From Flagellimonas ochracea (GTDB lineage: Bacteria; Bacteroidota; Bacteroidia; Flavobacteriales; Flavobacteriaceae): a DNA stretch of 64,000 nt. The notes beneath the pieces were generated by a model that was given only the letters and a program-made list of their open reading frames with translations, searched no databases and was not told the DNA's origin. Both the position numbers and the translations under genes were made by a program. Shown in pieces: positions 1 to 64,000 of this stretch (the stretch's first letter is position 1; each line of letters starts with the position of its first letter). Where the stretch lies: the NCBI RefSeq assembly GCF_009903685.1, contig NZ_JAAABI010000001.1, forward strand, positions 248,001 to 312,000, given 5' to 3'.

Positions 1-2409
1 GCGGAGACCTTGACAACGACATCCAAGCCAATATTCATTGGTTCCCAATCAGTGGGAAATAACACTGAAAATATTGAGACAGTACGTGTGGGCAGGCAAA
101 GAGAGGGAACCGGGAACACGGCTGTGCTCTCGGGCAAGGCAGTACTGGCATCCACTGGGCAACCTGCAAGGGACATGGCCGTTTTGGTGGAAGGAATGGA
201 ACTGGGAGTGTCCACGGATTCGACGGGATACTATGAACTGCGATTGCCCAAGGGAGAGCACCTGATCACCACAAGGGCCCTTGGTATCGCGCCGACCACA
301 AAACGCGTGCTCCTGTTCGGAGACGGCAATATGGATCTAGAACTGCAGGAAAGCGTCGAGGCCCTTGAGGAAGTTGTGGTGGCCGCCAATCAAAACCGTA
401 ATGTTGAACAGGCCGTTACGGGACTCACCCAGCTTGATGTCCAAAAGATAAAGACACTCCCCTTGGTCATGGGAGAACGGGACCTGCTTAATGCCGCCGT
501 GACCCTTCCGGGTATAGCCAAGGCCGGTGAAGGTGCAGCTGGATACAATGTACGGGGTGGACGGACCGACCAGAACCTAATCCTTTTGGACAATGCGGTG
601 ATCTATAACCCGGTCCATTTCTTTGGTATATTCTCTGCCCTGAATCCCTATACCACGGGGAATGTTGACATCTATAAGGGGAACATTCCCGTGGAATACG
701 GCGGACGGCTCTCATCAGTGTTCGACATACAGACCAAGGACGGCAACTCCGAGGAATTTTCTGGGGAGGCCTCCATAGGCCCGGTGACCAACAGTGTGAT
801 GTTGGAGATACCTGTGGTCAAGGAAAAATCCTCCCTTGTACTGGGTGGCAGGCTTACCTATTCGGATTGGATATTGGGCATATTGGACGAGGAATCCCTG
901 AGCAACAGTTCGGCAAATTTTTATGATGTGGTCGCCAAGTACAACCACAGTATCAATGAGAACAACGAAATCCGTGCAACGGCCTATTACAGCAAGGACA
1001 ATTTCAGCATTACATCGGATTCGATATTCCGGTACAGCAACCGGGCCTTTTCCCTCAGATGGGACCATAAGTTCAGTAAAAACAATACCGGTAGTATCCT
1101 GGTGACCAACTCGGAGTACCGCTTCGGGATTGAGTTTGATGGCGACTCCAATGACGATTTTGATTTAGGGTATCAAAATTACGAGTCCGAGGTGCGCCTT
1201 AAGATGCGTAGCTTAATTGGGGATAACCATACCTTGGATTATGGCGTTTCCGGGAAATACTATATTGTTGACCCCGGCGACAAGGACCCCTTGAACCCCG
1301 AATCGGACATAGCATCGATAAGTCTGCCCAGGGAGCAGGGCCTGGAGACTGGGATCTTCATCGCCGATCAATGGGAGATAACCGACAGGTTCCTTTTGGA
1401 TGCCGGCCTGAGGTATTCCTATTATCTTGCTCTGGGCCCGGCGGAGCAGCGCATCTACCAAGAAGGACAGCCCAGGACCGAGGACAATCTTATCGAGGTT
1501 CGGGAGTTTGGGGACCAAGAGACCATTGAGACCTATGGGGGTCCCGAGGTAAGGGTAGGGGGACGGTATCTGTTCACCCCTGATTTTTCGATAAAGGCGA
1601 GTTACAACAGTACATTCCAGTACATACATACCCTTTCTAACAATACCACGGTATCTCCGACGGATACGTGGAAGCTATCGGACATCAATATAGAGCCACA
1701 GCAGGCACAACAATATTCCCTTGGCTTATTTAAAAACTTCAACGAAAAGGAAATTGAACTGAGCGTGGAGGGCTTCTATAAACAGTCAGAGAATCTGTTG
1801 GACTACAAAATCGGCTCACAACTATTGTTGAACGAACAGATTGAGACCGATGTGCTCCAAGGGGACGGTAAGGCCTATGGTGTGGAGTTCCTGCTAAAGA
1901 AGAATGATGGGGCCCTTAATGGTTGGCTTGGGTATACCTATTCCCGTTCCTTTGTAAAACTGGACAGTCAATTTGAGGAAGAGGTGGTGAACAACGGGGA
2001 ATTCTTCCCCTCCAACTTTGACAAGCCCCATGATTTCAGTTTGGTGGCCAACTACAGGTTCACCAAACGGATCAGTGCCTCGATGAACTTTGTGTATCAA
2101 ACGGGAAGGCCCGTGACCTATCCCGTTGGGAGCTATACGCTGAACAACGAGGACTTCGTGTTTTACAGTGACCGGAACCGTTTCCGGATTCCCGATTTTT
2201 ATCGTTTGGATCTGGGGTTCAACTTGGAGGGCAACCATAAAAAAGAGAAGGCGATACACACCTTCTGGAGTTTTCAGATTTACAATGTATTGGGGCGGAA
2301 CAATCCGTACTCCGTCTTTTTTATTACCGAGGAAGGTGAGATCAAGGCACTACAGAGTTCGATTTTTGCCATACCGGTACCCACATTGACCTTTAACATG
2401 AAGTTTTAA
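1..2409 (+). CDS. TonB-dependent receptor, 5'-truncated by window edge
   Basis: Outer-membrane TonB-dependent transporter. The reading frame is open to the first base of the window, so the N-terminus (signal peptide and perhaps a short STN-type domain) lies outside. What is visible: a carboxypeptidase-like regulatory domain (about residues 40-115 of the visible protein, starting LSGKAVLAST), a plug domain with the typical VRGG...NLILLDN stretch, then a long beta-barrel rich in aromatic residues that ends FNMKF with a terminal Phe, as barrels do. It lies 5 bases upstream of a DUF4249 lipoprotein, a common Bacteroidota pairing, so this is probably a receptor/surface-lipoprotein uptake pair. The substrate cannot be read from sequence. 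It is richer in G+C than the third gene of the cluster. Confidence 0.9.
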   Translation, partial: AETLTTTSKPIFIGSQSVGNNTENIETVRVGRQREGTGNTAVLSGKAVLASTGQPARDMAVLVEGMELGVSTDSTGYYELRLPKGEHLITTRALGIAPTTKRVLLFGDGNMDLELQESVEALEEVVVAANQNRNVEQAVTGLTQLDVQKIKTLPLVMGERDLLNAAVTLPGIAKAGEGAAGYNVRGGRTDQNLILLDNAVIYNPVHFFGIFSALNPYTTGNVDIYKGNIPVEYGGRLSSVFDIQTKDGNSEEFSGEASIGPVTNSVMLEIPVVKEKSSLVLGGRLTYSDWILGILDEESLSNSSANFYDVVAKYNHSINENNEIRATAYYSKDNFSITSDSIFRYSNRAFSLRWDHKFSKNNTGSILVTNSEYRFGIEFDGDSNDDFDLGYQNYESEVRLKMRSLIGDNHTLDYGVSGKYYIVDPGDKDPLNPESDIASISLPREQGLETGIFIADQWEITDRFLLDAGLRYSYYLALGPAEQRIYQEGQPRTEDNLIEVREFGDQETIETYGGPEVRVGGRYLFTPDFSIKASYNSTFQYIHTLSNNTTVSPTDTWKLSDINIEPQQAQQYSLGLFKNFNEKEIELSVEGFYKQSENLLDYKIGSQLLLNEQIETDVLQGDGKAYGVEFLLKKNDGALNGWLGYTYSRSFVKLDSQFEEEVVNNGEFFPSNFDKPHDFSLVANYRFTKRISASMNFVYQTGRPVTYPVGSYTLNNEDFVFYSDRNRFRIPDFYRLDLGFNLEGNHKKEKAIHTFWSFQIYNVLGRNNPYSVFFITEEGEIKALQSSIFAIPVPTLTFNMKF

Positions 2410-2414
2410 AAAAT

Positions 2415-3578
2415 ATGGGAAAACTAGTCAAATACATATTTTTTCTGACCTTTTTGGCACAGTATTCCTGTGTCGAGGAAATCGAGCCACAGAGCATCGT
2501 TGAGTTTGAGGATATCCTGGTGGTCGATGCCACGATAACCGATGAAACGAAACGGCAAAGGGTGCTGCTCAGCAGAACCTTTCCGCTGGAAGGTGAGATG
2601 AATTCCCCTGAGACAGGCGCAAATGTAGTCTTGTCAGATGGCAATGGGAACGAGACCGTTTTTGAGGAATCCGAACCGGGCACATACCTTTCACCAATTG
2701 AATTTGCCGCAGAGCCGGGGAATTCATACCGACTCCGGATAGAGACATCCGATGGAGGTTCCTATCTTTCTGCTGAAAAGCAGCTCCCTCCAAAGAGCAA
2801 TATTGACAGTCTTTATGCCAATAGGATAGACAATGATCTGGGAGAAAACGGTATGGCCATCTTGGTGGACACAAGTGACCCGAATAATAACTCAACTTAT
2901 TATCGATATGAGTACGAGGAGACCTACAGGATATTTGCTCCGGAATACAGGAACACGGATTTGATAATTAGTGAAGATGGGTCACTTCAATTGGGACCCA
3001 GAAATCCCAACGAATTTGAATGTTTTCCGACCAATTTTTCCACAAGTACCATTCTTAATGATACCCGGGATCAAGTAGAGGACCAAGTAGACGGATTTCT
3101 GGTTCGGTTCATCAGTAGCGATAATTTCATTTTGAGCTATCGGTATAGTATTTTAGTGAAGCAATTTGTGCATTCCCGAGAGACCTATCAGTTCTATGAA
3201 TCCCAAAACGAGTTTGCAAGTTCAGAAAGTGTCTTTTCCAATACCCAACCAGGCTTTCTTTCTAGCAATATCGCATCCACCACCGGAGATGGGGAAAAGG
3301 TATTAGGAATTTTTGACGTTGCCTCGGTGGACGAGCAAAGGATATTCTTCAACTATATTGATTTTTATCCGGGGGAGAATGTTCCACCTTACGTGGTTCC
3401 TTGTATAGGAAAAACAATAAGGAGTGGTCTACGTGACTTAGTGGAATCAAACTTAGTTAAGTTTCTTGAAGTAAATAGTGGACAGTTTACGTCTGGAGCA
3501 TTCATTGTTGTTCCAAGAGTATGTGGGGACTGTACGGCTCTGGGAAGCCCTGACCAACCCGATTTTTGGATTGAATGA
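2415..3578 (+). CDS. DUF4249 family lipoprotein
   Basis: 387-residue exported lipoprotein of the DUF4249 family. A short hydrophobic leader ends in a lipobox with Cys19 (AQYSC), followed by acidic residues. The N-terminal half resembles an Ig-like/MG domain (ILVVDATITDETKRQRVLLS, then NVVLSDGNGNE and GTYLS), which is typical of the family. These lipoproteins are usually encoded directly after a TonB receptor and are presumed to work with it at the cell surface; the biochemical role is not known. It starts 5 bases after the receptor stop and its own stop overlaps a possible ATG of the next gene (ATGA), so the three genes look like one operon. Confidence 0.85.
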   Translation: MGKLVKYIFFLTFLAQYSCVEEIEPQSIVEFEDILVVDATITDETKRQRVLLSRTFPLEGEMNSPETGANVVLSDGNGNETVFEESEPGTYLSPIEFAAEPGNSYRLRIETSDGGSYLSAEKQLPPKSNIDSLYANRIDNDLGENGMAILVDTSDPNNNSTYYRYEYEETYRIFAPEYRNTDLIISEDGSLQLGPRNPNEFECFPTNFSTSTILNDTRDQVEDQVDGFLVRFISSDNFILSYRYSILVKQFVHSRETYQFYESQNEFASSESVFSNTQPGFLSSNIASTTGDGEKVLGIFDVASVDEQRIFFNYIDFYPGENVPPYVVPCIGKTIRSGLRDLVESNLVKFLEVNSGQFTSGAFIVVPRVCGDCTALGSPDQPDFWIE

Positions 3579-3595
3579 TACTAATCCCAACTGTT

Positions 3596-5380
3596 ATGAA
3601 TAAAAATACAATTGTTTATATTTTATGTGTTTTCTCTTTCTTTTTTGTCCATTCGCAAAATCAGAAGCAAAAATCACCTATTGACATACCCATGGAATCC
3701 ATTTTTGTCCACAAGAATTCAGAAGTCCTCTTCTCTGGGGAACGGCTATTGTTCGGTGTCCATGTCCGCGATCTTTCCACTGAAAAAGCAAGCGATCTGA
3801 GCAAAATGGCATATGTTCAATTGTTGGGAGAAGAAGTGAAACCGATTTTTTTAAAAAAGGTTGAACTTAAAAATGGGTTTGGACATGGGGATTTTAGAGT
3901 GGGGGCCGATATAGAGACAGGAACCTATAAGCTAATGGCCTATACACAGTTGGCCAGGAACTCTGACGCCCATAAATACTTTGAAACTGACATTTTTATC
4001 ATCAACCCATACATACAGCTCCGTGAAAGGAATGTTGTTTCCCAGACCACGGACTCATTGGCCAAAACCCTCGACAATCAAATTGTGGATATGGGCAGTA
4101 GTAGAGACGAAATCCAAAATAACATCTTGAGTTCTTTGGTCGATATTGAATTGGACAAAGAAATTTATGGGAAACGGGAAACGGGAAGGTTGGAAATCAA
4201 CTCTGGAGTTTCACTTAATGGAGCGGTCCTTTCCCTCTCGATACGGAAAAAAGAAGCCATTAATGGGCCAGTTTCAATTTCAGCTGTTGATTATCACTCC
4301 AAGATGATAAAGGGAACCAAAAACAGGTTCATTGATGTCAGTGAAATCAAATGGTTGCCCGAACTTCGTGGTGACCACCTAACTGGGAGACTGCTGCAAG
4401 TATCGGACAGTTTTCCAGTTCCCGACACCCAAGTAGTTATGTCCATACCGGGAAGTGAATACATTGTGGACATAGCCCGTACCGATGCCAGTGGTAGATT
4501 CGGTTTTTGGTTGGAAGGGCAATACCCCCAGACAAGGAATGGATTCATGCAGATTATAGGGGATGCAAGTGATGAAACTTTTATTGTACTTGACAAAGAA
4601 GGGCCACTGCTGCCCGATAACCTTGTCTTCAATGATTTTAAGATTGACAAAACGTTGGAGGATATTATTCTTCAGCGAAGTATCCAAAACCAATTGCAAA
4701 ATGCCTATCTAGCACCCATCCCTGGAACCATGGAAGTTACAACTACAGATAGCCAACCTTATTACAGGTCTTTTGATACACAATACATCTTGGATGAGTA
4801 TACCCGTTTCGGTTCCATGGAAGAAACGTTTGTCGAAGTGGTGGAACAGGCCTGGATAGAAAATGTTGAATCCGATGATCCGCAATTTAAGATCCGTCCA
4901 CTCCCACAATACCCACAGGACATTGTTGAAGAGCCTTTGGTGATTTTGGATGGTCAAGTGGTATTGGACCATGACCTTATCATAGGTATTCCTGCAAGGG
5001 AAATGGAGAGTATAGCGGTTTCAAGGAAAAAAATATTCATGGGTTCCAAACTGTATCAGGGAATCCTCCATTTTGAATCAAAGGACGGGAAGTATTGGGA
5101 AAGGTTTCCTATGAAGAATACTACAATACTTGAAATTGAACGTTCGTCCCTTTTAAGGACATATCCAGAGTTTCAGTATGACTATTTATCAAATATGAGT
5201 TCGGATTTGCCAGATTTCAGAAGACAACTCTATTGGAACCCTAAAATCAAAGTCAGTGGAGATACTTTTGGGTTGAATATTTGGACCTCAGATGTGACAG
5301 GTGAATATGAGATAAGGGTCGAGGGCTTTACGGAAGAGGGGAAGCCTATTTCAGGATATCAAAAATTTGAGGTGGAATAA
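3596..5380 (+). CDS. Large secreted protein, MG2-like/receptor-associated, function unknown
   Basis: About 594-residue exported protein. I chose the ATG at 3596 because it gives a clean signal peptide (MNKNTIVYILCVF...VHSQ); an in-frame ATG at 3575 overlaps the upstream stop and would add seven residues. After the leader, ESIFVHKNSEVLFSGERLLFGVHV resembles the start of macroglobulin MG2-like domains found in large Bacteroidota proteins next to TonB receptors. A middle part (DTQVVMSIPGSEYIVD...TDASGRFGFWL) looks like a carboxypeptidase-regulatory-like fold. No catalytic motif is seen. It is third in the operon with the receptor and the DUF4249 lipoprotein, so a role in the same surface uptake system is an inference from position. 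Base composition is clearly more A+T rich than the receptor gene. Confidence 0.75.
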   Translation: MNKNTIVYILCVFSFFFVHSQNQKQKSPIDIPMESIFVHKNSEVLFSGERLLFGVHVRDLSTEKASDLSKMAYVQLLGEEVKPIFLKKVELKNGFGHGDFRVGADIETGTYKLMAYTQLARNSDAHKYFETDIFIINPYIQLRERNVVSQTTDSLAKTLDNQIVDMGSSRDEIQNNILSSLVDIELDKEIYGKRETGRLEINSGVSLNGAVLSLSIRKKEAINGPVSISAVDYHSKMIKGTKNRFIDVSEIKWLPELRGDHLTGRLLQVSDSFPVPDTQVVMSIPGSEYIVDIARTDASGRFGFWLEGQYPQTRNGFMQIIGDASDETFIVLDKEGPLLPDNLVFNDFKIDKTLEDIILQRSIQNQLQNAYLAPIPGTMEVTTTDSQPYYRSFDTQYILDEYTRFGSMEETFVEVVEQAWIENVESDDPQFKIRPLPQYPQDIVEEPLVILDGQVVLDHDLIIGIPAREMESIAVSRKKIFMGSKLYQGILHFESKDGKYWERFPMKNTTILEIERSSLLRTYPEFQYDYLSNMSSDLPDFRRQLYWNPKIKVSGDTFGLNIWTSDVTGEYEIRVEGFTEEGKPISGYQKFEVE

Positions 5381-5832
5381 TTAATTTTTTTAAATTAAAT
5401 TCTACTATTTTTTGTTAAATTTATGATTGTAAAACATCCATAAAATTTGTCTTTGAATGCACTGATTTGAAACTAGTTTAGAGTTCGGTGAATCAGCTCA
5501 GAAGCATAGTGTAAATTATTGATATACAATGTATTGTGATATTTTTCGTAATACAGTCATCCCGACCAAAATGATATCATCCGATATCAAAGAACAGCTA
5601 ACTTAATGGATTTCAATGGATTAAATTTTTGTTGAAATCATTTGGTTGGCTTTTTTTATGAAAAAAGTGACCTATTGCTTCCAATTTTATGTTTGGCCTA
5701 ACTGAAAGGCGTGCCCAAGGTGTGTTGTGAAAAGCATTGCTTTGTTTCACCTTGACCTAACTGTTTTTCCAGGTTTCAATTATCCGTAACGAATATTAAT
5801 TCTTTCCTATAGCTTTTGCTAAATATAAATCA
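5381..5832. other. Intergenic stretch, 452 bases, between two gene ends
   Basis: No gene found. Both flanking genes end here (convergent). Visible structure: a purely A/T hairpin directly after the plus-strand stop (5381-5398, TTAATTT/AAATTAA around TTTT); an inverted repeat GATTTCAA (5609-5616) and TTGAAATC (5632-5639) followed 12 bases later by a T-run, a weak terminator candidate for the plus-strand operon; and nested inverted repeats CAAGGTG/CACCTTG and GTGAAA/TTTCAC at 5716-5754. None is strong enough to call an RNA. Confidence 0.5.
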
Positions 5833-6459
5833 TTATAATTGGCTTGGGCTTTTTGGCTGAAAAAGCAGTTCAAAATAGGTCTTAAGGTGTTTCAAATGGT
5901 CGGCCGTGAGATCCCCTCCTTGTAATGCTTTTGATACCATAAAGGCGCCTTCAAAAATCACAAGGGTATGGTCGGCCAAAGACTGTAAATCAATTTTGAC
6001 CTTTGGATCATATTCCCTTAGAACTGCTTTGATCAATTGTGTCATGGTAGCTCTCCAAGTTAGCAGAGTTTCTGCGATATGATTCAAAGTTTGCTCATCG
6101 AATTGATTTTGCTCATAAGTATAAGAGGCATAGAGACAAGTATGGGGCTCTGTTAAACCCGACATTGTGTCAATGAATTCTTGTATAAATTGTAAAAGAC
6201 GAGCCAAAGGGTCTTCTTTCAAGTGTTCGGTAGCTTTCAAAACTTCATTCATATGATGAATGTCCTCCCGTGCAAATTCTTCAATCAAAGCTTTAGCCAG
6301 TAGGTTCTTTGTTTTAAAATGATAAAAAAAAGCTCCTTTGGTGATACCTGTTCGTTCTAAGATCTGATCAATACTGGTACCTGAAAATCCGTTCTCGAAT
6401 ATCAATTCCTTGGATTCGGCCAATATTTTATTCCTTGTAGGTTTTCCATCTCTTCCCAT
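5833..6459 (-). CDS. TetR/AcrR family transcriptional regulator
   Basis: 208-residue TetR-type repressor. The N-terminal helix-turn-helix is clear (residues about 8-55: TRNKILAESKELIFENGFSG, TSIDQILERTGITKGAFFYHF), followed by an all-helical ligand domain that contains Trp and Cys residues. It is divergent from the sterol-desaturase-like gene with about 90-120 bases between starts, and that gap contains two near-identical CTAG-centred 14-base sites, so it most likely controls that gene and itself. The inducer is unknown. The start codon is the only sensible one, immediately in front of the HTH. Confidence 0.92.
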   Translation of the reverse strand: MGRDGKPTRNKILAESKELIFENGFSGTSIDQILERTGITKGAFFYHFKTKNLLAKALIEEFAREDIHHMNEVLKATEHLKEDPLARLLQFIQEFIDTMSGLTEPHTCLYASYTYEQNQFDEQTLNHIAETLLTWRATMTQLIKAVLREYDPKVKIDLQSLADHTLVIFEGAFMVSKALQGGDLTADHLKHLKTYFELLFQPKSPSQL

Positions 6460-6481
6460 ACTGTAAATATAAAACTTTTAA

Positions 6482-6495
6482 ACAAACTAGTTGGT
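6482..6495. promoter_or_regulatory. Candidate TetR operator, site 1
   Basis: ACAAACTAGTTGGT is a quasi-palindrome centred on CTAG, 23 bases upstream of the TetR start. Its reverse complement matches site 2 (6522-6535) at 12 of 14 positions. TetR-family operators are typically such palindromes between divergent genes. Assignment to this regulator is inference from position. Confidence 0.5.
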
Positions 6496-6521
6496 ATAGT
6501 TAAAATTAATTTTATATTTAC

Positions 6522-6535
6522 ACCATCTAGTCTGT
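6522..6535. promoter_or_regulatory. Candidate TetR operator, site 2
   Basis: ACCATCTAGTCTGT, the inverted partner of the site at 6482-6495, 40 bases away centre to centre. It lies just downstream of TATATTTA (6513-6520), which resembles a Bacteroidota -7 box for the desaturase-like gene, so occupancy would block that promoter. Confidence 0.5.
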
Positions 6536-6580
6536 ATAAATAAACAGATGTTAATGTTTAATCCATTAAAATTATCAGTT

Positions 6581-7363
6581 ATGGAACAATTTATTTCTCA
6601 GTTGCCAACACCATTGGAATTGATCAATGATCCCATCTCTTACATAGTCTTTGCTATTTATGGAGGCCTAATGTTATGGGAAGGTCTATTACCTGCAAGA
6701 AGACTTCCCACGGTTAAGTTTTGGAAATTAAGGGGCATGCTTGCTTTTGTACTCTTCTTTCTCCTTTCTTCTTACCTGCCCATCATTTGGGATGAAACCT
6801 TGTCTAATTATCAAATTTTTGACCTAACCGGTCTTGGAACATATTGGGGAGCCTTCGTAGGGGTAATGGTGTACGAACTTGGCGAGTATATGTGGCACCG
6901 AACCATGCACAACAGCGATCTATTGTGGAAAGGAATGCATCAAATGCACCATAGTGCTGAACGTCTAGACAGTTATGGAGCATTTTATTTTAGCCCTTTG
7001 GACATGATTGGTTGGGTTGCAGTAAGTAGCATTTGTCTGGTACTTGTAACTGGATTTACCGCTGAAGCATCGACCTTGATCATACTGGCGACCACATTCT
7101 TAACCATTTTTCAACACAGTAACATAAAAACACCAACATGGATCGGTTATTTAATTCAAAGGCCAGAGGCGCATACAGTGCACCATGCAAAGGGTATACA
7201 TGCCTATAACTATGCCGGTATTACCATTTATGATATCATTTTTGGAACTTTCAAAAATCCGAAGGACTATGAACATGAAACGGGTTTTTACCACGGTGCA
7301 TCGGGTAAAATAAAAGATATGCTATTGTTCAAGGACATTACCAAAAAAGATAATGACAAATAA
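6581..7363 (+). CDS. Sterol desaturase / fatty acid hydroxylase superfamily protein
   Basis: Integral-membrane di-iron hydroxylase or desaturase of about 260 residues. It has at least four hydrophobic segments and the His-box pattern of the superfamily: HRTMH, then HQMHH, then HTVHH followed by H in AKGIH. The substrate is a membrane lipid or similar in characterised members; it is not predictable here. I chose ATG 6581 (MEQFISQLPTP); an upstream in-frame ATG at 6548 would add eleven residues. Its promoter region contains both candidate TetR operators, so it is probably induced when the divergent repressor is released. Short open frames that may be remnants follow it up to the terminator at 7648. 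Confidence 0.88.
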   Translation: MEQFISQLPTPLELINDPISYIVFAIYGGLMLWEGLLPARRLPTVKFWKLRGMLAFVLFFLLSSYLPIIWDETLSNYQIFDLTGLGTYWGAFVGVMVYELGEYMWHRTMHNSDLLWKGMHQMHHSAERLDSYGAFYFSPLDMIGWVAVSSICLVLVTGFTAEASTLIILATTFLTIFQHSNIKTPTWIGYLIQRPEAHTVHHAKGIHAYNYAGITIYDIIFGTFKNPKDYEHETGFYHGASGKIKDMLLFKDITKKDNDK

Positions 7364-7475
7364 TTTTAGGATTAGGATCCGAATCTGGCTAGGTTGGTAC
7401 AGTTGTTCCATAGCTTACCCAGTCCTAAACAGAGAATTATACGGGAAAAGTATGACGAAATTGAAATTAAAATAA
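7353..7475 (+). CDS. Short overlapping ORF, 40 residues, possibly a gene remnant
   Basis: An ATG inside the last codons of the desaturase-like gene opens a 40-residue frame (MTNNFRIRIWLGWYSCSIAY... ending KLKLK). The composition is protein-like, with an amphipathic aromatic N-terminus and a basic tail, and the overlap looks like translational coupling. I do not recognise it. It may be a truncated membrane protein or chance. Confidence 0.25.
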   Translation: MTNNFRIRIRIWLGWYSCSIAYPVLNRELYGKSMTKLKLK

Positions 7476-7488
7476 GTTCATCATCATC

Positions 7489-7590
7489 ATGAAAAAGTTA
7501 ACGAACAGTTCAGTATTATTTGACATACCTCATTTGGGTTTGTCCAAATATCATGTCCCGAACCTAAAATGGTCCTCTTTGACCTCATAG
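7489..7590 (+). pseudogene. Possible remnant of an Old Yellow Enzyme (alkene reductase) N-terminus
   Basis: A 33-codon frame reads MKKLTNSSVLFDIPHLGLSK, then YHVPNLKWSSLTS and a stop. This loosely resembles the N-terminus of NADH:flavin oxidoreductases (LF.P..LG...L.NR.VMAPLT), and single-base indels around 7560-7585 would improve the match. NemR-type TetR regulators are known to control such reductases, which makes a decayed partner gene plausible. The similarity is weak and judged by eye only. Confidence 0.2.
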
Positions 7591-7647
7591 AAGTTAATAT
7601 ATTGATTAGTTTGAATCAAGTAAAGGCTAGTGTTTAATTTGTTGTCG

Positions 7648-7689
7648 ATGCCCATTAATCATTCCTTTTTGATTGTGGGCATTTTTTTC
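7648..7689 (+). terminator. Rho-independent terminator
   Basis: ATGCCCA..AATCA pairs with TGATT..TGGGCAT around a short T-rich loop and is followed by seven Ts. It is on the plus strand, downstream of the desaturase-like gene and the short frames after it. Confidence 0.75.
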
Positions 7690-7754
7690 ACACCCCTTGG
7701 TATATGGGAGATAGACGCCGAGAAACGGTTATCACATTAGGCAAGCCCAAAGCC

Positions 7755-9038
7755 CTAATTAGGCAATACAATACCCTGCTTTGCGGCAAATACAATATCC
7801 TTTATGGCACTGAAATCCCTCAGGGGATTATTTTCCAATACTAAAAAACTAGCTTCATACCCAGCTTCCAGCTTTCCGATTTTACGTTCTGGAAAAACAT
7901 ATTGCGGTGTGTCCATGGTAAGAATCTTCAATAATTCTTCATTACTAAAAATGTCCAGCGCATGGAGTGCATCAATTTCGGGTGTCAAGGTCATATTGAA
8001 CATGTCCGAACCTACAATAATGTTTCCGCCTGCATTTTTAAAGCGGGTAAGAAAACTTTTGGTAAATGCTGTTTTGGCCAAGCTATCTTTTATAGTTCTT
8101 CTGGATATACTGATTGCGGTGGTAGGTATTACCCGCATTCCTTTGGAAGCCGCCTTTTGCATGGATTGGTCATCCACATAATATTTCAATTCATTTTCCG
8201 GCAGGCCTTCAAAACCGTAGCCGGGCATGTGCGCTACACAATCCACACCTATTTCAGCGGCAAATTCAAAATCCGAAGCCGTTTCGATATGGGCGTACAC
8301 AGTGAACCCTTTTTTCTTTAGTTTTTCAGCCACTAGCCGGGCCACTGGTTTGGAAAGGCCATGCAAACCTGCAGTTCCTGTATTGCTGTTGACCTTATAG
8401 TTTTCCACATCAAGTAGATAAATTTTGGCCACATCTGGGTTTGAATTATAAAATATATTCAGTTTTTCATCTATTTGAGAAATGCTATCAATAAAAATGT
8501 AAGAGTTGTTCTCTTCTATGCGGCTTTGCAAGATTTTATCCATATTGCTTTCCCAATTGTCAAATGTAAGTCCCATGGAAAATGGTTCGTAGGCCATAAA
8601 TGGATGTCCCAGTGTGGATGTAAGTCCTTGCTGGGCAAATTTGACATCGATGGTGGAATCGTTTTCAAAAAAGCTTCGCAATGCGTTGGCCTGTTTTTGC
8701 ATGGAGGTCAAAGCTTGATAGTAGAAAGTACCCTCATCTAAATAGGCTTTGGGAAGAAAACCCAACTGCCATTCTCTATCAAGATTGTGATTATGGGCCG
8801 AGGCAAAGGGTGGAATAACATAACCGCCTTTCAAATCTGTAGTTTTCACTATGGAATCGGGAGATTCATCCGAAAAAATACCGTCAACCTCATAAAATAC
8901 TTTGGAAATAAAGTCCTTTCCATTATACCATTGGCCATTGGTGTATGCTGTTCCCCATGTTTGTATTTCTTTCTTTTGCTTACAGGATGGATGAATGCTG
9001 ATTAGAAGCAACGCAAAAAAACAGTACAGGTATCTCAT
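7755..9038 (-). CDS. Amidohydrolase family lipoprotein
   Basis: About 427-residue metal-dependent hydrolase of the amidohydrolase superfamily. With the ATG at 9038 the N-terminus is a lipoprotein signal with Cys19 (IHPSC); an ATG ten codons upstream is less likely. Metal-site motifs in order: HNH at about residues 82-84 (SAHNHN), YAHIET, CVAHMPG and GSDMFN. The end (LEAGYEASFLVLENNPLRDF) is the usual beta-sandwich return of imidazolonepropionase-like members. It probably acts in the periplasm or at the outer membrane; the substrate is unknown. The next gene upstream on the same strand (PQQ-type dehydrogenase) is also an exported lipoprotein, with a gap of about 75 bases, so they may be co-transcribed. 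Confidence 0.87.
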   Translation of the reverse strand: MRYLYCFFALLLISIHPSCKQKKEIQTWGTAYTNGQWYNGKDFISKVFYEVDGIFSDESPDSIVKTTDLKGGYVIPPFASAHNHNLDREWQLGFLPKAYLDEGTFYYQALTSMQKQANALRSFFENDSTIDVKFAQQGLTSTLGHPFMAYEPFSMGLTFDNWESNMDKILQSRIEENNSYIFIDSISQIDEKLNIFYNSNPDVAKIYLLDVENYKVNSNTGTAGLHGLSKPVARLVAEKLKKKGFTVYAHIETASDFEFAAEIGVDCVAHMPGYGFEGLPENELKYYVDDQSMQKAASKGMRVIPTTAISISRRTIKDSLAKTAFTKSFLTRFKNAGGNIIVGSDMFNMTLTPEIDALHALDIFSNEELLKILTMDTPQYVFPERKIGKLEAGYEASFLVLENNPLRDFSAIKDIVFAAKQGIVLPN

Positions 9039-9114
9039 GGTCGATTGTCGTTTAAAAAAGATTCTCAAAGTAAGAAATTTATAAAAATCTTTTTAGGGAC
9101 ACTCTCGATTTCTA

Positions 9115-10251
9115 TCAGATTGGCTTTAAACGATAGATCGCTCCGCCATCAACACCAATATAAAGATAACCGTCAGGTCCTTGCCTTACCACTCTAACTC
9201 TTCTGCCAAAATCTTTCAAAATCCGTTCTTCATGAACCACCTTGTCCTCTTTTAGTACCAATCTGTTTAAATGGGTCAATGCCATGGCACCAACAAATAA
9301 GTTACCCTTCCATTGTTCAAGTTTATCCCCTGTATAGAAAACCATACTGCTGGGCGCGATGGAGGGAGTGTAGTAATGTACAGGTTGTTCCATACCCTCT
9401 TTATGGGTAATTCCATCACCGATGGGAGTATCGTCATAATCTATGCCGTGGCAAATTATGGGCCATCCATAGTTGAGTGCGGGTTTGATCAGGTTGAGTT
9501 CATCGCCACCTTTCGGTCCATGTTCGTGCAGCCAAAGTTCTTGGGTTTTGGGATGTAGCGTCAGCCCTTGTGGATTTCGATGCCCTAAACTCCAAATTTC
9601 AGGTTTGGCATTATCGGTATTTACAAACGGATTGTCCTTGGGAATACGGCCATCATCAAAAATGCGCATAACCTTGCCCAGATGATTATTTAAGGTTTGG
9701 GCTGAATCCATTAGGTCATAACGGTCGCCCATGGTAAAGAATAGGTAATCGTTTTTGATGACCATTCGGGTTCCGTAATGGCTTGGAGAAGGGTAATAGG
9801 GAAACGCTGTAAAAATTCGTTCGGTTTGGGTCAACGAATCCCCATTAAGTTTTCCGCGGTCAATGGCCATGGTACTTGCTGTGGAATCTCCCACGGAATG
9901 TGCAAAATAGAGCCAATCATTTTCTTGGTATTTGGGATGCGGCAAAATGTCCAAAGCGCCCCCATCCAAGCGGCAATACGATTTAGGAACGCCTTTTATC
10001 ACAGTTTTTCTCCCTGATTTCAAATCCACCTGAATTAGTTCCCCGGAAAATCGATTGGTGACCATCATCTTGTTGTTGGGTAAAAAACACATGCCAAAAG
10101 GAACACGAATACTATCTGTTATCATCTCCAGTTGAATTTTTCCTTGCTCACTTTCAAATATCAAATCTGATTTTTGGTTAGTACAGGCAGCAAAAAGGAA
10201 TACCATCCCAAAAAAGAGTAAAGAGAACGGTCGAAAATTGTTATTTTTCAT
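9115..10251 (-). CDS. PQQ-dependent sugar dehydrogenase-type lipoprotein
   Basis: About 378-residue six-bladed propeller of the glucose/sorbosone dehydrogenase (YliI/Asd-like) family. I chose the ATG at 10251 because MKNNNF...LFAAC gives a lipobox with Cys23; a further in-frame ATG lies 13 codons upstream. Family signatures: IRVPFGMCFLPNNKMMVTNR near the start, GGALDILPHPKY, GHRNPQGLTLHP, LWLHEHGPKGGDELN, LNYGWP and the C-terminal GPDGYLYIGVDGGAIYRL. It should be anchored in the envelope and may oxidise sugars with a quinone cofactor; many Bacteroidota homologues have no proven activity. Confidence 0.88.
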   Translation of the reverse strand: MKNNNFRPFSLLFFGMVFLFAACTNQKSDLIFESEQGKIQLEMITDSIRVPFGMCFLPNNKMMVTNRFSGELIQVDLKSGRKTVIKGVPKSYCRLDGGALDILPHPKYQENDWLYFAHSVGDSTASTMAIDRGKLNGDSLTQTERIFTAFPYYPSPSHYGTRMVIKNDYLFFTMGDRYDLMDSAQTLNNHLGKVMRIFDDGRIPKDNPFVNTDNAKPEIWSLGHRNPQGLTLHPKTQELWLHEHGPKGGDELNLIKPALNYGWPIICHGIDYDDTPIGDGITHKEGMEQPVHYYTPSIAPSSMVFYTGDKLEQWKGNLFVGAMALTHLNRLVLKEDKVVHEERILKDFGRRVRVVRQGPDGYLYIGVDGGAIYRLKPI

Positions 10252-10557
10252 AGGCCTTGCGATTATGATGAAACAAAAGGATTTTGGCAAATGTGGCCCC
10301 TGGGTCTTTAGCCTACCTTTGGATTTGCCTAAAACTCATACGGATTTATAAATCCGTTAGTCAAATGAGGGTTTTTGCACCAGAACAGTTGTAAGAGCGT
10401 ATTGCCACAAATGCTTCTGTAATTCCATTAGCTAAAGCCCTGAATATAAAATATTCGGAAGGTTATCTCGTTTATACTATGTTGAACCAAACAATGTATT
10501 CCACAAAATGGACAGACCAAAGTTCTTGGGCGACATTTGAAACTCTAATAGTGCATT
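10252..10557. other. Divergent intergenic region with an 18-base perfect palindrome
   Basis: About 306 bases between the dehydrogenase start and a small plus-strand gene. The only notable structure is the perfect palindrome at 10340-10357 (separate entry). No gene or RNA is recognised. Confidence 0.5.
10340..10357. promoter_or_regulatory. Perfect 18-base palindrome, candidate operator
   Basis: ACGGATTTATAAATCCGT is a perfect palindrome about 90 bases upstream of the dehydrogenase start codon and 200 bases upstream of the divergent small gene. A dimeric regulator could bind it; the regulator is unknown. Confidence 0.4.
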
Positions 10558-10848
10558 ATGAAAACATTCTTTATTCTAATACTTTCTTTAATGGCGATTC
10601 CTCATGGGGAAGTGGAGCAAGACTCAATACTTTATGCTACGTACCAAGGTCATGATTCCCAGATGTATCTTTTTGAGGATGATGAGGGTGAGACCCATGA
10701 GTTTGCAACCATTAGGGGTTCTGCATCCAAGAAGTACAACATGGACTCCGATGACCATGTAGGAAAGATGTTCAAGGTTGTCTACACCATCGAATCCGAA
10801 GAAGAGGGTGACACCTATATTATTTTGGACTTGGAGTTGCCCATGTAA
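10558..10848 (+). CDS. Small secreted acidic protein, unknown function
   Basis: 96 residues with a short hydrophobic leader (MKTFFILILSLMAIPHG), then a compact acidic domain (DDEGETHEFATIRG, VGKMFKVVYTIESEEEGD, YIILDLELP). Alternating hydrophobic residues suggest a small beta-fold. I do not recognise a family. It stands alone between two non-coding regions with no terminator seen directly after it. Confidence 0.6.
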   Translation: MKTFFILILSLMAIPHGEVEQDSILYATYQGHDSQMYLFEDDEGETHEFATIRGSASKKYNMDSDDHVGKMFKVVYTIESEEEGDTYIILDLELPM

Positions 10849-11299
10849 GAATCTCCTTTGAACAAGCTCATTTATGGGATTTCTGTCAATGAATCCTTTT
10901 CTAGAACTACAAATTTACTAAAGAAGATATCTGTGGTTGAACGCTGGATGTGCGACACTAATATCAGACGTAGAAGTATTCTCAGTTTAAGCGCTCTTCC
11001 TTATACCTTTTTCTAGATTGCCATACCAATGATTGGATTTCTGTCTTTTCGATGCATCGGTTCTTTGGTCCACTTTTCACTTTTTTTCATCAAAAAATCA
11101 AAGCCTTTAAAAAAGTATAAACTCAAAAGGCCCATTCGTTAATGGATATGCCCCATTGATTAATTCTGACATCAATATAGTGCGGTTACACAGTATGTTT
11201 GTTTCAGTAAGCAAAAGTTCTTAGTTATTAAACTGAATAACCTCCAAATAGGATGGGGTAATTTGTAGGGTACTTTTAGTGTTCTTTACCTATAAAACA

Positions 11300-11438
11300 T
11301 CTTGTTTAAATGAGGTTCCCGTTGCGCCAGGGGGTTTTTGAGGTTGAGCCCCTTGGTTGTAACGGTTTTCTAAGATAAACACCCGAACATTTAACCTGCT
11401 TTGCAGAAAGGAGCCTTTTACGGCTCCTTCCTGTTTTT
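11300..11438 (+). ncRNA. Structured small RNA candidate with 6S-RNA-like architecture
   Basis: Reading along the plus strand: a closing stem GTTTAAATG (11304-11312) against CATTTAAC (11388-11395, one bulge); a large internal bubble; a long apical hairpin CGTTGCGCCAGGGG (11320-11333) against CCCCTTGGTTGTAACG (11349-11364) with G-T pairs; then a rho-independent terminator. A closing stem, wide central bubble and long apical hairpin is the general layout of 6S RNA, and a 6S family specific to Flavobacteria (6S-Flavo) is described. I compare shape only, not sequence. No clear promoter was found. It could instead be a leader element of trxB, but the terminator separates it from that gene. Confidence 0.4.
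11408..11438 (+). terminator. Rho-independent terminator of the RNA candidate
   Basis: AAGGAGCC and GGCTCCTT pair around a six-base loop, followed by CCTGTTTTT. No plus-strand coding gene ends nearby (the closest stop is at 10848), which supports a non-coding transcript. Confidence 0.75.
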
Positions 11439-11544
11439 GGTTTTCCCATCGGAGAGAAACGGGTCCAACTTGAATTGTTCACATCTTTTGGTAAAATTGA
11501 TCTTAAACCAGACGGGGGATCTGTAAGTTTTTCCGCAAAAAAAC

Positions 11545-11552
11545 TACTTTTG
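11545..11552 (+). promoter_or_regulatory. -7 promoter box of trxB
   Basis: TACTTTTG matches the Bacteroidota -7 consensus TAnnTTTG exactly and lies 32 bases before the trxB ATG. The -33 element is only T-rich here and not a clear TTG. Confidence 0.5.
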
Positions 11553-11583
11553 TAATCTAACCTAATTTAGGAAGTTATTTGTT

Positions 11584-12555
11584 ATGTCAGAACCAGTTGA
11601 AAGAATAAAAACATTGATTATAGGTTCCGGCCCTGCTGGATATACCGCTGCTATATATGCTGCTAGAGCGGATTTGAAACCTGTTGTATACACAGGCATG
11701 GAGCCTGGTGGGCAACTTACCACTACTACCGAAGTGGATAATTTTCCGGGATATCCCGAAGGTGTGGACGGTCCGACCATGATGGTGCAATTGCAACAAC
11801 AAGCCGAACGTTTTGGAACTGATGTTCGGGTAGGTATGATCACTGCAGTGGAATTAAGTGATGAAGTAGGAGGAATTCACAAAGCGACTGTGGACGATTC
11901 CAAACAGATTGAAGCAGAGACCATTATCATTTCGACCGGGGCCTCCGCAAAGTATTTAAATATACCAAGTGAGCAACGTTTACGTGGTGGTGGAGTCTCT
12001 GCCTGCGCTGTTTGCGATGGCTTTTTCTATAAGGGTCAAGAAGTTGCCATTGTAGGTGGTGGTGATACGGCGGCCGAGGAAGCCTCCTATTTGGCCAATA
12101 TTTGTAAAAAAGTGACCATGTTGATCAGGAAAGACCACATGCGTGCTTCCAAGGCCATGCAGCATCGAGTAAATAGTTTGGATAACATTGTGATACGTTA
12201 CAATAGCGAGGTCGATGAAGTTTTGGGTGATCAAGTTGTTGAAGGCCTTAGGATAGTGAACAATCAGACTGGGGAGAAAGAAGAGATTGCCATAACCGGA
12301 CTGTTTATTGCTATTGGTCACAAGCCCAATACCGATATCTTTAAAGGGCAGCTGGAAATGGATGAAACAGGATATATCATCACTAAGGGTAAGTCTACCA
12401 AGACCAACAAGCCCGGAGTCTTTGCAAGCGGTGATGTACAAGATAAAGAGTACAGACAAGCGGTAACTGCAGCAGGAACCGGCTGTATGGCAGCCTTGGA
12501 CGCAGAACGCTATTTGGCCCTTGTTGATAACAAAGAAACCGTTGGAGCGGAGTAG
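11584..12555 (+). CDS. trxB: Thioredoxin-disulfide reductase
   Basis: 323-residue cytosolic FAD/NADPH enzyme that reduces thioredoxin. FAD-binding GSGPAG at residues 14-19, the redox-active CAVC at Cys141-Cys144, the NADPH-binding GGGDTAAEEASYLA, and the C-terminal FAD motif ASGDVQD. The length is normal for the low-molecular-weight class. It is monocistronic: a promoter box lies in front and a strong terminator directly follows. It forms part of the oxidative-stress set in this window with OxyR and SodC. Confidence 0.97.
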   Translation: MSEPVERIKTLIIGSGPAGYTAAIYAARADLKPVVYTGMEPGGQLTTTTEVDNFPGYPEGVDGPTMMVQLQQQAERFGTDVRVGMITAVELSDEVGGIHKATVDDSKQIEAETIIISTGASAKYLNIPSEQRLRGGGVSACAVCDGFFYKGQEVAIVGGGDTAAEEASYLANICKKVTMLIRKDHMRASKAMQHRVNSLDNIVIRYNSEVDEVLGDQVVEGLRIVNNQTGEKEEIAITGLFIAIGHKPNTDIFKGQLEMDETGYIITKGKSTKTNKPGVFASGDVQDKEYRQAVTAAGTGCMAALDAERYLALVDNKETVGAE

Positions 12556-12576
12556 GAAAGCACGTTATAAAAGTAA

Positions 12577-12604
12577 AAAAGGCACCCTTGGGTGCCTTTT
12601 TTGA
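12577..12604 (+). terminator. Rho-independent terminator of trxB
   Basis: GGCACCC-TT-GGGTGCC flanked by A5 and T6, 25 bases after the trxB stop. Confidence 0.9.
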
Positions 12605-12625
12605 TGGAGTGCTAACTCATTCATT

Positions 12626-13075
12626 TTAATCGATTCGTTTATAATTTTCAGAGAAGGTTCGATTTCCATCCTCATCTAAGGTTATTTGACTGTAGGCGTC
12701 ATCCTTGAGATCAAGCTCAAATACGAACTCCGTTAAAGTATCCAAAGCTTTCATCATCTCCGCGTCCCCATATATAATTGTTTCATGCAGTTCATCATCG
12801 GTGATGTAATAAGATCCATAGCCAAACCTGCCATTGTTGTCATTGGGAACATACCGGGACCACATTACTTTTCCATTATAGTACATTTTGACTTGTCGAT
12901 AACCATCTGACTTTGGCACCGTATCCGAAACATTCACACCATCATCATAACTATAAAAGCTTTGTAACTCCCATGTACCTTCAATGGAGTGCATGCTCAC
13001 CGGTTTTGGTGAAGTGAGTGTCGTGGCCGATATGAAAAGCAACATCAATATGGCCAAACCTATTATTTTTTTCAT
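12626..13075 (-). CDS. Secreted lipocalin-like protein
   Basis: 149 residues with a signal peptide (MKKIIGLAILMLLFISATT). The mature part begins IEGTWELQSFYSYDDG and continues with YNGKVMWSRY and FGYGSYYITDDEL, the start and strand pattern of the small lipocalin-like domain common in Bacteroidota. Likely a periplasmic eight-stranded barrel; the ligand is unknown. It converges on trxB and is probably a single-gene transcript. Confidence 0.7.
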   Translation of the reverse strand: MKKIIGLAILMLLFISATTLTSPKPVSMHSIEGTWELQSFYSYDDGVNVSDTVPKSDGYRQVKMYYNGKVMWSRYVPNDNNGRFGYGSYYITDDELHETIIYGDAEMMKALDTLTEFVFELDLKDDAYSQITLDEDGNRTFSENYKRID

Positions 13076-13169
13076 GGTTGTGTGTTTGTTGAGATTGCTC
13101 TAAAAAGATACGATATTTTTTAATAAATAGTCAAATGTTATATTAAAAAAATAAGAATATATCAAGAGA

Positions 13170-13193
13170 AAGACCTGGTTTTCACCAGGTCTT
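13170..13193 (-). terminator. Hairpin, probable terminator of the head-GIN gene
   Basis: AAGACCTGGT and ACCAGGTCTT pair perfectly around TTTC. Read on the minus strand it is followed by a moderately U-rich stretch. It sits 70 bases beyond the stop of the head-GIN gene. Confidence 0.55.
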
Positions 13194-13261
13194 CAATTTG
13201 GTCAGGTCGATTTAGCAGTTTAAGTTGTTCTAGAGGGCTAGTTTGACTTTTTGCTATAATG

Positions 13262-13984
13262 CTAGTATTTCCGAACACTTCCAGAAACGGACTTTTTCGT
13301 TTCCACGTTTGCCTCTCCAGTATATGATATATCCGCTCCGCTACTGGCATCGGCAACCAATGATTCTGAAACGTTCACGGAGATATCAGCTCCGCTGCTA
13401 GCATCCGCATTACAATTTTTGGTCATTAGGCTTCGGGCTCTTATGTCCGCTCCGCTACTGGCATCGGCATACAGATAATCTGTTTGTCCACTAACCTTTA
13501 TTTCTGCCCCGCTGCTAGCTTCAGCAGAAACCTCTTGGGCGGTTAACTCCACTTGTAGGTCAGCACCACTGCTGGCTTCCAATTCCACTCTTTTAGAGGT
13601 TACGACGTTTTGTACAATAAGGTCTGCACCGCTGGAGCTTTTTAGTGCCTCAACCTTGGGAAGTGTTACATAAATCTTTTTGGTGGCCCTGCCAATATTT
13701 TCAATAGCATGTATTTTAAGTCTTCCATCCCTGATGTCAGTCCCAATCAGATCAATGATGTTTTCGTCGGCTTCTACCAAAATTTTAAACTCGCTGTCCT
13801 GTGTTACAAATACATCCAGTCCCTCCGAAGCAGAGACCACACTAAAGTCTTCTTTTACGTTTCTGGTTTCTTCCACCACATTTCCGTTCCCTCGTTTCCC
13901 GTTTCCAAAGTTGACATCCAACATGCAGGAGGAGGCAAAGATGGAAAAGAAAATGGCGATTGCAATTTTAGCTAGTGTTGTCAT
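13262..13984 (-). CDS. Head-GIN (DUF2807) domain lipoprotein with SSGA repeats
   Basis: About 240 residues. I chose the ATG at 13984 since it gives a signal peptide ending in a lipobox (FASSC); an in-frame start 23 codons upstream is unlikely. The DUF2807/head-GIN domain begins FSVVSASEGLDVFVTQ. From the middle on there are six copies of SSGAD or SSGAE spaced 18-21 residues apart, one turn each of a predicted beta-helix. It is the last gene of the DUF4870-PadR-PspC-head-GIN operon; such genes are thought to be part of an envelope-stress module, but the function is not established. Confidence 0.85.
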   Translation of the reverse strand: MTTLAKIAIAIFFSIFASSCMLDVNFGNGKRGNGNVVEETRNVKEDFSVVSASEGLDVFVTQDSEFKILVEADENIIDLIGTDIRDGRLKIHAIENIGRATKKIYVTLPKVEALKSSSGADLIVQNVVTSKRVELEASSGADLQVELTAQEVSAEASSGAEIKVSGQTDYLYADASSGADIRARSLMTKNCNADASSGADISVNVSESLVADASSGADISYTGEANVETKKSVSGSVRKY

Positions 13985-14070
13985 GATTGTTGTTTTAATG
14001 ATTGATTCAAAATTCGTATTATCTATATATTTATTTAAGAAAAGGTTACCCAACTGTCAAAATTGACGGT

Positions 14071-15810
14071 TCAGTTGTCTTTCTTTTCTCCGGTCTTAAT
14101 TTCAACGCCTTCTTCATCGATTTTCATTTTAAAGGAATCATCACGATTTTTTAAATCGATATTTACACCATCTTCATTAATGATGATTTGCCCTCCTTCT
14201 TCCTGTTCATCAATCTTTTCGGCCTCCTCTTCAGGGCAGTCCAGGCATTTTAACTCTCCATCTTCTCCCATGGCCCAGGTATATCCAACAATTCCGCTTC
14301 TGTAATAATCCCGGTCATTGGAAATTCCTCTTCCCACATGTCCTCGGGTCGATTCGTCAAAACGAACAATCCTGCCCTCGGGAACATATATGGTAGAGGT
14401 CACCTCTTGGTTTCGGGCTTTGTTCGATGGATCTGTGGTTAGATACTCATCCAAGATGATTTGGTTGTCACGTAGCTCATACCTGTAGTTGATTTCCTTG
14501 GCTCTTTCCCTGGCGGCCAAGGTGGTGTTTCCATGGGCATCTTTTCGTATATTAATCTTTACAATGGAATCCTCGGACTTTCTCATTTTGATGTCCACCT
14601 CATCTGAAATCAAAATTTTCTTGTCGTTTTCATCATAGGTGAAGGCCATTCTTCCAAAATGCAGATTGTCCATCCCATAATCCAACTCGGAGTCTCTCAT
14701 CTTAATAAATAAGGTGTCGGTTGCATTCTCCATAGTGATTTGCTCTTTGATGTTGGTACTGCCAACATTGGCAAACTCCGCTGTTTGGCGTATGGCCAGT
14801 GCAAAAAGTACCCCCATGGAGATCAACCATAGTCCCAAGAGCGAAAACTTTGCAATGTTGCCAATGGATTTAAGGTTGTTGACCAAGATTTTCAGTCCGA
14901 GATAGAGTAAAAAGAAAAACGGTATGCCCAGTGCAAAGAACAACAATAGGGACACAACCCAAACTGGTGCACCTGTGGTGAGCACGATTTCATAAAAATC
15001 CACACCTGGTAAATGCACAGCATTGACCATGCCCACGGTGAACAAAGCGATAAACAAGCCAATTAGGGTTGCTGCACCAATAATGATCAATAAGATGCCA
15101 ATGAACTTGCCAAATACTTTGAAGAGGAACATAATAATGTCCCCTAGGGTATCAAAAAAGGTCTTGGAGCCGCTCTTGACCTTGTTGCCCACTTTTTCGT
15201 AGTCAACATTTTTTACTTTATCTGCAACATCATCAAACCCCTCTTTAACTTTGCGTTCTATATTGCTGATGTTGATAGGCTCTCCCCGCATGTCCAATTT
15301 TTGCGAGGTGGTTGCGGCTTCGGGCACCAATATCCACAACAATAGATAGGCAATCAGTCCAAATCCGGTGAATACGGCCAACAAAATAAAAATCAGTCTG
15401 ATCCAAAGTGCATCAAAACCGAGGTAGTGCTCCAGACCAGCGCAGACACCACCAATGTATTTTTGGTCCACATCACGGTACAGTTTTTTGGCCCTGCTTC
15501 TAGGTTGCTCGAAACTCCTTTTGGGTTCATCCTCAAAAATGTCCTCATCGACCATATAGTCCTCAGGTTGCCCCATAATGTTGATGACGGCATCCACTTC
15601 TTTTTGAGTGATGACCTGACGTTCGTTTTCCATTTTTTCCAAGAAAAGCTCGGCAATCCGGGCCTCAATATCGGAGATGATTTCATCACTTCCGGTTGTG
15701 CCGGCAAAGGAGCGTTTTATCGATTCCAAGTATCGCCTTAATTTGTCGTACGCACTGTCGTCTATGTGAAAGAGCGTATTGGCGAGATTTATATTTACTG
15801 TCTTGTTCAT
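14071..15810 (-). CDS. PspC domain-containing membrane protein
   Basis: 579 residues. Order of parts: a soluble N-terminal helical region (LFHIDDSAYDKLRRYLESI, IISDIEARIAELF, then a region that resembles permuted DUF1700-like helices), a PspC domain at about residues 108-170 (YIGGVCAGLEHYLG, then a long hydrophobic segment), further transmembrane helices to about residue 340, and a C-terminal soluble beta-domain resembling DUF4097/head-GIN adhesin-like repeats. PspC proteins act in phage-shock/envelope-stress sensing in other bacteria. It lies between PadR (12 bases upstream) and head-GIN (86 bases downstream). Confidence 0.88.
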   Translation of the reverse strand: MNKTVNINLANTLFHIDDSAYDKLRRYLESIKRSFAGTTGSDEIISDIEARIAELFLEKMENERQVITQKEVDAVINIMGQPEDYMVDEDIFEDEPKRSFEQPRSRAKKLYRDVDQKYIGGVCAGLEHYLGFDALWIRLIFILLAVFTGFGLIAYLLLWILVPEAATTSQKLDMRGEPINISNIERKVKEGFDDVADKVKNVDYEKVGNKVKSGSKTFFDTLGDIIMFLFKVFGKFIGILLIIIGAATLIGLFIALFTVGMVNAVHLPGVDFYEIVLTTGAPVWVVSLLLFFALGIPFFFLLYLGLKILVNNLKSIGNIAKFSLLGLWLISMGVLFALAIRQTAEFANVGSTNIKEQITMENATDTLFIKMRDSELDYGMDNLHFGRMAFTYDENDKKILISDEVDIKMRKSEDSIVKINIRKDAHGNTTLAARERAKEINYRYELRDNQIILDEYLTTDPSNKARNQEVTSTIYVPEGRIVRFDESTRGHVGRGISNDRDYYRSGIVGYTWAMGEDGELKCLDCPEEEAEKIDEQEEGGQIIINEDGVNIDLKNRDDSFKMKIDEEGVEIKTGEKKDN

Positions 15811-15822
15811 TGCTTTAGATTC

Positions 15823-16152
15823 TTATTTAGTGTTGGTTACCAGATTAACTGCATTTCTAAGTTCGTCCCAGGTGCCATTGAGTTCTTTTAGGAACAATTG
15901 GCCTGTTTCCGTAAGTGCGTAATATTTGCGGGGCGGTCCGGAGGTGGATTCTTCCCAACGATAATTGAGCAGTCCAGCATTTTTTAGCCTTGTCAACAAG
16001 GGATAAATGGTTCCTTCCACCACCAGCATCTTAGCGTCTTTTAGGGCTTCTAGAATTTCGGAGGCATACTTGTCCTCATCTTTGATGATGGAGAGTATGC
16101 AATACTCCAGAACCCCTTTGCGCATTTGTGCTTTTGTGTTTTCTATGTTCAT
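15823..16152 (-). CDS. PadR family transcriptional regulator
   Basis: 109 residues with the short winged helix of PadR: KGVLEYCILSIIKDEDKYAS, EILEALKDAKMLVVEGTIYP and LLTRLKNAGLLNYRWEES, then GPPRKYYALTETG. It encodes the likely repressor of its own operon (DUF4870, PadR, PspC, head-GIN). A GTACT-N11-AGTAC site upstream of the first gene is a candidate binding site. The 12-base gap to pspC indicates co-transcription. Confidence 0.92.
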   Translation of the reverse strand: MNIENTKAQMRKGVLEYCILSIIKDEDKYASEILEALKDAKMLVVEGTIYPLLTRLKNAGLLNYRWEESTSGPPRKYYALTETGQLFLKELNGTWDELRNAVNLVTNTK

Positions 16153-16213
16153 AACTTCATGGTTCTAATTTTACCGAACTGGGTCCGGGATTTGATTAAC
16201 TGTTCGTTTTTTT

Positions 16214-16256
16214 GTTTCCACTTCCAGTCCCCTGTGATGAGCAGGGGAGTGGAAAC
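16214..16256 (+). terminator. Long inverted repeat with T-run on the plus strand
   Basis: GTTTCCACT (16214-16222) pairs with AGTGGAAAC (16248-16256), and inside it CCCCTG pairs with CAGGGG. On the plus strand it is followed by GTTTTTTG, giving a classical terminator, yet the genes on both sides run on the minus strand. In the minus direction it is followed by As and would not terminate. It may stop antisense transcripts or act as a processing or stability hairpin between DUF4870 and padR. Confidence 0.5.
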
Positions 16257-16302
16257 GTTTTTTGATTGATTGATTTTTTGATTGATGATTAAACTCCTGT
16301 TT

Positions 16303-16785
16303 TTATTTGATGAATTTTATGGTAAACGGATATTTAAAGGTTTCTCCTTCGTTGGTCCTTATGGTCGCCAATATGGTATATACTATATTGATAATGGCCA
16401 AAGCTAGCTGAAAGATTCCTGTGATGCCTGCAGGCCAGAACAACCGACCAAACCGAAAGTCGTCACTGCTTATGTGGATGTTCAAGTTGTTCAAGTCGCT
16501 CAATCGATGAAATCCAAAATGGTCCCAATCGAACAAGTCGGGCAGAAAACCGATAAAAAATGGAATGGTAATCAGTCCAGCAACAATTGAATAGAGCAAC
16601 ATACTCATTTGAAAATTGAGGGCCTGTTTTCCATTATAGTCCACAAACTTGTGCTCTTTTTTGTTCGCTGTCCACAGAATCAAAGGAAAAATAAAGTTCC
16701 CGAAGGGAATAAAATATTTTGAGAAGGTGGACGCATGTATTATTGCGGACAAATTTCTTTCGTGTTTGGTTATTGTGGCAGCCAT
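16303..16785 (-). CDS. DUF4870 family membrane protein
   Basis: 160 residues. Family features: a start with HERNLSAIIHASTFSKYFIP, a hydrophobic segment (FGNFIFPLILWTANKKEH), then FVDYNGKQALNFQMSMLLYS, two more transmembrane segments and a terminal YPFTIKFIK. Small polytopic inner-membrane protein of unknown role. It is the first gene before PadR on the same strand, separated by 150 bases that contain a large hairpin. Together with PadR, PspC and head-GIN it forms a grouping seen in Flavobacteria. Confidence 0.85.
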   Translation of the reverse strand: MAATITKHERNLSAIIHASTFSKYFIPFGNFIFPLILWTANKKEHKFVDYNGKQALNFQMSMLLYSIVAGLITIPFFIGFLPDLFDWDHFGFHRLSDLNNLNIHISSDDFRFGRLFWPAGITGIFQLALAIINIVYTILATIRTNEGETFKYPFTIKFIK

Positions 16786-16858
16786 TTTTGATTGATTATT
16801 TTATATAACAATTTTGTTTACCTATTAGCTTACAATGCAAATATATATCCAAAAGATG

Positions 16859-16879
16859 GTACTATGCAAAACAAAGTAC
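16859..16879. promoter_or_regulatory. Candidate PadR operator
   Basis: GTACT-N11-AGTAC, an interrupted palindrome about 75 bases upstream of the DUF4870 start, in the position expected for autoregulation of the operon that encodes PadR. Interrupted palindromes with TACT/AGTA-like arms are typical of the family; assignment is by position. Confidence 0.4.
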
Positions 16880-16895
16880 TATAATTTAACATAAA

Positions 16896-16914
16896 ATTAA
16901 CAAATGTTGTTAAT
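16896..16914. promoter_or_regulatory. Inverted repeat in the divergent promoter region
   Basis: ATTAACAA-ATG-TTGTTAAT, perfect 8-base arms, 38 bases before the DUF4442 start. TTG of the right arm and TACATTTA further on resemble a -33/-7 pair, so a protein bound here would overlap that promoter. Confidence 0.35.
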
Positions 16915-16952
16915 GATATTTTCAATACATTTACGACGCTAAAGTTTTAATT

Positions 16953-17408
16953 ATGGCCATTAAACCCAGTAAATTCAACACATTTACATTTTTTAAACTC
17001 CCTGCTGCATGGTGGTGCGGTGTTCGGTTAAAATACATCGACGAGAAAAAGGCAGTAACGACCGTGAGGCATAAATGGGTGAATCAGAACCCTTTTAAAT
17101 CGATGTTTTGGGCCGTGCAGGGTATGGCAGCGGAGCTAAGCACCGGGGCCATGGTGATGAACGAAATCCAGAAAAGTGGTAAACGAATATCGATGCTGGT
17201 GGCCAACAACAAAGCTACCTTTACCAAAAAGGCTACGGGAAGGATCACCTTTACTTGTAAGGATGGTCATTTAATTGCAGACGCTATTCAAAACACACTC
17301 AGAACAGGGGAGGGGCAGACCCTTTGGATGGAGTCTGTCGGCGTGAATTCTGATGGTGTGGAAGTCTCCACTTTTCATTTTGAATGGACCATTAAACTGA
17401 AAAGCTGA
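16953..17408 (+). CDS. DUF4442 family (hotdog-like) protein
   Basis: 151 residues, no signal peptide, cytosolic. The pattern KLPAAWWCGVRLKYIDEKKA, then NPFKSMFWAVQGMAAELSTG and later FTKKATGRITFTCKDG is that of the DUF4442 family, a thioesterase-like hotdog fold. Activity on acyl thioesters is suggested by the fold only. It probably has its own promoter; the YegP-like gene follows 73 bases later on the same strand and may be co-transcribed. Confidence 0.85.
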   Translation: MAIKPSKFNTFTFFKLPAAWWCGVRLKYIDEKKAVTTVRHKWVNQNPFKSMFWAVQGMAAELSTGAMVMNEIQKSGKRISMLVANNKATFTKKATGRITFTCKDGHLIADAIQNTLRTGEGQTLWMESVGVNSDGVEVSTFHFEWTIKLKS

Positions 17409-17481
17409 GCTTCTTCTTTCTATATATGTTAATTTTTAGTAATTTCATTTTTCATCACTAATAAATTGAAATTTAGTACAC

Positions 17482-17811
17482 ATGGGAAAATTTGAAATTA
17501 AGACCACAGAATCAGGAAAGACCATGTTCAACCTTAAAGCAGGTAATGGACAGGTAATCCTAACCAGTCAATCCTACGCCAGTATGGATGGTTGTAAAAA
17601 CGGTATCGAGTCCGTAAAGAAAAACGCACAGGACGATGCACGTTTTGAGCGCAAAACAGCCAAGGATGGAAGTCCATTCTTTACTTTGAATGCCACCAAT
17701 GGACAAGTAATAGGTAAAAGTGAGATGTATTCTTCCACTGATGCCATGGAAAATGGGATTGCTTCGGTAAAGAAAAATGCACCTGATGCCGATGTGGAAG
17801 ACAACTCCTAG
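17482..17811 (+). CDS. YegP/DUF1508 family protein
   Basis: 109 residues made of two copies of the DUF1508 unit: FEIKTTESGKTMFNLKAGNG...ASMDGCKNGIESVKKNA and FERKTAKDGSPFFTLNATNG...SSTDAMENGIASVKKNA. The internal duplication is obvious by eye. The family is widespread and its role is unknown. A terminator follows within 40 bases. Confidence 0.92.
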   Translation: MGKFEIKTTESGKTMFNLKAGNGQVILTSQSYASMDGCKNGIESVKKNAQDDARFERKTAKDGSPFFTLNATNGQVIGKSEMYSSTDAMENGIASVKKNAPDADVEDNS

Positions 17812-17845
17812 CCGAGTCATCTAATTTTCTTAAATAAACATAAAG

Positions 17846-17870
17846 AAGGCAGCTTTAGGGCTGCTTTTTT
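17846..17870 (+). terminator. Rho-independent terminator of the YegP-like gene
   Basis: GCAGC-TTTAGG-GCTGC followed by six Ts. Confidence 0.8.
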
Positions 17871-18004
17871 ATTCACTAATCGTAACAAACGGAAAAATGA
17901 AACTACCAATAGTCATGTTAAAATCAAAAACTTAGAACTTCCAAAATAATAAAGAATAGAATTATCTATTAATTTGGACACTTCTCATTAATAGAAAAAC
18001 GAAT

Positions 18005-18184
18005 ATGGAACTTCCTCCATCTCCCATTTCTGCAATTAACATTGAACTTTTTATTAAAAAATGCAACTATTTATATACTCTATTAAAAACCAAATTTTTA
18101 GAAAGAATTGAGCCGAAATGTTTTCATAAAAAGGTTCTATGGTTCCGTAAAAAGTTGGTCTTATGTAACCGCATCATTACCTAG
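18005..18184 (+). CDS. Short basic ORF, doubtful
   Basis: A 59-residue frame starting MELPPSPISAINIELFIKKC with many Lys and aromatic residues, ending LCNRIIT. No family is recognised and no promoter or ribosome-binding site is evident. A frame of this length in A+T-rich DNA may be chance. Confidence 0.15.
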   Translation: MELPPSPISAINIELFIKKCNYLYTLLKTKFLERIEPKCFHKKVLWFRKKLVLCNRIIT

Positions 18185-18383
18185 TAGAGAATAAGATGGC
18201 CTATGCAGGGAAACGTCAAAGCTTGGTGTGCGTCATTCCCAAGTCCACCCTGTTAGAGAAACCGAAAAGTTTTTGGTTGAGCTGCACAAAAAAAGGGAAC
18301 AGTATGTTACAGCTCCTAAGACATCAAGGTTGGATGAGGTCAGGACCGTCCTGTCACATAACTATCACCTGTCTGGATGCCCA

Positions 18384-18408
18384 TAAAAAAACAGGGGAAT
18401 CCCCTGTT
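18384..18408 (-). terminator. Rho-independent terminator of the response regulator
   Basis: AACAGGGG and CCCCTGTT pair around three bases; on the minus strand the stem is followed by seven Us. It lies 70 bases past the response-regulator stop. Confidence 0.85.
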
Positions 18409-18477
18409 CTTTACACTTATTGGTATGATGTCCGTATCCCATTGTCCTTCCCATCGGAAGAATATGGGCGATCAAGG

Positions 18478-18870
18478 TTAGGCCACCAACGTTCTTTCAA
18501 GAATCTGGGTCACCTGCTCCAATTGTAGGGGCTTTGTTATAAAACCCTTTACGTAAGGTCCATATTGCCGGGCCATCTCGCGGTCCTTTTCGGATACCGA
18601 GGAGGTCACAACGACCACGTCGATATGGGTCGGGAAATCCTCGAGTACCATGAACTCAAGAAATTCGAAGCCGGTCATTTCGGGCATGCTGATGTCCAAC
18701 AGCACCAATATGGGCTCAATCCTTCCCAGTTTGAACCGCAGATTGTCCAAGGCCTCTTCGGGGTTGGTAAAACTCTTCACCCTGTCTTCAACGCCCAATT
18801 TTCTAAGAAGGACCTGGTGCAGGGTATTGACCATCTCCATATCGTCCACCAAATAAATTTCTGAATACAT
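18478..18870 (-). CDS. Single-domain response regulator (CheY-like)
   Basis: 130 residues consisting only of a receiver domain. The acidic pair is at Asp9-Asp10 (YLVDDMEM), the phospho-acceptor is Asp59 (LVLLDISMPEM), followed by the conserved Thr in VVVTSS and the Lys in FITKPL. There is no output domain, so it should act by protein contact or in a phosphorelay. It lies 214 bases downstream of the histidine kinase on the same strand, the probable partner. Like the kinase it is visibly richer in G+C than the surrounding genes. Confidence 0.92.
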   Translation of the reverse strand: MYSEIYLVDDMEMVNTLHQVLLRKLGVEDRVKSFTNPEEALDNLRFKLGRIEPILVLLDISMPEMTGFEFLEFMVLEDFPTHIDVVVVTSSVSEKDREMARQYGPYVKGFITKPLQLEQVTQILERTLVA

Positions 18871-19084
18871 TTTTTAGGGGTTTAAAAGTTTGTCCCCCTC
18901 AAGTTATTGTAGGCGGGGCATCTTTAAAACAAATTGTTGCAAAGTATTCATTTACAGATGTAAAAGCGCCAAATACTGAGGCATGACCCTTGTTTTTATG
19001 TGAATTTTTCCTACTATACTTTCTTATAAGGACCCCAATGCGGAACAGGGGGCCATGCGGAACCCGATGGTCGGGGGACCAAAA

Positions 19085-21211
19085 TCAGGAGGGCACTGGG
19101 TGGGAGATGGGGGGCATGGTGATGGTGAAGACACTGCCAAGGCCTGGTTCGCTTTCCACATCGATGGTCCCCTTCATGGCCTCGACCTGGGTCTTGACCA
19201 GATAGAGCCCCAGGCCCTTACCTTCCGTATCACGGCTGAACCTGCCGTACATATCGAAGATTTTTTCCTTTTTCTCCCTTTTGGACAGGTCCATGCCCAA
19301 TCCGTTGTCAAGTACCCGGATCTCGAACCCACCCTCCACGGTACTTCTGGAGACCACCCTGACGTGCGGACGCCTTTCAGTGGACCGGTACTTGATGGCG
19401 TTGAGCACCAGGTTGTAGAGGATGTTGGAAAAGTAGCTTTTGATGCCGTACAGACGCGGTGCACCGGACAGGTCCCTTTCTACCGTGGCCCCGGCCTCGG
19501 CAATGTCCCCCGCCAAGAGCTTTTCGACATCGGCCATGATCTCTTCCAGGTCCACGGGCACAAAGGTCTCCTTGGAGATGTCCCGTAAGGTAAGGGCATG
19601 GTTCAGGTCCCTAACGGTGGTGTCCAAGGTCTCCACCATGGTGCCGATATCGGCTATGGCCCTTTCCCTCATGCCCTTGTCCAGGTCAAAGAGCGCCACG
19701 AGTCCCTGAAGGGTGGCGATGGGGGAACGGATGTTGTGGGAGATGACATAGACAAAGTGCTGCAGTTCGTCGTACTGCCGCTGTATGCGGCGCTTGGCCC
19801 TCTCGATGAAGGTCACGTCCTGGGTAGTGCCGGCCATACGGTAGGGCTCGCCCTTGGCATTGTAGAATGCCTTACCCTTTTGGTGTACAAACCGGATGCT
19901 CCCGTCTATCAGCACGATGCGGTGCACGATGTCGTGCAATACCTTGTTTTTGATACAGTTCTCTACATCGGCGTTGAAGGCCTCCCGGTCCTCCGGGTGG
20001 ATGATGCCCATGAGTCCCTCATAATTGGCCTCGAATGTCTCCGGATCTTGGCCGAAGACCTTGTAGAGCTGATCGGACCAGGTGATTTTGTCCTTGACCA
20101 TGTCCCAGTTCCAGTGGCCCAGATTGGCGATTTCCTGTGCCTCTTTGAGGTACCTTTCGCTCTGTTGCAGTTCTTGGTAGGTCTGTACCCTACCAGTGAT
20201 GTCACGCCTGTAGACACTGCAACCCCTGACCTTTCCTTCCGTGTCCACAATGGGGTGGAAGGAGAGTTCATGGTACCGTGGTGTCCCATCGCCGTTTTGG
20301 GATTTGGACTCCGTCTGGAACTCCTCTCCCGAAAAGACCCTGTCGTACAACCTTTTTCTTTCCTCTACATTCATAAAGGAATATCGTTGGTCCAAGATCT
20401 GATCGCCCAACTTGGGGCACTCCCCCGTTTCCTCCATCATGGCCTCCGAGAATGCCCGGTTATAGGTGAGCAACCTGTATTCCGTGTCCACCGACCAGAT
20501 AAGGTCGCGGGTATTCTCCAATATGGAACGGCTCTGCCGGACCTGTCGCTCCCCTTCCTCCGACAGGGAATGCACCACCTTGATGATGGGCTTGACCAGG
20601 ATCTTGTAGAGGCCGAACAGGAACAGTACGAACATGGCGATCAGAACGGCCACGATGTACTGCAGGGAGGTCAGCCCCTTTTCGGTATCGGTCTGGAGCA
20701 CATCCACCACTTGGTCCATGCCCTCGAGGAAACCGGCCTCCCATCGGGCCAGATCGGCATATTCCCCCGCCTCCAGTTTCCCGAGGTCTTCCCGCAGGGC
20801 GAGTCGGACCATGTTTTCCTGTAAGGGTGATATTATTTTGAGCAGACTGTCGATCTCCGGGTTTTGGGGCCTGGGGATGCCCAGCACATCGTTTCCATGG
20901 CGCAGGGCCCTGTGGATACTGTCCCATAGCTCCACATCACTTTTGATCACCTCGTCAAGGGAAGCGTCCCGGGGCAGGGCGTGGATTCCCTTGGCTAGTT
21001 TCTGGCCCAGGGTGCGCTGGCGCCCTGCCAGGTTGATGATCATGGCGGAGTTGTCGCGTTTCTCGATGAACAGGTCGATGGTGATCACCAGGGCGACGGC
21101 CACCACAACGGCAAGGACGAAGCTCAGGATGATGGATTTCCGGATGTTCTCGAAGGAGACCTGTTTGGTGGGGGAGAGGAAGCTGCTGATCATGGTTGGA
21201 TGCCCTTTCAT
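19085..21211 (-). CDS. PAS-domain sensor histidine kinase
   Basis: 708 residues. Order: N-terminal transmembrane anchor (about residues 26-48), a periplasmic helical sensor of the NarX/PilJ type (IINLAGRQRTLGQKLAKGIH), a second transmembrane segment near 190-210, two PAS domains (ILENTRDLIWSVDTEYRLLT; IANLGHWNWDMVKDKITWSD with a PAC motif), a HisKA-like dimerisation helix with His492 (YVISHNIRSP), and a HATPase with NLVLNAIKYRS, VLDNGLGMDL and GKGLGLYLVKTQVEAMKG. An alternative Met lies six codons in. It should phosphorylate the neighbouring single-domain regulator. G+C is about 60% in a counted 60-base sample (19141-19200), above the 40-50% of neighbouring genes. Confidence 0.93.
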   Translation of the reverse strand: MKGHPTMISSFLSPTKQVSFENIRKSIILSFVLAVVVAVALVITIDLFIEKRDNSAMIINLAGRQRTLGQKLAKGIHALPRDASLDEVIKSDVELWDSIHRALRHGNDVLGIPRPQNPEIDSLLKIISPLQENMVRLALREDLGKLEAGEYADLARWEAGFLEGMDQVVDVLQTDTEKGLTSLQYIVAVLIAMFVLFLFGLYKILVKPIIKVVHSLSEEGERQVRQSRSILENTRDLIWSVDTEYRLLTYNRAFSEAMMEETGECPKLGDQILDQRYSFMNVEERKRLYDRVFSGEEFQTESKSQNGDGTPRYHELSFHPIVDTEGKVRGCSVYRRDITGRVQTYQELQQSERYLKEAQEIANLGHWNWDMVKDKITWSDQLYKVFGQDPETFEANYEGLMGIIHPEDREAFNADVENCIKNKVLHDIVHRIVLIDGSIRFVHQKGKAFYNAKGEPYRMAGTTQDVTFIERAKRRIQRQYDELQHFVYVISHNIRSPIATLQGLVALFDLDKGMRERAIADIGTMVETLDTTVRDLNHALTLRDISKETFVPVDLEEIMADVEKLLAGDIAEAGATVERDLSGAPRLYGIKSYFSNILYNLVLNAIKYRSTERRPHVRVVSRSTVEGGFEIRVLDNGLGMDLSKREKKEKIFDMYGRFSRDTEGKGLGLYLVKTQVEAMKGTIDVESEPGLGSVFTITMPPISHPVPS

Positions 21212-21388
21212 CGGAAAGGATTGATTAAATATAAAGAAATTTCTTAAACCATTGCGTTTGTGGTAAAATCACGAAAAAGTAAAAAAGTTCTCTAGGACGC
21301 CCACTTTTTGTGTTTGGAAAAGAAGTTTGGTGAGGCCTTTTTGATTGTTCGTATCCCATATCTTGTCAAAAGACTTACCATAGGGAAC

Positions 21389-21410
21389 AAAAAAGCCCCT
21401 TTTGGGGGCC
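21389..21410 (-). terminator. Rho-independent terminator of the small lipoprotein gene
   Basis: GCCCC-TTTT-GGGGGC; on the minus strand it reads GCCCCC-AAAA-GGGGC followed by six Us, about 30 bases beyond the stop at 21439. Confidence 0.8.
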
Positions 21411-21438
21411 TTCGTTTAATTTCTGATACTCTTGGAAT

Positions 21439-21930
21439 TCAGTTCCCTCCGCTCAAAGAGAAGCTGCCGTCCCCGTTGAAGGAGCTAACGGTGATTGTCA
21501 CTGACCATACCCCAGAGGTCCCCGCATCGGTTACCCCGGAAAAGGAATCTGGCTCTACCACTCCGTTTAAAGACCTATCCAAAACGGTATTGCCATCGGC
21601 ATCCAAAACGACCATATTGAAAGTACCTTGGGACGTTGCTGTAATGTCCGCATTGTAATCTGCGGTTGTGAGATTATTGTTCCAACTAAACATTCTACTG
21701 GTCGTACCACCATTTCCTGTAAAACTGGCATCAACATCTCCATTGAAATCGGAACGGTCACCCACAGTAAAATCCGAAGGGTTTGTCTGTAATAATGTTC
21801 CGTTAACTGTTACTCTTGCGTAGGTATCATCGTCTTTGCTACAACTAGAAAATACAAAAAATGCAAATAAGATTGAAAATAGCTTTATGATTCTTCCGTT
21901 TTGTATAAAACTAGCGTTCAATAAATTCAT
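21439..21930 (-). CDS. Small lipoprotein, unknown function
   Basis: 163 residues. Lipoprotein signal ending in FSSC, then SKDDD. The mature domain (YARVTVNGTLLQTNPSDFTV, TTADYNADITATSQGTFNMV, WSVTITVSSFNGDGSFSL) is Gly/Ser/Thr-rich with alternating beta strands, like a small secreted beta-sandwich. No family is recognised. It has its own terminator and is isolated. Confidence 0.7.
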   Translation of the reverse strand: MNLLNASFIQNGRIIKLFSILFAFFVFSSCSKDDDTYARVTVNGTLLQTNPSDFTVGDRSDFNGDVDASFTGNGGTTSRMFSWNNNLTTADYNADITATSQGTFNMVVLDADGNTVLDRSLNGVVEPDSFSGVTDAGTSGVWSVTITVSSFNGDGSFSLSGGN

Positions 21931-22075
21931 AATAAAAGATTTAAGGTTATGGACATAATAACAGTTAAAAAAACTAAAACCCTACTTTGGTATTTCTAAA
22001 GGCGGTCATTGCCGTAACAAACTATAATAAAAGAGTACCAATAGATAAAAGTTAAATCATTTGAACAAGTACATC

Positions 22076-22882
22076 ATGAGTAGCACAAACCACGAAATAG
22101 ACTATGAAATTTACGGAGAAGAAATGCAATATGTGGAGATAGAACTGGACCCGCAGGAGGCCGTTGTGGCCGAAGCCGGCAGTTTTATGATGATGGATAC
22201 TGATATTAAAATGGACACCATTTTTGGTGACGGTTCCAACCAAGATAGAGGCGTTCTGGGAAAGATTTTCTCTGCTGGCAAGCGAGTTCTTACAGGGGAA
22301 AGTCTGTTTATGACCGCTTTTCTCAATGTAGGACAGGGCAAAAAACTGGTAAGCTTTGCATCTCCTTATCCAGGGAAAATCCTACCTATAGACCTTTCTG
22401 AAAAAGGCGGCAAGTTTATCTGCCAAAAAGATGCCTTTTTATGTGCCGCAAAAGGGGTATCTGTGGGCATTGAATTCTCGAAGCGTTTGGGGCGTGGACT
22501 TTTTGGAGGTGAAGGTTTCATTATGCAAAAGTTGGAAGGGGACGGAATGGCCTTTGTACATGCTGGGGGAACCTTGGCAAAAAAAGAACTGGCCCCTGGT
22601 GAAGTCTTGAAAGTGGATACGGGATGCATTGTGGGCTTTTCACAGACTGTGGACTACGATATTGAGTTCATCGGTGGTATTCGCAATACAGTGTTCGGCG
22701 GCGAGGGACTCTTTTTTGCCACGCTACGTGGACCAGGAACCGTCTATATTCAATCGTTGCCCTTTAGCCGTTTGGCTGGACGTGTCTGGGCCGCAGCACC
22801 TCGAGGTGGCGGGAAGGATAAGGGAGAAGGAAGCATTTTGGGAGGCCTTGGGGATTTGCTGGACGGGGATAATCGATTTTAA
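22076..22882 (+). CDS. AIM24 / TIGR00266 family protein
   Basis: 268 residues. I chose ATG 22076 ([14 protein letters not shown]) over an in-frame TTG five codons upstream. The family pattern is clear: [62 protein letters not shown] and [20 protein letters not shown], then a Gly-rich tail. The family forms a beta-helix/tubby-like fold; the bacterial function is unknown. The downstream spacer holds a REP-like hairpin with a T-run. Confidence 0.9.
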
Positions 22883-22908
22883 AATAGACCCTGAACCAAA
22901 ATTTGTAG

Positions 22909-22936
22909 GGTCGAGTGCAGTCGAGACCGGTTTTTT
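22909..22936 (+). repeat. REP-like palindromic element acting as a terminator
   Basis: GGTCGAGTGCAGTCGAGACC folds on itself (GGTC with GACC, TCGA elements inside) and is followed by six Ts. TCGA-n-GCAGTCGA palindromes of this type occur as dispersed repeats in Flavobacteria as I recall; only one copy is in this window. It sits 27 bases after the AIM24 stop and 15 bases before the next gene. Confidence 0.5.
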
Positions 22937-22950
22937 GCTATGTTCGCAAC

Positions 22951-23604
22951 ATGGATTTTCGTAACCTTTTTGACTTTCTAGAACAGCTTCAACAAAACAA
23001 CAATAAAGAGTGGATGGACACCCATCGAAAGTGGTATAGATCACTTCGAGCTGAATTCATTCTATGGTTGGATGACCTGGATGCGACGCTGGCGCAATTG
23101 CATGACGACTATTACCCCACTCCAGGGAAACGGGGCATCAATCGAATCAACAATAACTTAATGTTCCATCCCCACAAACCGGTATACAAGGACCATTTTG
23201 GGGCTGGTTTGGACAAGGCGCCAAATTCGGCCGACTTCTATGTTGAAATTGGATTGAAACAATGTCTTCTGGCCGGGGGGTTCTGGCGGCCCGAAGCCAA
23301 AACGCTACGAAGTATCCGGGAGGGCATCGATTATAATGGTGAGGAATTACAAGCCATATTGGACAAATCTTCCTTTAAAACAACATTTGGTGGTCTGTAC
23401 GAGGATGAAAAATTGACCCAGGCACCCAAAGGTTTTTCCAATGATCATCCACATATTGAATTATTAAGGAACAAGACTTTTGGAGTGGAGCATTTGTTGG
23501 ATCGAGATGAGGTGTTTCAGGATGATTTCAAGGAAAAAATCATTAAAGTGTACCTGGAAATGCTCCCTTTTCGGCGCTATTTGAATCATGCAGCGTCAGT
23601 ATAA
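22951..23604 (+). CDS. DUF2461 family protein
   Basis: 217 residues. I chose ATG 22951 (MDFRNLFDFLEQLQQNNNKE); the typical family start is LFDFL..L..NN...WF...R. Further conserved parts: PTPGKRGINRINNNLMFHPH, KPVYKDHFGAGLDKAPNSAD, FYVEIGLKQCLLAGGFWRPE. Cytosolic, function unknown. The Nudix gene follows after 9 bases, so the two are probably co-transcribed. Confidence 0.9.
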   Translation: MDFRNLFDFLEQLQQNNNKEWMDTHRKWYRSLRAEFILWLDDLDATLAQLHDDYYPTPGKRGINRINNNLMFHPHKPVYKDHFGAGLDKAPNSADFYVEIGLKQCLLAGGFWRPEAKTLRSIREGIDYNGEELQAILDKSSFKTTFGGLYEDEKLTQAPKGFSNDHPHIELLRNKTFGVEHLLDRDEVFQDDFKEKIIKVYLEMLPFRRYLNHAASV

Positions 23605-23613
23605 AATTATGTT

Positions 23614-24201
23614 ATGAAATACGGAAACGTAAAAAACATTAAAAAAGAACTGCTGTCCGATAATTGGTACACCTTGCACAAGATCACTTTTGAATATCAA
23701 AAAGAAGACGGTGCATGGGAAACCCAGGTACGGGAAGCTTACGACCGGGGCAATGGGGCCGCCATATTATTATATAATTCCACAAAGAATACGGTGTTGC
23801 TCACACGCCAGTTCAGGATGCCAACATACATAAATGGCAACTCCCATGGCATGATGATAGAAGTCTGTGCCGGACTATTGGAAAAGAACAATGCCGAAGC
23901 GACCATTAAAAAGGAAGTAGAAGAGGAGACCGGATATAAGGTGGAGAAGGTTCAAAAAGTATTTGAGTCCTATATGTCACCAGGTTCCGTGACAGAGATT
24001 CTTCATTTTTTTATTGCTGAGTATGAAGACGCCATGAAAGTAGGCGAGTGTGGGGGTGCGGAAGATGAAACGGAGAACATTGAAGTGTTGGAACTTTTCT
24101 TTTCAGAAGCATTGCAAATGATACAAACCGGTGCAATTAAAGATGCAAAGACCATCATGTTACTGCAGTACGCCCAAATTCAGGACATTTTTCATCAGTA
24201 A
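23614..24201 (+). CDS. Nudix hydrolase, NudK (GDP-mannose pyrophosphatase)-like
   Basis: 195 residues. The arrangement [33 protein letters not shown] and IEVCAGLLE.....[13 protein letters not shown] is the NudK/ADP-sugar pyrophosphatase subgroup, with a Nudix box one residue shorter than the canonical form, as in E. coli NudK. Asn replaces the first Glu of the box (LLEKNN). It should hydrolyse nucleotide sugars in the cytosol. Its last 7 bases overlap the end of the convergent PBP4-like gene. Confidence 0.85.
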
Positions 24202-25475
24202 CGATCATACAGTTTTTTCAAGGTAAGGAATATTTGTTGGCGAACCTCCGAAGCAGGGGTTTTAAAGTGGTTGTTCATAAAACTGAAAATGAGCAACTTT
24301 CCAGACTTGGTCTTGAGATAGCCACTTAAGTTGTAATTGTTCCCCAGTGAACCGGATTTTGCAAAAATAAAAGGGTCCGTATCTGGATTTTTCCCGGTTT
24401 CAACTGTACCCGATACATCCCACATGGGAAACAGTTTAAACAAGCGTTCCTCAGGAACTTCATCATATAGTTTTTGTAACACATGGACCATAGATTTAGG
24501 TGTAAAAAGATTGTAGCGCGAAAGTCCAGAACCATCCACCCATCGAGGTTTGTTTTCCAAGTCACTCAAGTCGTTTTCAAACATGTGTGCAATGGCCCTT
24601 TCAATGCTCAATGTATCTGAAAGCGTTGAGGAGGCCGTAATCAAGAGTTGCTCGGCCAAAAAATTATCACTTTCAAATAACATTCGTTTATAAATGGAAT
24701 CGGTCTCCATTCCATATAGCGTTTTTTTCTCTTTTGCAGGAAATTGAGAGGTAAGAACAATTTTTTTCCCCAAAAGACCCTCCAATAAATTTTGGGTCAA
24801 CTGCGTACTTGTTCTAAACGGTATCTGTACACTGTCCAGCTCTGGTTTGACATAAAAATCGTTGGAAAACTCATTTCTCGATATGGTGGTGTCCCTTAAG
24901 GTAACCTTGTCCTCAAAATACACTGGGGATATTTTCAAACTATCCATCTTGTATATGGAAACCACGTTGCCATAAAGCGGTATGGGGCTAATTTCTGGGG
25001 AGAAGGAGGTGTCATAATCTTCCCAAGCCCATCCTGGACCGTAGCGTCTCCCCTCAAAATTGTTAGGATATAATGCAATGTTGGATTGCTGTTTAAGCCA
25101 CCTAATGGCAGTACTGTCCTTGAAAAAAGGATGCAACCAAGTGGGGTTTCCTGTACCTTCAACATAAACAGTGTCTTTTGTAACGGTATACCTCAGACTT
25201 GGAATATGTTTTGGCAGCAAACATAACCCAGTGTAGAAAGTGAAAATCTTGACATTGCTTGCAGGCGTGAAGTAGGTGTCACCATGGTGATTGTATACCA
25301 ATTTTTTGGTTTTTCCATCCGAAATGACCAGGCCGTGCAGTGAGTTTTGGAATATCTGTGTGTTGAGGTCATTATTCAGGGATTTTTTGAGCGAGGCGCA
25401 CCCGGAAAAAAGAAAATAAAAAATTAAAAGTATGGTAGTCAAATAGTTGAAAGATTTGAAACCAGTTTTTATCAT
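24195..25475 (-). CDS. D-alanyl-D-alanine carboxypeptidase/endopeptidase, PBP4 type, lipoprotein
   Basis: About 426 residues from ATG 25475. The N-terminus carries a lipoprotein signal (FLFSGC, Cys26). Serine-peptidase family S13 motifs: SxxK at Ser73-Lys76 (PASNVKIF), SxN in [12 protein letters not shown], and KSG in [17 protein letters not shown] in place of KTG. It would trim or cleave peptidoglycan peptides in the periplasm, here anchored to a membrane. It is divergent from a small conserved-looking gene at 25593. Confidence 0.9.
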
Positions 25476-25592
25476 ACGGCCTTTTATCGAATTTAACACG
25501 AATTTATCCAATTTTTAACTGTGGACCGATACAATTAAAGCTGTTTTTCATTAATTTCGAGTACAACCAATAATTTAAACAATCAAATTCCT

Positions 25593-25790
25593 ATGCCCAG
25601 AGCTATGTTAGATTACACCAAAACAGTCCTTCAAAAGGTCAGTTTTGATGCCAAACTCTTCGCTAAAGAATTGAAGAAAGCAGTTTCACGTTTGTTGCCA
25701 AGTGAAATAGAGGAACTTAAAATCTGGCTTCAGTATTTTATTTTGGATAAGCCAGAGTTACAACCCACGTTGTTATTATTAAGAGCATGA
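25593..25790 (+). CDS. Small helical protein, 65 residues, unknown
   Basis: Starts MPRAMLDYTKTVLQKVSFDA and continues LFAKELKKAVSRLLPSEIEE, predicted to be mostly alpha-helical; no signal peptide. A second ATG four codons in (MLDYTK) is an equally good start. A strong terminator follows 8 bases after the stop, which supports a real transcript. I do not recognise a named family. Confidence 0.65.
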   Translation: MPRAMLDYTKTVLQKVSFDAKLFAKELKKAVSRLLPSEIEELKIWLQYFILDKPELQPTLLLLRA

Positions 25791-25797
25791 ATATTTG

Positions 25798-25825
25798 GAG
25801 CCGCTTCACAGCGGCTCTTTTTTTT
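25798..25825 (+). terminator. Rho-independent terminator of the small gene
   Basis: GAGCCGC-TTCACA-GCGGCTC followed by a run of eight or nine Ts. Confidence 0.9.
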
Positions 25826-25836
25826 GCATAAAGTTT

Positions 25837-26778
25837 TCAGTTCTTCGTCAAAGGACTGATGATTTTAACATCTTGAAAGGCAATGGCTCCCCGAACAATG
25901 CTTGATATGACTTCCTTAAGTGCTTCAGTTATTTGAATCTTCAACTCACTCTTATGGTAGATGAGACTTATTTCCCGAGCGGGCGATGGATTTTTAAAAG
26001 GTTTTAAAAACTGCTTTTTGCTGGATTCCAGTTGCAAGGTGTTCAAATACGGCAACAACGTCATTCCCATGCCTTCATCGGCCAGACTCACCAAGGTCTC
26101 AAAACTTCCGCTTTCAATTTTAAACTGCTCTCCATTGAGGTTTTTGGGTGACTGGCAGAGGTTAATGACCCCATCTCTAAAACAATGTCCGTCCTGCAAA
26201 AGAAGAATATCATTCAGATTCAAGTGTTCAGTGGTCAGCATTTCTTCAGCAGAAAGGCGATGGTTTTTGGGAACGTAGCCCACAAAGGGTTCATAGTATA
26301 AAGGGCGTTCCTTTATAAATTCAATTTCCAAGGGCGTTGCCGCTATGCCAGCATCCAAGTGTCCGTCCAAAATATTACGTATCATCACATCCGTAGGTTG
26401 TTCTTTGATGATCAGGTTGACTTTTGGATATTTTTTGATGAAGGTGTTTAAAAACATGGGCAATAAAGTGGGCATTACCGTAGGAATGATTCCCAAAGTA
26501 TAGTCACCCCCTATAAAGCCTTTGTCCTGATCAACAATATCTTTGATTCGTTCTGCTTCAGCAACAATATTTTTAGCCTGCGCCACTATTTTTTTGCCAA
26601 CTTCGGTGATAGATATGGGTTTTTTGCTGCGGTCAAAGATGAGAACATCGAGCTCGTCCTCCAATTTCTGCACCTGCATGCTCAATGTTGGTTGGGTCAC
26701 AAAACTCTTTTCAGCGGCCAGCGTAAAGTTTCTATGTTCTGCAACTGCCAATACATATTGTAGCTGGGTAATGGTCAT
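25837..26778 (-). CDS. oxyR: Hydrogen-peroxide-sensing LysR regulator OxyR
   Basis: 313 residues. The LysR helix-turn-helix occupies residues 1-60 (LQYVLAVAEHRNFTLAAEKS, TQPTLSMQVQKLE). In the effector domain the OxyR signature GHCFRD places cysteines exactly at 199 and 208 (GHCFRDGVINLC), the numbers and spacing of the disulfide-forming pair in E. coli OxyR, so peroxide sensing is well supported. It is expected to activate catalase and peroxiredoxin genes elsewhere. It is monocistronic. Confidence 0.93.
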   Translation of the reverse strand: MTITQLQYVLAVAEHRNFTLAAEKSFVTQPTLSMQVQKLEDELDVLIFDRSKKPISITEVGKKIVAQAKNIVAEAERIKDIVDQDKGFIGGDYTLGIIPTVMPTLLPMFLNTFIKKYPKVNLIIKEQPTDVMIRNILDGHLDAGIAATPLEIEFIKERPLYYEPFVGYVPKNHRLSAEEMLTTEHLNLNDILLLQDGHCFRDGVINLCQSPKNLNGEQFKIESGSFETLVSLADEGMGMTLLPYLNTLQLESSKKQFLKPFKNPSPAREISLIYHKSELKIQITEALKEVISSIVRGAIAFQDVKIISPLTKN

Positions 26779-26852
26779 ATAGTATAAATTTGAAATATAA
26801 AAATATAAAAAACCATCAATAAATCTTATGGAGCTTAACCAGCTTTTTAGAA

Positions 26853-26880
26853 AATAAAAAAGCCTGCAATATGCAGGCTA
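26853..26880 (-). terminator. Terminator of the DUF2141 gene
   Basis: AGCCTGCA-ATA-TGCAGGCT; on the minus strand it is followed by UUUUUUAUUUUC. It lies between the DUF2141 stop (26912) and the oxyR start. Confidence 0.85.
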
Positions 26881-26911
26881 TGTTTTTAGGTTTTCAAAAG
26901 CTTCAAAAGCC

Positions 26912-27331
26912 TCAAAAGCGGATACTCAACTCCAAATCTTCTTCTTTGACCTCAAATTTGGCCATTTCAAAAGTAGGAGGTCCATAGGACATGTCGTTGC
27001 CTGACATTCCATAACTCTCTTTGGGCATGCCGTTTTCTTGGTAGTCCATTCTGTTATTTTCATTTGCATCGTGGAGCGCCATTATGGCATAGGTGCCTGG
27101 GATGACATTATCAAAGGTGAAGGTTACCTTTCCATTTTCGATTGCTCTTACAGTGTTTTGAAAGCCCGCACCTTTCATAAAGGTGTCAGCTGTGTGTAAG
27201 CCGGCCAAAACTTGTCCTTCGTCGCTTGTTACATTGTCAATGGTAACTTTAATCTGGATTCCTTGGTTTTCTTGCGCCAATCCCATTAGGCTTACAAATA
27301 ATAGTGTCAATGATAGTGCTACAATTTTCAT
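26912..27331 (-). CDS. DUF2141 family secreted protein
   Basis: About 139 residues from ATG 27331, with signal peptide MKIVALSLTLLFVSLMGLAQ. The mature domain follows DUF2141: IKVTIDNVTSDEGQVLAGLH, then VIPGTYAIMALHDANENNRM and MSYGPPTFEMAKFEV. Predicted periplasmic beta-sandwich, function unknown. It is divergent from a TonB-dependent receptor with about 210 bases between starts, and an inverted repeat lies in that region, so the two may be coregulated. Confidence 0.88.
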   Translation of the reverse strand: MKIVALSLTLLFVSLMGLAQENQGIQIKVTIDNVTSDEGQVLAGLHTADTFMKGAGFQNTVRAIENGKVTFTFDNVIPGTYAIMALHDANENNRMDYQENGMPKESYGMSGNDMSYGPPTFEMAKFEVKEEDLELSIRF

Positions 27332-27421
27332 AAGGTACTTTTTTATTTGATTAATGGCCCAAAATTGAACCAAAGGTCTCCTCCAATAAAATTCACTTGA
27401 CTGAAATGTAGATTTTTGATT

Positions 27422-27445
27422 CCGAATTGTACGACGGGAATTCGG
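27422..27445. promoter_or_regulatory. Inverted repeat between DUF2141 and the TonB receptor
   Basis: CCGAATT-N10-AATTCGG, perfect 7-base arms, about 90 bases from the DUF2141 start and 97 bases from the receptor start. A candidate operator for a dimeric regulator controlling both divergent genes; the regulator is unknown. Confidence 0.35.
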
Positions 27446-27541
27446 TTTTCAATTCATCCATTAAAATGGACAATTGGGTATTTCCTTTTAGTTCTTTAAA
27501 AAGTCAAGAGGCATTTTTGGGCCATCAAAAAACGAATGGTC

Positions 27542-29701
27542 ATGAAAAACCTTGTCCTTTTCATTAGCTTACTCTTTTTCAGCAGCGTACAGGCCCAAAC
27601 GGTTATATCAGGAAGGGTCACGGACACAAAAAAAAATCCAATTGCAGGGGCCAATGTATATCTGGAGGGGACCTATGATGGTGCCTCTACGGACGAGAAT
27701 GGAAATTTTAATTTTGAAACCGTGGAAACGGGCACCCAGACTTTGGTTGTCTCCATACTTTCTTATGAGCCGCACTACGAGGTTGGGGATGTAAAATATT
27801 TTAACGAATTAACAATTAGCTTGATTGAATCCATTAATTCCTTAACCGGGGTTACCTTGACTGCTGGTACTTTTGAAGCAGGGGATAACTCCAAAGTGTC
27901 CGTGTTAAAACCTTTGGACATTGTTACCACAGCCGGTGCCGTTGGCGATTTTGTTGGAGCATTGCAAACCTTACCGGGCACGGCCACGGTGAACGAGGAT
28001 GGCCGATTGTTTGTTCGCGGCGGAGATGCCGGGGAGACCCAGGTTTTTATTGATGGACTTCGAGTTTTTCAGCCCTTTAATGCCACGGCCAACAATATTC
28101 CTACACGAGGAAGGTTTTCAGCTTTCCTTTTCAAAGGAATCACTTTCAGCACAGGAGGATATTCTGCTGAATACGGACAGGCACTCTCTAGCGTACTGTT
28201 GTTGAACACCACTGATGTTCCGACACAAGAAAAAACGGACGTTTCCATAATGTCTGTTGGGGCAGGTCTGGGACATACCGAAATATGGGGAGATCAATCC
28301 GTAAGCTTAAACACTTCCTATATCAATTTGGCACCCTACGAGGGCTTGATACCTTCCACACAAGGGGTGAGGTGGAACAGTCCTTATGAATCCATATCGG
28401 GAGAAGCAGTCTTTAGAAGTAAAGGAGAGAGAAGCATGTTTAAACTGTACACTGGATTTAATCACGCTAATTTGGATATCGAGCAAGAAGACATCAATTT
28501 TGAGGATTTTGTTAGCTTTCAGTTGACCAATGACAACCTATATTTCAATAGCTCCTATAAATATTTCTTTGAAAATGATTGGAGTATAACCACCGGGGCT
28601 TCCGTTGCTTGGGATACCAACGATATTGTTTTGCTCGAAGACAATATTGAAACCAAAGAGAGGGCTATGCATACCAAATTGAAAGCCCACAAAAGCTTTA
28701 GCAGCAAACTGAATATAGATTTGGGGACGGAACTTTTTATCGTGGATTATGAAGATACCCTCACCGAGCAAGAAGGTGTGCTTTTGGGGAGCGGGTACAA
28801 TAATCAGTTGTGGGCTGGTTTTGTGGAGACCAACATTTTTTTCAGCAATCAATTGGCCATGAAAGTGGGTGCCAGAGCAGAGCACAGTTCACTGTTGACA
28901 GATTTTACGCTGTCACCTCGGGTTTCTTTGGCATACAAGCCGGGAGAAAAAGGTCAGTTTTCATTGGCCTATGGCGATTTTTACCAAAACCCTAGGAACG
29001 AAGTCATCAAATTTGATGATACTCTGCTTTCAGAAAGAACTTCGCACTACATACTGAATTACCAGTACTTGGAAGACGGAAAGACACTCAGGGCTGAAGC
29101 TTACTACAAGGATTACCGGAATCTTATAAAGCATGATACCCAACAGCCACAGTTTAATTCGGTTTTTAGCAATAACGGTTTCGGACATGCCGCAGGACTT
29201 GATATTTTTTGGAGAGATAATAAGAGTGTTAAAAACCTCGACTATTGGCTTTCCTATTCTTTTTTGGATACCGAAAGGGATTTTAGGGATTTCAGAGAAG
29301 CGGTCAGACCCAACTTTGCCCCGAAACACAATCTATCCTTGGTCACGAAATATTGGGTGGACGATTTACGGTCACAGGTAGGGTTTTCTTATGCTTTTGC
29401 ATCGGGTAGGCCGTATGACAATGCGAACACTGCGGAGTTTATGGCTGAAAGGACCAAGTCTTTTAACAGCTTGAGTTTCAATTGGGCCTACCTAATCGAC
29501 CAGCAAAAAATTCTATATTTCTCTGTGAACAATGTATTGGGCTTCAATAACATCAATAATTATCAATATGCTAACACACCCAATGGCAATGGAACTTTTG
29601 ACCGCAGGGCCATCAGACCCGCAGCGGATAGTTTTTTCTTTGTAGGCTTCTTTTGGACCATTAGCTCCGACGGCAAAAGCAACCAGTTGGATAACCTTTA
29701 G
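27542..29701 (+). CDS. TonB-dependent receptor
   Basis: 719-residue outer-membrane transporter. From ATG 27542: signal peptide MKNLVLFISLLFFSSVQAQ, carboxypeptidase-like domain (ISGRVTDTKKNPIAGANVYL, STDENGNFNFETVETG), plug (GALQTLPGTATVNEDGRLFV, then RGGDAGETQVFIDGL), and a barrel. Complete, unlike the first receptor. The substrate is unknown. It is convergent with the DoxX gene only 2 bases away, so the terminators must lie inside one another's coding sequence or be absent. Confidence 0.93.
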   Translation: MKNLVLFISLLFFSSVQAQTVISGRVTDTKKNPIAGANVYLEGTYDGASTDENGNFNFETVETGTQTLVVSILSYEPHYEVGDVKYFNELTISLIESINSLTGVTLTAGTFEAGDNSKVSVLKPLDIVTTAGAVGDFVGALQTLPGTATVNEDGRLFVRGGDAGETQVFIDGLRVFQPFNATANNIPTRGRFSAFLFKGITFSTGGYSAEYGQALSSVLLLNTTDVPTQEKTDVSIMSVGAGLGHTEIWGDQSVSLNTSYINLAPYEGLIPSTQGVRWNSPYESISGEAVFRSKGERSMFKLYTGFNHANLDIEQEDINFEDFVSFQLTNDNLYFNSSYKYFFENDWSITTGASVAWDTNDIVLLEDNIETKERAMHTKLKAHKSFSSKLNIDLGTELFIVDYEDTLTEQEGVLLGSGYNNQLWAGFVETNIFFSNQLAMKVGARAEHSSLLTDFTLSPRVSLAYKPGEKGQFSLAYGDFYQNPRNEVIKFDDTLLSERTSHYILNYQYLEDGKTLRAEAYYKDYRNLIKHDTQQPQFNSVFSNNGFGHAAGLDIFWRDNKSVKNLDYWLSYSFLDTERDFRDFREAVRPNFAPKHNLSLVTKYWVDDLRSQVGFSYAFASGRPYDNANTAEFMAERTKSFNSLSFNWAYLIDQQKILYFSVNNVLGFNNINNYQYANTPNGNGTFDRRAIRPAADSFFFVGFFWTISSDGKSNQLDNL

Positions 29702-29703
29702 GT

Positions 29704-30126
29704 TTATTTCTGCATTTTCAGATAATAATCAGCCGAGTGCTTGCCAGAACCATAAACGATAAAGAAAATACACACTAAAAAAGCCACTATTGCCATAATT
29801 AGGTTGGTTGCGTTCATTTCACCCAAAAAATTGGTCAATATGGCTCCCAACAAAATAGGTAATTGAGCCACTGAGGCCCATCGGGTCAATAGCCCAACCA
29901 CAATTAAAAACCCACCTACAAAATGGGCGGGGGCTATGTAGTGCAGAATGATCATACCTCCGGGCATATCCTGAAACGGTTGGGCAATGATCATCATCTG
30001 TTCATGATTGGACATGAATTCCACCCCTTTAATAAAAAGAAAAACCCCAAATGCGACACGAAGTAAATCTAATGGATAATAAGTATGGGCATTGGCCCAT
30101 TTGTTTAAGTTTTTGACTGTTCCCAT
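29704..30126 (-). CDS. DoxX family membrane protein
   Basis: 140 residues with four hydrophobic helices. Pattern: YYPLDLLRVAFGVFLFIKGV, then LHYIAPAHFVGGFLIVVGLL, TRWASVAQLPILLGAILTNF and LIMAIVAFLVCIFFIVYG. Typical small DoxX quinone-linked inner-membrane protein; members have been linked to redox homeostasis. Isolated on the minus strand. Confidence 0.88.
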   Translation of the reverse strand: MGTVKNLNKWANAHTYYPLDLLRVAFGVFLFIKGVEFMSNHEQMMIIAQPFQDMPGGMIILHYIAPAHFVGGFLIVVGLLTRWASVAQLPILLGAILTNFLGEMNATNLIMAIVAFLVCIFFIVYGSGKHSADYYLKMQK

Positions 30127-30312
30127 GGCGCCAGCTATTTTTATTCACCTTATAAGATACTCATTTTTAGTGATATATGGAATAGTTATTTTTCAAATTT
30201 TGAGGGGCTACCAGCAGAAGATGATTGAATCGTAACTGCTGTAAAATGCATTTAAACTGTTTATTTGTCTTGAGAGTGAAGAAAGTATCGGGGACTGGAT
30301 CTATATTATGTA

Positions 30313-30792
30313 TTAATCGTCGGTCAATACCAACTCCATCTGGATATCACTTCTTTCATAGGGCGATTTGGCTCCTACTATCTCAACAAACCCCAATTTT
30401 CGGTATAGGTTGATGGCAGGCTCTAAAATTCGGTTACTCTCCAAATACAATTTTTTGCAGCCTAGCAGTTTTGCTTTTTCAATGATGTGATGTCCCAATA
30501 GTTTGCCGATACCTTTTCCTTGGGCTTTCGGAGAAACACCCATTTTGGCCAGCTCAAACTCAAAATCTTCACGGTCACTGGGTATTAAGGCGCATACTCC
30601 TACAGGATCATCAGCTAGCAAAGCAACAGCAATGTAGCCCCCCTTGTCCAAGATATAGGTCCTTGGATTGTTCAATGAAACATGGTCCATTTCCTCCATT
30701 CTAAAATACTTTACAATCCATTCTTCATTTAATGCTCTAAAGGCATTTTTATAGGCATCCGAAAAGGGTACAATCTTCACTTTTTTATCCAT
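30313..30792 (-). CDS. GNAT family N-acetyltransferase
   Basis: About 159 residues. The acetyl-CoA binding motif is LAKMGVSPKAQGKGIGKLLG (Q-x-x-G-x-G/A pattern), followed by LYLESNRILEPAINLYRKLG and F in the usual C-terminal arrangement. The first Met at 30798 or the one two codons later (30792) are both possible. The acceptor substrate is unknown. It stands alone. Confidence 0.88.
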   Translation of the reverse strand: MDKKVKIVPFSDAYKNAFRALNEEWIVKYFRMEEMDHVSLNNPRTYILDKGGYIAVALLADDPVGVCALIPSDREDFEFELAKMGVSPKAQGKGIGKLLGHHIIEKAKLLGCKKLYLESNRILEPAINLYRKLGFVEIVGAKSPYERSDIQMELVLTDD

Positions 30793-31096
30793 AACCATAC
30801 TTAGGATTGACTATGTCAAAATTAATTTAAAAGCTGAAGAACATTATCAACATATATCGGGAAACATTCCGGTTTTTGGTGAAAAAACCATCGTTCTAGT
30901 AGTTTTTGCAAAGGATTGACCATATATTTTTTGTGCGGTTCAACGAGAAAATTGGGTTTTTATCGAGATTCAACGTAATATTATACTTTAAGACAAGTTG
31001 CCACTTTATAAGTATCCCAAATCTTACTAATGAGGCCAAAAAAAATGAACATGCCTGTCCCCTGCAGGTCCATTAACCTACAAAACCATCTCGGCT

Positions 31097-32872
31097 ATGG
31101 AAATAAAACTACCCCTATTCCTAAAATTCTTAAAAGAATATAATGCCCGCTGGATTCTATTGTTGATAATAATCAGCATTTTCTTGTGTGGCAATTCCAA
31201 CGCACAGGAGAACAATCCGTACGTAAGCTATAATGTGCCTTTTCAGAACCTGTTGAAGTTCAATCGGTTTTTGATTAACCCCACTTTTTCGACAGTTCGA
31301 GAGGATAAATCCTATGTAAATCTGTTTCATCGAAGCCAAAGTGCCAGTTTTGACAATAATAACCAAAACTATTTCTTGAGCTATAGTGGAAGATTGAATG
31401 AAAGGATTGGTCTTGGCTTAAGCCTGTATAATCAGCAAGAAGGAATAATATCCAACCTTGGGGTCATGGCGAATTATTCACATGGCATACAATTGGGGCA
31501 AAAGAGTAGTCTTAGTTTTGGGGTAAACATTCCGTACTACACCAGTAACTTTGACCCCGATAGAGCCATAGCCTTGGAGGATGATCCCCTATTGAATGAC
31601 GCTACACAAACATCCATCATTTCGTTTCAACCTGGACTCAATCTTTCATTGGGAAAATTTGATTTTGGCGTATTTGCACAAAACCTAGTGGATTATAACC
31701 TCAACACAGGTAAGTCGTTGACGGAGCTGAGTGATAAAACATTTTCTGGACATATACAATTTGCACACGAGTTTGAGAACGGTGCCGGTATTTTGGAAGA
31801 TGGTCGTCTACTACCCTTGGCAAGAGCTCGATTTGAACCAGACCAAGACCCAGTTTTTGGTGGGGGCCTTATTTTGGATTTACCCAAATTGGGTTGGATT
31901 CAAGGGGGCTACGATCAATTTTACGGAGCTTCGGCCGGAACAGGTTTTAATCTAAACAGGAGACTTTCTTTTGGATACAATTTTGAAAAGAATATCAGTA
32001 GCAACCTTACCAATTTAGGTGTGACCCATGAGGTGTCCATAGCGTATACCTTTATCCCCAATTTATCCAAGAACGTAATGATTGTAGCGGATAATAGCAC
32101 CAATCCAAAACCAATCGAAGGAACCTTTGTCGCGGATGCCAAACCGGAAAAAGTGGAAAAGAGCGGCAAATTGGATGCACAAACCACACTTCGACCTACT
32201 AACAAGGAAGATTTAGCTTTTTGGGAGGCGCAAATTGAACAGCTGAAAGCACAACAACAGGATAACTATGCCGTAATCAACGAGTTGATTTTCAAGATGG
32301 ATTCTTTGGAATCGCATCGACAAAGAGATCTTGAAAAACGTTTTGAAATGGTTATGCGCATGGTAAAACGCCATACCAATGATGAAAGTCCTGAAATAGA
32401 ATCCAAGGCCCAAAAACTTTATCTAGCAAAGAATGAGGACCTTGATTCCATCTACAATGCGATGGAAACACCGCAATTGGCCGTTAACGCCCCAAAACCT
32501 GTGAAAAAGGAAACAGCAGCACATAAAAAGGGAACATTTACCGGAGGGGACTACAAACCTATTGAAAGGTTTATCAATCTAGACGGTGTGGGCAAGGGGC
32601 ATTATATAGTGGCCAATGTATTTAAGAACGAACGATATTTAAAGAACTTCATGGCCAAACTCAAAGCGCAAGGACTGGATGCGAAGTACTTTAAAAACCC
32701 TGACAATGGATTGAATTATGTTTATCTCGCTAAATACCAGAAAAATGAGGAGGCCTATGCTGCATATCGGTCCAAAATGAAAGGCAAGTACAAAGAGGAT
32801 ATCTGGATCATGCATGTGGATAACCCTAGGTATTCCAATTGGGCCGACACCATGTATCAGGACAACGAGTAA
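31097..32872 (+). CDS. PorP/SprF-type membrane protein with C-terminal SPOR-like domain
   Basis: 591 residues. A signal-anchor-like N-terminus (WILLLIIISIFLCGNSNAQ) leads to a PorP/SprF beta-barrel domain (about residues 38-320: NRFLINPTFSTVREDKSYVN, LSYSGRLNERIGLGLSLYNQ, GLILDLPKLGWIQGGYDQFY, VSIAYTFIP). Then comes a charged linker with a coiled-coil-like segment (LAFWEAQIEQLKAQQQDNYA) and a C-terminal SPOR-like domain (GKGHYIVANVFKNERYLKNF...LNYVYLAKYQ). PorP/SprF partners the type IX secretion and gliding machinery. SPOR domains bind denuded peptidoglycan, so this could tether a barrel to the wall. Confidence 0.85.
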   Translation: MEIKLPLFLKFLKEYNARWILLLIIISIFLCGNSNAQENNPYVSYNVPFQNLLKFNRFLINPTFSTVREDKSYVNLFHRSQSASFDNNNQNYFLSYSGRLNERIGLGLSLYNQQEGIISNLGVMANYSHGIQLGQKSSLSFGVNIPYYTSNFDPDRAIALEDDPLLNDATQTSIISFQPGLNLSLGKFDFGVFAQNLVDYNLNTGKSLTELSDKTFSGHIQFAHEFENGAGILEDGRLLPLARARFEPDQDPVFGGGLILDLPKLGWIQGGYDQFYGASAGTGFNLNRRLSFGYNFEKNISSNLTNLGVTHEVSIAYTFIPNLSKNVMIVADNSTNPKPIEGTFVADAKPEKVEKSGKLDAQTTLRPTNKEDLAFWEAQIEQLKAQQQDNYAVINELIFKMDSLESHRQRDLEKRFEMVMRMVKRHTNDESPEIESKAQKLYLAKNEDLDSIYNAMETPQLAVNAPKPVKKETAAHKKGTFTGGDYKPIERFINLDGVGKGHYIVANVFKNERYLKNFMAKLKAQGLDAKYFKNPDNGLNYVYLAKYQKNEEAYAAYRSKMKGKYKEDIWIMHVDNPRYSNWADTMYQDNE

Positions 32873-32883
32873 TAGTAATTCAA

Positions 32884-33495
32884 TTACTTTTTTGTAGCAT
32901 TTATGTGGTCTGCAATGGCTTTGCTGGCAGCATCATTCTTTTCATTGAGCTCTGAAACAATTCTGGGATGGTCCTCAGGCCGGGTTTGGGAGAGCTTGTA
33001 AGCAGCTTGGATTTCTTCAATTTCAATCTGAAACCCTACTACTCCTTTCACTTGACGTAAGGTTTTTGGTGACATATCCTTTAGTGATACCGGTTCTTTT
33101 GAATTCTTTTCATACTTGTACACAAGTCTATGTAGCGAAGCCATCGTGTCCGCTTCATCCATAATTGCAATACTTCCGTATACATGAACGGCAATGTAGT
33201 CCCAGGTAGGAACTTCCTCTTCTTTATACCAGGAAGAAGAAATATAGGTGTGAGGCCCATTGAAAATACAAAGCACCTTTTCTGATTCTTGGAAAGCTTT
33301 CCACTGTGGATTGGCCTTGGCAATGTGCCCAACTAGGATATTCTTACCCTTATCGTTCATTTCAAGTTCCAAGGGAATGTGTGAGGCCCATGGTTGGCCG
33401 TCGAGTTGATTGACCAAAATACCAAAACTGTTTTGTTTGATGAAATCCCTTATTTCCTCAAGGTTCTCGTTTTTGTAATAATGGGGGATGTACAT
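32884..33495 (-). CDS. PaiB-type FMN-binding protein
   Basis: 203 residues from ATG 33495 (MYIPHYYKNENLEEIRDFIK), the characteristic start of the family annotated as FMN-binding negative transcriptional regulator (PaiB). Other family parts: WASHIPLELE, GHIAKANPQWKAF, VLCIFNGPHTYISSSWY, VPTWDYIAVHVYG. The fold is a flavin-reductase-like split barrel. In Bacillus, PaiB is paired with the acetyltransferase PaiA; here a GNAT gene lies about 2 kb away but is not adjacent. Confidence 0.88.
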   Translation of the reverse strand: MYIPHYYKNENLEEIRDFIKQNSFGILVNQLDGQPWASHIPLELEMNDKGKNILVGHIAKANPQWKAFQESEKVLCIFNGPHTYISSSWYKEEEVPTWDYIAVHVYGSIAIMDEADTMASLHRLVYKYEKNSKEPVSLKDMSPKTLRQVKGVVGFQIEIEEIQAAYKLSQTRPEDHPRIVSELNEKNDAASKAIADHINATKK

Positions 33496-33580
33496 GGCTC
33501 TACTAAAAACTAACGGCAATCAAATGCGTCAGTAAAGATATGAAGACTTCAAGTTTTTGATTTTTTTAAAAATAAATGAA

Positions 33581-33606
33581 AAAAAGACCCTAAAAAGGGT
33601 CTTTTT
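33581..33606 (-). terminator. Terminator of the NTF2-like lipoprotein gene
   Basis: AAAAAGACCC-TAAAAA-GGGTCTTTTT, symmetrical and able to work in both directions. On the minus strand it lies 14 bases after the stop at 33620. Confidence 0.85.
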
Positions 33607-33619
33607 GCATGATTGGTGA

Positions 33620-34135
33620 TTATTCAGTTTGCTCCTGGTCCTCGGCCATTTGTGCCGCTGCCTCAATTTTTTGAAGCTCCATTACAATTTCGGTAGGGTC
33701 CCAATACCCATACTCTCTTACAATTTTACCGTCAACAAATTGATAGGTAAGATGTATGGGAATGGTCATTTCTTTACCATTTGCAGCCAAGGTGCCTTTC
33801 CAGTCCAACCAACAGTTTACCCATGTTTCGCCATCATCTGTGAGTACCATTTCATACTCTTGGTCATCCATAAACCCCCGTGAGGCATAATTGTTGTCGG
33901 TCTGTTTGTGGTAATCCATAGCTTCACTGGGGGACAATGGATTTTCCCGGGTATTGTAAAAGGTTTTGGAAGTATCGGCATACATACTGGTATCAAAGTT
34001 TTTACTATTGTAGTTGGCGATTAAATTCTTGACAGTGTCAATTTCTGGTGAATTTTGCGTGTAACGCACCGGACCTTGTTGGCAGGCCCCGAAAATAAGT
34101 GCCACAAGTGCACATTGAAGAATAATGCTTTTCAT
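33620..34135 (-). CDS. SnoaL/NTF2-like lipoprotein
   Basis: 171 residues. Lipoprotein signal MKSIILQCALVALIFGAC. The mature part (IDTVKNLIANYNSKNFDTSM, TFYNTRENPLSPSEAMDYHK, WVNCWLDWKGTLAANGKEM, LTYQFVDGKIVREYGYWD) follows the cone-shaped NTF2/SnoaL fold. No catalytic residues are evident. Its own transcript ends at the terminator at 33581-33606. Confidence 0.75.
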   Translation of the reverse strand: MKSIILQCALVALIFGACQQGPVRYTQNSPEIDTVKNLIANYNSKNFDTSMYADTSKTFYNTRENPLSPSEAMDYHKQTDNNYASRGFMDDQEYEMVLTDDGETWVNCWLDWKGTLAANGKEMTIPIHLTYQFVDGKIVREYGYWDPTEIVMELQKIEAAAQMAEDQEQTE

Positions 34136-34705
34136 TGTTTTTGGTTTTTAGTTGTTTAATTGAGATAAAGGGAAGCCCAAGCTTGTTTCCGCATTGGCTT
34201 CGTACTTTAGATTATAAAGCCTGTGTCAACAATATCTGTCACAGAAGACTTCAGGATAAATAATGACTGGTATGAATAATTGTTCTTAAAAACTAACGTT
34301 GGCAACTTGCTTAAATTCAAACATCATAGAACGACCTCAATGGCAAGTAAGGATCTAATTTAATATGGGGAACAAACCGAAAATGATGTGGGACGGGAAT
34401 AAATAAGCTATCGGTTACCGAATATAGTAAAAATCTGAAAATGAAATATTTAAAAATGAAATAATGTAAAAATTGTTCATAAAAACTCATTATTCCGCTA
34501 CTTTTCTTACACGCATCAAGGCTGTTTCTTTGGATTTCAAGACAAAGAACAAAAAAATAGGCCGTGTCAAACCATTTGTTGATTGGTCAGAGGTGTATAA
34601 ACACAATTCATCCGCAATAAAATACAGTTCGGTCAATGCTTCTTTGATGATGTATTGGTTGAATGCAATTTTGTGCCATAGTAATTCAACAAAAAACGAA
34701 CAGTC
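34136..34705. other. 570-base region upstream of the 2TM kinase operon
   Basis: No convincing gene. TCGGTTACCGA (34411-34421) is a short odd palindrome flanked by CTA and TAG, a possible operator. A 78-codon frame at 34473-34709 needs a TTG start and has no recognisable content. The region should contain the promoter for the operon starting at 34706. Confidence 0.45.
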
Positions 34706-35329
34706 ATGAAAAAACTCCTCACATTGGTCCTTTTGGGCATCGCTTCAATCTCATTTGCACAAGATCGTTATGATCAAGGCATGAAAAAGGCCTTCGCACT
34801 ATGGAAAGATCAAAAGGTCGTTGAGGCATCCAATCTCTTCGAACGTATTGCCATGGCAGAACCCGACAATTGGCTACCCCACTATTACGTAACACAATTA
34901 AATACTTTGATTTCCTTTGGAGAAAAGGATAAGGAAAAATTGACAAAACAATTGGAAAAGGCCAAAGAGTTTTTGGATTTGGCCAAGGCCATATCACCCA
35001 ACAACCCAGAACTTTTGATACAGGAAGCAATGATCAACACAGCATGGATTTCGTTTGATGGAGCAACTTATGGAATGACATTGTCCCCAATAAATGCTCA
35101 ATTGTACCAGAAGGCATTGGCTTTGGCCCCAGAAAATCCGCGAGTGGTATTTTCAAAAGCGGAATGGGACATGGGCAGTGCTCGATATTTTGGAAAGGAT
35201 ACTGCGCCTTATTGCAAGAATGTAGAGCGAGCACTGGAACTTTTTGCTAATTTTAGCAATGACACACCTTTTTATCCCTCCTGGGGAAAGGAGCGAGCGG
35301 AGATGATTTACAAACAATGCGGTGAATAG
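34706..35329 (+). CDS. Secreted TPR-repeat protein
   Basis: 207 residues. Signal peptide MKKLLTLVLLGIASISFAQ, then TPR-like helices (YDQGMKKAFALWKDQKVVEA, EKAKEFLDLAKAISPNNPE, LYQKALALAPENPRVVFSKA). It lies in the periplasm or outer membrane. Its stop overlaps the GTG start of the LytS-type kinase by 8 bases, so it is the first gene of that operon and could be an accessory sensor or ligand protein; this is inference from position. Confidence 0.85.
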   Translation: MKKLLTLVLLGIASISFAQDRYDQGMKKAFALWKDQKVVEASNLFERIAMAEPDNWLPHYYVTQLNTLISFGEKDKEKLTKQLEKAKEFLDLAKAISPNNPELLIQEAMINTAWISFDGATYGMTLSPINAQLYQKALALAPENPRVVFSKAEWDMGSARYFGKDTAPYCKNVERALELFANFSNDTPFYPSWGKERAEMIYKQCGE

Positions 35330-36668
35330 AAAAACGACAAATTATCTGGGAAGGCTTTTACTGGTTGCCATTGCAATTGGATTGGTGCTGGCAACCTTGT
35401 TCAATGGTTTGGAAGCAATATCAGGTGAGCCGATAGCCTTTGACGAAAAGCTGCTCCGTGAAGTTGGTTACTACATCTTTTACTCCATTGTACTGACGTT
35501 TTTGAACAGCCTGTATTTTGATTACATGAACCACAAGGTGGTTTGGAGAAAATACGCCAGATATCGCATATGGATAACAGCATTGGGAGGTATAGCCATC
35601 ACCATGTTGGGTATTTTTTGGATACGTATCACCACAAACATTGGATTTGAAGGTGAAAGTTGGGAAGAGTTCTTAAATGGAGAAAGGCCCATCTTTTATG
35701 TGGTAGCACTTTTAATCACCATAGTGGTCACTGTCTTTTTCCATGCTTTTTATTTTTACAAAAGCTGGCAGGAGAAAAAAGTCAAGGAACAAAAGATCAT
35801 TGCCGGCTCTGCATCTGCCCGTTTCGATGCCTTGAAAAATCAATTGGACCCCCATTTTCTGTTCAACAGCCTTAATGTGCTCACAAGTTTGATAGAAGAA
35901 GAACCCGAACAGGCCCAAAAATTCACGACATCCCTATCCAAGGTGTATCGCTATGTTTTGGAACAGAAAAATAAGGATTTGGTAACAGTAGATGAGGAAC
36001 TCAATTTTGCCAGGACCTATGTACGATTGCTAAAAATGCGATTTGAGGATAGCATTGTTTTTGAGATTCCTGAAAATTGTTCCAATCCCGAGGCCAAAAT
36101 TGTCCCCCTTTCTTTACAGTTGCTTCTGGAAAATGCCGTAAAGCACAACATTGTCACCGCTTCCAAACCTTTGCATATACAAGTTTACGAGCAGGAAGGA
36201 ATGTTGGTGGTCCGTAACAACCTACAAGAAAAACAAGTGGTGAAAAAGAGCAGTGGGGTGGGGCTTCAGAATATTAGGCAGCGGTACAATATTTTGACGG
36301 ATAGGGAAGTGGTCATCAACAAGACCGTAAGTGAATTTAGTGTAGCCCTGCCCATGCTGACCAAACAAATATCTGTAACCGAAACGCAAGAAAACTATAT
36401 AGAGGAAAAAAGGTATCTAAAAGCTAAAGAGAGGGTGAAGGGAATAAAAGATTTTTACAGCAATTTGATCTCGTATTGCATTGTTATTCCTTTTTTGTGG
36501 TGGCTCAATTTTAGGACTACCGATTTCCTATGGGCGTTTTTTCCAACCTTGGGATGGGGGTTCGGTGTATTGGCACATGGAATGGAAGCTTTTGGTTACA
36601 ACCCACTATGGGGGAAACGATGGGAGGAAAGGAAGATTCAGGAGTTGATGGACGAGGACGATTTTTAA
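35322..36668 (+). CDS. LytS-type histidine kinase with C-terminal 2TM domain
   Basis: 448 residues, GTG start overlapping the TPR gene. Four N-terminal transmembrane helices (about residues 8-30, 45-65, 80-100, 125-145), then the His_kinase motif LKNQLDPHFLFNSLNVL with His178, a HATPase (LQLLLENAVKHNIV, SSGVGLQNIRQRYNIL), and finally from about residue 365 a 2TM domain: KAKERVKGIKDFYSNLISYC and GWGFGVLAHGMEAFGYNPLW, KRWEERKIQELM. The tail is homologous to the four stand-alone proteins that follow. The phosphate should go to the LytTR regulator at the end of the operon. Confidence 0.93.
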   Translation: MNRKTTNYLGRLLLVAIAIGLVLATLFNGLEAISGEPIAFDEKLLREVGYYIFYSIVLTFLNSLYFDYMNHKVVWRKYARYRIWITALGGIAITMLGIFWIRITTNIGFEGESWEEFLNGERPIFYVVALLITIVVTVFFHAFYFYKSWQEKKVKEQKIIAGSASARFDALKNQLDPHFLFNSLNVLTSLIEEEPEQAQKFTTSLSKVYRYVLEQKNKDLVTVDEELNFARTYVRLLKMRFEDSIVFEIPENCSNPEAKIVPLSLQLLLENAVKHNIVTASKPLHIQVYEQEGMLVVRNNLQEKQVVKKSSGVGLQNIRQRYNILTDREVVINKTVSEFSVALPMLTKQISVTETQENYIEEKRYLKAKERVKGIKDFYSNLISYCIVIPFLWWLNFRTTDFLWAFFPTLGWGFGVLAHGMEAFGYNPLWGKRWEERKIQELMDEDDF

Positions 36669-36784
36669 AAACGCCAAGTCCTCAATGGTATCGATGAATT
36701 ACTCATTTCTGAAATTCTCATTCAATTCATCCCCAAAAAGCAACAGTTCGCGAATCCTTTTTTCATCCCCTTGAACGATATTTT

Positions 36785-36792
36785 TAAGTTTG
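36785..36792 (+). promoter_or_regulatory. Possible internal promoter (-7 box) before the 2TM genes
   Basis: TAAGTTTG matches TAnnTTTG exactly, 47 bases ahead of the first 2TM start at 36839. A TTG lies only about 12 bases upstream, too close for a usual -33 element, so the promoter is uncertain. Confidence 0.3.
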
Positions 36793-36838
36793 ATTCATGA
36801 ACGACGAATCAAGTACACATCAATCAAAAAAATCGAAC

Positions 36839-37117
36839 ATGGAAAACATAACGGATTACAAATACAAAAAAGCAAAGCAGAAAGTGGAATGCATTAAATC
36901 CTTTCATATCCACTTAACGGTCTATGTTATTGTGATTTCTTTTTTAACTTTTATCAATTACATGACCACAGATTACTTTTGGGTGATTTTTCCAGCCTTA
37001 GGATGGGGTGTGGGACTGATAGGACACTGGCTACACGTCTACGGAACCGATTATTTCTTAGGGAGCAATTGGGAAAAGCGCAAGATCCAACAATTCATGG
37101 ACAAGGAAGAATTCTAA
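36839..37117 (+). CDS. 2TM domain protein 1
   Basis: 92 residues from ATG 36839 (MENITDYKYKKAKQKVECIK). An upstream in-frame ATG at 36797 exists, but paralogues start about 12 residues before the A-K/R-x-R/K-V motif, favouring 36839. Two transmembrane helices (FHIHLTVYVIVISFLTFINY; YFWVIFPALGWGVGLIGHWL) are joined by a short loop, and the tail WEKRKIQQFMDKEEF is the family signature. First of four tandem paralogues between the kinase and its regulator. Function unknown; a membrane partner of the kinase is inferred from the kinase carrying the same domain. Confidence 0.85.
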   Translation: MENITDYKYKKAKQKVECIKSFHIHLTVYVIVISFLTFINYMTTDYFWVIFPALGWGVGLIGHWLHVYGTDYFLGSNWEKRKIQQFMDKEEF

Positions 37118-37157
37118 TGAAGCCTTATCTTTAAGAAGCATCAATAAAACCAACATT

Positions 37158-37460
37158 ATGGAAAACAACAACAAAGAGAGCAAATACATAAGGGCCAAAG
37201 AACGCGTGGACGAACTAAAAAAATTCTATGCCAATTTGTGGTCGTACATTTTGGTTATATCCGTATTGGCCTTGATCAATTATCTTACCAATGGATTTAG
37301 TTACATGTGGTTTTTATGGGCCGCATTTGGTTGGGGAATTGGCGTGTTTTTTCATGCCATAGGAACTTTTAACTTAAATCCATTTTTTGGCAAAGGCTGG
37401 GAAGAACGTAAAATCAAAGAGCTAATGAACGATGAAGATGAAACAAAAAAATGGAGATGA
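37158..37460 (+). CDS. 2TM domain protein 2
   Basis: 100 residues. Same layout: MENNNKESKYIRAKERVDEL, first helix WSYILVISVLALINYLT, second helix WFLWAAFGWGIGVFFHAIG, then NLNPFFGKGWEERKIKELMN. This copy is the most like the kinase tail (KAKERV, NPL/FWGK, WEERKI). It lies 40 bases after copy 1 and its end overlaps the region just before the start of copy 3. Confidence 0.87.
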   Translation: MENNNKESKYIRAKERVDELKKFYANLWSYILVISVLALINYLTNGFSYMWFLWAAFGWGIGVFFHAIGTFNLNPFFGKGWEERKIKELMNDEDETKKWR

Positions 37461-37462
37461 TT

Positions 37463-37765
37463 ATGGGTGTGGAGCAAAACAAACTGGAGCGGGCCAAAAA
37501 ACGTGTCGATGAAATAAAGGGGTTCTACGTGCATCTTTCAATATATATAGTCATAAATGCATTTGTTTTAGTCAATATCTATCTCAACACTGACCGTTTT
37601 TGGCAATGGCCCCATTTCGTCACCTTGTTCGGCTGGGGAATTGGGTTGGCGCTCCATGCCTCCAAAACATTTGGATTTAATCCCTTGTTTGGCAAAAAAT
37701 GGGAAGAGCGGCAGATTCAAAAGTATATCGATGAGGACAAAAAGAAAATGGATAAGTTCAAATAA
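37463..37765 (+). CDS. 2TM domain protein 3
   Basis: 100 residues. I chose ATG 37463 (MGVEQNKLERAKKRVDEIKG) because it has exactly the same length before the KRV motif as copy 4; ATGs at 37451 and 37457 overlap the previous stop. Helices HLSIYIVINAFVLVNIYL and WPHFVTLFGWGIGLALHA, tail GFNPLFGKKWEERQIQKYID. Two bases separate it from both neighbours, indicating tight translational coupling. Confidence 0.87.
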   Translation: MGVEQNKLERAKKRVDEIKGFYVHLSIYIVINAFVLVNIYLNTDRFWQWPHFVTLFGWGIGLALHASKTFGFNPLFGKKWEERQIQKYIDEDKKKMDKFK

Positions 37766-37767
37766 GA

Positions 37768-38109
37768 ATGGAAAACGAAATCATCAGACTGGAGCGGGCA
37801 AGGAAGAGAGTGGGCCAGTTAAAGAAATTCTACTCTCATATTATGATTTACATTGTGGTCAATATCGCACTAGTTGTCCTTAAATTGCATTTGTTTGAAA
37901 GCCTAAGGGATTGGGGTAACGGTATTGAATTCCACGAAGTACATTGGACAGATCGAAAAATCATATCCACCCCTTTAATTTGGGGAGTCTTCCTTATTGG
38001 TCACGGAATTTGGGTTTACAGTAGGCCTTTGACAAGAAGGTGGGAAGAAAGACAGATTAAAAAATATATGGCAAAGGAGGAAGAGGAAGAGTTAAAGCGT
38101 TACAGGTAG
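37768..38109 (+). CDS. 2TM domain protein 4, with extended loop
   Basis: 113 residues, MENEIIRLERARKRVGQLKK. The first helix is IMIYIVVNIALVVLKLHLF. The inter-helix loop is longer than in the other copies (SLRDWGNGIEFHEVHWTDRK) and is acidic and His-containing. The second helix is IISTPLIWGVFLIGHGIWVY and the tail RRWEERQIKKYMAKEEEEEL. This copy lacks the GWG in helix 2. It is the most diverged member, directly before the response regulator (14-base gap). Confidence 0.85.
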   Translation: MENEIIRLERARKRVGQLKKFYSHIMIYIVVNIALVVLKLHLFESLRDWGNGIEFHEVHWTDRKIISTPLIWGVFLIGHGIWVYSRPLTRRWEERQIKKYMAKEEEEELKRYR

Positions 38110-38123
38110 TTAAAGGGACAAAA

Positions 38124-38879
38124 ATGAACGTAATTATCATAGAAGACGAAAAACCAGCAGCAAGAAGACTGAACAGGTTGCTGGAGCAACTGAATGTACA
38201 AGTATCCATAATGCTCCATTCCGTCGATGAATCCATTGAATGGTTTCAGAACAATCCACATCCCGATCTCATTTTTCTGGACATTCAATTGTCAGATGGG
38301 CTTTCTTTTGAAATTTTTGATATGGTAGAGGTGCAAAGTGCCGTTATTTTCACCACTGCTTTTGATGAATATGCATTGCAGGCCTTCAAGTTGAACAGCA
38401 TCGATTATTTGCTAAAACCCATTGATGATGAAGAGCTGGAAAGAGCCGTCAAAAAATACCGAAATCTTAAGTTGGGATCGCAACAAATTTCCATCGATTT
38501 TGAAGACATAAAAAAGCTTTTGGTGAATCCTTTGGAACGGGAATACAAAAAACGTTTTACGGTGAAGGTGGGTCAGCATCTAAAAATTTTAAATGCCGAT
38601 GATGTGGAAAGTTTTTATAGTGAAAACAAAGGAACCTATGCGGCCACTTCCGACGGTAGAAATTATTTGTTGGATACCACCCTTGAGCAATTGGAAGAGG
38701 AGTTGTCCCCAGAAACGTTCTTTAGGGTCAGTAGAAAGTTTTATGTGAACTTGAACCATATAAAGGACATAGTAGCTTACACCAATTCTCGGTTAAAAAT
38801 AAATCTAAATCGGTTTGATGAGCAAGAAATAATTGTGAGCAGAGAACGCGTAAGAGACTTTAAGTTATGGTTGGAATAA
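38124..38879 (+). CDS. LytTR-family response regulator
   Basis: 251 residues. Receiver domain with acidic EDE (residues 7-9), phospho-acceptor Asp53 (LIFLDIQLSDG), Thr in VIFTTAFDEYALQAFKLNS and Lys in LLKPID. The C-terminal LytTR DNA-binding domain (about residues 145-250) contains RFTVKVGQHLKILNADDVES, FYSENKGTYAATSDGRNYLL and FRVSRKFYVNLNHIKDIV. Cognate regulator of the LytS-type kinase encoded at the front of this operon. Its targets are unknown; it may regulate the operon itself. Confidence 0.94.
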   Translation: MNVIIIEDEKPAARRLNRLLEQLNVQVSIMLHSVDESIEWFQNNPHPDLIFLDIQLSDGLSFEIFDMVEVQSAVIFTTAFDEYALQAFKLNSIDYLLKPIDDEELERAVKKYRNLKLGSQQISIDFEDIKKLLVNPLEREYKKRFTVKVGQHLKILNADDVESFYSENKGTYAATSDGRNYLLDTTLEQLEEELSPETFFRVSRKFYVNLNHIKDIVAYTNSRLKINLNRFDEQEIIVSRERVRDFKLWLE

Positions 38880-38969
38880 AATTAATCAAAAATCTGGAAA
38901 TCAATTTATTGATTAGTTTAAAAAATAACTATAAATTTTCCTTATAGCTGATTTTTCGGGCTAAAATTT

Positions 38970-40160
38970 TTAAGAATCCTCTACGCGGTTTTCATCAAAA
39001 GCAGAAGGAAGTAATTTGGGGATTAGTTTGATAAAAATGGGCAGCAAAACGGCTCCACCTGGTAGCATAAAAATGGCCAAGGAAGGGATGCTCTTAAAAA
39101 CATCAATCAATTGTTTTTGTACTTTTTTCCTTTCTTCCGGATCCAAATCCTTTACCGTGGACTTGGATAAAAGTGCAACCAATTCACGACTTTCTGCGAG
39201 CTCTTTTTTGAGTCTTTTGCTGTTTCTCAGAATCAATTTACTTACACTTTTGGACATGCCTTCGTAGAACTGAAGCGCTAAATTTTTATCGTTTAAGTAG
39301 GATACCCTCGGGGCATTTTTTTCAAAAAAATCTTGAATAAAACTTACAGCTGATTTTACTTCTTTTTTGGATTTTTCCAAGTCTTTTCCAAGTCCTAAAA
39401 TGTAATCGGTTTCGGTACGGTCCAATGATTTATCTTCCCAAATCGTCAAACAGGCCATATCCAAAAAGTAATCTTTCTCATACTTGGTGAAGTTCTTCCT
39501 TAGCAACTCGGTGTAAGAGCCATTAAATTCGTTTTCATTCAAGTTCACATAGGTCAGCGAGGCATCTAAAAGTTGGATGAGTTTCTCATCGGTTTCATGT
39601 GTTTTTTTTGAACTTAGGGCTTTGTAGACAATATTCATGGTAGCATACTCCAGTAATTGGGCATGCTGCATGGTTTTTCCAGGATTGTTCAGATAATGCT
39701 GGAAGATCAAGATATCAACAAACAATAACGAGTTGGTAAGGCTGTTTCCAAAAGCTCGGCTAAAGGCATTGCCACCCAAATAAATTCTTGAATCTATCAA
39801 TTTCTCCAGCTGTGATGCCGTATGCGTACCACTCAATATTTTGTTCAAAAAAGAAATTTTACCCACATCCAAGGATTGGTAATAACCGAAAACGGTATTG
39901 ACAAAAGTGTCAAAGTCTTTTTTCCCCGTTTCGAACAAATGGGTAAAGTATAGCGCGGTAAGCAAATTGATTTTGGCCACTTCATCTTCAGTGAGCGAGT
40001 GCTCTACATCAATGAAATTGGCAATTTCCAAATGAATTCCGTAGACAAACCCATTGTTTTTAAGCTGGAGATAGAGGTCTTCAAAGCTCTCAAAAGCCTT
40101 GGATTTATGAACTACAAGGTGTCCAAACTTATTTATCCAACCGGAAGCAGATGGGTTCAT
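38970..40160 (-). CDS. LETM1-related biofilm-associated protein
   Basis: 396 residues. The N-terminus MNPSASGWINKFGHLVVHKS is characteristic of the Flavobacteriia family annotated under this name. A long helical body follows, and the C-terminal part (LILRNSKRLKKELAESRELV, VKDLDPEERKKVQKQLIDVF, SLAIFMLPGGAVLLPIFIKL) resembles the ribosome-binding region and single transmembrane helix of mitochondrial LETM1. The family is linked to biofilm by annotation only. It is convergent with the LytTR gene. Confidence 0.85.
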   Translation of the reverse strand: MNPSASGWINKFGHLVVHKSKAFESFEDLYLQLKNNGFVYGIHLEIANFIDVEHSLTEDEVAKINLLTALYFTHLFETGKKDFDTFVNTVFGYYQSLDVGKISFLNKILSGTHTASQLEKLIDSRIYLGGNAFSRAFGNSLTNSLLFVDILIFQHYLNNPGKTMQHAQLLEYATMNIVYKALSSKKTHETDEKLIQLLDASLTYVNLNENEFNGSYTELLRKNFTKYEKDYFLDMACLTIWEDKSLDRTETDYILGLGKDLEKSKKEVKSAVSFIQDFFEKNAPRVSYLNDKNLALQFYEGMSKSVSKLILRNSKRLKKELAESRELVALLSKSTVKDLDPEERKKVQKQLIDVFKSIPSLAIFMLPGGAVLLPIFIKLIPKLLPSAFDENRVEDS

Positions 40161-40245
40161 GGGAAAAATTATAACTCAAAGTAAGGCAAAATAGGCTACT
40201 TTATGGAAATAAAGTGGCCTTTACCATTAAAAAAAGGTTGCTTTT

Positions 40246-40764
40246 TTATGTATCCAATTGTGACGACTCTTCTTCCGGCTGAAGAATTTCTATACCTTTT
40301 TGAATCACTAAATTGGTAGGTATGGTAATTCTCCTCCCATCATCGGTTCTCATGAAAAGATAAAAACCACTGAGGTCTTCCACTTTTCCTGTCCAATCAA
40401 AATCCTTGTCCAGCACTCGTATGCGGTCGCCCAAACGTAGCGGGTGGTTAAAAAAGAGGATGACACTTGCAGTTAAATTGGAAAGTATGGACCACTGGGC
40501 CACAAAACCGACACCCAAAATGGCCAAAATAGAGGAAAGGAAAACAGAGAAATCTTGGAGATTAACCCCCCAAATTATAGAAAGACCTACTAAGGCTAGA
40601 CCATAGAACAACAGGTTATGCAGATAAAAAATAATTTTTCGGTTGTTCATATCGATGGAACTTAGCCTGCCAAATCGCCGTATGGCACGTTTGCCAAGTG
40701 AATTCACAACAAAGATGAAGACCAACAAAACCGCAGTTAAAAGAACTTCCGTTTTAAAAGACAT
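40246..40764 (-). CDS. Small MscS-type mechanosensitive channel protein
   Basis: 172 residues from ATG 40764 (MSFKTEVLL); an ATG four codons upstream is possible. Two or three transmembrane helices, then the MscS pore helix and beta domain (FSVFLSSILAILGVGFVAQW, SILSNLTASVILFFNHPLRL, GDRIRVLDKDFDWTGKVEDL, TIPTNLVIQKGIEIL). It is much shorter than E. coli MscS (286 residues) and lacks the large C-terminal vestibule, as is common in this small subgroup. Divergent from CorA. Confidence 0.88.
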   Translation of the reverse strand: MSFKTEVLLTAVLLVFIFVVNSLGKRAIRRFGRLSSIDMNNRKIIFYLHNLLFYGLALVGLSIIWGVNLQDFSVFLSSILAILGVGFVAQWSILSNLTASVILFFNHPLRLGDRIRVLDKDFDWTGKVEDLSGFYLFMRTDDGRRITIPTNLVIQKGIEILQPEEESSQLDT

Positions 40765-40846
40765 GATATCAACCATAGGCTATACTTGCTAAATTTGACT
40801 TAACTTATTGCTCTAAACTACGAATAACCCTTTTTATTTTAATGCG

Positions 40847-41824
40847 ATGGCCACAGAATTTGAAAACAATACATGGGTAATCAATTATTCCTTTGAAAGC
40901 TACTATGACCGTAAGTTTTCCATGGAAAATGACAGCCAACTGTCTAAGACGGATAAAACGATAACCTGGGTAAATACTTATGGATTGGACTATCCGGATG
41001 AATTCAGGCAGATTGTTTTGGGCAATGAACTTGATGATTTTCTACTTAGGTTATTGCTGAACCCCAATTTGGGAAACAAGGTAATAGAACTCGAGGATCA
41101 ACTTTTTTTGGCCGTTCGGATTTTAAAGACTGAAGACAATGAACTGGAAGCAGAGCAGATGTTCTTTGTAGTGGCCAAAGACTTTGTTTGGTGTATTCAA
41201 GAAAAACAGGGTGACCATTTTGATTGGATCAGGCAACGAATTTTTGACAATAAAGGGATCATTCGAAAAAAGAAAGCCGATTACCTACTCTTTTTTATCC
41301 TGGAAACCATCGTGAACAATTATAAGCAGAAGTACAAGGAACTGGTCATTATAGAGGATTTGGTATATACCACAAAACAAGAGCCTACTCCCCAGTTTAT
41401 GGTGGAAGTGGAGCAAAAAAAAGCAACCATCCATCAATTTAAAAAGGCAGGTCACGGATTGCGGGATATTGTGGTAAAGTTGGACAGTGTAGAAGTAAAA
41501 GGGTTCCAGACCAAATATTTTAATGAGCTCAGGGAACAAATCAATGGGCTATTGAACGAAATAGAATCGGATATTCAGGAATTGGAAAGTCAGATCAATC
41601 TATTTTTCAGTGTTCAAGGACATAGATTGAATGAGGTTATGAAGACCTTGACCATTTTTTCGGTAGTTTTTATTCCTCTTACCTTTTTGGCTGGAATTTA
41701 TGGAATGAACTTTGACCATATGCCCGAGTTAAATTGGACCAACGGATATTTTATGCTATTGGGCGTTATGTTCCTTGTTGCCCTGATCACCATCCTTATA
41801 TTCAAACGTAAGAAGTGGTTTTAA
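40847..41824 (+). CDS. corA: CorA family divalent cation transporter
   Basis: 325 residues. A soluble N-terminal alpha/beta funnel (LAVRILKTEDNELEAEQMFF, VVAKDFVWCIQEKQGDHFDW), a long helix region, and two C-terminal transmembrane helices with the selectivity motif YGMNFDHMPEL at the end of the first. The last helix ends in IFKRKKWF, the usual basic tail. It should transport Mg2+ or a related divalent ion. Confidence 0.93.
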   Translation: MATEFENNTWVINYSFESYYDRKFSMENDSQLSKTDKTITWVNTYGLDYPDEFRQIVLGNELDDFLLRLLLNPNLGNKVIELEDQLFLAVRILKTEDNELEAEQMFFVVAKDFVWCIQEKQGDHFDWIRQRIFDNKGIIRKKKADYLLFFILETIVNNYKQKYKELVIIEDLVYTTKQEPTPQFMVEVEQKKATIHQFKKAGHGLRDIVVKLDSVEVKGFQTKYFNELREQINGLLNEIESDIQELESQINLFFSVQGHRLNEVMKTLTIFSVVFIPLTFLAGIYGMNFDHMPELNWTNGYFMLLGVMFLVALITILIFKRKKWF

Positions 41825-42016
41825 GATTGATTTTTAGAACTTAGTTCCACTCTTAGCAGTTAGCTTAGGCACCATGAAACCTCAAAAAAAGCATTAAAAG
41901 CTCGAATACAACGGTATATGGAGAAAAGCTTTTTTTTACCCTAACGCCTACAATGATAAACATCATATTCCTTAAAAAAAGTGGAAGGTAATTTTGCCAG
42001 AACCTTAAAACACAAT

Positions 42017-42670
42017 ATGATGAGAAAAACTGTAACAATTGCAATAGCTTTTTTAATGGGATTTGCAAACCTCGCATTGGCCCAAAATGCCTCAGATGAC
42101 AATGATGGAAGCAAATGGCAATTTCGATTGCGAGGAATTGTCGTTACTCCAGATGAAAGCGCGGATATTGAGGCCATTGGCGGAGATGTGGACATTTCCA
42201 CCGCTTTTGTACCTGAGTTGGACATCTCCTACTTCTTTGATGAAAACTGGTCTGTGGAACTGATTCTGGCCACTGCCAAGCACGATGTAGAGGCCGTAGG
42301 GACTGCTGCGGGCGATATAGATTTGGGACATGTGTGGTTGCTCCCTCCAACATTAACGGGCCAATACCATTTTACAGGCAGTGATTTTGTACCATACTTG
42401 GGTGCCGGGGTAAATCTGACCCTCTTTTATGGAGTGGATGAAGGACCTGTTGCCGATGACGTGGAATACGATACAGCCCTTGGTTTTGCGCTTCAAGGTG
42501 GTTTTGACTTCATGCTCAATGATAAATGGTTCTTGAACTTGGATGTTAAAAAATTGTTTTTGAACACGAGGGCCACTGTGGATGCAACCACCGCACTTGG
42601 AGCCACTGTGGATGCTGACGTGGACATTAATCCATGGATTTTTGGTTTTGGCGTTGGCGTGAAACTATAA
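42017..42670 (+). CDS. OmpW family outer-membrane protein
   Basis: About 218 residues. The start is ATG-ATG at 42017/42020 with signal peptide MRKTVTIAIAFLMGFANLAL. The mature barrel starts WQFRLRGIVVTPDESADIEA, followed by VPELDISYFFDENWSVELIL and TLTGQYHFTGSDFVPYLGAG, all OmpW hallmarks, and ends in FGFGVGVKL. An eight-stranded barrel for small hydrophobic compounds in other bacteria. A terminator follows. Confidence 0.92.
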   Translation: MMRKTVTIAIAFLMGFANLALAQNASDDNDGSKWQFRLRGIVVTPDESADIEAIGGDVDISTAFVPELDISYFFDENWSVELILATAKHDVEAVGTAAGDIDLGHVWLLPPTLTGQYHFTGSDFVPYLGAGVNLTLFYGVDEGPVADDVEYDTALGFALQGGFDFMLNDKWFLNLDVKKLFLNTRATVDATTALGATVDADVDINPWIFGFGVGVKL

Positions 42671-42702
42671 TAGGATAGGATTTAGGTCAGATTATAAACA
42701 AG

Positions 42703-42731
42703 AACGGCTTGGAATTCCCAAGCCGTTTTTA
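42703..42731 (+). terminator. Rho-independent terminator of the OmpW gene
   Basis: AACGGCTTGG-AATTC-CCAAGCCGTT followed by a short T-run, 33 bases past the stop. Confidence 0.88.
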
Positions 42732-42739
42732 TGTCAGTG

Positions 42740-43738
42740 TCAGTAGGCGAGATTTAATCGAAATCCATACACCTTTAACTCACCTTGGTTGAAATCCAAA
42801 TCTTTAGACCTCTCAAAACCTAATTTTTCATACATTTTCCATGCAATTTTCATGTAATCTGTGGTGTGGATAATGAGTTGTTGATTGCCGAAACTTTTGG
42901 CTTTTTCAATACAAATTTTGCTCAATGCCTTTCCCACCCCTAATCCCCTTGCATAGGGAGCCACTGCCAAAAGTCGAAACCCAGAAGCATTTTTTTCCGT
43001 TGGTGCCGTACCTCCAGAACCGTAGTACTGCATGTCGTCAAAATAGAGTACAGCACCTAAAAGTCTTTCTTCAGTAGTTACCGCCACCAAAAGTTCAGTA
43101 TTTGGATTTTTGGTGAACGAACCAATATTGGCCAAAGAGTCATAATAGGAGGGCTGTTCATCTGGTTTTGGAAATCCCTTCAAATTGGAATATACATTGA
43201 CCATCAACTGACCAACTGCTTTTAATTCGGATGGTTTTACATTTCTGATAATAAAATGCCGCTTTGCTCCAAAGTGTTCATCATAGCGTTCTTTGAAGCT
43301 TCTTTCTTCAAACCTTCGTTCCAAGCTGTCAAGTTGTTCAAGAAAACTTTCAGGCACCAAATCTTTTAGTATTTCTTCTATCCGAAACCATTCCCTCTCA
43401 AAATCCTTCAATGCAGTTTTACCTTTTTTGGAAAGTTGGATTATCGTTTTTCGGGCATCGTTGGAATCCTTAAAACTATCCAAATATCCATGGGCTTTCA
43501 TTTTGCGGGTTATTTTGATCAATGCAGGATGTGAAAAGCCCAATACAGTGGCCATTTCCGTTACCGTAAGTCTATTCCTATCTTTTAAAAGCAAGAAAAC
43601 AACATGCCAGTTTGGCTCTATGGTCAACTGCAATCGGTTGTAGTGTTCTACCGTGGAAGAGGCTATTTTTTCATTCATCCTTTTCATACGCGCGGTGAAA
43701 CCCAGATGGCTCAATTCGGTAAGAAAGTCGTTGTGCAT
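42740..43738 (-). CDS. MarR-GNAT fusion: regulator with acetyltransferase domain
   Basis: 332 residues. The N-terminal MarR winged helix (about residues 25-135) contains WHVVFLLLKDRNRLTVTEMA, LGFSHPALIKITRKMKAHGY and SNDARKTIIQLSKKGKT. The C-terminal GNAT domain (about 165-330) contains LLAVAPYARGLGVGKALSKI with the acetyl-CoA loop and AWKMYEKLGF. Such fusions are annotated as bifunctional HTH/GNAT proteins; the acetylated substrate is unknown. A perfect 20-base palindrome 30 bases upstream of the start codon is the obvious autoregulatory site. Confidence 0.92.
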   Translation of the reverse strand: MHNDFLTELSHLGFTARMKRMNEKIASSTVEHYNRLQLTIEPNWHVVFLLLKDRNRLTVTEMATVLGFSHPALIKITRKMKAHGYLDSFKDSNDARKTIIQLSKKGKTALKDFEREWFRIEEILKDLVPESFLEQLDSLERRFEERSFKERYDEHFGAKRHFIIRNVKPSELKAVGQLMVNVYSNLKGFPKPDEQPSYYDSLANIGSFTKNPNTELLVAVTTEERLLGAVLYFDDMQYYGSGGTAPTEKNASGFRLLAVAPYARGLGVGKALSKICIEKAKSFGNQQLIIHTTDYMKIAWKMYEKLGFERSKDLDFNQGELKVYGFRLNLAY

Positions 43739-43767
43739 GGAGATATTTTAGCTACAAATATATAAAA

Positions 43768-43787
43768 TTCCGTAACTGGTTACGGAA
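43768..43787. promoter_or_regulatory. Perfect 20-base palindrome, candidate MarR operator
   Basis: TTCCGTAACTGGTTACGGAA lies 30 bases upstream of the MarR-GNAT start. MarR dimers bind palindromes of about this length overlapping their own promoters, so autoregulation is the natural reading. Confidence 0.65.
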
Positions 43788-43836
43788 AATTATGACATCC
43801 ATAGTAGATAAAGGGATATCCAACGTTCAGAAAGCA

Positions 43837-43861
43837 AAAAAGCCGCAATCTGCGGCTTTTT
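43837..43861 (-). terminator. Terminator of sodC, symmetrical
   Basis: AAAAAGCCGCA-ATC-TGCGGCTTTTT, 22 bases after the sodC stop on the minus strand; it could also work on the plus strand. Confidence 0.88.
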
Positions 43862-43882
43862 CATTAAAAATTTAGGTACTTG

Positions 43883-44470
43883 CTATTGTATAATTCCGGT
43901 GCAAGAGATTCTTGGACCTGCAGCCCCACTGGGTTGTGAGGTAAAATCATCAACTCCTTGGTGCACAATAACGGCTTTTCCGACAATGTTTTTGGTTTCA
44001 TCATCGCAGCCTATACACCATTCGTTTGTGGCAAAATCCACAGTGGCGTTACCATCTGCATCCGCAACAAAGTTGCCAATATCTCCTTTGTGGTATCCAC
44101 CTTCGGCACCCCACTTTGCATGAGGCTGGAAGGTTGGGTTCCAGTGTCCGCCAGTAGATTTTCCATCATCAGAAGAACAGTCGGCCTTCTCATGGATGTG
44201 GATTGCATGTTCACCTGGTGTAAGGCCAGTAAAGGAGGCTTTCATAACAACCACTCCATTTTCTTCAGTAAAGGAGACTTCACCTTTTACTTGGCTATCA
44301 CTTTTGGGTTCCATGGTAAAGGTCAACGTCTTTTTCTCTACTTTCTCAACGACTTCTTCAACTGTTTCCTCTACCGCGTCCGCGGTTGATTCCGCCTCTT
44401 TCTTTACTTCTTTACAACTAAACGCTGTAATCAATAACAGTCCTAAGACTACTGCTTTTATTTTCTCCAT
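43883..44470 (-). CDS. sodC: Superoxide dismutase [Cu-Zn], lipoprotein
   Basis: 195 residues from ATG 44470; an in-frame start 18 codons upstream is less likely. Lipoprotein signal with Cys in ITAFSC, then an acidic Glu/Lys/Val-rich linker. Catalytic-domain motifs: copper ligands in HAIHIHEKADC, then GGHWNP, zinc-loop His and Asp residues in HAKWGAEGGYHKGDIGN, and the conserved end VHQGVDDFTSQPSGAAGPRI plus SC. An insert with CIGC is unusual. It should dismutate superoxide in the periplasm or at the surface. Confidence 0.93.
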   Translation of the reverse strand: MEKIKAVVLGLLLITAFSCKEVKKEAESTADAVEETVEEVVEKVEKKTLTFTMEPKSDSQVKGEVSFTEENGVVVMKASFTGLTPGEHAIHIHEKADCSSDDGKSTGGHWNPTFQPHAKWGAEGGYHKGDIGNFVADADGNATVDFATNEWCIGCDDETKNIVGKAVIVHQGVDDFTSQPSGAAGPRISCTGIIQ

Positions 44471-44638
44471 TGTAGGTATTTTTAGGTTTTCCCCTAAGAT
44501 AATCATAATTCGTGGAGGTGTCAATTATTTTATAGTTCCATTGTTGATTACCAAGGGTTTAATGGTATGTTAATATAATGATCTGAGAATTATCCCGTTA
44601 TTTTCAGAGGAGTTATAAATAAGCAAAATACCCTTGTT

Positions 44639-44845
44639 TTGTCCGAGCAAGTATCCAAGTATATCAAATTCTTCATCTATTGCAACAAGCGACGTTCTTT
44701 TTGCAAGGGCTATCAACGGTTAAAAAAGGAAAAGTTTTTGGGGTATATCGACCAACATAACTATATAAAATCACTGCGAAAAATACATCGGTCCGCTCTG
44801 GAATTGGAGTTGGACTATTTTGATATTCTGCACATGCGCATGTAG
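44639..44845 (+). CDS. Small basic protein, uncertain (TTG start)
   Basis: A 68-residue frame (SEQVSKYIKFFIYCNKRRSF, then YIDQHNYIKSLRKIHRSALE). Composition is protein-like, with two predicted amphipathic helices. There is no ATG; the frame is open from 44582, so the start would be TTG 44639 or another rare codon. It sits between sodC (divergent) and the hydrolase-OsmC gene (convergent), 7 bases from the latter. It may be real or the end of a decayed gene. Confidence 0.35.
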   Translation: MSEQVSKYIKFFIYCNKRRSFCKGYQRLKKEKFLGYIDQHNYIKSLRKIHRSALELELDYFDILHMRM

Positions 44846-44852
44846 GCTTCGT

Positions 44853-46073
44853 CTATTCAACCAATTTGCTTATTACCTGAATTTGGCTATGCAGTGTTTT
44901 ATGCACAGGACATTTATCTGCAATTTGCATGATCCGTTCCTGTTGCTTGGCATCTAAATCACCGGTCAACTGGATTTCCCTGTGGAAGGTGTCAATTTTG
45001 GCACTGTCCGTTTCACAGTTTTGACAATCTTCGGCATGGGTTTTATCGTAGGAGGTGTGCACTTCTACATTTTCCAAGGACCATTTTTTTCGCCTTGCAT
45101 ACATTTGGATGGTCATTGCGGTACAGGCTGATAGCCCTGCCGACACTAGTGCATAAGGTGATGGACCAAAATCATTACCCCCGAAATCTTCAGGTTCGTC
45201 GGCCACCATATAATGGTTGCCTACTTTCATGGAAGTAGTGAAGCCATCTTCTACGTCCAAACTGGCCACCACCTGATGTTTGGTGGACAAAGCACTTTTA
45301 GGACCGTCTTTAATGTCCAAATAGCGTTTGGCCCATCCTGAAATTACTTCGCCCACGTAATGGGAATCTTCTTTTCTGGATAATAAATGATCCGCCCCGT
45401 CCAAGGAAACAAAACTTTTGGGGTGGTGTGCTGCCACATAAATTTCTTCCGCGTTTTTAATGCCAACGGTATCGTCTTGCGGAGAATGCAAAATTAGTAG
45501 CGGCTTTCGCAACGCTTTTGCAGTTTCCGGTAAGGATTTGTTTTCCAAATCTTCCACAAATTGCTTTTTTATATTGAAATCGCGTCCGCCAAGATTGACC
45601 GTAGCTTCTCCTTCTTTCTGGATTTCTTCCAAATCACTCTTGAACAGATGTTTTACATGCACGGGACTGGATGGAGCTCCAATGGTGGCAATCGCATTGA
45701 TGGAGCGTATTTGTGCTGCAGCAAAAATTACAGCGGCACCACCAAGGGAATGTCCGATGAGAAGGGTAGGAGCATCATAATTGTCTTCCAGATAGTAAGC
45801 TGCTGCTATCAAATCCTCCACATTGCCTGAAAAATTGGTTTCGGCAAAGTCACCCTCACTTTCCCCCAAGCCCGTGAAATCGAAGCGCAAGACTCCAAAC
45901 CCGCTGGAGGTAAGTGCCTTGCTAATATTTTTGACCGCAAGTAGGTTTTTGGTACAGGTAAAACAATGTGCAAAGACCGCAAAGTTGTGAGGGTGTTGGT
46001 CCACGGGCAACTCCAATCGACCCACCAAGGTTTGTCCGCTTTTATTTTTGAAATTCACTTTTTGAAGCCCCAT
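44853..46073 (-). CDS. Bifunctional alpha/beta hydrolase-OsmC family protein
   Basis: 406 residues. The N-terminal alpha/beta hydrolase (about 1-255) has FAVFAHCFTCTKNLLAVKNI, the nucleophile elbow IGHSLGGAA, the acid region LLILHSPQDDTV and the His in LDGADHLLS. The C-terminal OsmC domain (about 270-406) has the peroxidatic cysteine contexts SAGLSACTAMTIQMYARRK and ADKCPVHKTLHSQI. OsmC proteins detoxify organic hydroperoxides. The fusion is a recognised architecture in Bacteroidota and Proteobacteria. Confidence 0.94.
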   Translation of the reverse strand: MGLQKVNFKNKSGQTLVGRLELPVDQHPHNFAVFAHCFTCTKNLLAVKNISKALTSSGFGVLRFDFTGLGESEGDFAETNFSGNVEDLIAAAYYLEDNYDAPTLLIGHSLGGAAVIFAAAQIRSINAIATIGAPSSPVHVKHLFKSDLEEIQKEGEATVNLGGRDFNIKKQFVEDLENKSLPETAKALRKPLLILHSPQDDTVGIKNAEEIYVAAHHPKSFVSLDGADHLLSRKEDSHYVGEVISGWAKRYLDIKDGPKSALSTKHQVVASLDVEDGFTTSMKVGNHYMVADEPEDFGGNDFGPSPYALVSAGLSACTAMTIQMYARRKKWSLENVEVHTSYDKTHAEDCQNCETDSAKIDTFHREIQLTGDLDAKQQERIMQIADKCPVHKTLHSQIQVISKLVE

Positions 46074-46145
46074 GACAAAAACTTTTTGTTTACAAGGCGA
46101 ATCTGTAATCCGAACTATGAAAGAAAGTCTTCCAAACTTGGCTGG

Positions 46146-46856
46146 TCAGTTCACCTCTTTTTTCTTAAAGATACCCCTTAGGTCGGGATTATAAAAGAAA
46201 CCTATCTGCCAACGGTCAAAAACAGCATTGGTAAATTGATTTCTCAAATATCCCAACTGAACGCTGCTAATTTTATTTATATGAAATCCAACGGCACCAT
46301 AAAGCCTGTTTTGCCCAAATAGACTGTCTTGTAAATTGATGAATAGCTCATCATAAAAATTCAGAAAAAAGATGTCGGATAGGGGTAGCGTAACCTGAAT
46401 TCGGTATCTGGCCCGGTGCTGTGTGTCCCTGCTAGGACCAAAATCAAGAAAACGTTGCTCAAGCCGATATCGATGCTCAAAAAGCAGCTTCCAGACTTTG
46501 TTTCTTAAAATGAACTGCTGAAAAATTCGATGTTCTCTACTGTCAAAAGCACCTTCCGGTTCATTGAAACTTACATCTGTCTTGATAAAGGCGTAGCCAG
46601 CAGTGGCCATGGCATTGGAATCAATATGATAGTTCAAACCGGTACGGAGCAGTAGTTGGTTGAAATTATCGGGAACTTCGTAATAACGAAATTGTCCCTC
46701 CGAGTGGATGCTCAGTTTTTCAGAAATCCTATTGGTCCCAAAATACATATACCAGGTCCCCCATTCTTCTTCTCCTGGAGTCTGTGCACTCAAGCTTAGA
46801 GTGCCCATAACCAAAACAACACAGGCCCCTATTATTTTATGGGTTTTTATCATCAA
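46146..46856 (-). CDS. DUF2490 family outer-membrane protein
   Basis: 236 residues. Signal peptide (KIIGACVVLVMGTLSLSAQ), then the DUF2490 barrel pattern EEWGTWYMYFGTNRISEKLS, FRYYEVPDNFNQLLLRTGLN, WKLLFEHRYRLEQRF, RARYRIQVTLPLSDIFFLNF and YDELFIN. Predicted porin-like barrel of unknown role. Its start codon abuts the stop of the BNR-repeat gene, indicating co-transcription. Confidence 0.88.
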   Translation of the reverse strand: MMIKTHKIIGACVVLVMGTLSLSAQTPGEEEWGTWYMYFGTNRISEKLSIHSEGQFRYYEVPDNFNQLLLRTGLNYHIDSNAMATAGYAFIKTDVSFNEPEGAFDSREHRIFQQFILRNKVWKLLFEHRYRLEQRFLDFGPSRDTQHRARYRIQVTLPLSDIFFLNFYDELFINLQDSLFGQNRLYGAVGFHINKISSVQLGYLRNQFTNAVFDRWQIGFFYNPDLRGIFKKKEVN

Positions 46857-49800
46857 TCCAAACTAAAGGTTTCCGTTTTTTTAAACGGTGAAATATCCAG
46901 AGATTCAATAGATTCTCGATAGGGCTTCCATTTTTCGTTAAAAAAATCGTTGGTTTTGTTCAACGCTGTTTTAAGCTCCTCCTTTGCAAACTCAACGAGA
47001 CGTTCCTCGGTCTTTGTTATTCCTGATTTACGGCTGTTTACATAAAAATTGGCTGTGTTCAATCGTCTTATTACCGAAGTTTCGGGATTTCGGGTAATTC
47101 CTTGGCGTTTGTCTTCTTTTCCAATATAAAGAGCAACTATTGAGTCAATTTCTTTTACAACACTCTTGGAGGCCTTGATTTGTTCCTTGAACTTTTCTTT
47201 GTCCAAATCCTTCAATTCCTTTTGGAATTTGTTGGCCAAATCTTTGCTCTCCACTAATTGTTTTACAGCATCGGCAGCAGTTTGGGTATAGCTTTCCAGT
47301 TTTTTGCCTATCGCATACACCTCATTAATGGATGCCATGGAAACGTTCAACCTTGGGTCGGTCTTAACCGTGATCTGTGTAGAGTCGGACACGTTTCCAT
47401 AATGGACTACCACTTTGTAAGTTCCTGGTTTCACATTGATTCCGCCTGACTCTTCTCTCTTTTTACTGATTTTTCTTGAAGGAGTATCTGGACCTTTTTC
47501 ATCCAACTCCCAATAAATTCTGTGGAATCCGGCTTCTTTTGGGGTCTTCTGTTTCAACGTTCGAATCAATCGGTCTCCGTTATAGAATTTGAAGATTAGG
47601 GAGTCTTTTGTTTTTTCACCTTTTTCCGAGTCTTCACCATTCCCATTGGCATCTTCATTTTCCTCCTCTTTGGTTTCATCTTTGAGGTCTTTCTTGCCCT
47701 CTTTCAGATAGTACGTGATCATGGCTCCTTCTTTTCTGTTTTCACCATTATAAAGGGCATCACCTCCAAACCTACTTCCAGTAGGTTGCTGATAGGCGGC
47801 CAAATAAGCATCGGGGTTTTTAAAGAGGCTAACTTCTTTTTGTAGAATGGACATGTCACTGGCCAAAGCTCTTAGGGGCCTAATATCATCCAATACCCAA
47901 GCTGCCCTTCCAAAAGTTCCAATTACCAAATCGTTTTCCCTAGGTTGAATCGTCAAATCTTTTGTGGAGACCGTTGGGAAACCTTTGTTCCATTTTTGCC
48001 AATAGTTCCCGGCATTGAAGGAAACATATAGCCCGTCATCGGTTCCCAAGAACATGAGATTGGAGTTTTCTGTGTCTTCTACAATGGAGAGCGTGTAACT
48101 TGCTACATCATTCTGATCCACAATTCGGGTCCACGTTTTTCCATAATCCTTGGTCCTGTAAGCATAGGGAGTATAATTGAACCTACGATAATCATTGGCA
48201 ATCAACAAAGCTTCTCCTTTGTTGTTTTTGGAGGCTTTTATTTGTGCAATCCAACTGCCATTTGGCAATCCCTTGATGTTTTGGGTGACTTCGGTCCATG
48301 TGGCTCCACCGTTTTGGGTATAGTGCACCCGACCATCGTCGGTGCCTACCCAAAGCATGTTCTTTTCGACAACGGAGGGCTCAACAACCAAAATGGTACA
48401 ATGGTTTTCCGCCCCAGTGGCGTCCATGGTAAGTCCGCCGCTTTCGCTTTGTTTTTGTTTTTCAGGGTCATTAGTGGTCAAATCCGGCGAAATAACTTCC
48501 CAAGTCAATCCTTTATCTGTGGATTTATGGACAAATTGACTTCCAAAATAAACCGTGCCATTATCAAAGGGATCTTGTCCAATACCGGCATTCCAATTGA
48601 ACCTCAATTCCGTTTCCGCATCAGGTGGGGTAGGACGTACCGTGTAATTGTTGCCTGTTTTCCAATCATAGCGTCTCACATAGCCCTGTTGACTCATGGC
48701 GTATCCATATCGACTGTCGTCCAAGTCGGGAACTACATCAAAACCATCACCAAAAGCAATCTCTTGCCAGTAGCTATTGCGTATGCCCTGATCACGCCAT
48801 ACGTAAGCAGGCCCACGCCAGGAACCGTTGTCTTGCATGCCTCCGTAAACGTTATACGGATATTCATTGTCCACATTAATATGATAGAACTGGGCTACGG
48901 GCAAATTGCCGATAAAGCGCCAACTTTTCCCACCATCTTTGGTGATGTTCATGCCACCATCGTTGCCATCAATCATGAACTGACCATTTTCGGGATGAAT
49001 CCACCAAGAATGATGGTCTGGATGCACTCCATTATCCACCTGGTAGGCCGGCATCAATTGTTTAAAGTTTTTACCACCATCTTCTGATACGTTCACGTAA
49101 GTGAAAATGGAATACACCCGATTTTCGTTTTCGGGATCCACATAAATTTCAGAATAATAAAAAGGACGGTTCCCGATATCGTTCTTGTCGTTGATTTTTT
49201 TCCATTTGAACCCACCGTCTTCAGATTTATACAGGGCATTTTTTTTGGCCTCTACCAAAGCGTACACGATATTGGGTTTGTTTCTAGCGATGGCAATACC
49301 AATACGGCCCAATTCGCCTTTGGGCAATCCATCTTCTTCTAATACTTTGTTCCAGGTGGCACCACCATCATGGGTTATATGAAGACCACTACCAGTTCCT
49401 CCCGATTTGAAGAACCAAGGGTCCCGCTTGTGCTCCCATAAAGCGGCAATTAGTTTATTGGGGTTTGTTGGGTCCATGACCAAGTCGGCCACTCCTGTTC
49501 TGTTGTTTGCAAAAAGAATTTTTTTCCAGGTTTTGCCACCGTCAGTAGTCTTAAAAACTCCGCGTTCCGGATGCTCTCCCCAAGGAGAGCCTATGGCTCC
49601 CACATAAACCACATCAGGATTTGAGGGGTCAACTATTACTCTGTGGATATGTCTTGTTTTTTCCAATCCCATGGATTTCCAGCTCTTGCCGCCGTCCAAG
49701 GATTTATAGATACCATAGCCCCCGTTCAAACTGTTTCTCGGGTTTCCTTCTCCGGTTCCTACCCATATCACGGAGGGATTGGATTGTTGAATGGCCAAAG

Positions 49801-50065
49801 CACCGATGGAGGCAGTGACTTCTTCATCAAAAATCGGTTGCCATTTGATGCCTCCGGATGTAGACTTCCATAACCCCCCAGAAGCGGTTCCCACATACAT
49901 AATGTCAGGATTGGAGTGTACCACATCTATAGCAGTTACTCTGCCACTCATTCCTGCGGGACCAATGTTTCTGGGTTTCATATCCTGGACCAAATCCATG
50001 GAAAATTCTTGTGCTGAAAAGGTAACTGATGCCAATAGGGCAAAAAGGAAAATAATCTTTTTCAT
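46853..50065 (-). CDS. BNR/VPS10-type beta-propeller exoprotein
   Basis: 1070 residues. Signal peptide MKKIIFLFALLASVTFSAQ. The N-terminal two thirds are sortilin/BNR-type propeller repeats with the Asp-box pattern S/T-x-D-G-G-x-x-W: SLDGGKSW, TTDGGKTW, THDGGATW, TKDGGKSW, TQNGGATW. Start MKPRNIGPAGMSGRVTAI is typical of the family often annotated as glycosyl hydrolase. After an acidic low-complexity stretch rich in E, D and K (about residues 790-815) comes an Ig-like domain and a helical tail. No catalytic residues can be assigned; it probably binds or processes exported substrates. Confidence 0.85.
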   Translation of the reverse strand: MKKIIFLFALLASVTFSAQEFSMDLVQDMKPRNIGPAGMSGRVTAIDVVHSNPDIMYVGTASGGLWKSTSGGIKWQPIFDEEVTASIGALAIQQSNPSVIWVGTGEGNPRNSLNGGYGIYKSLDGGKSWKSMGLEKTRHIHRVIVDPSNPDVVYVGAIGSPWGEHPERGVFKTTDGGKTWKKILFANNRTGVADLVMDPTNPNKLIAALWEHKRDPWFFKSGGTGSGLHITHDGGATWNKVLEEDGLPKGELGRIGIAIARNKPNIVYALVEAKKNALYKSEDGGFKWKKINDKNDIGNRPFYYSEIYVDPENENRVYSIFTYVNVSEDGGKNFKQLMPAYQVDNGVHPDHHSWWIHPENGQFMIDGNDGGMNITKDGGKSWRFIGNLPVAQFYHINVDNEYPYNVYGGMQDNGSWRGPAYVWRDQGIRNSYWQEIAFGDGFDVVPDLDDSRYGYAMSQQGYVRRYDWKTGNNYTVRPTPPDAETELRFNWNAGIGQDPFDNGTVYFGSQFVHKSTDKGLTWEVISPDLTTNDPEKQKQSESGGLTMDATGAENHCTILVVEPSVVEKNMLWVGTDDGRVHYTQNGGATWTEVTQNIKGLPNGSWIAQIKASKNNKGEALLIANDYRRFNYTPYAYRTKDYGKTWTRIVDQNDVASYTLSIVEDTENSNLMFLGTDDGLYVSFNAGNYWQKWNKGFPTVSTKDLTIQPRENDLVIGTFGRAAWVLDDIRPLRALASDMSILQKEVSLFKNPDAYLAAYQQPTGSRFGGDALYNGENRKEGAMITYYLKEGKKDLKDETKEEENEDANGNGEDSEKGEKTKDSLIFKFYNGDRLIRTLKQKTPKEAGFHRIYWELDEKGPDTPSRKISKKREESGGINVKPGTYKVVVHYGNVSDSTQITVKTDPRLNVSMASINEVYAIGKKLESYTQTAADAVKQLVESKDLANKFQKELKDLDKEKFKEQIKASKSVVKEIDSIVALYIGKEDKRQGITRNPETSVIRRLNTANFYVNSRKSGITKTEERLVEFAKEELKTALNKTNDFFNEKWKPYRESIESLDISPFKKTETFSLD

Positions 50066-50094
50066 GTGTTTAGTTTGCGTTTAGTTTTTGGGAA

Positions 50095-53000
50095 TCAGTG
50101 GTGTCCAATATGGCATCCACATCCAGGCCTGGTGAAACTTTGTACATCTTCATGCCATGGAAATGCTGCATTGTACTTATTGTTTTCCCACCAGAATTTA
50201 GTTCGTGTTTCTTCGGTGTTTCCAACTTCATTCATGGTTTCGGTATCAAACAGACGGCCATTCACCATCGTATATTTTACCGTTTCGGTGTTTCGGATGT
50301 CGTCCAATGGGTTCTTGTCAAGAACAATCAAATCAGCCAGTTTTCCAACTTTTAGGGAGCCGATATCGTTTCCAGCCCCAATATAGTTGGCCCCATTGAT
50401 GGTAGCCGCTTGTAACGCCTGCATATTGGTCATTCCGCCTTGATGCAACATCCAAAGTTCCCAATGGGCACCCAATCCTTGAAGCTGACCATGTGCCCCC
50501 ATATTTACTTTTACTCCTTCATTGGCAAGGGCGGCGGCGGTTTTGGAAACCAAGATGTGGCCGTTTTCATACTCTTCGTCCGGTATCATGGTTCTGTAGC
50601 GAGAACGTGCATCGACCAAACCTCTTGGGGTGTACTTCAACAATTTCTCATTTTCCCAAACCTTGTCTTTCTGATAGAACCAGTATTCACCATTTATACC
50701 ACCATAATTCACGATCAATGTGGGCGTATACCCTGAATTAGTGGTTTTCCATAATTCAAAAACATCTTTGTATACAGGTGCTACGGGAATATTGTGTTCC
50801 ACTCCGGTATGACCATCCATAATCATGGTCATGTTATGATAAAAGGTCGACCCTCCTTCGGGAACTACGTTGATACCCAATTCCCTTGCTGCTTGCATTA
50901 CTTGTTGACGTTGATCTCGTCGAGGTTGGTTGTAGCTCTTTACGGATTTGGCGCCAAAAGCCTTGGTTCTTCTAATGGCAGAACGGGCATCGTCCAAATT
51001 GTTGATTACGGCCTTGAAATCGCCATCCGCACCATAAAGGATGATTCCTGTGGAATATAATCGTGGCCCCACCATATCACCACTTTTGATCAACTCAGAC
51101 ATGGCAAAAATGGATTCGGTATTGGCTGATGGATCATGCGATGTGGTTACTCCAAAGGCTAAATTGGCAAACAATTGCCAATGTTTTTGGGTAGTGAGTC
51201 CGTAACGGAAACCGCCCACATGGGCATGAGCATCCACAATTCCCGGCATGATGGTCTTTCCCGACACATCAAATACTCTTGTATTGGATGGAATATTGAT
51301 TTCATTGGCATTTCCTAAATATTCAATCTTGTTCTCGTTTACTACTAAGGTCCCATTTTCTATGACCTCATCACCTTCCATAGTGATGATTCGTGCGTTG
51401 GTAAAGGCAATTCTGCCCGATGGTTTATCCGTTTTATGAACCAAGCCCACTTTGATTCCTACACTATCCATTTTGGCCGCTTTTTCGGGAGAGTCCGGGA
51501 GGAACGTATACCGATCTTTGATATTATTGGCAAAATATTCATCACCAAGGGTCCAAAAAACTCTTTTACTATCTGCAGACCAGTGCAGATTGATTCCAGC
51601 ATCCTTGGAAATTTGGGAAACTGGCACTGCTTTCGTCTTGTTGTCCAGATCAATTTCTTTCCCATTAAGCACCAAAGGTGCAACATAGGCCTTGTGCAGA
51701 ACGGTGTAAGCAATCCATTCGTTGTCTGGGCTGGGGACCAAGCGGTTGGCATATTTGGATTTTACATGCAACCGTTCATCTTTCCCATTCAAATTGACCG
51801 ATTTAAGTTCCTTGGTCAAACTACCAAAATAGGTGCCTCCTGTTTGATGAAAAATCCGTTGCCCATTTTTAGAGAACATGGGATATTCGCCATCTGGAAC
51901 AATCCATTTTTTATTGGAACCGTCAGCATTCATGGTATAGATTCCGGCCTTTTTTGCAAAGGACAAACCTTGGTCTTGGTTACCGGGTTCTTTTCTGTAG
52001 GCGATTTGTTGCCCATCGGGACTAAACGTAGGGGTCCTATAGATTCCCCTTTCTGATGTTATGGTAGTTGTGGTTCCTCCAGAGGCAGATATTTTATGAA
52101 TAGCACCCAAATTTTCGTCATTCCAGGTAACAAAAACAATCGTTTTACCATCTGGTGAGAAGGCAGGTTCAAATTCGAAATCTGTTCCCTTCGTTAGGCG
52201 TTTTGGCGTTCCATTGGGCAGTTTTTTAGTCCACAAGTACCCCAAAGCATTGAACAACAAAGTTTTTTGATCGGGAGAGGTGATCGCATGCCGAATAACC
52301 TTGGCCGTGAATTGATCCGGAGCGACCAGAGAATTGACCCTGAGTGTTTCAGCTATTTTAATTTTTGAATCTACCTTAAAAGGAATTGGGACAACTTCTA
52401 AGGTCTTAATATCAATTTTGTGGATTTTACCCTTGTTCCAAAAAACAATTTCCCTGTTGTTGGGCATCCAACTAAAGTTGGGGTACACTCCGAAGATGGC
52501 CCACGCTTCTTGTTGGTCCTTGTTGAGGTCATCAAAAAGGGGCCATTCCTCTCCAGTTTGCAGATCGTGAAGGTACAACACGGATTTGGTACGCACTCTT
52601 TTGACGAAGGCAAGCAATTTTCCATCCCGTGATACTTGTGGTCTGGCCGCTCCTCCCGGACCACCGGTTACCGTAATGGTCTTACCAGTTTCAAAATCAT
52701 AGCGTTTGATTACATAGATTTGCTTGTTTGGGTCTTTATTGTATTGGAAAAAACCACCTGGATACATGTCTTCACTATAATACAAATACCGACCATCTGG
52801 AGATATACAGGGTTCGTTAACGTCTTGTTGGTCATTTTTCCGTTTGGTGAGCTGTAGTCCTGAACCCCCTGTAATGTGATATTGCCAAATTTCGCCGGCA
52901 CCGAGAGATCGTTGTGAAGTAAAATGCTTTCGAGCCACTAAATAGTTCCCATTGGGCATCCAATACGGGTTGTTGAGCAACCTAAAATCTTCATTCGTAA

Positions 53001-53379
53001 TTTGCTTTGCATTGGAACCATCGGCATCCATAATCCAGATATTATCACCACCTCCGGCATCACTGGTAAATGAAATCTTGGAGCCATCTGGACTAAAACG
53101 TGGTTGGATTTCAAAAGGGATGCCCGTTCGCAGTGCTTTTGCATTCCCTCCTGTAATTGGTATGGCATAAATATCACCCATTAGATCAAAAACAATGGTT
53201 TTTCCATCGGGACTTACGTCCAAATTCATCCAAGTACCTTCATTGGTTGTAAAAGCGTGTTCTTGATAGTTGAAATCACCTTCAGGATTGCTCACATCCC
53301 ATTTATGATCATCTTTTTTTTCTTGGGAAAAGAGGTTGATGCATGTACATAGCACCACTAGTAAAATTGGCTTTTTCAT
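50095..53379 (-). CDS. TolB-like propeller-amidohydrolase fusion
   Basis: 1094 residues, signal peptide MKKPILLVVLCTCINLFS. The N-terminal half is a WD40-like PD40 propeller (VSPDGKTIVFDLMGDIYAIP, FSPDGSKISFTSDAGGGDNI, CISPDGRYLYYSEDM). The C-terminal half is an amidohydrolase: INIPSNTRVFDVSGKTIMPG, then IVDAHAHVGGFRYG with the HxH site, TGVEHNIPVAP, VNMGAHGQLQGLGAH, and the return LKVGKLADLIVLDKNPLDDI. It ends CGCHIGHH. Exported metal-dependent hydrolase, possibly a peptidase-like enzyme; the substrate is unknown. It precedes the BNR-repeat gene by 29 bases on the same strand, so they are likely co-transcribed. Confidence 0.92.
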   Translation of the reverse strand: MKKPILLVVLCTCINLFSQEKKDDHKWDVSNPEGDFNYQEHAFTTNEGTWMNLDVSPDGKTIVFDLMGDIYAIPITGGNAKALRTGIPFEIQPRFSPDGSKISFTSDAGGGDNIWIMDADGSNAKQITNEDFRLLNNPYWMPNGNYLVARKHFTSQRSLGAGEIWQYHITGGSGLQLTKRKNDQQDVNEPCISPDGRYLYYSEDMYPGGFFQYNKDPNKQIYVIKRYDFETGKTITVTGGPGGAARPQVSRDGKLLAFVKRVRTKSVLYLHDLQTGEEWPLFDDLNKDQQEAWAIFGVYPNFSWMPNNREIVFWNKGKIHKIDIKTLEVVPIPFKVDSKIKIAETLRVNSLVAPDQFTAKVIRHAITSPDQKTLLFNALGYLWTKKLPNGTPKRLTKGTDFEFEPAFSPDGKTIVFVTWNDENLGAIHKISASGGTTTTITSERGIYRTPTFSPDGQQIAYRKEPGNQDQGLSFAKKAGIYTMNADGSNKKWIVPDGEYPMFSKNGQRIFHQTGGTYFGSLTKELKSVNLNGKDERLHVKSKYANRLVPSPDNEWIAYTVLHKAYVAPLVLNGKEIDLDNKTKAVPVSQISKDAGINLHWSADSKRVFWTLGDEYFANNIKDRYTFLPDSPEKAAKMDSVGIKVGLVHKTDKPSGRIAFTNARIITMEGDEVIENGTLVVNENKIEYLGNANEINIPSNTRVFDVSGKTIMPGIVDAHAHVGGFRYGLTTQKHWQLFANLAFGVTTSHDPSANTESIFAMSELIKSGDMVGPRLYSTGIILYGADGDFKAVINNLDDARSAIRRTKAFGAKSVKSYNQPRRDQRQQVMQAARELGINVVPEGGSTFYHNMTMIMDGHTGVEHNIPVAPVYKDVFELWKTTNSGYTPTLIVNYGGINGEYWFYQKDKVWENEKLLKYTPRGLVDARSRYRTMIPDEEYENGHILVSKTAAALANEGVKVNMGAHGQLQGLGAHWELWMLHQGGMTNMQALQAATINGANYIGAGNDIGSLKVGKLADLIVLDKNPLDDIRNTETVKYTMVNGRLFDTETMNEVGNTEETRTKFWWENNKYNAAFPWHEDVQSFTRPGCGCHIGHH

Positions 53380-53450
53380 TTTTGGAAGTTAATTAGTCGC
53401 TTAAAGATAAGTAAAAGGGGTTTTGGAATTCTTAAAGGGTTGTTAAGGCA

Positions 53451-54053
53451 CTAGCTGCCGCCAAGGTTTCTGGATTTTATGTTTTGCGCGGACAGGGAAA
53501 CAATTTCCAAAATCCTTTTGGAGCGGGTTTCTTCGCGCTTGGCCTGATTTAGCCAATACAAATAGCTCTTGCGCTGGCCTTTAGTAAAACTTTGGAAGTT
53601 TTCAAAAGCTTTCTTGTTTGTATCAAATACTTGTTGCAAATCTCCAGGGATAACTCCGTTCTCTACATCATCCAAGGCGGTCCATGAGCCATTGTCTTTT
53701 GCGATTTCAATGGCCTTCAAGCCACTTGGATGCATCAACCCTTTTGCTTTAAGGTCTTTGATGTGGTCTTTGTTGATCTTGCTCCAAACGCTTTTGGGTT
53801 TTCTAGGGCAAAAGTACTGTCGGCGTTTTCCGTTCCCCAAGCTTTTTACGGTACTGTCTATCCAACCGTAGCAAAGGGCTACACGTACCGCTTCTTCCCA
53901 TCGCATGCTTTCTTTTTTGTGCTCAACCTTATAGAAAATTAGATAGACCCCAGGGGAAGTGGCATGGTTTTCATGGAGCCACTCGCGCCATTCATCATCA
54001 TTTTTAAAATAGTGTTCGGCAAGCTGGTTCAAATCAGATTTTTTCCGTTTCAA
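53451..54053 (-). CDS. YdeI/OmpD-associated family protein
   Basis: 200 residues, cytosolic. Family patterns: EWREWLHENHATSPGVYLIF, SMRWEEAVRVALCYGWIDST, RRQYFCPRKPKSVWSKINKD, and the C-terminal FQSFTKGQRKSYLYWLNQAK with KR.L following. Function unknown despite the name. Its first 20 bases overlap the 3' end of the M1 peptidase gene upstream, consistent with coupled translation. Confidence 0.88.
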   Translation of the reverse strand: MKRKKSDLNQLAEHYFKNDDEWREWLHENHATSPGVYLIFYKVEHKKESMRWEEAVRVALCYGWIDSTVKSLGNGKRRQYFCPRKPKSVWSKINKDHIKDLKAKGLMHPSGLKAIEIAKDNGSWTALDDVENGVIPGDLQQVFDTNKKAFENFQSFTKGQRKSYLYWLNQAKREETRSKRILEIVSLSAQNIKSRNLGGS

Positions 54054-55653
54054 TATAAAAGTTCACATCAAAAATCAACGTATCACCTTTTAACTCTTCC
54101 GTTTTCCAATCTTTGCCGGGGAATAGCCATTGTTCTTGTTGGTCATCGGTAAAAACACGAATGGGCATATCAAAATCTGCAACTATGTCCACATAGCGGT
54201 AGGTGATGGAGTTTCCTTCCAACTTAAATTCCAATTTGGGAATCATTGTGGTCCTCAGATACTGGTTGAAGAATGCGGATAGGTCTTTTTCTGTCTTTTC
54301 ACTGATATAGTCCTCAACTTGTTTCGTAGTGACAGTTTGATGGTAAAACTCAGTATTGAGACCTCTTAAAATTCGTCGCCACTGCTCGTCGTCCTCAATC
54401 AGTTGCCTAAGGGTATGGAGTATGTTGGCTCCTTTGTAGTACATATCTCCCGAGCCGCGTTGGTTGACATTGTAGGGTCCAATTATGGGACGATCATTTT
54501 GGATGTTGGCCCGGGTTCCAATCACGTACTCCGCAGCTGCTTTGGTTCCGAAGTGATAATCCAAGTACAGATTTTCAGAATAGGCAGTAAATCCCTCATG
54601 AATCCACATGTCAGCGATATCTTTGTAGGTAATGTTGTTGGCAAACCACTCATGTCCTGCTTCGTGGATGATGATAAAGTCAAACTTCAACCCCCAACCT
54701 GAACCTGAAAGGTCCCTACCCAAATAGCCATTCTGATAACCGTTGCCGTAGGTGACTGAGCTTTGGTGTTCCATACCCAAGTAGGGAACCTCCACTAGTT
54801 TAAAACCATCTTCATAAAAAGGATATGGGCCAAACCAATGTTCAAAGGCTTCCATCATCATTGGGGTCTGCTTGAATTGCTCCTTGGCCTTTTCCAAATT
54901 TTCAGGCAACACATAATAATCTAAATCCAAGGTGCCTTTTTCCCCTTCGTATTCTTCACTAAAATGAACATAATTGCCAATGTTGATGTTAACACCATAA
55001 TTGTTAATGGGATTGGAAACAGCCCAATGAAATGTTTTATAATCTCCATTATCGTCCACCTTCTCCAACTTTCCGTTGGAAACGTCCATTAAGTCTTTTG
55101 GTACGGTTACACTGATTCGCATACTGTCAACCTCATCATACATATGGTCTTTATTGGGCCACCACACACTAGCTCCTAAACCTTGACAGGAAGTAGCTAT
55201 AAAAGGATTCCCGTTCTCATCTTGCTTCCATGAAAAACCACCGTCCCAAGGTGCTCTGATTGCTTTTCTGGGGTGACCGGAGTATTCGATATGAATCTGG
55301 TTAAACTCGCCGGGGTGTTGCTTTTTTTTCAACTTGATGAAGTGGGCAGGTCCTTCGGATTCAAAATCCAGTTGTTCCCCATCTTGGGTAATAGAAGCAA
55401 TTTTCATGGGTTCTTGTAGATCTATTTGAAGCGTTTCTGCTTCTTCCAATACCTTGTATCGCACCGTGTTGCTTCCAGAAATGAATTGTTTTTCGGGTTC
55501 TACCTTTACATTGAGATGGTAGTAGTTCAAATCCCACCATTCCCGTTCCGGTGTAATACTGCCCCTGAGCATGTCTTGTCTTGTGAAGTTCTGGGCTGAG
55601 GCAAAAAATCCACCTAGGACGAAGAACATGGTGATTGCAAAAAAGTACTTCAT
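54034..55653 (-). CDS. M1 family metallopeptidase
   Basis: 539 residues, signal peptide MKYFFAITMFFVLGGFFASA. The N-terminal beta saddle domain is followed by the exopeptidase-site motif GMEHQSSVTYG and the zinc site HEAGHEWFANN at about residue 330, with the third ligand Glu in WIHEGFTAYSE. It lacks the C-terminal helical domain of large aminopeptidase N enzymes, so it is a short exported form, presumably a periplasmic or secreted aminopeptidase. Upstream gene on the strand is the M28 peptidase, so this block is peptide-degrading. Confidence 0.93.
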   Translation of the reverse strand: MKYFFAITMFFVLGGFFASAQNFTRQDMLRGSITPEREWWDLNYYHLNVKVEPEKQFISGSNTVRYKVLEEAETLQIDLQEPMKIASITQDGEQLDFESEGPAHFIKLKKKQHPGEFNQIHIEYSGHPRKAIRAPWDGGFSWKQDENGNPFIATSCQGLGASVWWPNKDHMYDEVDSMRISVTVPKDLMDVSNGKLEKVDDNGDYKTFHWAVSNPINNYGVNINIGNYVHFSEEYEGEKGTLDLDYYVLPENLEKAKEQFKQTPMMMEAFEHWFGPYPFYEDGFKLVEVPYLGMEHQSSVTYGNGYQNGYLGRDLSGSGWGLKFDFIIIHEAGHEWFANNITYKDIADMWIHEGFTAYSENLYLDYHFGTKAAAEYVIGTRANIQNDRPIIGPYNVNQRGSGDMYYKGANILHTLRQLIEDDEQWRRILRGLNTEFYHQTVTTKQVEDYISEKTEKDLSAFFNQYLRTTMIPKLEFKLEGNSITYRYVDIVADFDMPIRVFTDDQQEQWLFPGKDWKTEELKGDTLIFDVNFYIETEKI

Positions 55654-55698
55654 ATGGATTTTCTAATGAGTTTGAACTGCGTGACGTTGGCATTTCAT

Positions 55699-57027
55699 CT
55701 ATCTAAAAACCTTGTTCGGAAAAACCACTGGACTTTCATGTCCGTTCTTGCCTACGGATGCCACGCCGAAAAAATAATTGTCAATAACTATGCCGTCCAA
55801 GGTGTGTTCAGTAAAATTACCCACATATTTGTAATTATCCCAAGTGGGGGAAGTTGTATCCCTCCAGTAAATCTTATATCCAGCGGCACCGTTTACGCTG
55901 CTCCATTTCAGCTTGGCAGATGGTTCCACAATTCCTCCAATTTCCACTGTGGATGGAGCAGGAGGGGCCCAAGCAATTGAGGCCAGGGAAATGGCATTGA
56001 CGGCAGTTAATTTTTTGGCGTAATCAAAGTTGACATGTTCCAAAACGTCGCCGTATGCTATACCATCTTCAATCCGAATGTCTTGGTGTTGTTGGGTGTA
56101 GTTCTCATGAGCTTCCATAATACGTATTCCGGCAAAACCTGCATCGTTGAAAGGCCTGTGGTGGCCACCCCGTCCAAATCGATCTAGTCGATAAATGAGC
56201 ATGGGATTCATTTCGGGCATGTACGTTTTTGTGGTTTTGTGCACATAACGCGCCAGTTGTCTTGAAATTCCGTCCACTTCACCTCCATAAAATCGCCGTG
56301 CACGCCTTTCATCTTCCGTTTCGGTTGGAGGAACAGGTTCCGAAAAGATTCTGAAATCACGGTTACTGACCACGCCATCCACACCCGAGATGTTACCGAT
56401 CATATCATTATTCAGGATGCCCATAATGTCCCAACCATTTTCTTTGGCATAAGCCGCAAGACCCCTGCCACCATATAGCCCCTGTTCCTCTCCTGAAAGG
56501 CCTACGTAAATAATGCTGCTTTCAAATTGATATTTGGAAAGGACGCGGGCCGCTTCGATGGCCCCAGCCATTCCACTGGCATTGTCATTGGCCCCGGGTG
56601 AATCGGAGGAAAAATCCACAGGGTCACTAACACGCGAATCAATATCACCACTCATGATGATGAAGCGGTTTGGGTATTTGGTACCCCGTTGGATAGCAAC
56701 CACGTTGACCACCCAAACATCCTTGATGATTCTTCTGCCTTCTCCTTCCTTTACCAAATCTTTTTGATAAAAAACCTCAAGACAGTCGTTACAATCCGAT
56801 GAGATTTTGTCAAACTCGGATTTAATCCATCTTCTGGCTGCCCCAATACCACGAGTTTGCGAGACTGTGTCACTCAGCGTATGCCGTGTGCCAAAACCTA
56901 CCAAGGTGGTAATATCTTTTTCAATACGCTGAGCCGACACCGCATTGATGATTTCGTAAATTCTTGAATCGGTTTGTGAATAGGAATTAATGAACCAAAC
57001 ACAAATAAGAAAGGTGATTTTTTTCAT
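55699..57027 (-). CDS. M28 family metallopeptidase with C-terminal Fn3-like domain
   Basis: 442 residues, signal peptide MKKITFLICVWFINSYSQ. The M28 core carries the metal and catalytic motifs SPGANDNASG (bridging Asp), GLSGEEQGLYGG (catalytic Glu and ligand), ILNNDMIGN and GGHHRPFND. The usual first ligand in SGHxDSR appears as SGDIDSR, so His is replaced by Asp. The last about 90 residues form a fibronectin type III-like domain (AKLKWSSVNGAAGYKIYWRD, FFGVASVGKNGHES). Its start overlaps the stop of the TMEM175-like gene by four bases (ATGA). Confidence 0.9.
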   Translation of the reverse strand: MKKITFLICVWFINSYSQTDSRIYEIINAVSAQRIEKDITTLVGFGTRHTLSDTVSQTRGIGAARRWIKSEFDKISSDCNDCLEVFYQKDLVKEGEGRRIIKDVWVVNVVAIQRGTKYPNRFIIMSGDIDSRVSDPVDFSSDSPGANDNASGMAGAIEAARVLSKYQFESSIIYVGLSGEEQGLYGGRGLAAYAKENGWDIMGILNNDMIGNISGVDGVVSNRDFRIFSEPVPPTETEDERRARRFYGGEVDGISRQLARYVHKTTKTYMPEMNPMLIYRLDRFGRGGHHRPFNDAGFAGIRIMEAHENYTQQHQDIRIEDGIAYGDVLEHVNFDYAKKLTAVNAISLASIAWAPPAPSTVEIGGIVEPSAKLKWSSVNGAAGYKIYWRDTTSPTWDNYKYVGNFTEHTLDGIVIDNYFFGVASVGKNGHESPVVFPNKVFR

Positions 57028-57635
57028 AAAATATTGGGGTGTTTTTTATTGAACCAACTGGAATGCCAAAAGCATAGGGGACCTATCAGGAAGTAAATCC
57101 ATCCTGGGAAACCAAAGCCCATTCCAATTTTTAAAATGGAAAACAATATAGAAATTGAGGCAACCAGTACAAAAATTGCAAAATGTTTAGCATAAAAGAA
57201 AAGCACCAAAGAGTTTTGAACGGACTTGGACTTTTTATAGGCTCTGTAATACATCAAGGCATAACAGGTGAATATCAGCAAAAATCCCACACCATAAAGG
57301 GTGAAAAGATAGGACAGGTCTGCCATTGAATTCACACCACCTTCGCCCATCCATGACTGTACCATGGTTTTTAGTGGAAAAACATAATATAAGGCTACAA
57401 ACAGGAGGATGGAGTTGATTGCAATAATCCAGTTGTCCATGTAGTTACTTCTTCTGAAAAAATTGTAATGCAACCACCACAAGGCCACCAAAACAAAAAA
57501 ACTTACTGCAAAACTCAAAAACCCAGCCCCTAATGACTTATCAATTTGGAAATTGTCGTTAATATCAAAATTAACCACCATAAGGGTGGCCGCAAAGGCG
57601 AAGACACCATCGCTGAAAGCTTCAATACGGTTCAT
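57024..57635 (-). CDS. TMEM175/DUF1211 family potassium channel-like protein
   Basis: 203 residues from ATG 57635 (MNRIEAFSDGVFAFAATLMV); an in-frame ATG six codons upstream exists. The RxxxFSDGVFA signature of TMEM175 channels is intact. Six hydrophobic helices follow (FLSFAVSFFVLVALWWLHYN, AINSILLFVALYYVFPL, LFTLYGVGFLLIFTCYALMY, HFAIFVLVASISILFSILKI and one near the end). Bacterial members conduct K+. It is translationally coupled to the M28 gene. Confidence 0.9.
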   Translation of the reverse strand: MNRIEAFSDGVFAFAATLMVVNFDINDNFQIDKSLGAGFLSFAVSFFVLVALWWLHYNFFRRSNYMDNWIIAINSILLFVALYYVFPLKTMVQSWMGEGGVNSMADLSYLFTLYGVGFLLIFTCYALMYYRAYKKSKSVQNSLVLFFYAKHFAIFVLVASISILFSILKIGMGFGFPGWIYFLIGPLCFWHSSWFNKKHPNIL

Positions 57636-57662
57636 GTTGTGTAGCAACTTCACAGACGTAAA

Positions 57663-58847
57663 TTACCGTAAAAAAGTGACTTTGACAATCTCACCATTAT
57701 CAACTTCATAAATGGCAACAGCATTGATATAAGAACCGTTGACCATTACCAGCTCCTCATCAATGACCTTGTTACCCATTACGATCCGGTTTTTTATCTC
57801 GCAGTGTAGGTCGGGTGTATTCTCAAAAAAAGAACCGTAACGTTCACGCATCTTTTCTTTGCCTTCCAGAAAAAGGGTGTTGGGAAAATTGAACAGTTTG
57901 ACGTTTTCGGAATAGGTATCCATAAACGCATCAAGATCACGGGCATTATAGGCTTCTAGTTGTTTTTGAACAATCACTTTGGGAGATTCATCTGCTACAA
58001 AAGCCAACCGAGTCTTACTTTTATTGACCGCGATGCGAGAGATGTTGTTGATTTCTTCTTGTTCAAAACGAACTAACGGTTCCCATTCAATCCCAGACTG
58101 TGTGTCGAACGTTAAAAGTGATTTACCCGCTCCGGTAAGCAAAGTGTTCTTGTTCAACCAACAGATATCCTCTTCATTTCTGTAGGTCTCTGCAATAACA
58201 TTGGTGGCTCCTGAAATTGGATTAAAAGATTTGATCTCCCAAATTTTCTTTTCTTTGCTGATGAAACCAACAAGCTCTGTGTCCGGTATTCTGTGCAAAG
58301 AACGCCCCACATTTTTTTGATGGGTATAGTTGGTGCCGTCCTTTAGATTGGTCACCACCAAGTCCAAACGATTTTCTGCCAATACTGAAGAAACAAGAAT
58401 ATGATCGTTGTACCAGATATGATAACCAATTTTCAAATCGGTGATGGGTTTTGATTCCCCGGTGTTCAAATCGTATTCATATAGTCTTTGCAAACCGTCC
58501 AAATCCAATCGAATGGCCGATATGTTCTGCGAACCCGGAATTTGCAATGGCGAATATTCACTTCCGGTAGGAGTGTTTGAAATCCACTGAGAAGTACTTC
58601 CCTTACTTATGTTGAATCGCAAAATGTCTGTTTGGTCTGCACGTGTGGATGAGAACAAAACGGTGTCATCATTCCAAAAGGAAGGTTGGTTATCGTATCC
58701 GTGATTGTTGGAGATGTTTTTGGGATTGGAAAGGGCAGGGACATTTCCCTGCCACTCCAAGTCAAAGAGGTATACTTCTGTGTTGCCTTGTGCGATAGAA
58801 TCTGTGATGGCAAAAAGTCCTAAAAGGATAAATAATCGATAGATCAT
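57663..58847 (-). CDS. Secreted TolB-like propeller fused to a SnoaL-like domain
   Basis: 394 residues, signal peptide MIYRLFILLGLFAITDSIAQ. Residues about 25-280 are PD40/TolB-like propeller repeats (YDNQPSFWNDDTVLFSSTRA, DQTDILRFNISKGSTSQWIS, ISAIRLDLDGLQRLYEYDLN). From about 285 a SnoaL/NTF2-like domain starts (VIVQKQLEAYNARDLDAFMD, TYSENVKLFNFPN, RYGSFFENTPDLHCEIKNRI). Function unknown. It overlaps the trehalose synthase gene by 4 bases (ATGA), so it is translated together with it. Confidence 0.85.
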   Translation of the reverse strand: MIYRLFILLGLFAITDSIAQGNTEVYLFDLEWQGNVPALSNPKNISNNHGYDNQPSFWNDDTVLFSSTRADQTDILRFNISKGSTSQWISNTPTGSEYSPLQIPGSQNISAIRLDLDGLQRLYEYDLNTGESKPITDLKIGYHIWYNDHILVSSVLAENRLDLVVTNLKDGTNYTHQKNVGRSLHRIPDTELVGFISKEKKIWEIKSFNPISGATNVIAETYRNEEDICWLNKNTLLTGAGKSLLTFDTQSGIEWEPLVRFEQEEINNISRIAVNKSKTRLAFVADESPKVIVQKQLEAYNARDLDAFMDTYSENVKLFNFPNTLFLEGKEKMRERYGSFFENTPDLHCEIKNRIVMGNKVIDEELVMVNGSYINAVAIYEVDNGEIVKVTFLR

Positions 58848-61048
58848 GCTTGTGCAAATTGTTTTAATAGTTCCCTTACGCGTTTGGTGTTTTCCACATA
58901 GTATTTGGCCTGTGTTTTTTGGAAGCCCACTTTCACTGTTATGGAAGTATCTGGAAGCTCCTGAAACATATATTCATCTGTCCAATCATCACCAATTGCA
59001 AATACAAAATCATAATCTTCCTCACCCAGTATTCGTACCGCGGCCCTACCTTTGTTTACATTGCTACTTTTTACTTCCATGACCTTATTGCCGTTGAGCA
59101 CACTAATATCGTCATTACCGATAAGACTCCTTAGCACTGTGCCCAGTTCCGATGCCCGTTTCTCGCCGAAATCGGGGTCGGTGTTTCGATAGTGCCAGGC
59201 GAGGGAATAGTTTTTTTCTTCCACGAAAGATCCTGGTGTCCTATCCACAAAAGATTCCAGTACGGGCCGGATTTTTTCCATCCATTCGCCTTTTACTTTT
59301 TCCAACATTTTAAAATCCTGACCGTTTTTCGAGATCCAAACCCCATGTTCTACAATCATGTTATACCTCTTATGAAGAAACCAGCGACCGAAGGTCTGTT
59401 TATCCCTCCCACTGATCAGGAACAGGGTTGTGTTTTCTTGGTTATTGATTTTGTCTAGAAGCACATATAGCTCATCATCTGGTGAGGCTTTTTGGGGATC
59501 TTTGTGAAATCCCGCCAAAGTGCCATCATAATCGAGAAACAACAAGCGTTTTTTGGCTTGATTGTATTTTTTGTTCATTTTCTGTAATACACCATCCGAC
59601 ACTTTTTTTGCAACAAAGGTGTTACGGACCACACTACTTTTCTGTTTTAAAGCTTTCATAAATTCATTGGCCCAGACTTCTACATTATAGCGCTCCAATC
59701 GATTTTGAAGAAAGGTATTTCGTGCCATTTGTTCTTCTTCAGGCATGTTTATGGCCCTTTTCAGGGTATCTGCCTGTTGTTCAAAATTATTTGGGTTTAT
59801 CAACAATGCTTCGTTCATTTCGTAAGCAGAACCCGCCATTTCACTTAAAATGAGGACACCGGTTTTATCGGTTCTTGTGGCAATGTATTCCTTGGCGACC
59901 AGATTCATGCCATCACGCAAGGGTGTAAGCCAAGCGATATCGCTAGTAGTGTATAGATCAATCAAGCTCTCAAAACCCAATGATCGGTAGAAGTACCATA
60001 TCGGAGTCCAATTGACTGTGGAAATCTCACCGTTGATTCGTCCCACCAATTCGTCAACTTCTCTTTTCAAAAGCTGATACTGGGGAACATTGGAACGAGA
60101 CGGGACGGCCAGTATGATTAAACGCACCTTTTCTTTGTATTCTGGATATTTGTTTAAAAAATACTCAAAGGCGTTAATGCGTTTCGCTATGCCCTTGCTA
60201 TAGTCCAATCGGTCAATGGAAAGAATAAGTTTGGTGTCCGGAGCGGACGCTTTATGACTGTCCAGTCGCTCTTGCAGGTCACTTTTCTGGTTTTTATCGT
60301 GGTCAAGGGCGGCATTTTTGAACTTCCTATAGTCGATTCCCATTGGAAAGGAATCTACTTTGATGACCCTATTGTCCATAAAAATATCGTTGAAACTTAC
60401 CTCCAGTCCCAAAATTCTTCTTACCGAACTCAAAAAATGGCGTTCGTAGTCATAGGTGTGAAACCCGATAAGGTCAGAACCCAACAACCCTTCAAGCACC
60501 TCTCTACGCCAAGGGAGGGTCCTGAAAATCTCATAGGATGGAAATGGAATGTGCAAAAAGAATCCGATGGACGTCTTAGGTCGTTTTTCCCTAACCATTT
60601 GTGGCACCAGCATAAGCTGATAATCATGGACCCAAATAGTATCATCATCATTTGATTTTTCTATGATTGCATCGGCGAACTTTTGGTTTACGGCTTTATA
60701 GGTATTCCAGAAGTCCAGCTCAAACTCAGAATATTCCATAAAATAGTGGAATAGTGGCCATATCGTTCGATTACTAAATCCAAAATAGAACCCCTCCACC
60801 TCTTGTGCGTTTAAACTAACCTTTGCACATCCGTGTTCTTTAAGGGCATCATCAATGTTCTGGTCCAATTCGTGAGGCGTTTCTTCATCGGTAAGTCCCG
60901 ACCAACCAATCCAAAGACTTTCGCCGCCACTATGAACGGATTTCATTCCTGTAGCCAATCCCCCCACGCTGGGCACTGCATTAATCTTTCCGTTGCTGAT
61001 TTGCAATTGAACGGGTAGTCGATTTGAGATTATGATAGTTTTGCCCAT
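58844..61048 (-). CDS. Trehalose-6-phosphate synthase/phosphatase fusion
   Basis: 734 residues. The N-terminal GT20 synthase (about 1-465) begins TIIISNRLPVQLQISNGKIN and includes WIGWSG, WVHDYQLMLVP, IGFFLHIPFPSYEIFRTLPW, LSIDRLDYSKGI and TPLRDGMNLVAKEYIATR. The C-terminal trehalose-phosphatase (about 490-734) has the HAD motif LFLDYDGTLAGF, LISGRDKQTF and FAIGDDWTDEYMF. It makes trehalose from UDP-glucose and glucose-6-phosphate. Divergent from a GH15 gene with 102 bases between starts. Confidence 0.96.
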   Translation of the reverse strand: MGKTIIISNRLPVQLQISNGKINAVPSVGGLATGMKSVHSGGESLWIGWSGLTDEETPHELDQNIDDALKEHGCAKVSLNAQEVEGFYFGFSNRTIWPLFHYFMEYSEFELDFWNTYKAVNQKFADAIIEKSNDDDTIWVHDYQLMLVPQMVREKRPKTSIGFFLHIPFPSYEIFRTLPWRREVLEGLLGSDLIGFHTYDYERHFLSSVRRILGLEVSFNDIFMDNRVIKVDSFPMGIDYRKFKNAALDHDKNQKSDLQERLDSHKASAPDTKLILSIDRLDYSKGIAKRINAFEYFLNKYPEYKEKVRLIILAVPSRSNVPQYQLLKREVDELVGRINGEISTVNWTPIWYFYRSLGFESLIDLYTTSDIAWLTPLRDGMNLVAKEYIATRTDKTGVLILSEMAGSAYEMNEALLINPNNFEQQADTLKRAINMPEEEQMARNTFLQNRLERYNVEVWANEFMKALKQKSSVVRNTFVAKKVSDGVLQKMNKKYNQAKKRLLFLDYDGTLAGFHKDPQKASPDDELYVLLDKINNQENTTLFLISGRDKQTFGRWFLHKRYNMIVEHGVWISKNGQDFKMLEKVKGEWMEKIRPVLESFVDRTPGSFVEEKNYSLAWHYRNTDPDFGEKRASELGTVLRSLIGNDDISVLNGNKVMEVKSSNVNKGRAAVRILGEEDYDFVFAIGDDWTDEYMFQELPDTSITVKVGFQKTQAKYYVENTKRVRELLKQFAQA

Positions 61049-61150
61049 AAAAGGATGCTTTTGTCGGGTTTTGCTTTATAGTTTTTTTAAAATTCGTGAA
61101 ATTCGGGCGCAAAAGCAATTCATTCGAAACGTTTTACGGATATTTAGCCC

Positions 61151-62950
61151 ATGGATAACTTGGATTACGGTATTATTGGCAATTGCAGAAGTGCAGCCCT
61201 TATTTCAAAAACTGGTTCATTGGATTGGTGCTGCCTTCCCGAATTTGATTCACCTTCCGTTTTTGCAAAACTGTTGGACGAAAAAAAAGGTGGCAGTTTT
61301 GAGATAAAAACTGGGCCCGAATACAAAATAAATCAAGAATATCACAGAAATACGGCCATTCTGGTTACCCGATATTCTGATGGCGACAATATTTTTGAGA
61401 TTCACGATTTTATGCCGCGTCATCATAAACCCAATGGCAAATACAATGCTCCTCCTGAAGTTGTGCGCTATATAAAGTATGTTTCGGGCGAACCTAGGTT
61501 TTCTGTGTATTATGACCCTCGACTGGAATACGGAATGGGACTTACTACCCATCATGTAAAAGCAAATTATGTAGTAAGCTTGACCCACAAGCAAAAGTTC
61601 GACACCTTGTTTCTGTATACGTCTTTCAACAAGAATACCGTGATGGACGGAGGGGAAATTATGTTGAAAGAGGATGGTTTTTTTCTTGTGTGCTACAATG
61701 AGAAGATTTTGAAACCCAGTGTTGACCGAATGGCCCTTGAACTTGAAAGAACCAAGGTGTATTGGTTGGATTGGGTAGCCAAAGGACCCACATACAAACA
61801 ATTTAATGATGAAATTGTACGAAGTGGGATTACACTTAAGTTATTGACCTACGATAAAACTGGAGCTGTATTGGCCGCTGCCACTACGTCTTTGCCAGAA
61901 ACCATTGGCGAAGTCCGGAATTGGGACTATCGGTTTTGTTGGATTCGAGACGCTTCCATGGTGATTAAAGTGGTTTCAGAACTGGGCCATAAAAACTCCG
62001 CGAAAAGATATCTGCAATTTATTATTGATTTGATGCCGGATAAGGATGAAAAGCTTCAAATTATGTACGGCATCAATAAGGAAAAGACCCTTACGGAACG
62101 AACACTGGACCATCTGGAGGGTTACCAGGGCTCAAAACCAGTTCGCGTGGGCAATGCCGCCTACAAGCAACGACAAAATGATATTTATGGCATTTTAATG
62201 GATGTCATTTATGAACAATTGATGAAGTTTAGCAACGACATTGAAAATGTGGAAGAGCTTTGGAGCATCACCAAGGGAATTGTTTGGATTGTTGCCAAGC
62301 ACTGGAAAGAACCGGACAAGGGTATATGGGAGTTTAGGGGGGAAGACCGGCACTTTACATTTTCAAAGGTTTTGTGCTGGGTGGCATTGGATAGGGCCAT
62401 TAAAGTCGCCAAAATGTTCGGTAAGCATCGAAAAATAGAGAAATGGTCCGTTCTGGAGCAAGAAATAAAAAGAGATATACATCAAAATGCGTGGAATAAG
62501 GACATAAATGCCTTTGTACAATCCTATGGGTCCAAACATTTGGATGCTTCCGTGCTCTTGATGGAACCCTATGGTTTTATCCATGCCAAAGACCCGAAGT
62601 ACGTCAGCACGGTTAGGGCCATAGAGGAAAACTTAAGTAACGATGGACTGCTTTATCGATATAAAAATGAGGATGATTTTGGGTTGCCTTCATCCTCTTT
62701 TACCATATGCACCTTCTGGTTCATTAATAGCCTATTTAAAATTGGGGAGGAAGAAAAGGCTTTGAAGCTTTTTGAACGGTTACTGGGCTATAGCAACCAT
62801 TTGGGACTCTTTAGTGAGGATATTGATTTTAAGACCAAACGGCTATTGGGCAATTTTCCGCAGGCGTACTCCCATTTGGCCTTGATAGAATGTGCCATCA
62901 ATTTCTCCAAGAAGATGAGCGAAGAACGGATTTTGGAATCTATTGGCTAA
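61151..62950 (+). CDS. GH15 family glycoside hydrolase (glucoamylase/trehalase-like)
   Basis: 599 residues. Family start MDNLDYGIIGNCRSAALISK, then SLDWCCLPEFDSPSVFAKLL, an N-terminal beta domain, and an (alpha/alpha)6 barrel with EVRNWDYRFCWIRDASMVIK, FPQAYSH and SEDID near the end. Cytosolic, no signal peptide. GH15 members next to trehalose synthase fusions act on trehalose or related alpha-glucans in several bacteria; here it could turn over trehalose or a starch-like glucan. It shares the divergent promoter region with the synthase. A strong terminator follows. Confidence 0.94.
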   Translation: MDNLDYGIIGNCRSAALISKTGSLDWCCLPEFDSPSVFAKLLDEKKGGSFEIKTGPEYKINQEYHRNTAILVTRYSDGDNIFEIHDFMPRHHKPNGKYNAPPEVVRYIKYVSGEPRFSVYYDPRLEYGMGLTTHHVKANYVVSLTHKQKFDTLFLYTSFNKNTVMDGGEIMLKEDGFFLVCYNEKILKPSVDRMALELERTKVYWLDWVAKGPTYKQFNDEIVRSGITLKLLTYDKTGAVLAAATTSLPETIGEVRNWDYRFCWIRDASMVIKVVSELGHKNSAKRYLQFIIDLMPDKDEKLQIMYGINKEKTLTERTLDHLEGYQGSKPVRVGNAAYKQRQNDIYGILMDVIYEQLMKFSNDIENVEELWSITKGIVWIVAKHWKEPDKGIWEFRGEDRHFTFSKVLCWVALDRAIKVAKMFGKHRKIEKWSVLEQEIKRDIHQNAWNKDINAFVQSYGSKHLDASVLLMEPYGFIHAKDPKYVSTVRAIEENLSNDGLLYRYKNEDDFGLPSSSFTICTFWFINSLFKIGEEEKALKLFERLLGYSNHLGLFSEDIDFKTKRLLGNFPQAYSHLALIECAINFSKKMSEERILESIG

Positions 62951-62962
62951 CACTAGAAAAGT

Positions 62963-62988
62963 AAAAGCCGCCCTTTAGGGCGGCTTTT
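62963..62988 (+). terminator. Bidirectional rho-independent terminator
   Basis: AAAAGCCGCCC-TTTA-GGGCGGCTTTT, 13 bases after the GH15 stop and 32 bases after the convergent acyl-CoA dehydrogenase stop; symmetrical, so it serves both. Confidence 0.92.
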
Positions 62989-63019
62989 CTACTTCAGCAT
63001 CGCTTCAGCATTATTTGAA

Positions 63020-64000
63020 TTAATCAAAAACGTATCCATTATCAGCGGCTACTTTGTTCGCTATTTGTGTACGCAGTTCTACCACATTCGGTTGATTTGT
63101 GTACTTGGTAAAGCGTTTCAATCCCATGAGCATCATACGTTGTTCATCGCCTTCGGCAAAAGAAACAATAGCTTCTTTTCCTTGTTGGCGAACGATGTCC
63201 ACTGCTCTATAAAGATATAGTTTGGCCATAGCAATTTGCGTTGCTTGAGGATTTTCTCCGAAACGTTTGGCATTTTTTTCGGTACGGAGAATGGCAGATT
63301 CAGCCAAATAGATTTGAATCAGTATATCCGCTGCCGACATCAATAGCATTTGGTGTTTCTCCAAATCTGGACCAAACTTTTGAACGGCGCTACCGGCAAC
63401 CATAAGGAATACTTTTTTTAATCGGGCCACCATGTCTTTTTCTTCTGAAAATAATTCAGAGAAATCAGGTGTTTCAAATGAAGGGATTCCCATTAATTCT
63501 TCCCCAACTGCAGTAGCAGGTCCCAAGAGGTCCACATGTCCTTTCATGGCTTTCTTTACCAACATGCCTACGGCCAGCATTCTATTTATTTCGTTGGTTC
63601 CCTCATAGATTCTGGCGATTCTGGCATCCCGCCAAGCCGATTCCATTGGGGTATCAGCACTAAAGCCCATTCCACCAAAAATTTGAATTCCCTCATCAGT
63701 AGTGTGCTGAACATGCTCGGAGACAGCCACTTTTAAAATGGAGCATTCTATGGCATATTCTTCCACACCCTTTAATTCAGCCTCTTGATGAGAATTTCCA
63801 TCAGCTTCACGAATGGCAATCCTATCCTCGATGTCCTTGGCGGCCCGGTAACATGCTGATTCATCCACATAGGCATTAGTGGCCATGTCTGCAATTTTCG
63901 CCTTAATGGCACCAAAGTTTATGATAGGTGTCTTAAACTGGACCCGTTCATTGGCATATTTGGCAGCTTCATTGATTACGCGCCTCTGCGCCTCCAAACA
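63020..64000 (-). CDS. Acyl-CoA dehydrogenase, 5'-truncated by window edge
   Basis: The last about 326 residues of an acyl-CoA dehydrogenase; the frame is open at the window end. Visible: the C-terminal helical domain start EAQRRVINEAAKYANERVQF, the substrate/FAD region GVEEYAIECSILKVAVSEHV, IQIFGGMGFSADTPMESAWR, DARIARIYEGTNEINRM with the catalytic-base Glu in YEGTNE, and a C-terminal extension of about 150 residues (LKKVFLMVAGSAVQKFG, AILRTEKNAKRFGEN) as in long-chain or VLCAD-like bacterial forms. It oxidises acyl-CoA in fatty acid degradation. Confidence 0.93.
   Translation of the reverse strand, partial: CLEAQRRVINEAAKYANERVQFKTPIINFGAIKAKIADMATNAYVDESACYRAAKDIEDRIAIREADGNSHQEAELKGVEEYAIECSILKVAVSEHVQHTTDEGIQIFGGMGFSADTPMESAWRDARIARIYEGTNEINRMLAVGMLVKKAMKGHVDLLGPATAVGEELMGIPSFETPDFSELFSEEKDMVARLKKVFLMVAGSAVQKFGPDLEKHQMLLMSAADILIQIYLAESAILRTEKNAKRFGENPQATQIAMAKLYLYRAVDIVRQQGKEAIVSFAEGDEQRMMLMGLKRFTKYTNQPNVVELRTQIANKVAADNGYVFD

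Follow-up and report, generated by a model that had tools for sequence, protein, structure and literature searches.

A conserved LytS/LytTR operon of Flagellimonas ochracea and its relatives, with a 2TM-tailed kinase, free 2TM genes and a predicted small regulon

In the 64,000-nucleotide stretch of Flagellimonas ochracea DNA analyzed here (the window), a LytS-type histidine kinase ending in a 2TM domain (PF13239) is preceded by a gene for a TPR protein and followed by four genes for free 2TM proteins and one for a LytTR response regulator, and this operon is a conserved system rather than a local oddity. The tailed kinase is present in 116 of the 149 sampled genera of the family, and all 153 loci read from the kinase through to the regulator carry between one and seven free 2TM copies between those two genes. 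Judging from sequence, we think it rather probable that the whole represents a LytS/LytTR system that possesses dedicated small membrane subunits and regulates itself by feedback.

All genes of the operon lie on the forward strand. The TPR protein (34706..35329; TPR_19 in Pfam, 1.2e-5) has by eye a signal-peptide-like start and is probably periplasmic; a TPR match lies directly 5' of the kinase in 114 of the 153 loci. The kinase (35322..36668) consists of an N-terminal helical, membrane-like part, a kinase core (His_kinase PF06580, 5.3e-26, residues 166-244) and the C-terminal 2TM tail (9e-29, residues 367-444). Its residues H178, N271 and G312 are invariant in 52 sequences, and the structures to which the modeled core could be aligned are histidine kinases, with GanS as the top match (172 residues aligned, Z 12.9, rmsd 5.1). 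Among the AlphaFold models, which were of single chains, that of the kinase had a mean pLDDT of 81, with tail helices at 356-399 and 406-424, and that of free copy 3 a mean of 88, with helices at 2-42, 50-70 and 78-99. Copies 1 to 4 (36839..37117, 37158..37460, 37463..37765 and 37768..38109) match the Pfam 2TM family at 8e-28, 4e-30, 1e-27 and 4e-19, respectively, and the regulator (38124..38879) carries Response_reg (4.4e-14; receiver stretch IFLDIQLSDG) and LytTR (1.1e-21) domains. The bit scores of all five 2TM domains (99.8 for the kinase tail; 96.7, 104.1, 96.4 and 69.1 for copies 1-4) exceed the curated PF13239 cut-off of 24.8, and with five of the genome's six 2TM matches inside the operon, their clustering is not due to chance. 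Coordinates and Pfam matches thus bear out the arrangement of tailed kinase, four free 2TM proteins and regulator described in an earlier note on this DNA.

Some gene starts allow a choice. For copy 1, a longer frame could begin at 36797, but 36839 appears likelier because a promoter-like TTTG sits at 36789. Copy 3 could start at 37451, at 37457 (giving an ATGA overlap with the copy-2 stop) or at 37463. The 2-base gaps previously described around copy 3 were found between copies 3 and 4, whereas the one before copy 3 depends on the start at 37463; under a nearest-ATG rule it recurs in nine relatives listed. Copy 4 does have the longer loop and missing GWG ascribed to it, reading IWG instead.

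The 153 loci derive from 173, of which 12 were merged as duplicates with an identical kinase end, leaving 161 distinct loci, and eight had no regulator behind the array. Five of these eight (L173, L191, L213, L226 and L230) stop at a contig end; the other three (L118, L149 and L159) have a tailed kinase and free copies and no regulator match in the next 5.9-6.7 kb. Free copies are absent only from L191, where the contig ends. Within the genus, 34 of 35 relatives have five to seven 2TM matches, the exception (G014) being a 75% complete assembly. Conversely, an array-type free copy was found in none of the 23 family genomes without a tailed kinase (16 of them reach 90% completeness or more and do not exceed 5% contamination). 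These genomes contain at most one 2TM match each, in a frame of 147-316 amino acids, and neither a kinase nor a regulator matched within 1.5 kb of it. Related kinases that have no tail (in G186 and G119) have zero 2TM genes between kinase and regulator. In two outgroup genomes from another family, the order is a box, a free 2TM gene, a tail-less LytS gene and a LytTR regulator gene, so that the 2TM gene sits 5' of the kinase gene. Remote 2TM proteins do occur, some of them alone and without any nearby kinase, and those closely inspected form a separate branch and lie beside, or are fused to, dihydrofolate reductase. The earlier suggestion that the free copies are part of the kinase system is upheld by this distribution, and the remote proteins, of which those closely inspected are of a different branch, do not refute it.

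The 2TM domains fall into two classes. Our trees place copies 1 and 2 with the kinase tails (tail-like class) and copies 3 and 4 in a distal class, so that the expectation that the free copies would group with the tail was realized for the first pair and failed for the second. A clade of tails excluding all free copies was rejected (AU test, p-AU 0.002), and tails and some free copies therefore share a history. The split between classes is identical in all three trees, but the position of the lone and outgroup 2TM proteins is unstable: FastTree joined all six to the distal class (support 0.971; not rejected by the AU test, p 0.706), an unfinished IQ-TREE run without supports joined them to the tail-like class, and a quick IQ-TREE search joined two to the distal class and left the other four in neither. 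The classes are accompanied by a difference in one residue pair. Of 3160 position pairs in the domain, alignment positions 16 and 55 are the most strongly coupled (z 11.3), ranking only fifth when tails alone are analyzed. In the window this pair is N/H in the kinase tail and in copy 2, and H/H in copies 1, 3 and 4. An H/H free copy occurs in 150 of the 153 loci and is missing in three; an H/H tail occurs in eight. The commonest arrays have tail-like pairs first and H/H last, and the copy nearest the regulator gene is usually of the distal class. The division of labor previously proposed for the array is supported by the two classes, seen among the copies and among their residue pairs.

LytTR-type direct-repeat boxes and a small set of genes behind them are features of this DNA that the earlier note does not mention. 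Likeness of the repeats was judged against the LytTR half-site consensus. One box (34603..34639, forward, score 34.7; TTTG at 34670-34673) precedes the operon and was a zero-mismatch match in a pattern search of the genome; a second (36722..36758, forward, score 40.5; TTTG at 36789-36792) lies between the kinase and the first free 2TM gene, in a gap where 39 loci from the genus and its near relatives share the box as a conserved block. Such a 37-bp repeat was found at one or both positions in 151 of the 153 loci with a refitted matrix (cut-off 12; shuffled loci peaked at 10.9). Using a 38-site matrix and a score above 8, forward-strand boxes were found in 104 of the 114 loci that had not contributed to the matrix, as compared with reverse-strand boxes in one of 153. 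The repeat period was 21 bp in the 38 sites taken from 39 loci, although the pattern used to extract them allowed 20-23, and a 12-bp spacer rule for LytTR direct repeats is given in PMC6193735. A TTTG, outside the matrix, stands at offset 67 in 135 of 144 upstream sites and 70 of 82 gap sites; it does so too in all five sites of the window, and in 18 of the 24 sites found further afield. The full TAnnTTTG was found within 60 bp of only five of 144 upstream boxes, no excess over control windows (3/144). In the gaps longer than 40 bp, TAnnTTTG alone was slightly above chance (15 of 86; shuffles averaged 7.6, with a maximum of 14), and the two-part Bacteroidota promoter TTG-N-TAnnTTTG was rejected as a candidate (1 of 86 versus a shuffle mean of 0.8). 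The conserved promoter-like feature is TTTG at a constant offset, not the full TAnnTTTG. We also considered whether the internal box tracks copy number, since it is present in 73 of 93 loci with at least three free copies versus nine of 60 with fewer, but rejected this: independent pairs on the kinase tree almost never differ in the box (0-1 of 13), and the association is therefore a clade effect.

The genome contains five box sites in all, and the other three also lie in the window. One (27449..27485, forward, score 36.0) precedes the gene for a TonB-dependent receptor with a CarboxypepD_reg-like domain and plug (27542..29701, forward); a weaker one (27394..27430, reverse, score 16.8) precedes the divergent gene for a DUF2141 protein with a signal-peptide-like start (26912..27331, reverse; PF09912, 1.4e-30); and the third (14042..14078, reverse, score 20.7) precedes a DUF2807 gene (13262..13984, reverse; PF10988, 3.5e-45) located 3' of PadR and PspC-toastrack genes. 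All three genes are predicted regulon members, and orthologues of each are found behind boxes elsewhere, those of the TonB receptor in other genera; of the 24 further sites, 18 precede orthologues of DUF2807 (7), DUF2141 (6) or the TonB receptor (5). The operon's LytTR regulator, which is linked to the boxes by position only, is likely to be the protein that reads them. In one genome (G064), box-like sites lie 5' of DUF2807 and DUF2141 genes, yet no matching kinase or regulator was found, reflecting either an assembly gap or a different regulator that reads the box.

These observations suggest the following model. The kinase would carry membrane-like helices at both ends of its cytoplasmic core, and its C-terminal hairpin would assemble with free 2TM proteins of the tail-like and the distal (mostly His/His) kind, the mixed assembly setting kinase activity, perhaps in response to an envelope-related signal. 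The active regulator would then bind the 21-bp-period repeat at its fixed distance from the promoter, switching on its own operon and the 2TM array (in the window through the second, internal box) as well as the TonB-dependent receptor, DUF2141 and DUF2807 genes, and newly made free 2TM proteins would in turn act on the kinase, most likely to damp it. Because one box lies between kinase and array, the free copies are a predicted output, and they probably serve the system both as output and as partners.

It is possible, though we consider it doubtful, that the free proteins are signal-induced effectors with no action on the kinase, whose tail would be only a relative of theirs; LiaI of LiaFSR is an example of an effector of the membrane anchor or stabilizer type. 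The 2TM genes of the window do lie behind a LytTR box, as do the other predicted targets, and lone 2TM proteins can exist without a nearby kinase, but the absence of array-type copies from genomes without a tailed kinase would not be expected of such effectors, nor would the fusion of a further 2TM domain to the kinase, as seen in two genomes. In G147 (82% complete), the kinase carries two 2TM domains, of which the first reads by eye H/H and the second S/Q, and the regulator follows directly with no free copy between; in G088, the kinase has two 2TM domains and there is one free copy. These fusions favor the assembly with the kinase tail that had been proposed, and the one in G147 is the best hint of it.

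A more specific version of assembly, to which we give tentative credence at most, is a modular receptor: a degenerate tail, having lost its His/His pair, would need a free His/His co-receptor that binds a ligand such as metal or haem, while tail-like copies would be dampers and duplication and LytTR feedback would tune the mix. A haem link is a lead at most, as a free-copy profile searched against PDB sequences gave cytochrome b-245 heavy chain as top match without significance (E 0.22), and Foldseek with copy 3 against the PDB returned nothing at E 0.001 or better.

The earlier note had favored a titration array, in which several interchangeable free copies would vie for the tail of the kinase, with a threshold determined by how many there are. 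Homology of tail and copies, their presence in one cluster of one to seven and the tail-like position of copies 1 and 2 fit this, but the copies are of two kinds by tree and by residue pair, 23 of the 153 loci have exactly one copy, which is H/H in 23 of 23, unlike most tails, and independent pairs show no joint change of copy number and internal box. We thus regard control by number as unlikely. It is likewise improbable that one free copy is needed and the rest come and go by near-neutral tandem duplication. Copies 1 and 4 are weakly conserved among the genus members compared, copy 4 evolving fast, and the kinase tree implies at least 19 switches between fewer than three copies and three or more, but copies 2 and 3 are genus-conserved, retaining 75-95% and 64-89% identity, respectively, in six genus members listed, and the order within the commonest arrays is a regular one. 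Tethering of the regulator at the membrane, after the membrane inhibitors of LytTR Regulatory Systems (LRS), is very unlikely: small membrane proteins beside a LytTR gene with direct-repeat autoregulation are the LRS pattern published in PMC6193735, and a distal copy is usually closest to the regulator gene, but this operon has a kinase and a receiver domain, carries the 2TM domain on the kinase itself and has outgroup relatives with the 2TM gene 5' of the kinase gene.

The system of kinase, regulator and membrane subunits that we favor shares features with several known ones. As in the LytS/LytTR-type two-component systems BtsSR, YpdAB, AlgZR and LytSR, there is a PF06580 kinase core, a regulator with receiver and LytTR domains, and direct repeats of about 21-bp period as likely sites; unlike in these, the kinase has a C-terminal 2TM hairpin and one to seven free relatives before the regulator, and the predicted targets are TonB-receptor, DUF2141 and DUF2807 genes. 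LiaFSR/VraTSR-like systems have intramembrane-sensing kinases, accessory membrane proteins, a self-induced operon and envelope-gene targets. Putative small membrane partners and predicted self-induction and envelope targets make the present operon similar, but the kinase and regulator families differ and the Lia/Vra accessory proteins do not reproduce a domain of their kinase. An LRS, according to PMC6193735, consists at minimum of a LytTR regulator and a membrane inhibitor, with direct repeats mostly 12 bp apart just 5' of the operon promoter. The small membrane proteins and the repeats beside a predicted promoter (TTTG offset 67) recall this, whereas a LytTR regulator controlled by a membrane inhibitor without a kinase is not what the operon encodes, its membrane proteins being relatives of a kinase domain.

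No paper on the operon or on PF13239 in Bacteroidota was recognized by title or abstract among the matches listed in open-licence full-text literature, and the PF13239 accession returned no paper in an open-licence full-text search. Mutations in FJOH_RS09515/09520 of F. johnsoniae (PMC10197871) concern what is by locus tags an adjacent LytTR/kinase pair, and hence probably a different system. The protein called "2TM" in cyanobacteria has a glycine zipper and differs in kind (PMC7771541), and S-2TM-beta of Panoptes is of another kind again (PMC12657218). The present operon links a kinase widespread in its family to a predicted small regulon and, if our reading is true, would be a two-component system in which the membrane domain of the kinase is also made as free subunits under separate control. 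It offers a testable function for PF13239, to which its five domains belong; elsewhere in the genomes, members of PF13239 stand alone or are associated with dihydrofolate reductase, either as neighbors or as fusions.

The operon begins with a TPR gene (34706-35329), followed on the same strand by the gene for a LytS-type kinase with a C-terminal PF13239 2TM domain, the tail (35322-36668), four free 2TM genes (c1-c4), and a LytTR response regulator gene (38124-38879). Among the named loci compared, the closest named relative of the kinase is that of [Muricauda] meishanensis (91% identity, best segment), which marks the window as Flagellimonas/Allomuricauda-like. Taking one genome per genus, we found a kinase match (E ≤ 1e-40) in 119 of 149 genera of the family; because the listed matches of three genomes (G065, G119, and G186) end near residue 350, the listed alignments give a tailed kinase in 116. 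Loci around the kinase were read in 80 of the 119 genomes, in 10 from the same genus, and in 2 from a different family of the order, to which 80 named loci and the window were added. These 173 loci reduced to 161 distinct ones, told apart by kinase sequence alone and over-representing the window's genus relatives, and 153 were readable from kinase through regulator. Not one of the 153 lacked a free copy between the two genes: 23 had one, 37 two, 40 three, 45 four, 2 five, 5 six, and 1 seven. Three of the remaining eight (L118, L149, and L159) carry a tailed kinase and free 2TM genes with no regulator match in the following 5.9-6.7 kb. A second regulator-like frame was seen upstream of the kinase operon in seven loci (L067, L172, L174, L175, L209, L215, and L216).

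Across 39 loci from the genus and its near relatives, the gap that separates the kinase gene from the first free copy contains a conserved non-coding block, within which lies a direct repeat of the type ACAATTCAT and ACAGTTCG (period 21), hereafter the box. A matrix built from 38 of these loci scored above 8 in 104 of 114 loci outside training, against a single one of the 153 when the reverse strand was scanned. With a refitted matrix, which includes the earlier sites and hence is not independent of them, sites above 12 lay upstream of the kinase in 144 of 153 loci, in the gap in 82, and in either place in 151; the maximum score in a shuffled control (one shuffle per locus) was 10.9, and the only one of 21 control loci with a site above 8 was L243, itself an outgroup kinase locus. 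The motif TTTG, which lies outside the matrix, was found at offset 67 in 135 of the 144 upstream sites and 70 of the 82 gap sites. Direct repeats of LytTR systems mostly have a 12-bp spacer and lie just upstream of the promoter (PMC6193735), and the period and location of the box agree with these. An apparent link between copy number and the internal box was gone after kinase-tree contrasts.

Five matrix sites, all with TTTG at offset 67, occur in the window: before the TPR operon (34603, +), the 2TM array (36722, +), a TonB-dependent receptor gene (27449, +), a DUF2141 gene (27394, -), and a DUF2807 gene (14042, -), at 93-117 bp from the likely gene starts by our own arithmetic. A pattern search of the genome allowing one mismatch returned six places, namely these five and one inside a reading frame of contig 22. 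In 41 family genomes a similar pattern occurred at 126 places by our sum (including the kinase locus and five in one G063 repeat) whereas its reversed form gave 47, of which two genomes contributed 32. Four genomes lacking a kinase match account for six of the 126 (G064, 2; G078, 1; G080, 2; G081, 1); in G064, box-like sites precede DUF2807 and DUF2141 genes (contig C8; L297 and L298), and neither a tailed kinase nor a matching regulator was found. Twenty stretches off the kinase locus, a non-random sample of mostly good-looking sites from the 126, held 24 sites above 8, of which 18 had TTTG at offset 67; the next gene was a DUF2807 orthologue at 7, DUF2141 at 6, a TonB-receptor orthologue at 5, and another gene at 3, with no gene found within reach at 3. 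The three other genes, two of them under the Pfam cut-off, encode one DUF2306-like protein of 216 aa and a pair of DUF4440-like proteins of 165 and 169 aa in L299, L300, and L303, and are possible extra regulon members. Adjacent to the kinase locus lie 31 further sites above 14, and at 28 of them the frame that follows starts, by eye, like this same TonB receptor; a search of the fetched flanks of the 153 loci found the receptor in 44 and DUF2141 in 34. Signal-peptide-like starts and family names would point to an envelope role for the targets. In the window, PadR, PspC (with a toastrack domain), and DUF2807 genes lie together (13262-16785), and the box of the DUF2807 gene overlaps the end of the PspC gene.

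The 2TM copies fall into two classes. In a FastTree analysis of 139 domains (32 hand-chosen loci plus 15 outside 2TMs), a tail-like clade (0.833) took in all 32 tails, 21 of the 26 first copies, and half (17 of 34) of the middle copies. A distal clade took in all 26 last and all 6 only copies, along with 17 middle and 3 first ones; its support was low alone (0.323) and 0.971 once lone and outgroup 2TMs were included. A quick IQ-TREE search recovered both sets, with 70 and 52 rows and printed supports of 86 and 76, differing from FastTree in its placement of the lone 2TMs. With all 597 domains the tail-like set (0.892) comprised all 153 tails together with 103 first, 72 middle, and 3 last copies and a single only copy. 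A single clade of tails alone was rejected (p-AU 0.002); some free copies thus fall inside the tail branches, a pattern expected if the two forms had undergone duplication or conversion between them. By mean-field DCA, alignment positions 16/55, linking TM1 and TM2, couple more strongly than any other pair (rank 1 of 3160, z 11.3, 597 domains), a signal that pooling two classes can inflate; among the 444 free copies this pair again came first, of 3240, and among the 153 tails it came fifth. Tails mostly carry N/H at these positions (106; S/Q 23, S/H 10, H/H 8), and H/H marks 112 of 130 last and 23 of 23 only copies, with at least one H/H free copy in 150 of 153 loci (exceptions L096, L097, and L147). 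In the window, c1 and c2 are tail-like, c1 carrying H/H despite its class, and c3 and c4 are distal. Identity across six genus members is kept in the tail (78-95%), c2 (75-95%), and c3 (64-89%), with c1 (48-77%) and c4 (31-64%) weakly conserved. For copy 3 (pLDDT 88), AlphaFold predicts a single long helix that runs into TM1, then another TM helix and finally a helix at the C terminus; its model of the kinase tail has a similar helix set.

Expression of the free 2TMs is very likely controlled by their own system, and the best reading is that they would act as a feedback subunit; box function, 2TM-kinase assembly, and feedback are all predictions from sequence. We guess that damping is more likely than activation, since a system with positive autoregulation usually has to be held in check. 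The main rival is that the free 2TMs are purely effectors. The earlier note's titration array, in which free copies compete or assemble with the tail, would survive as a special case, but there are two kinds of copy.

Some loci depart from this arrangement. One kinase (G147, contig C45; L317 and L329), a 547-aa frame, ends in two tandem 2TM domains with pairs H/H and S/Q (by eye) and is directly followed by the regulator; another (G088, C15; L318) has two tandem C-terminal 2TM domains plus one free copy. The related kinases of G186 and G119 are tail-less, with no 2TM between kinase and regulator, and a DUF2141 gene precedes that of G186. Because two genomes from another family of the class show the order free 2TM, tail-less LytS, LytTR regulator, with a box directly upstream in G248 (score 35.5; TTTG at offset 67) and ∼0.7 kb upstream of the 2TM in G747 (36.5; TTTT at offset 67), these two suggest that a free 2TM joined the kinase before tail fusion. 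A LytS-LytTR pair with no 2TM match and a weak box (18.0; TTTG at offset 67) in G365 (L343) is possibly an older form of the circuit.

Among 23 tested of the 33 family genomes without a tailed kinase, 12 had no 2TM match and 11 had one, in open frames of 147-316 aa with neither a kinase nor a regulator match closer than 1.5 kb. A phylum sample gave a match in 71 of 296 genomes, with four or more only in this family and one other of the order (f5) and 1-3 elsewhere. Five of the six matches in the present genome lie in the window locus; the sixth, on another contig (G000:C33:42135-42377, L098), lies beside the gene for a dihydrofolate reductase. The two are joined in one protein in L249 (Pfam DHFR_1 and 2TM) and, judged by eye, in L250 and L251. 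Next to the window's operon, a gene for a LETM1-like protein (38970-40160, -) adjoins that of the regulator, with a comparable neighbour in L257 (by eye).
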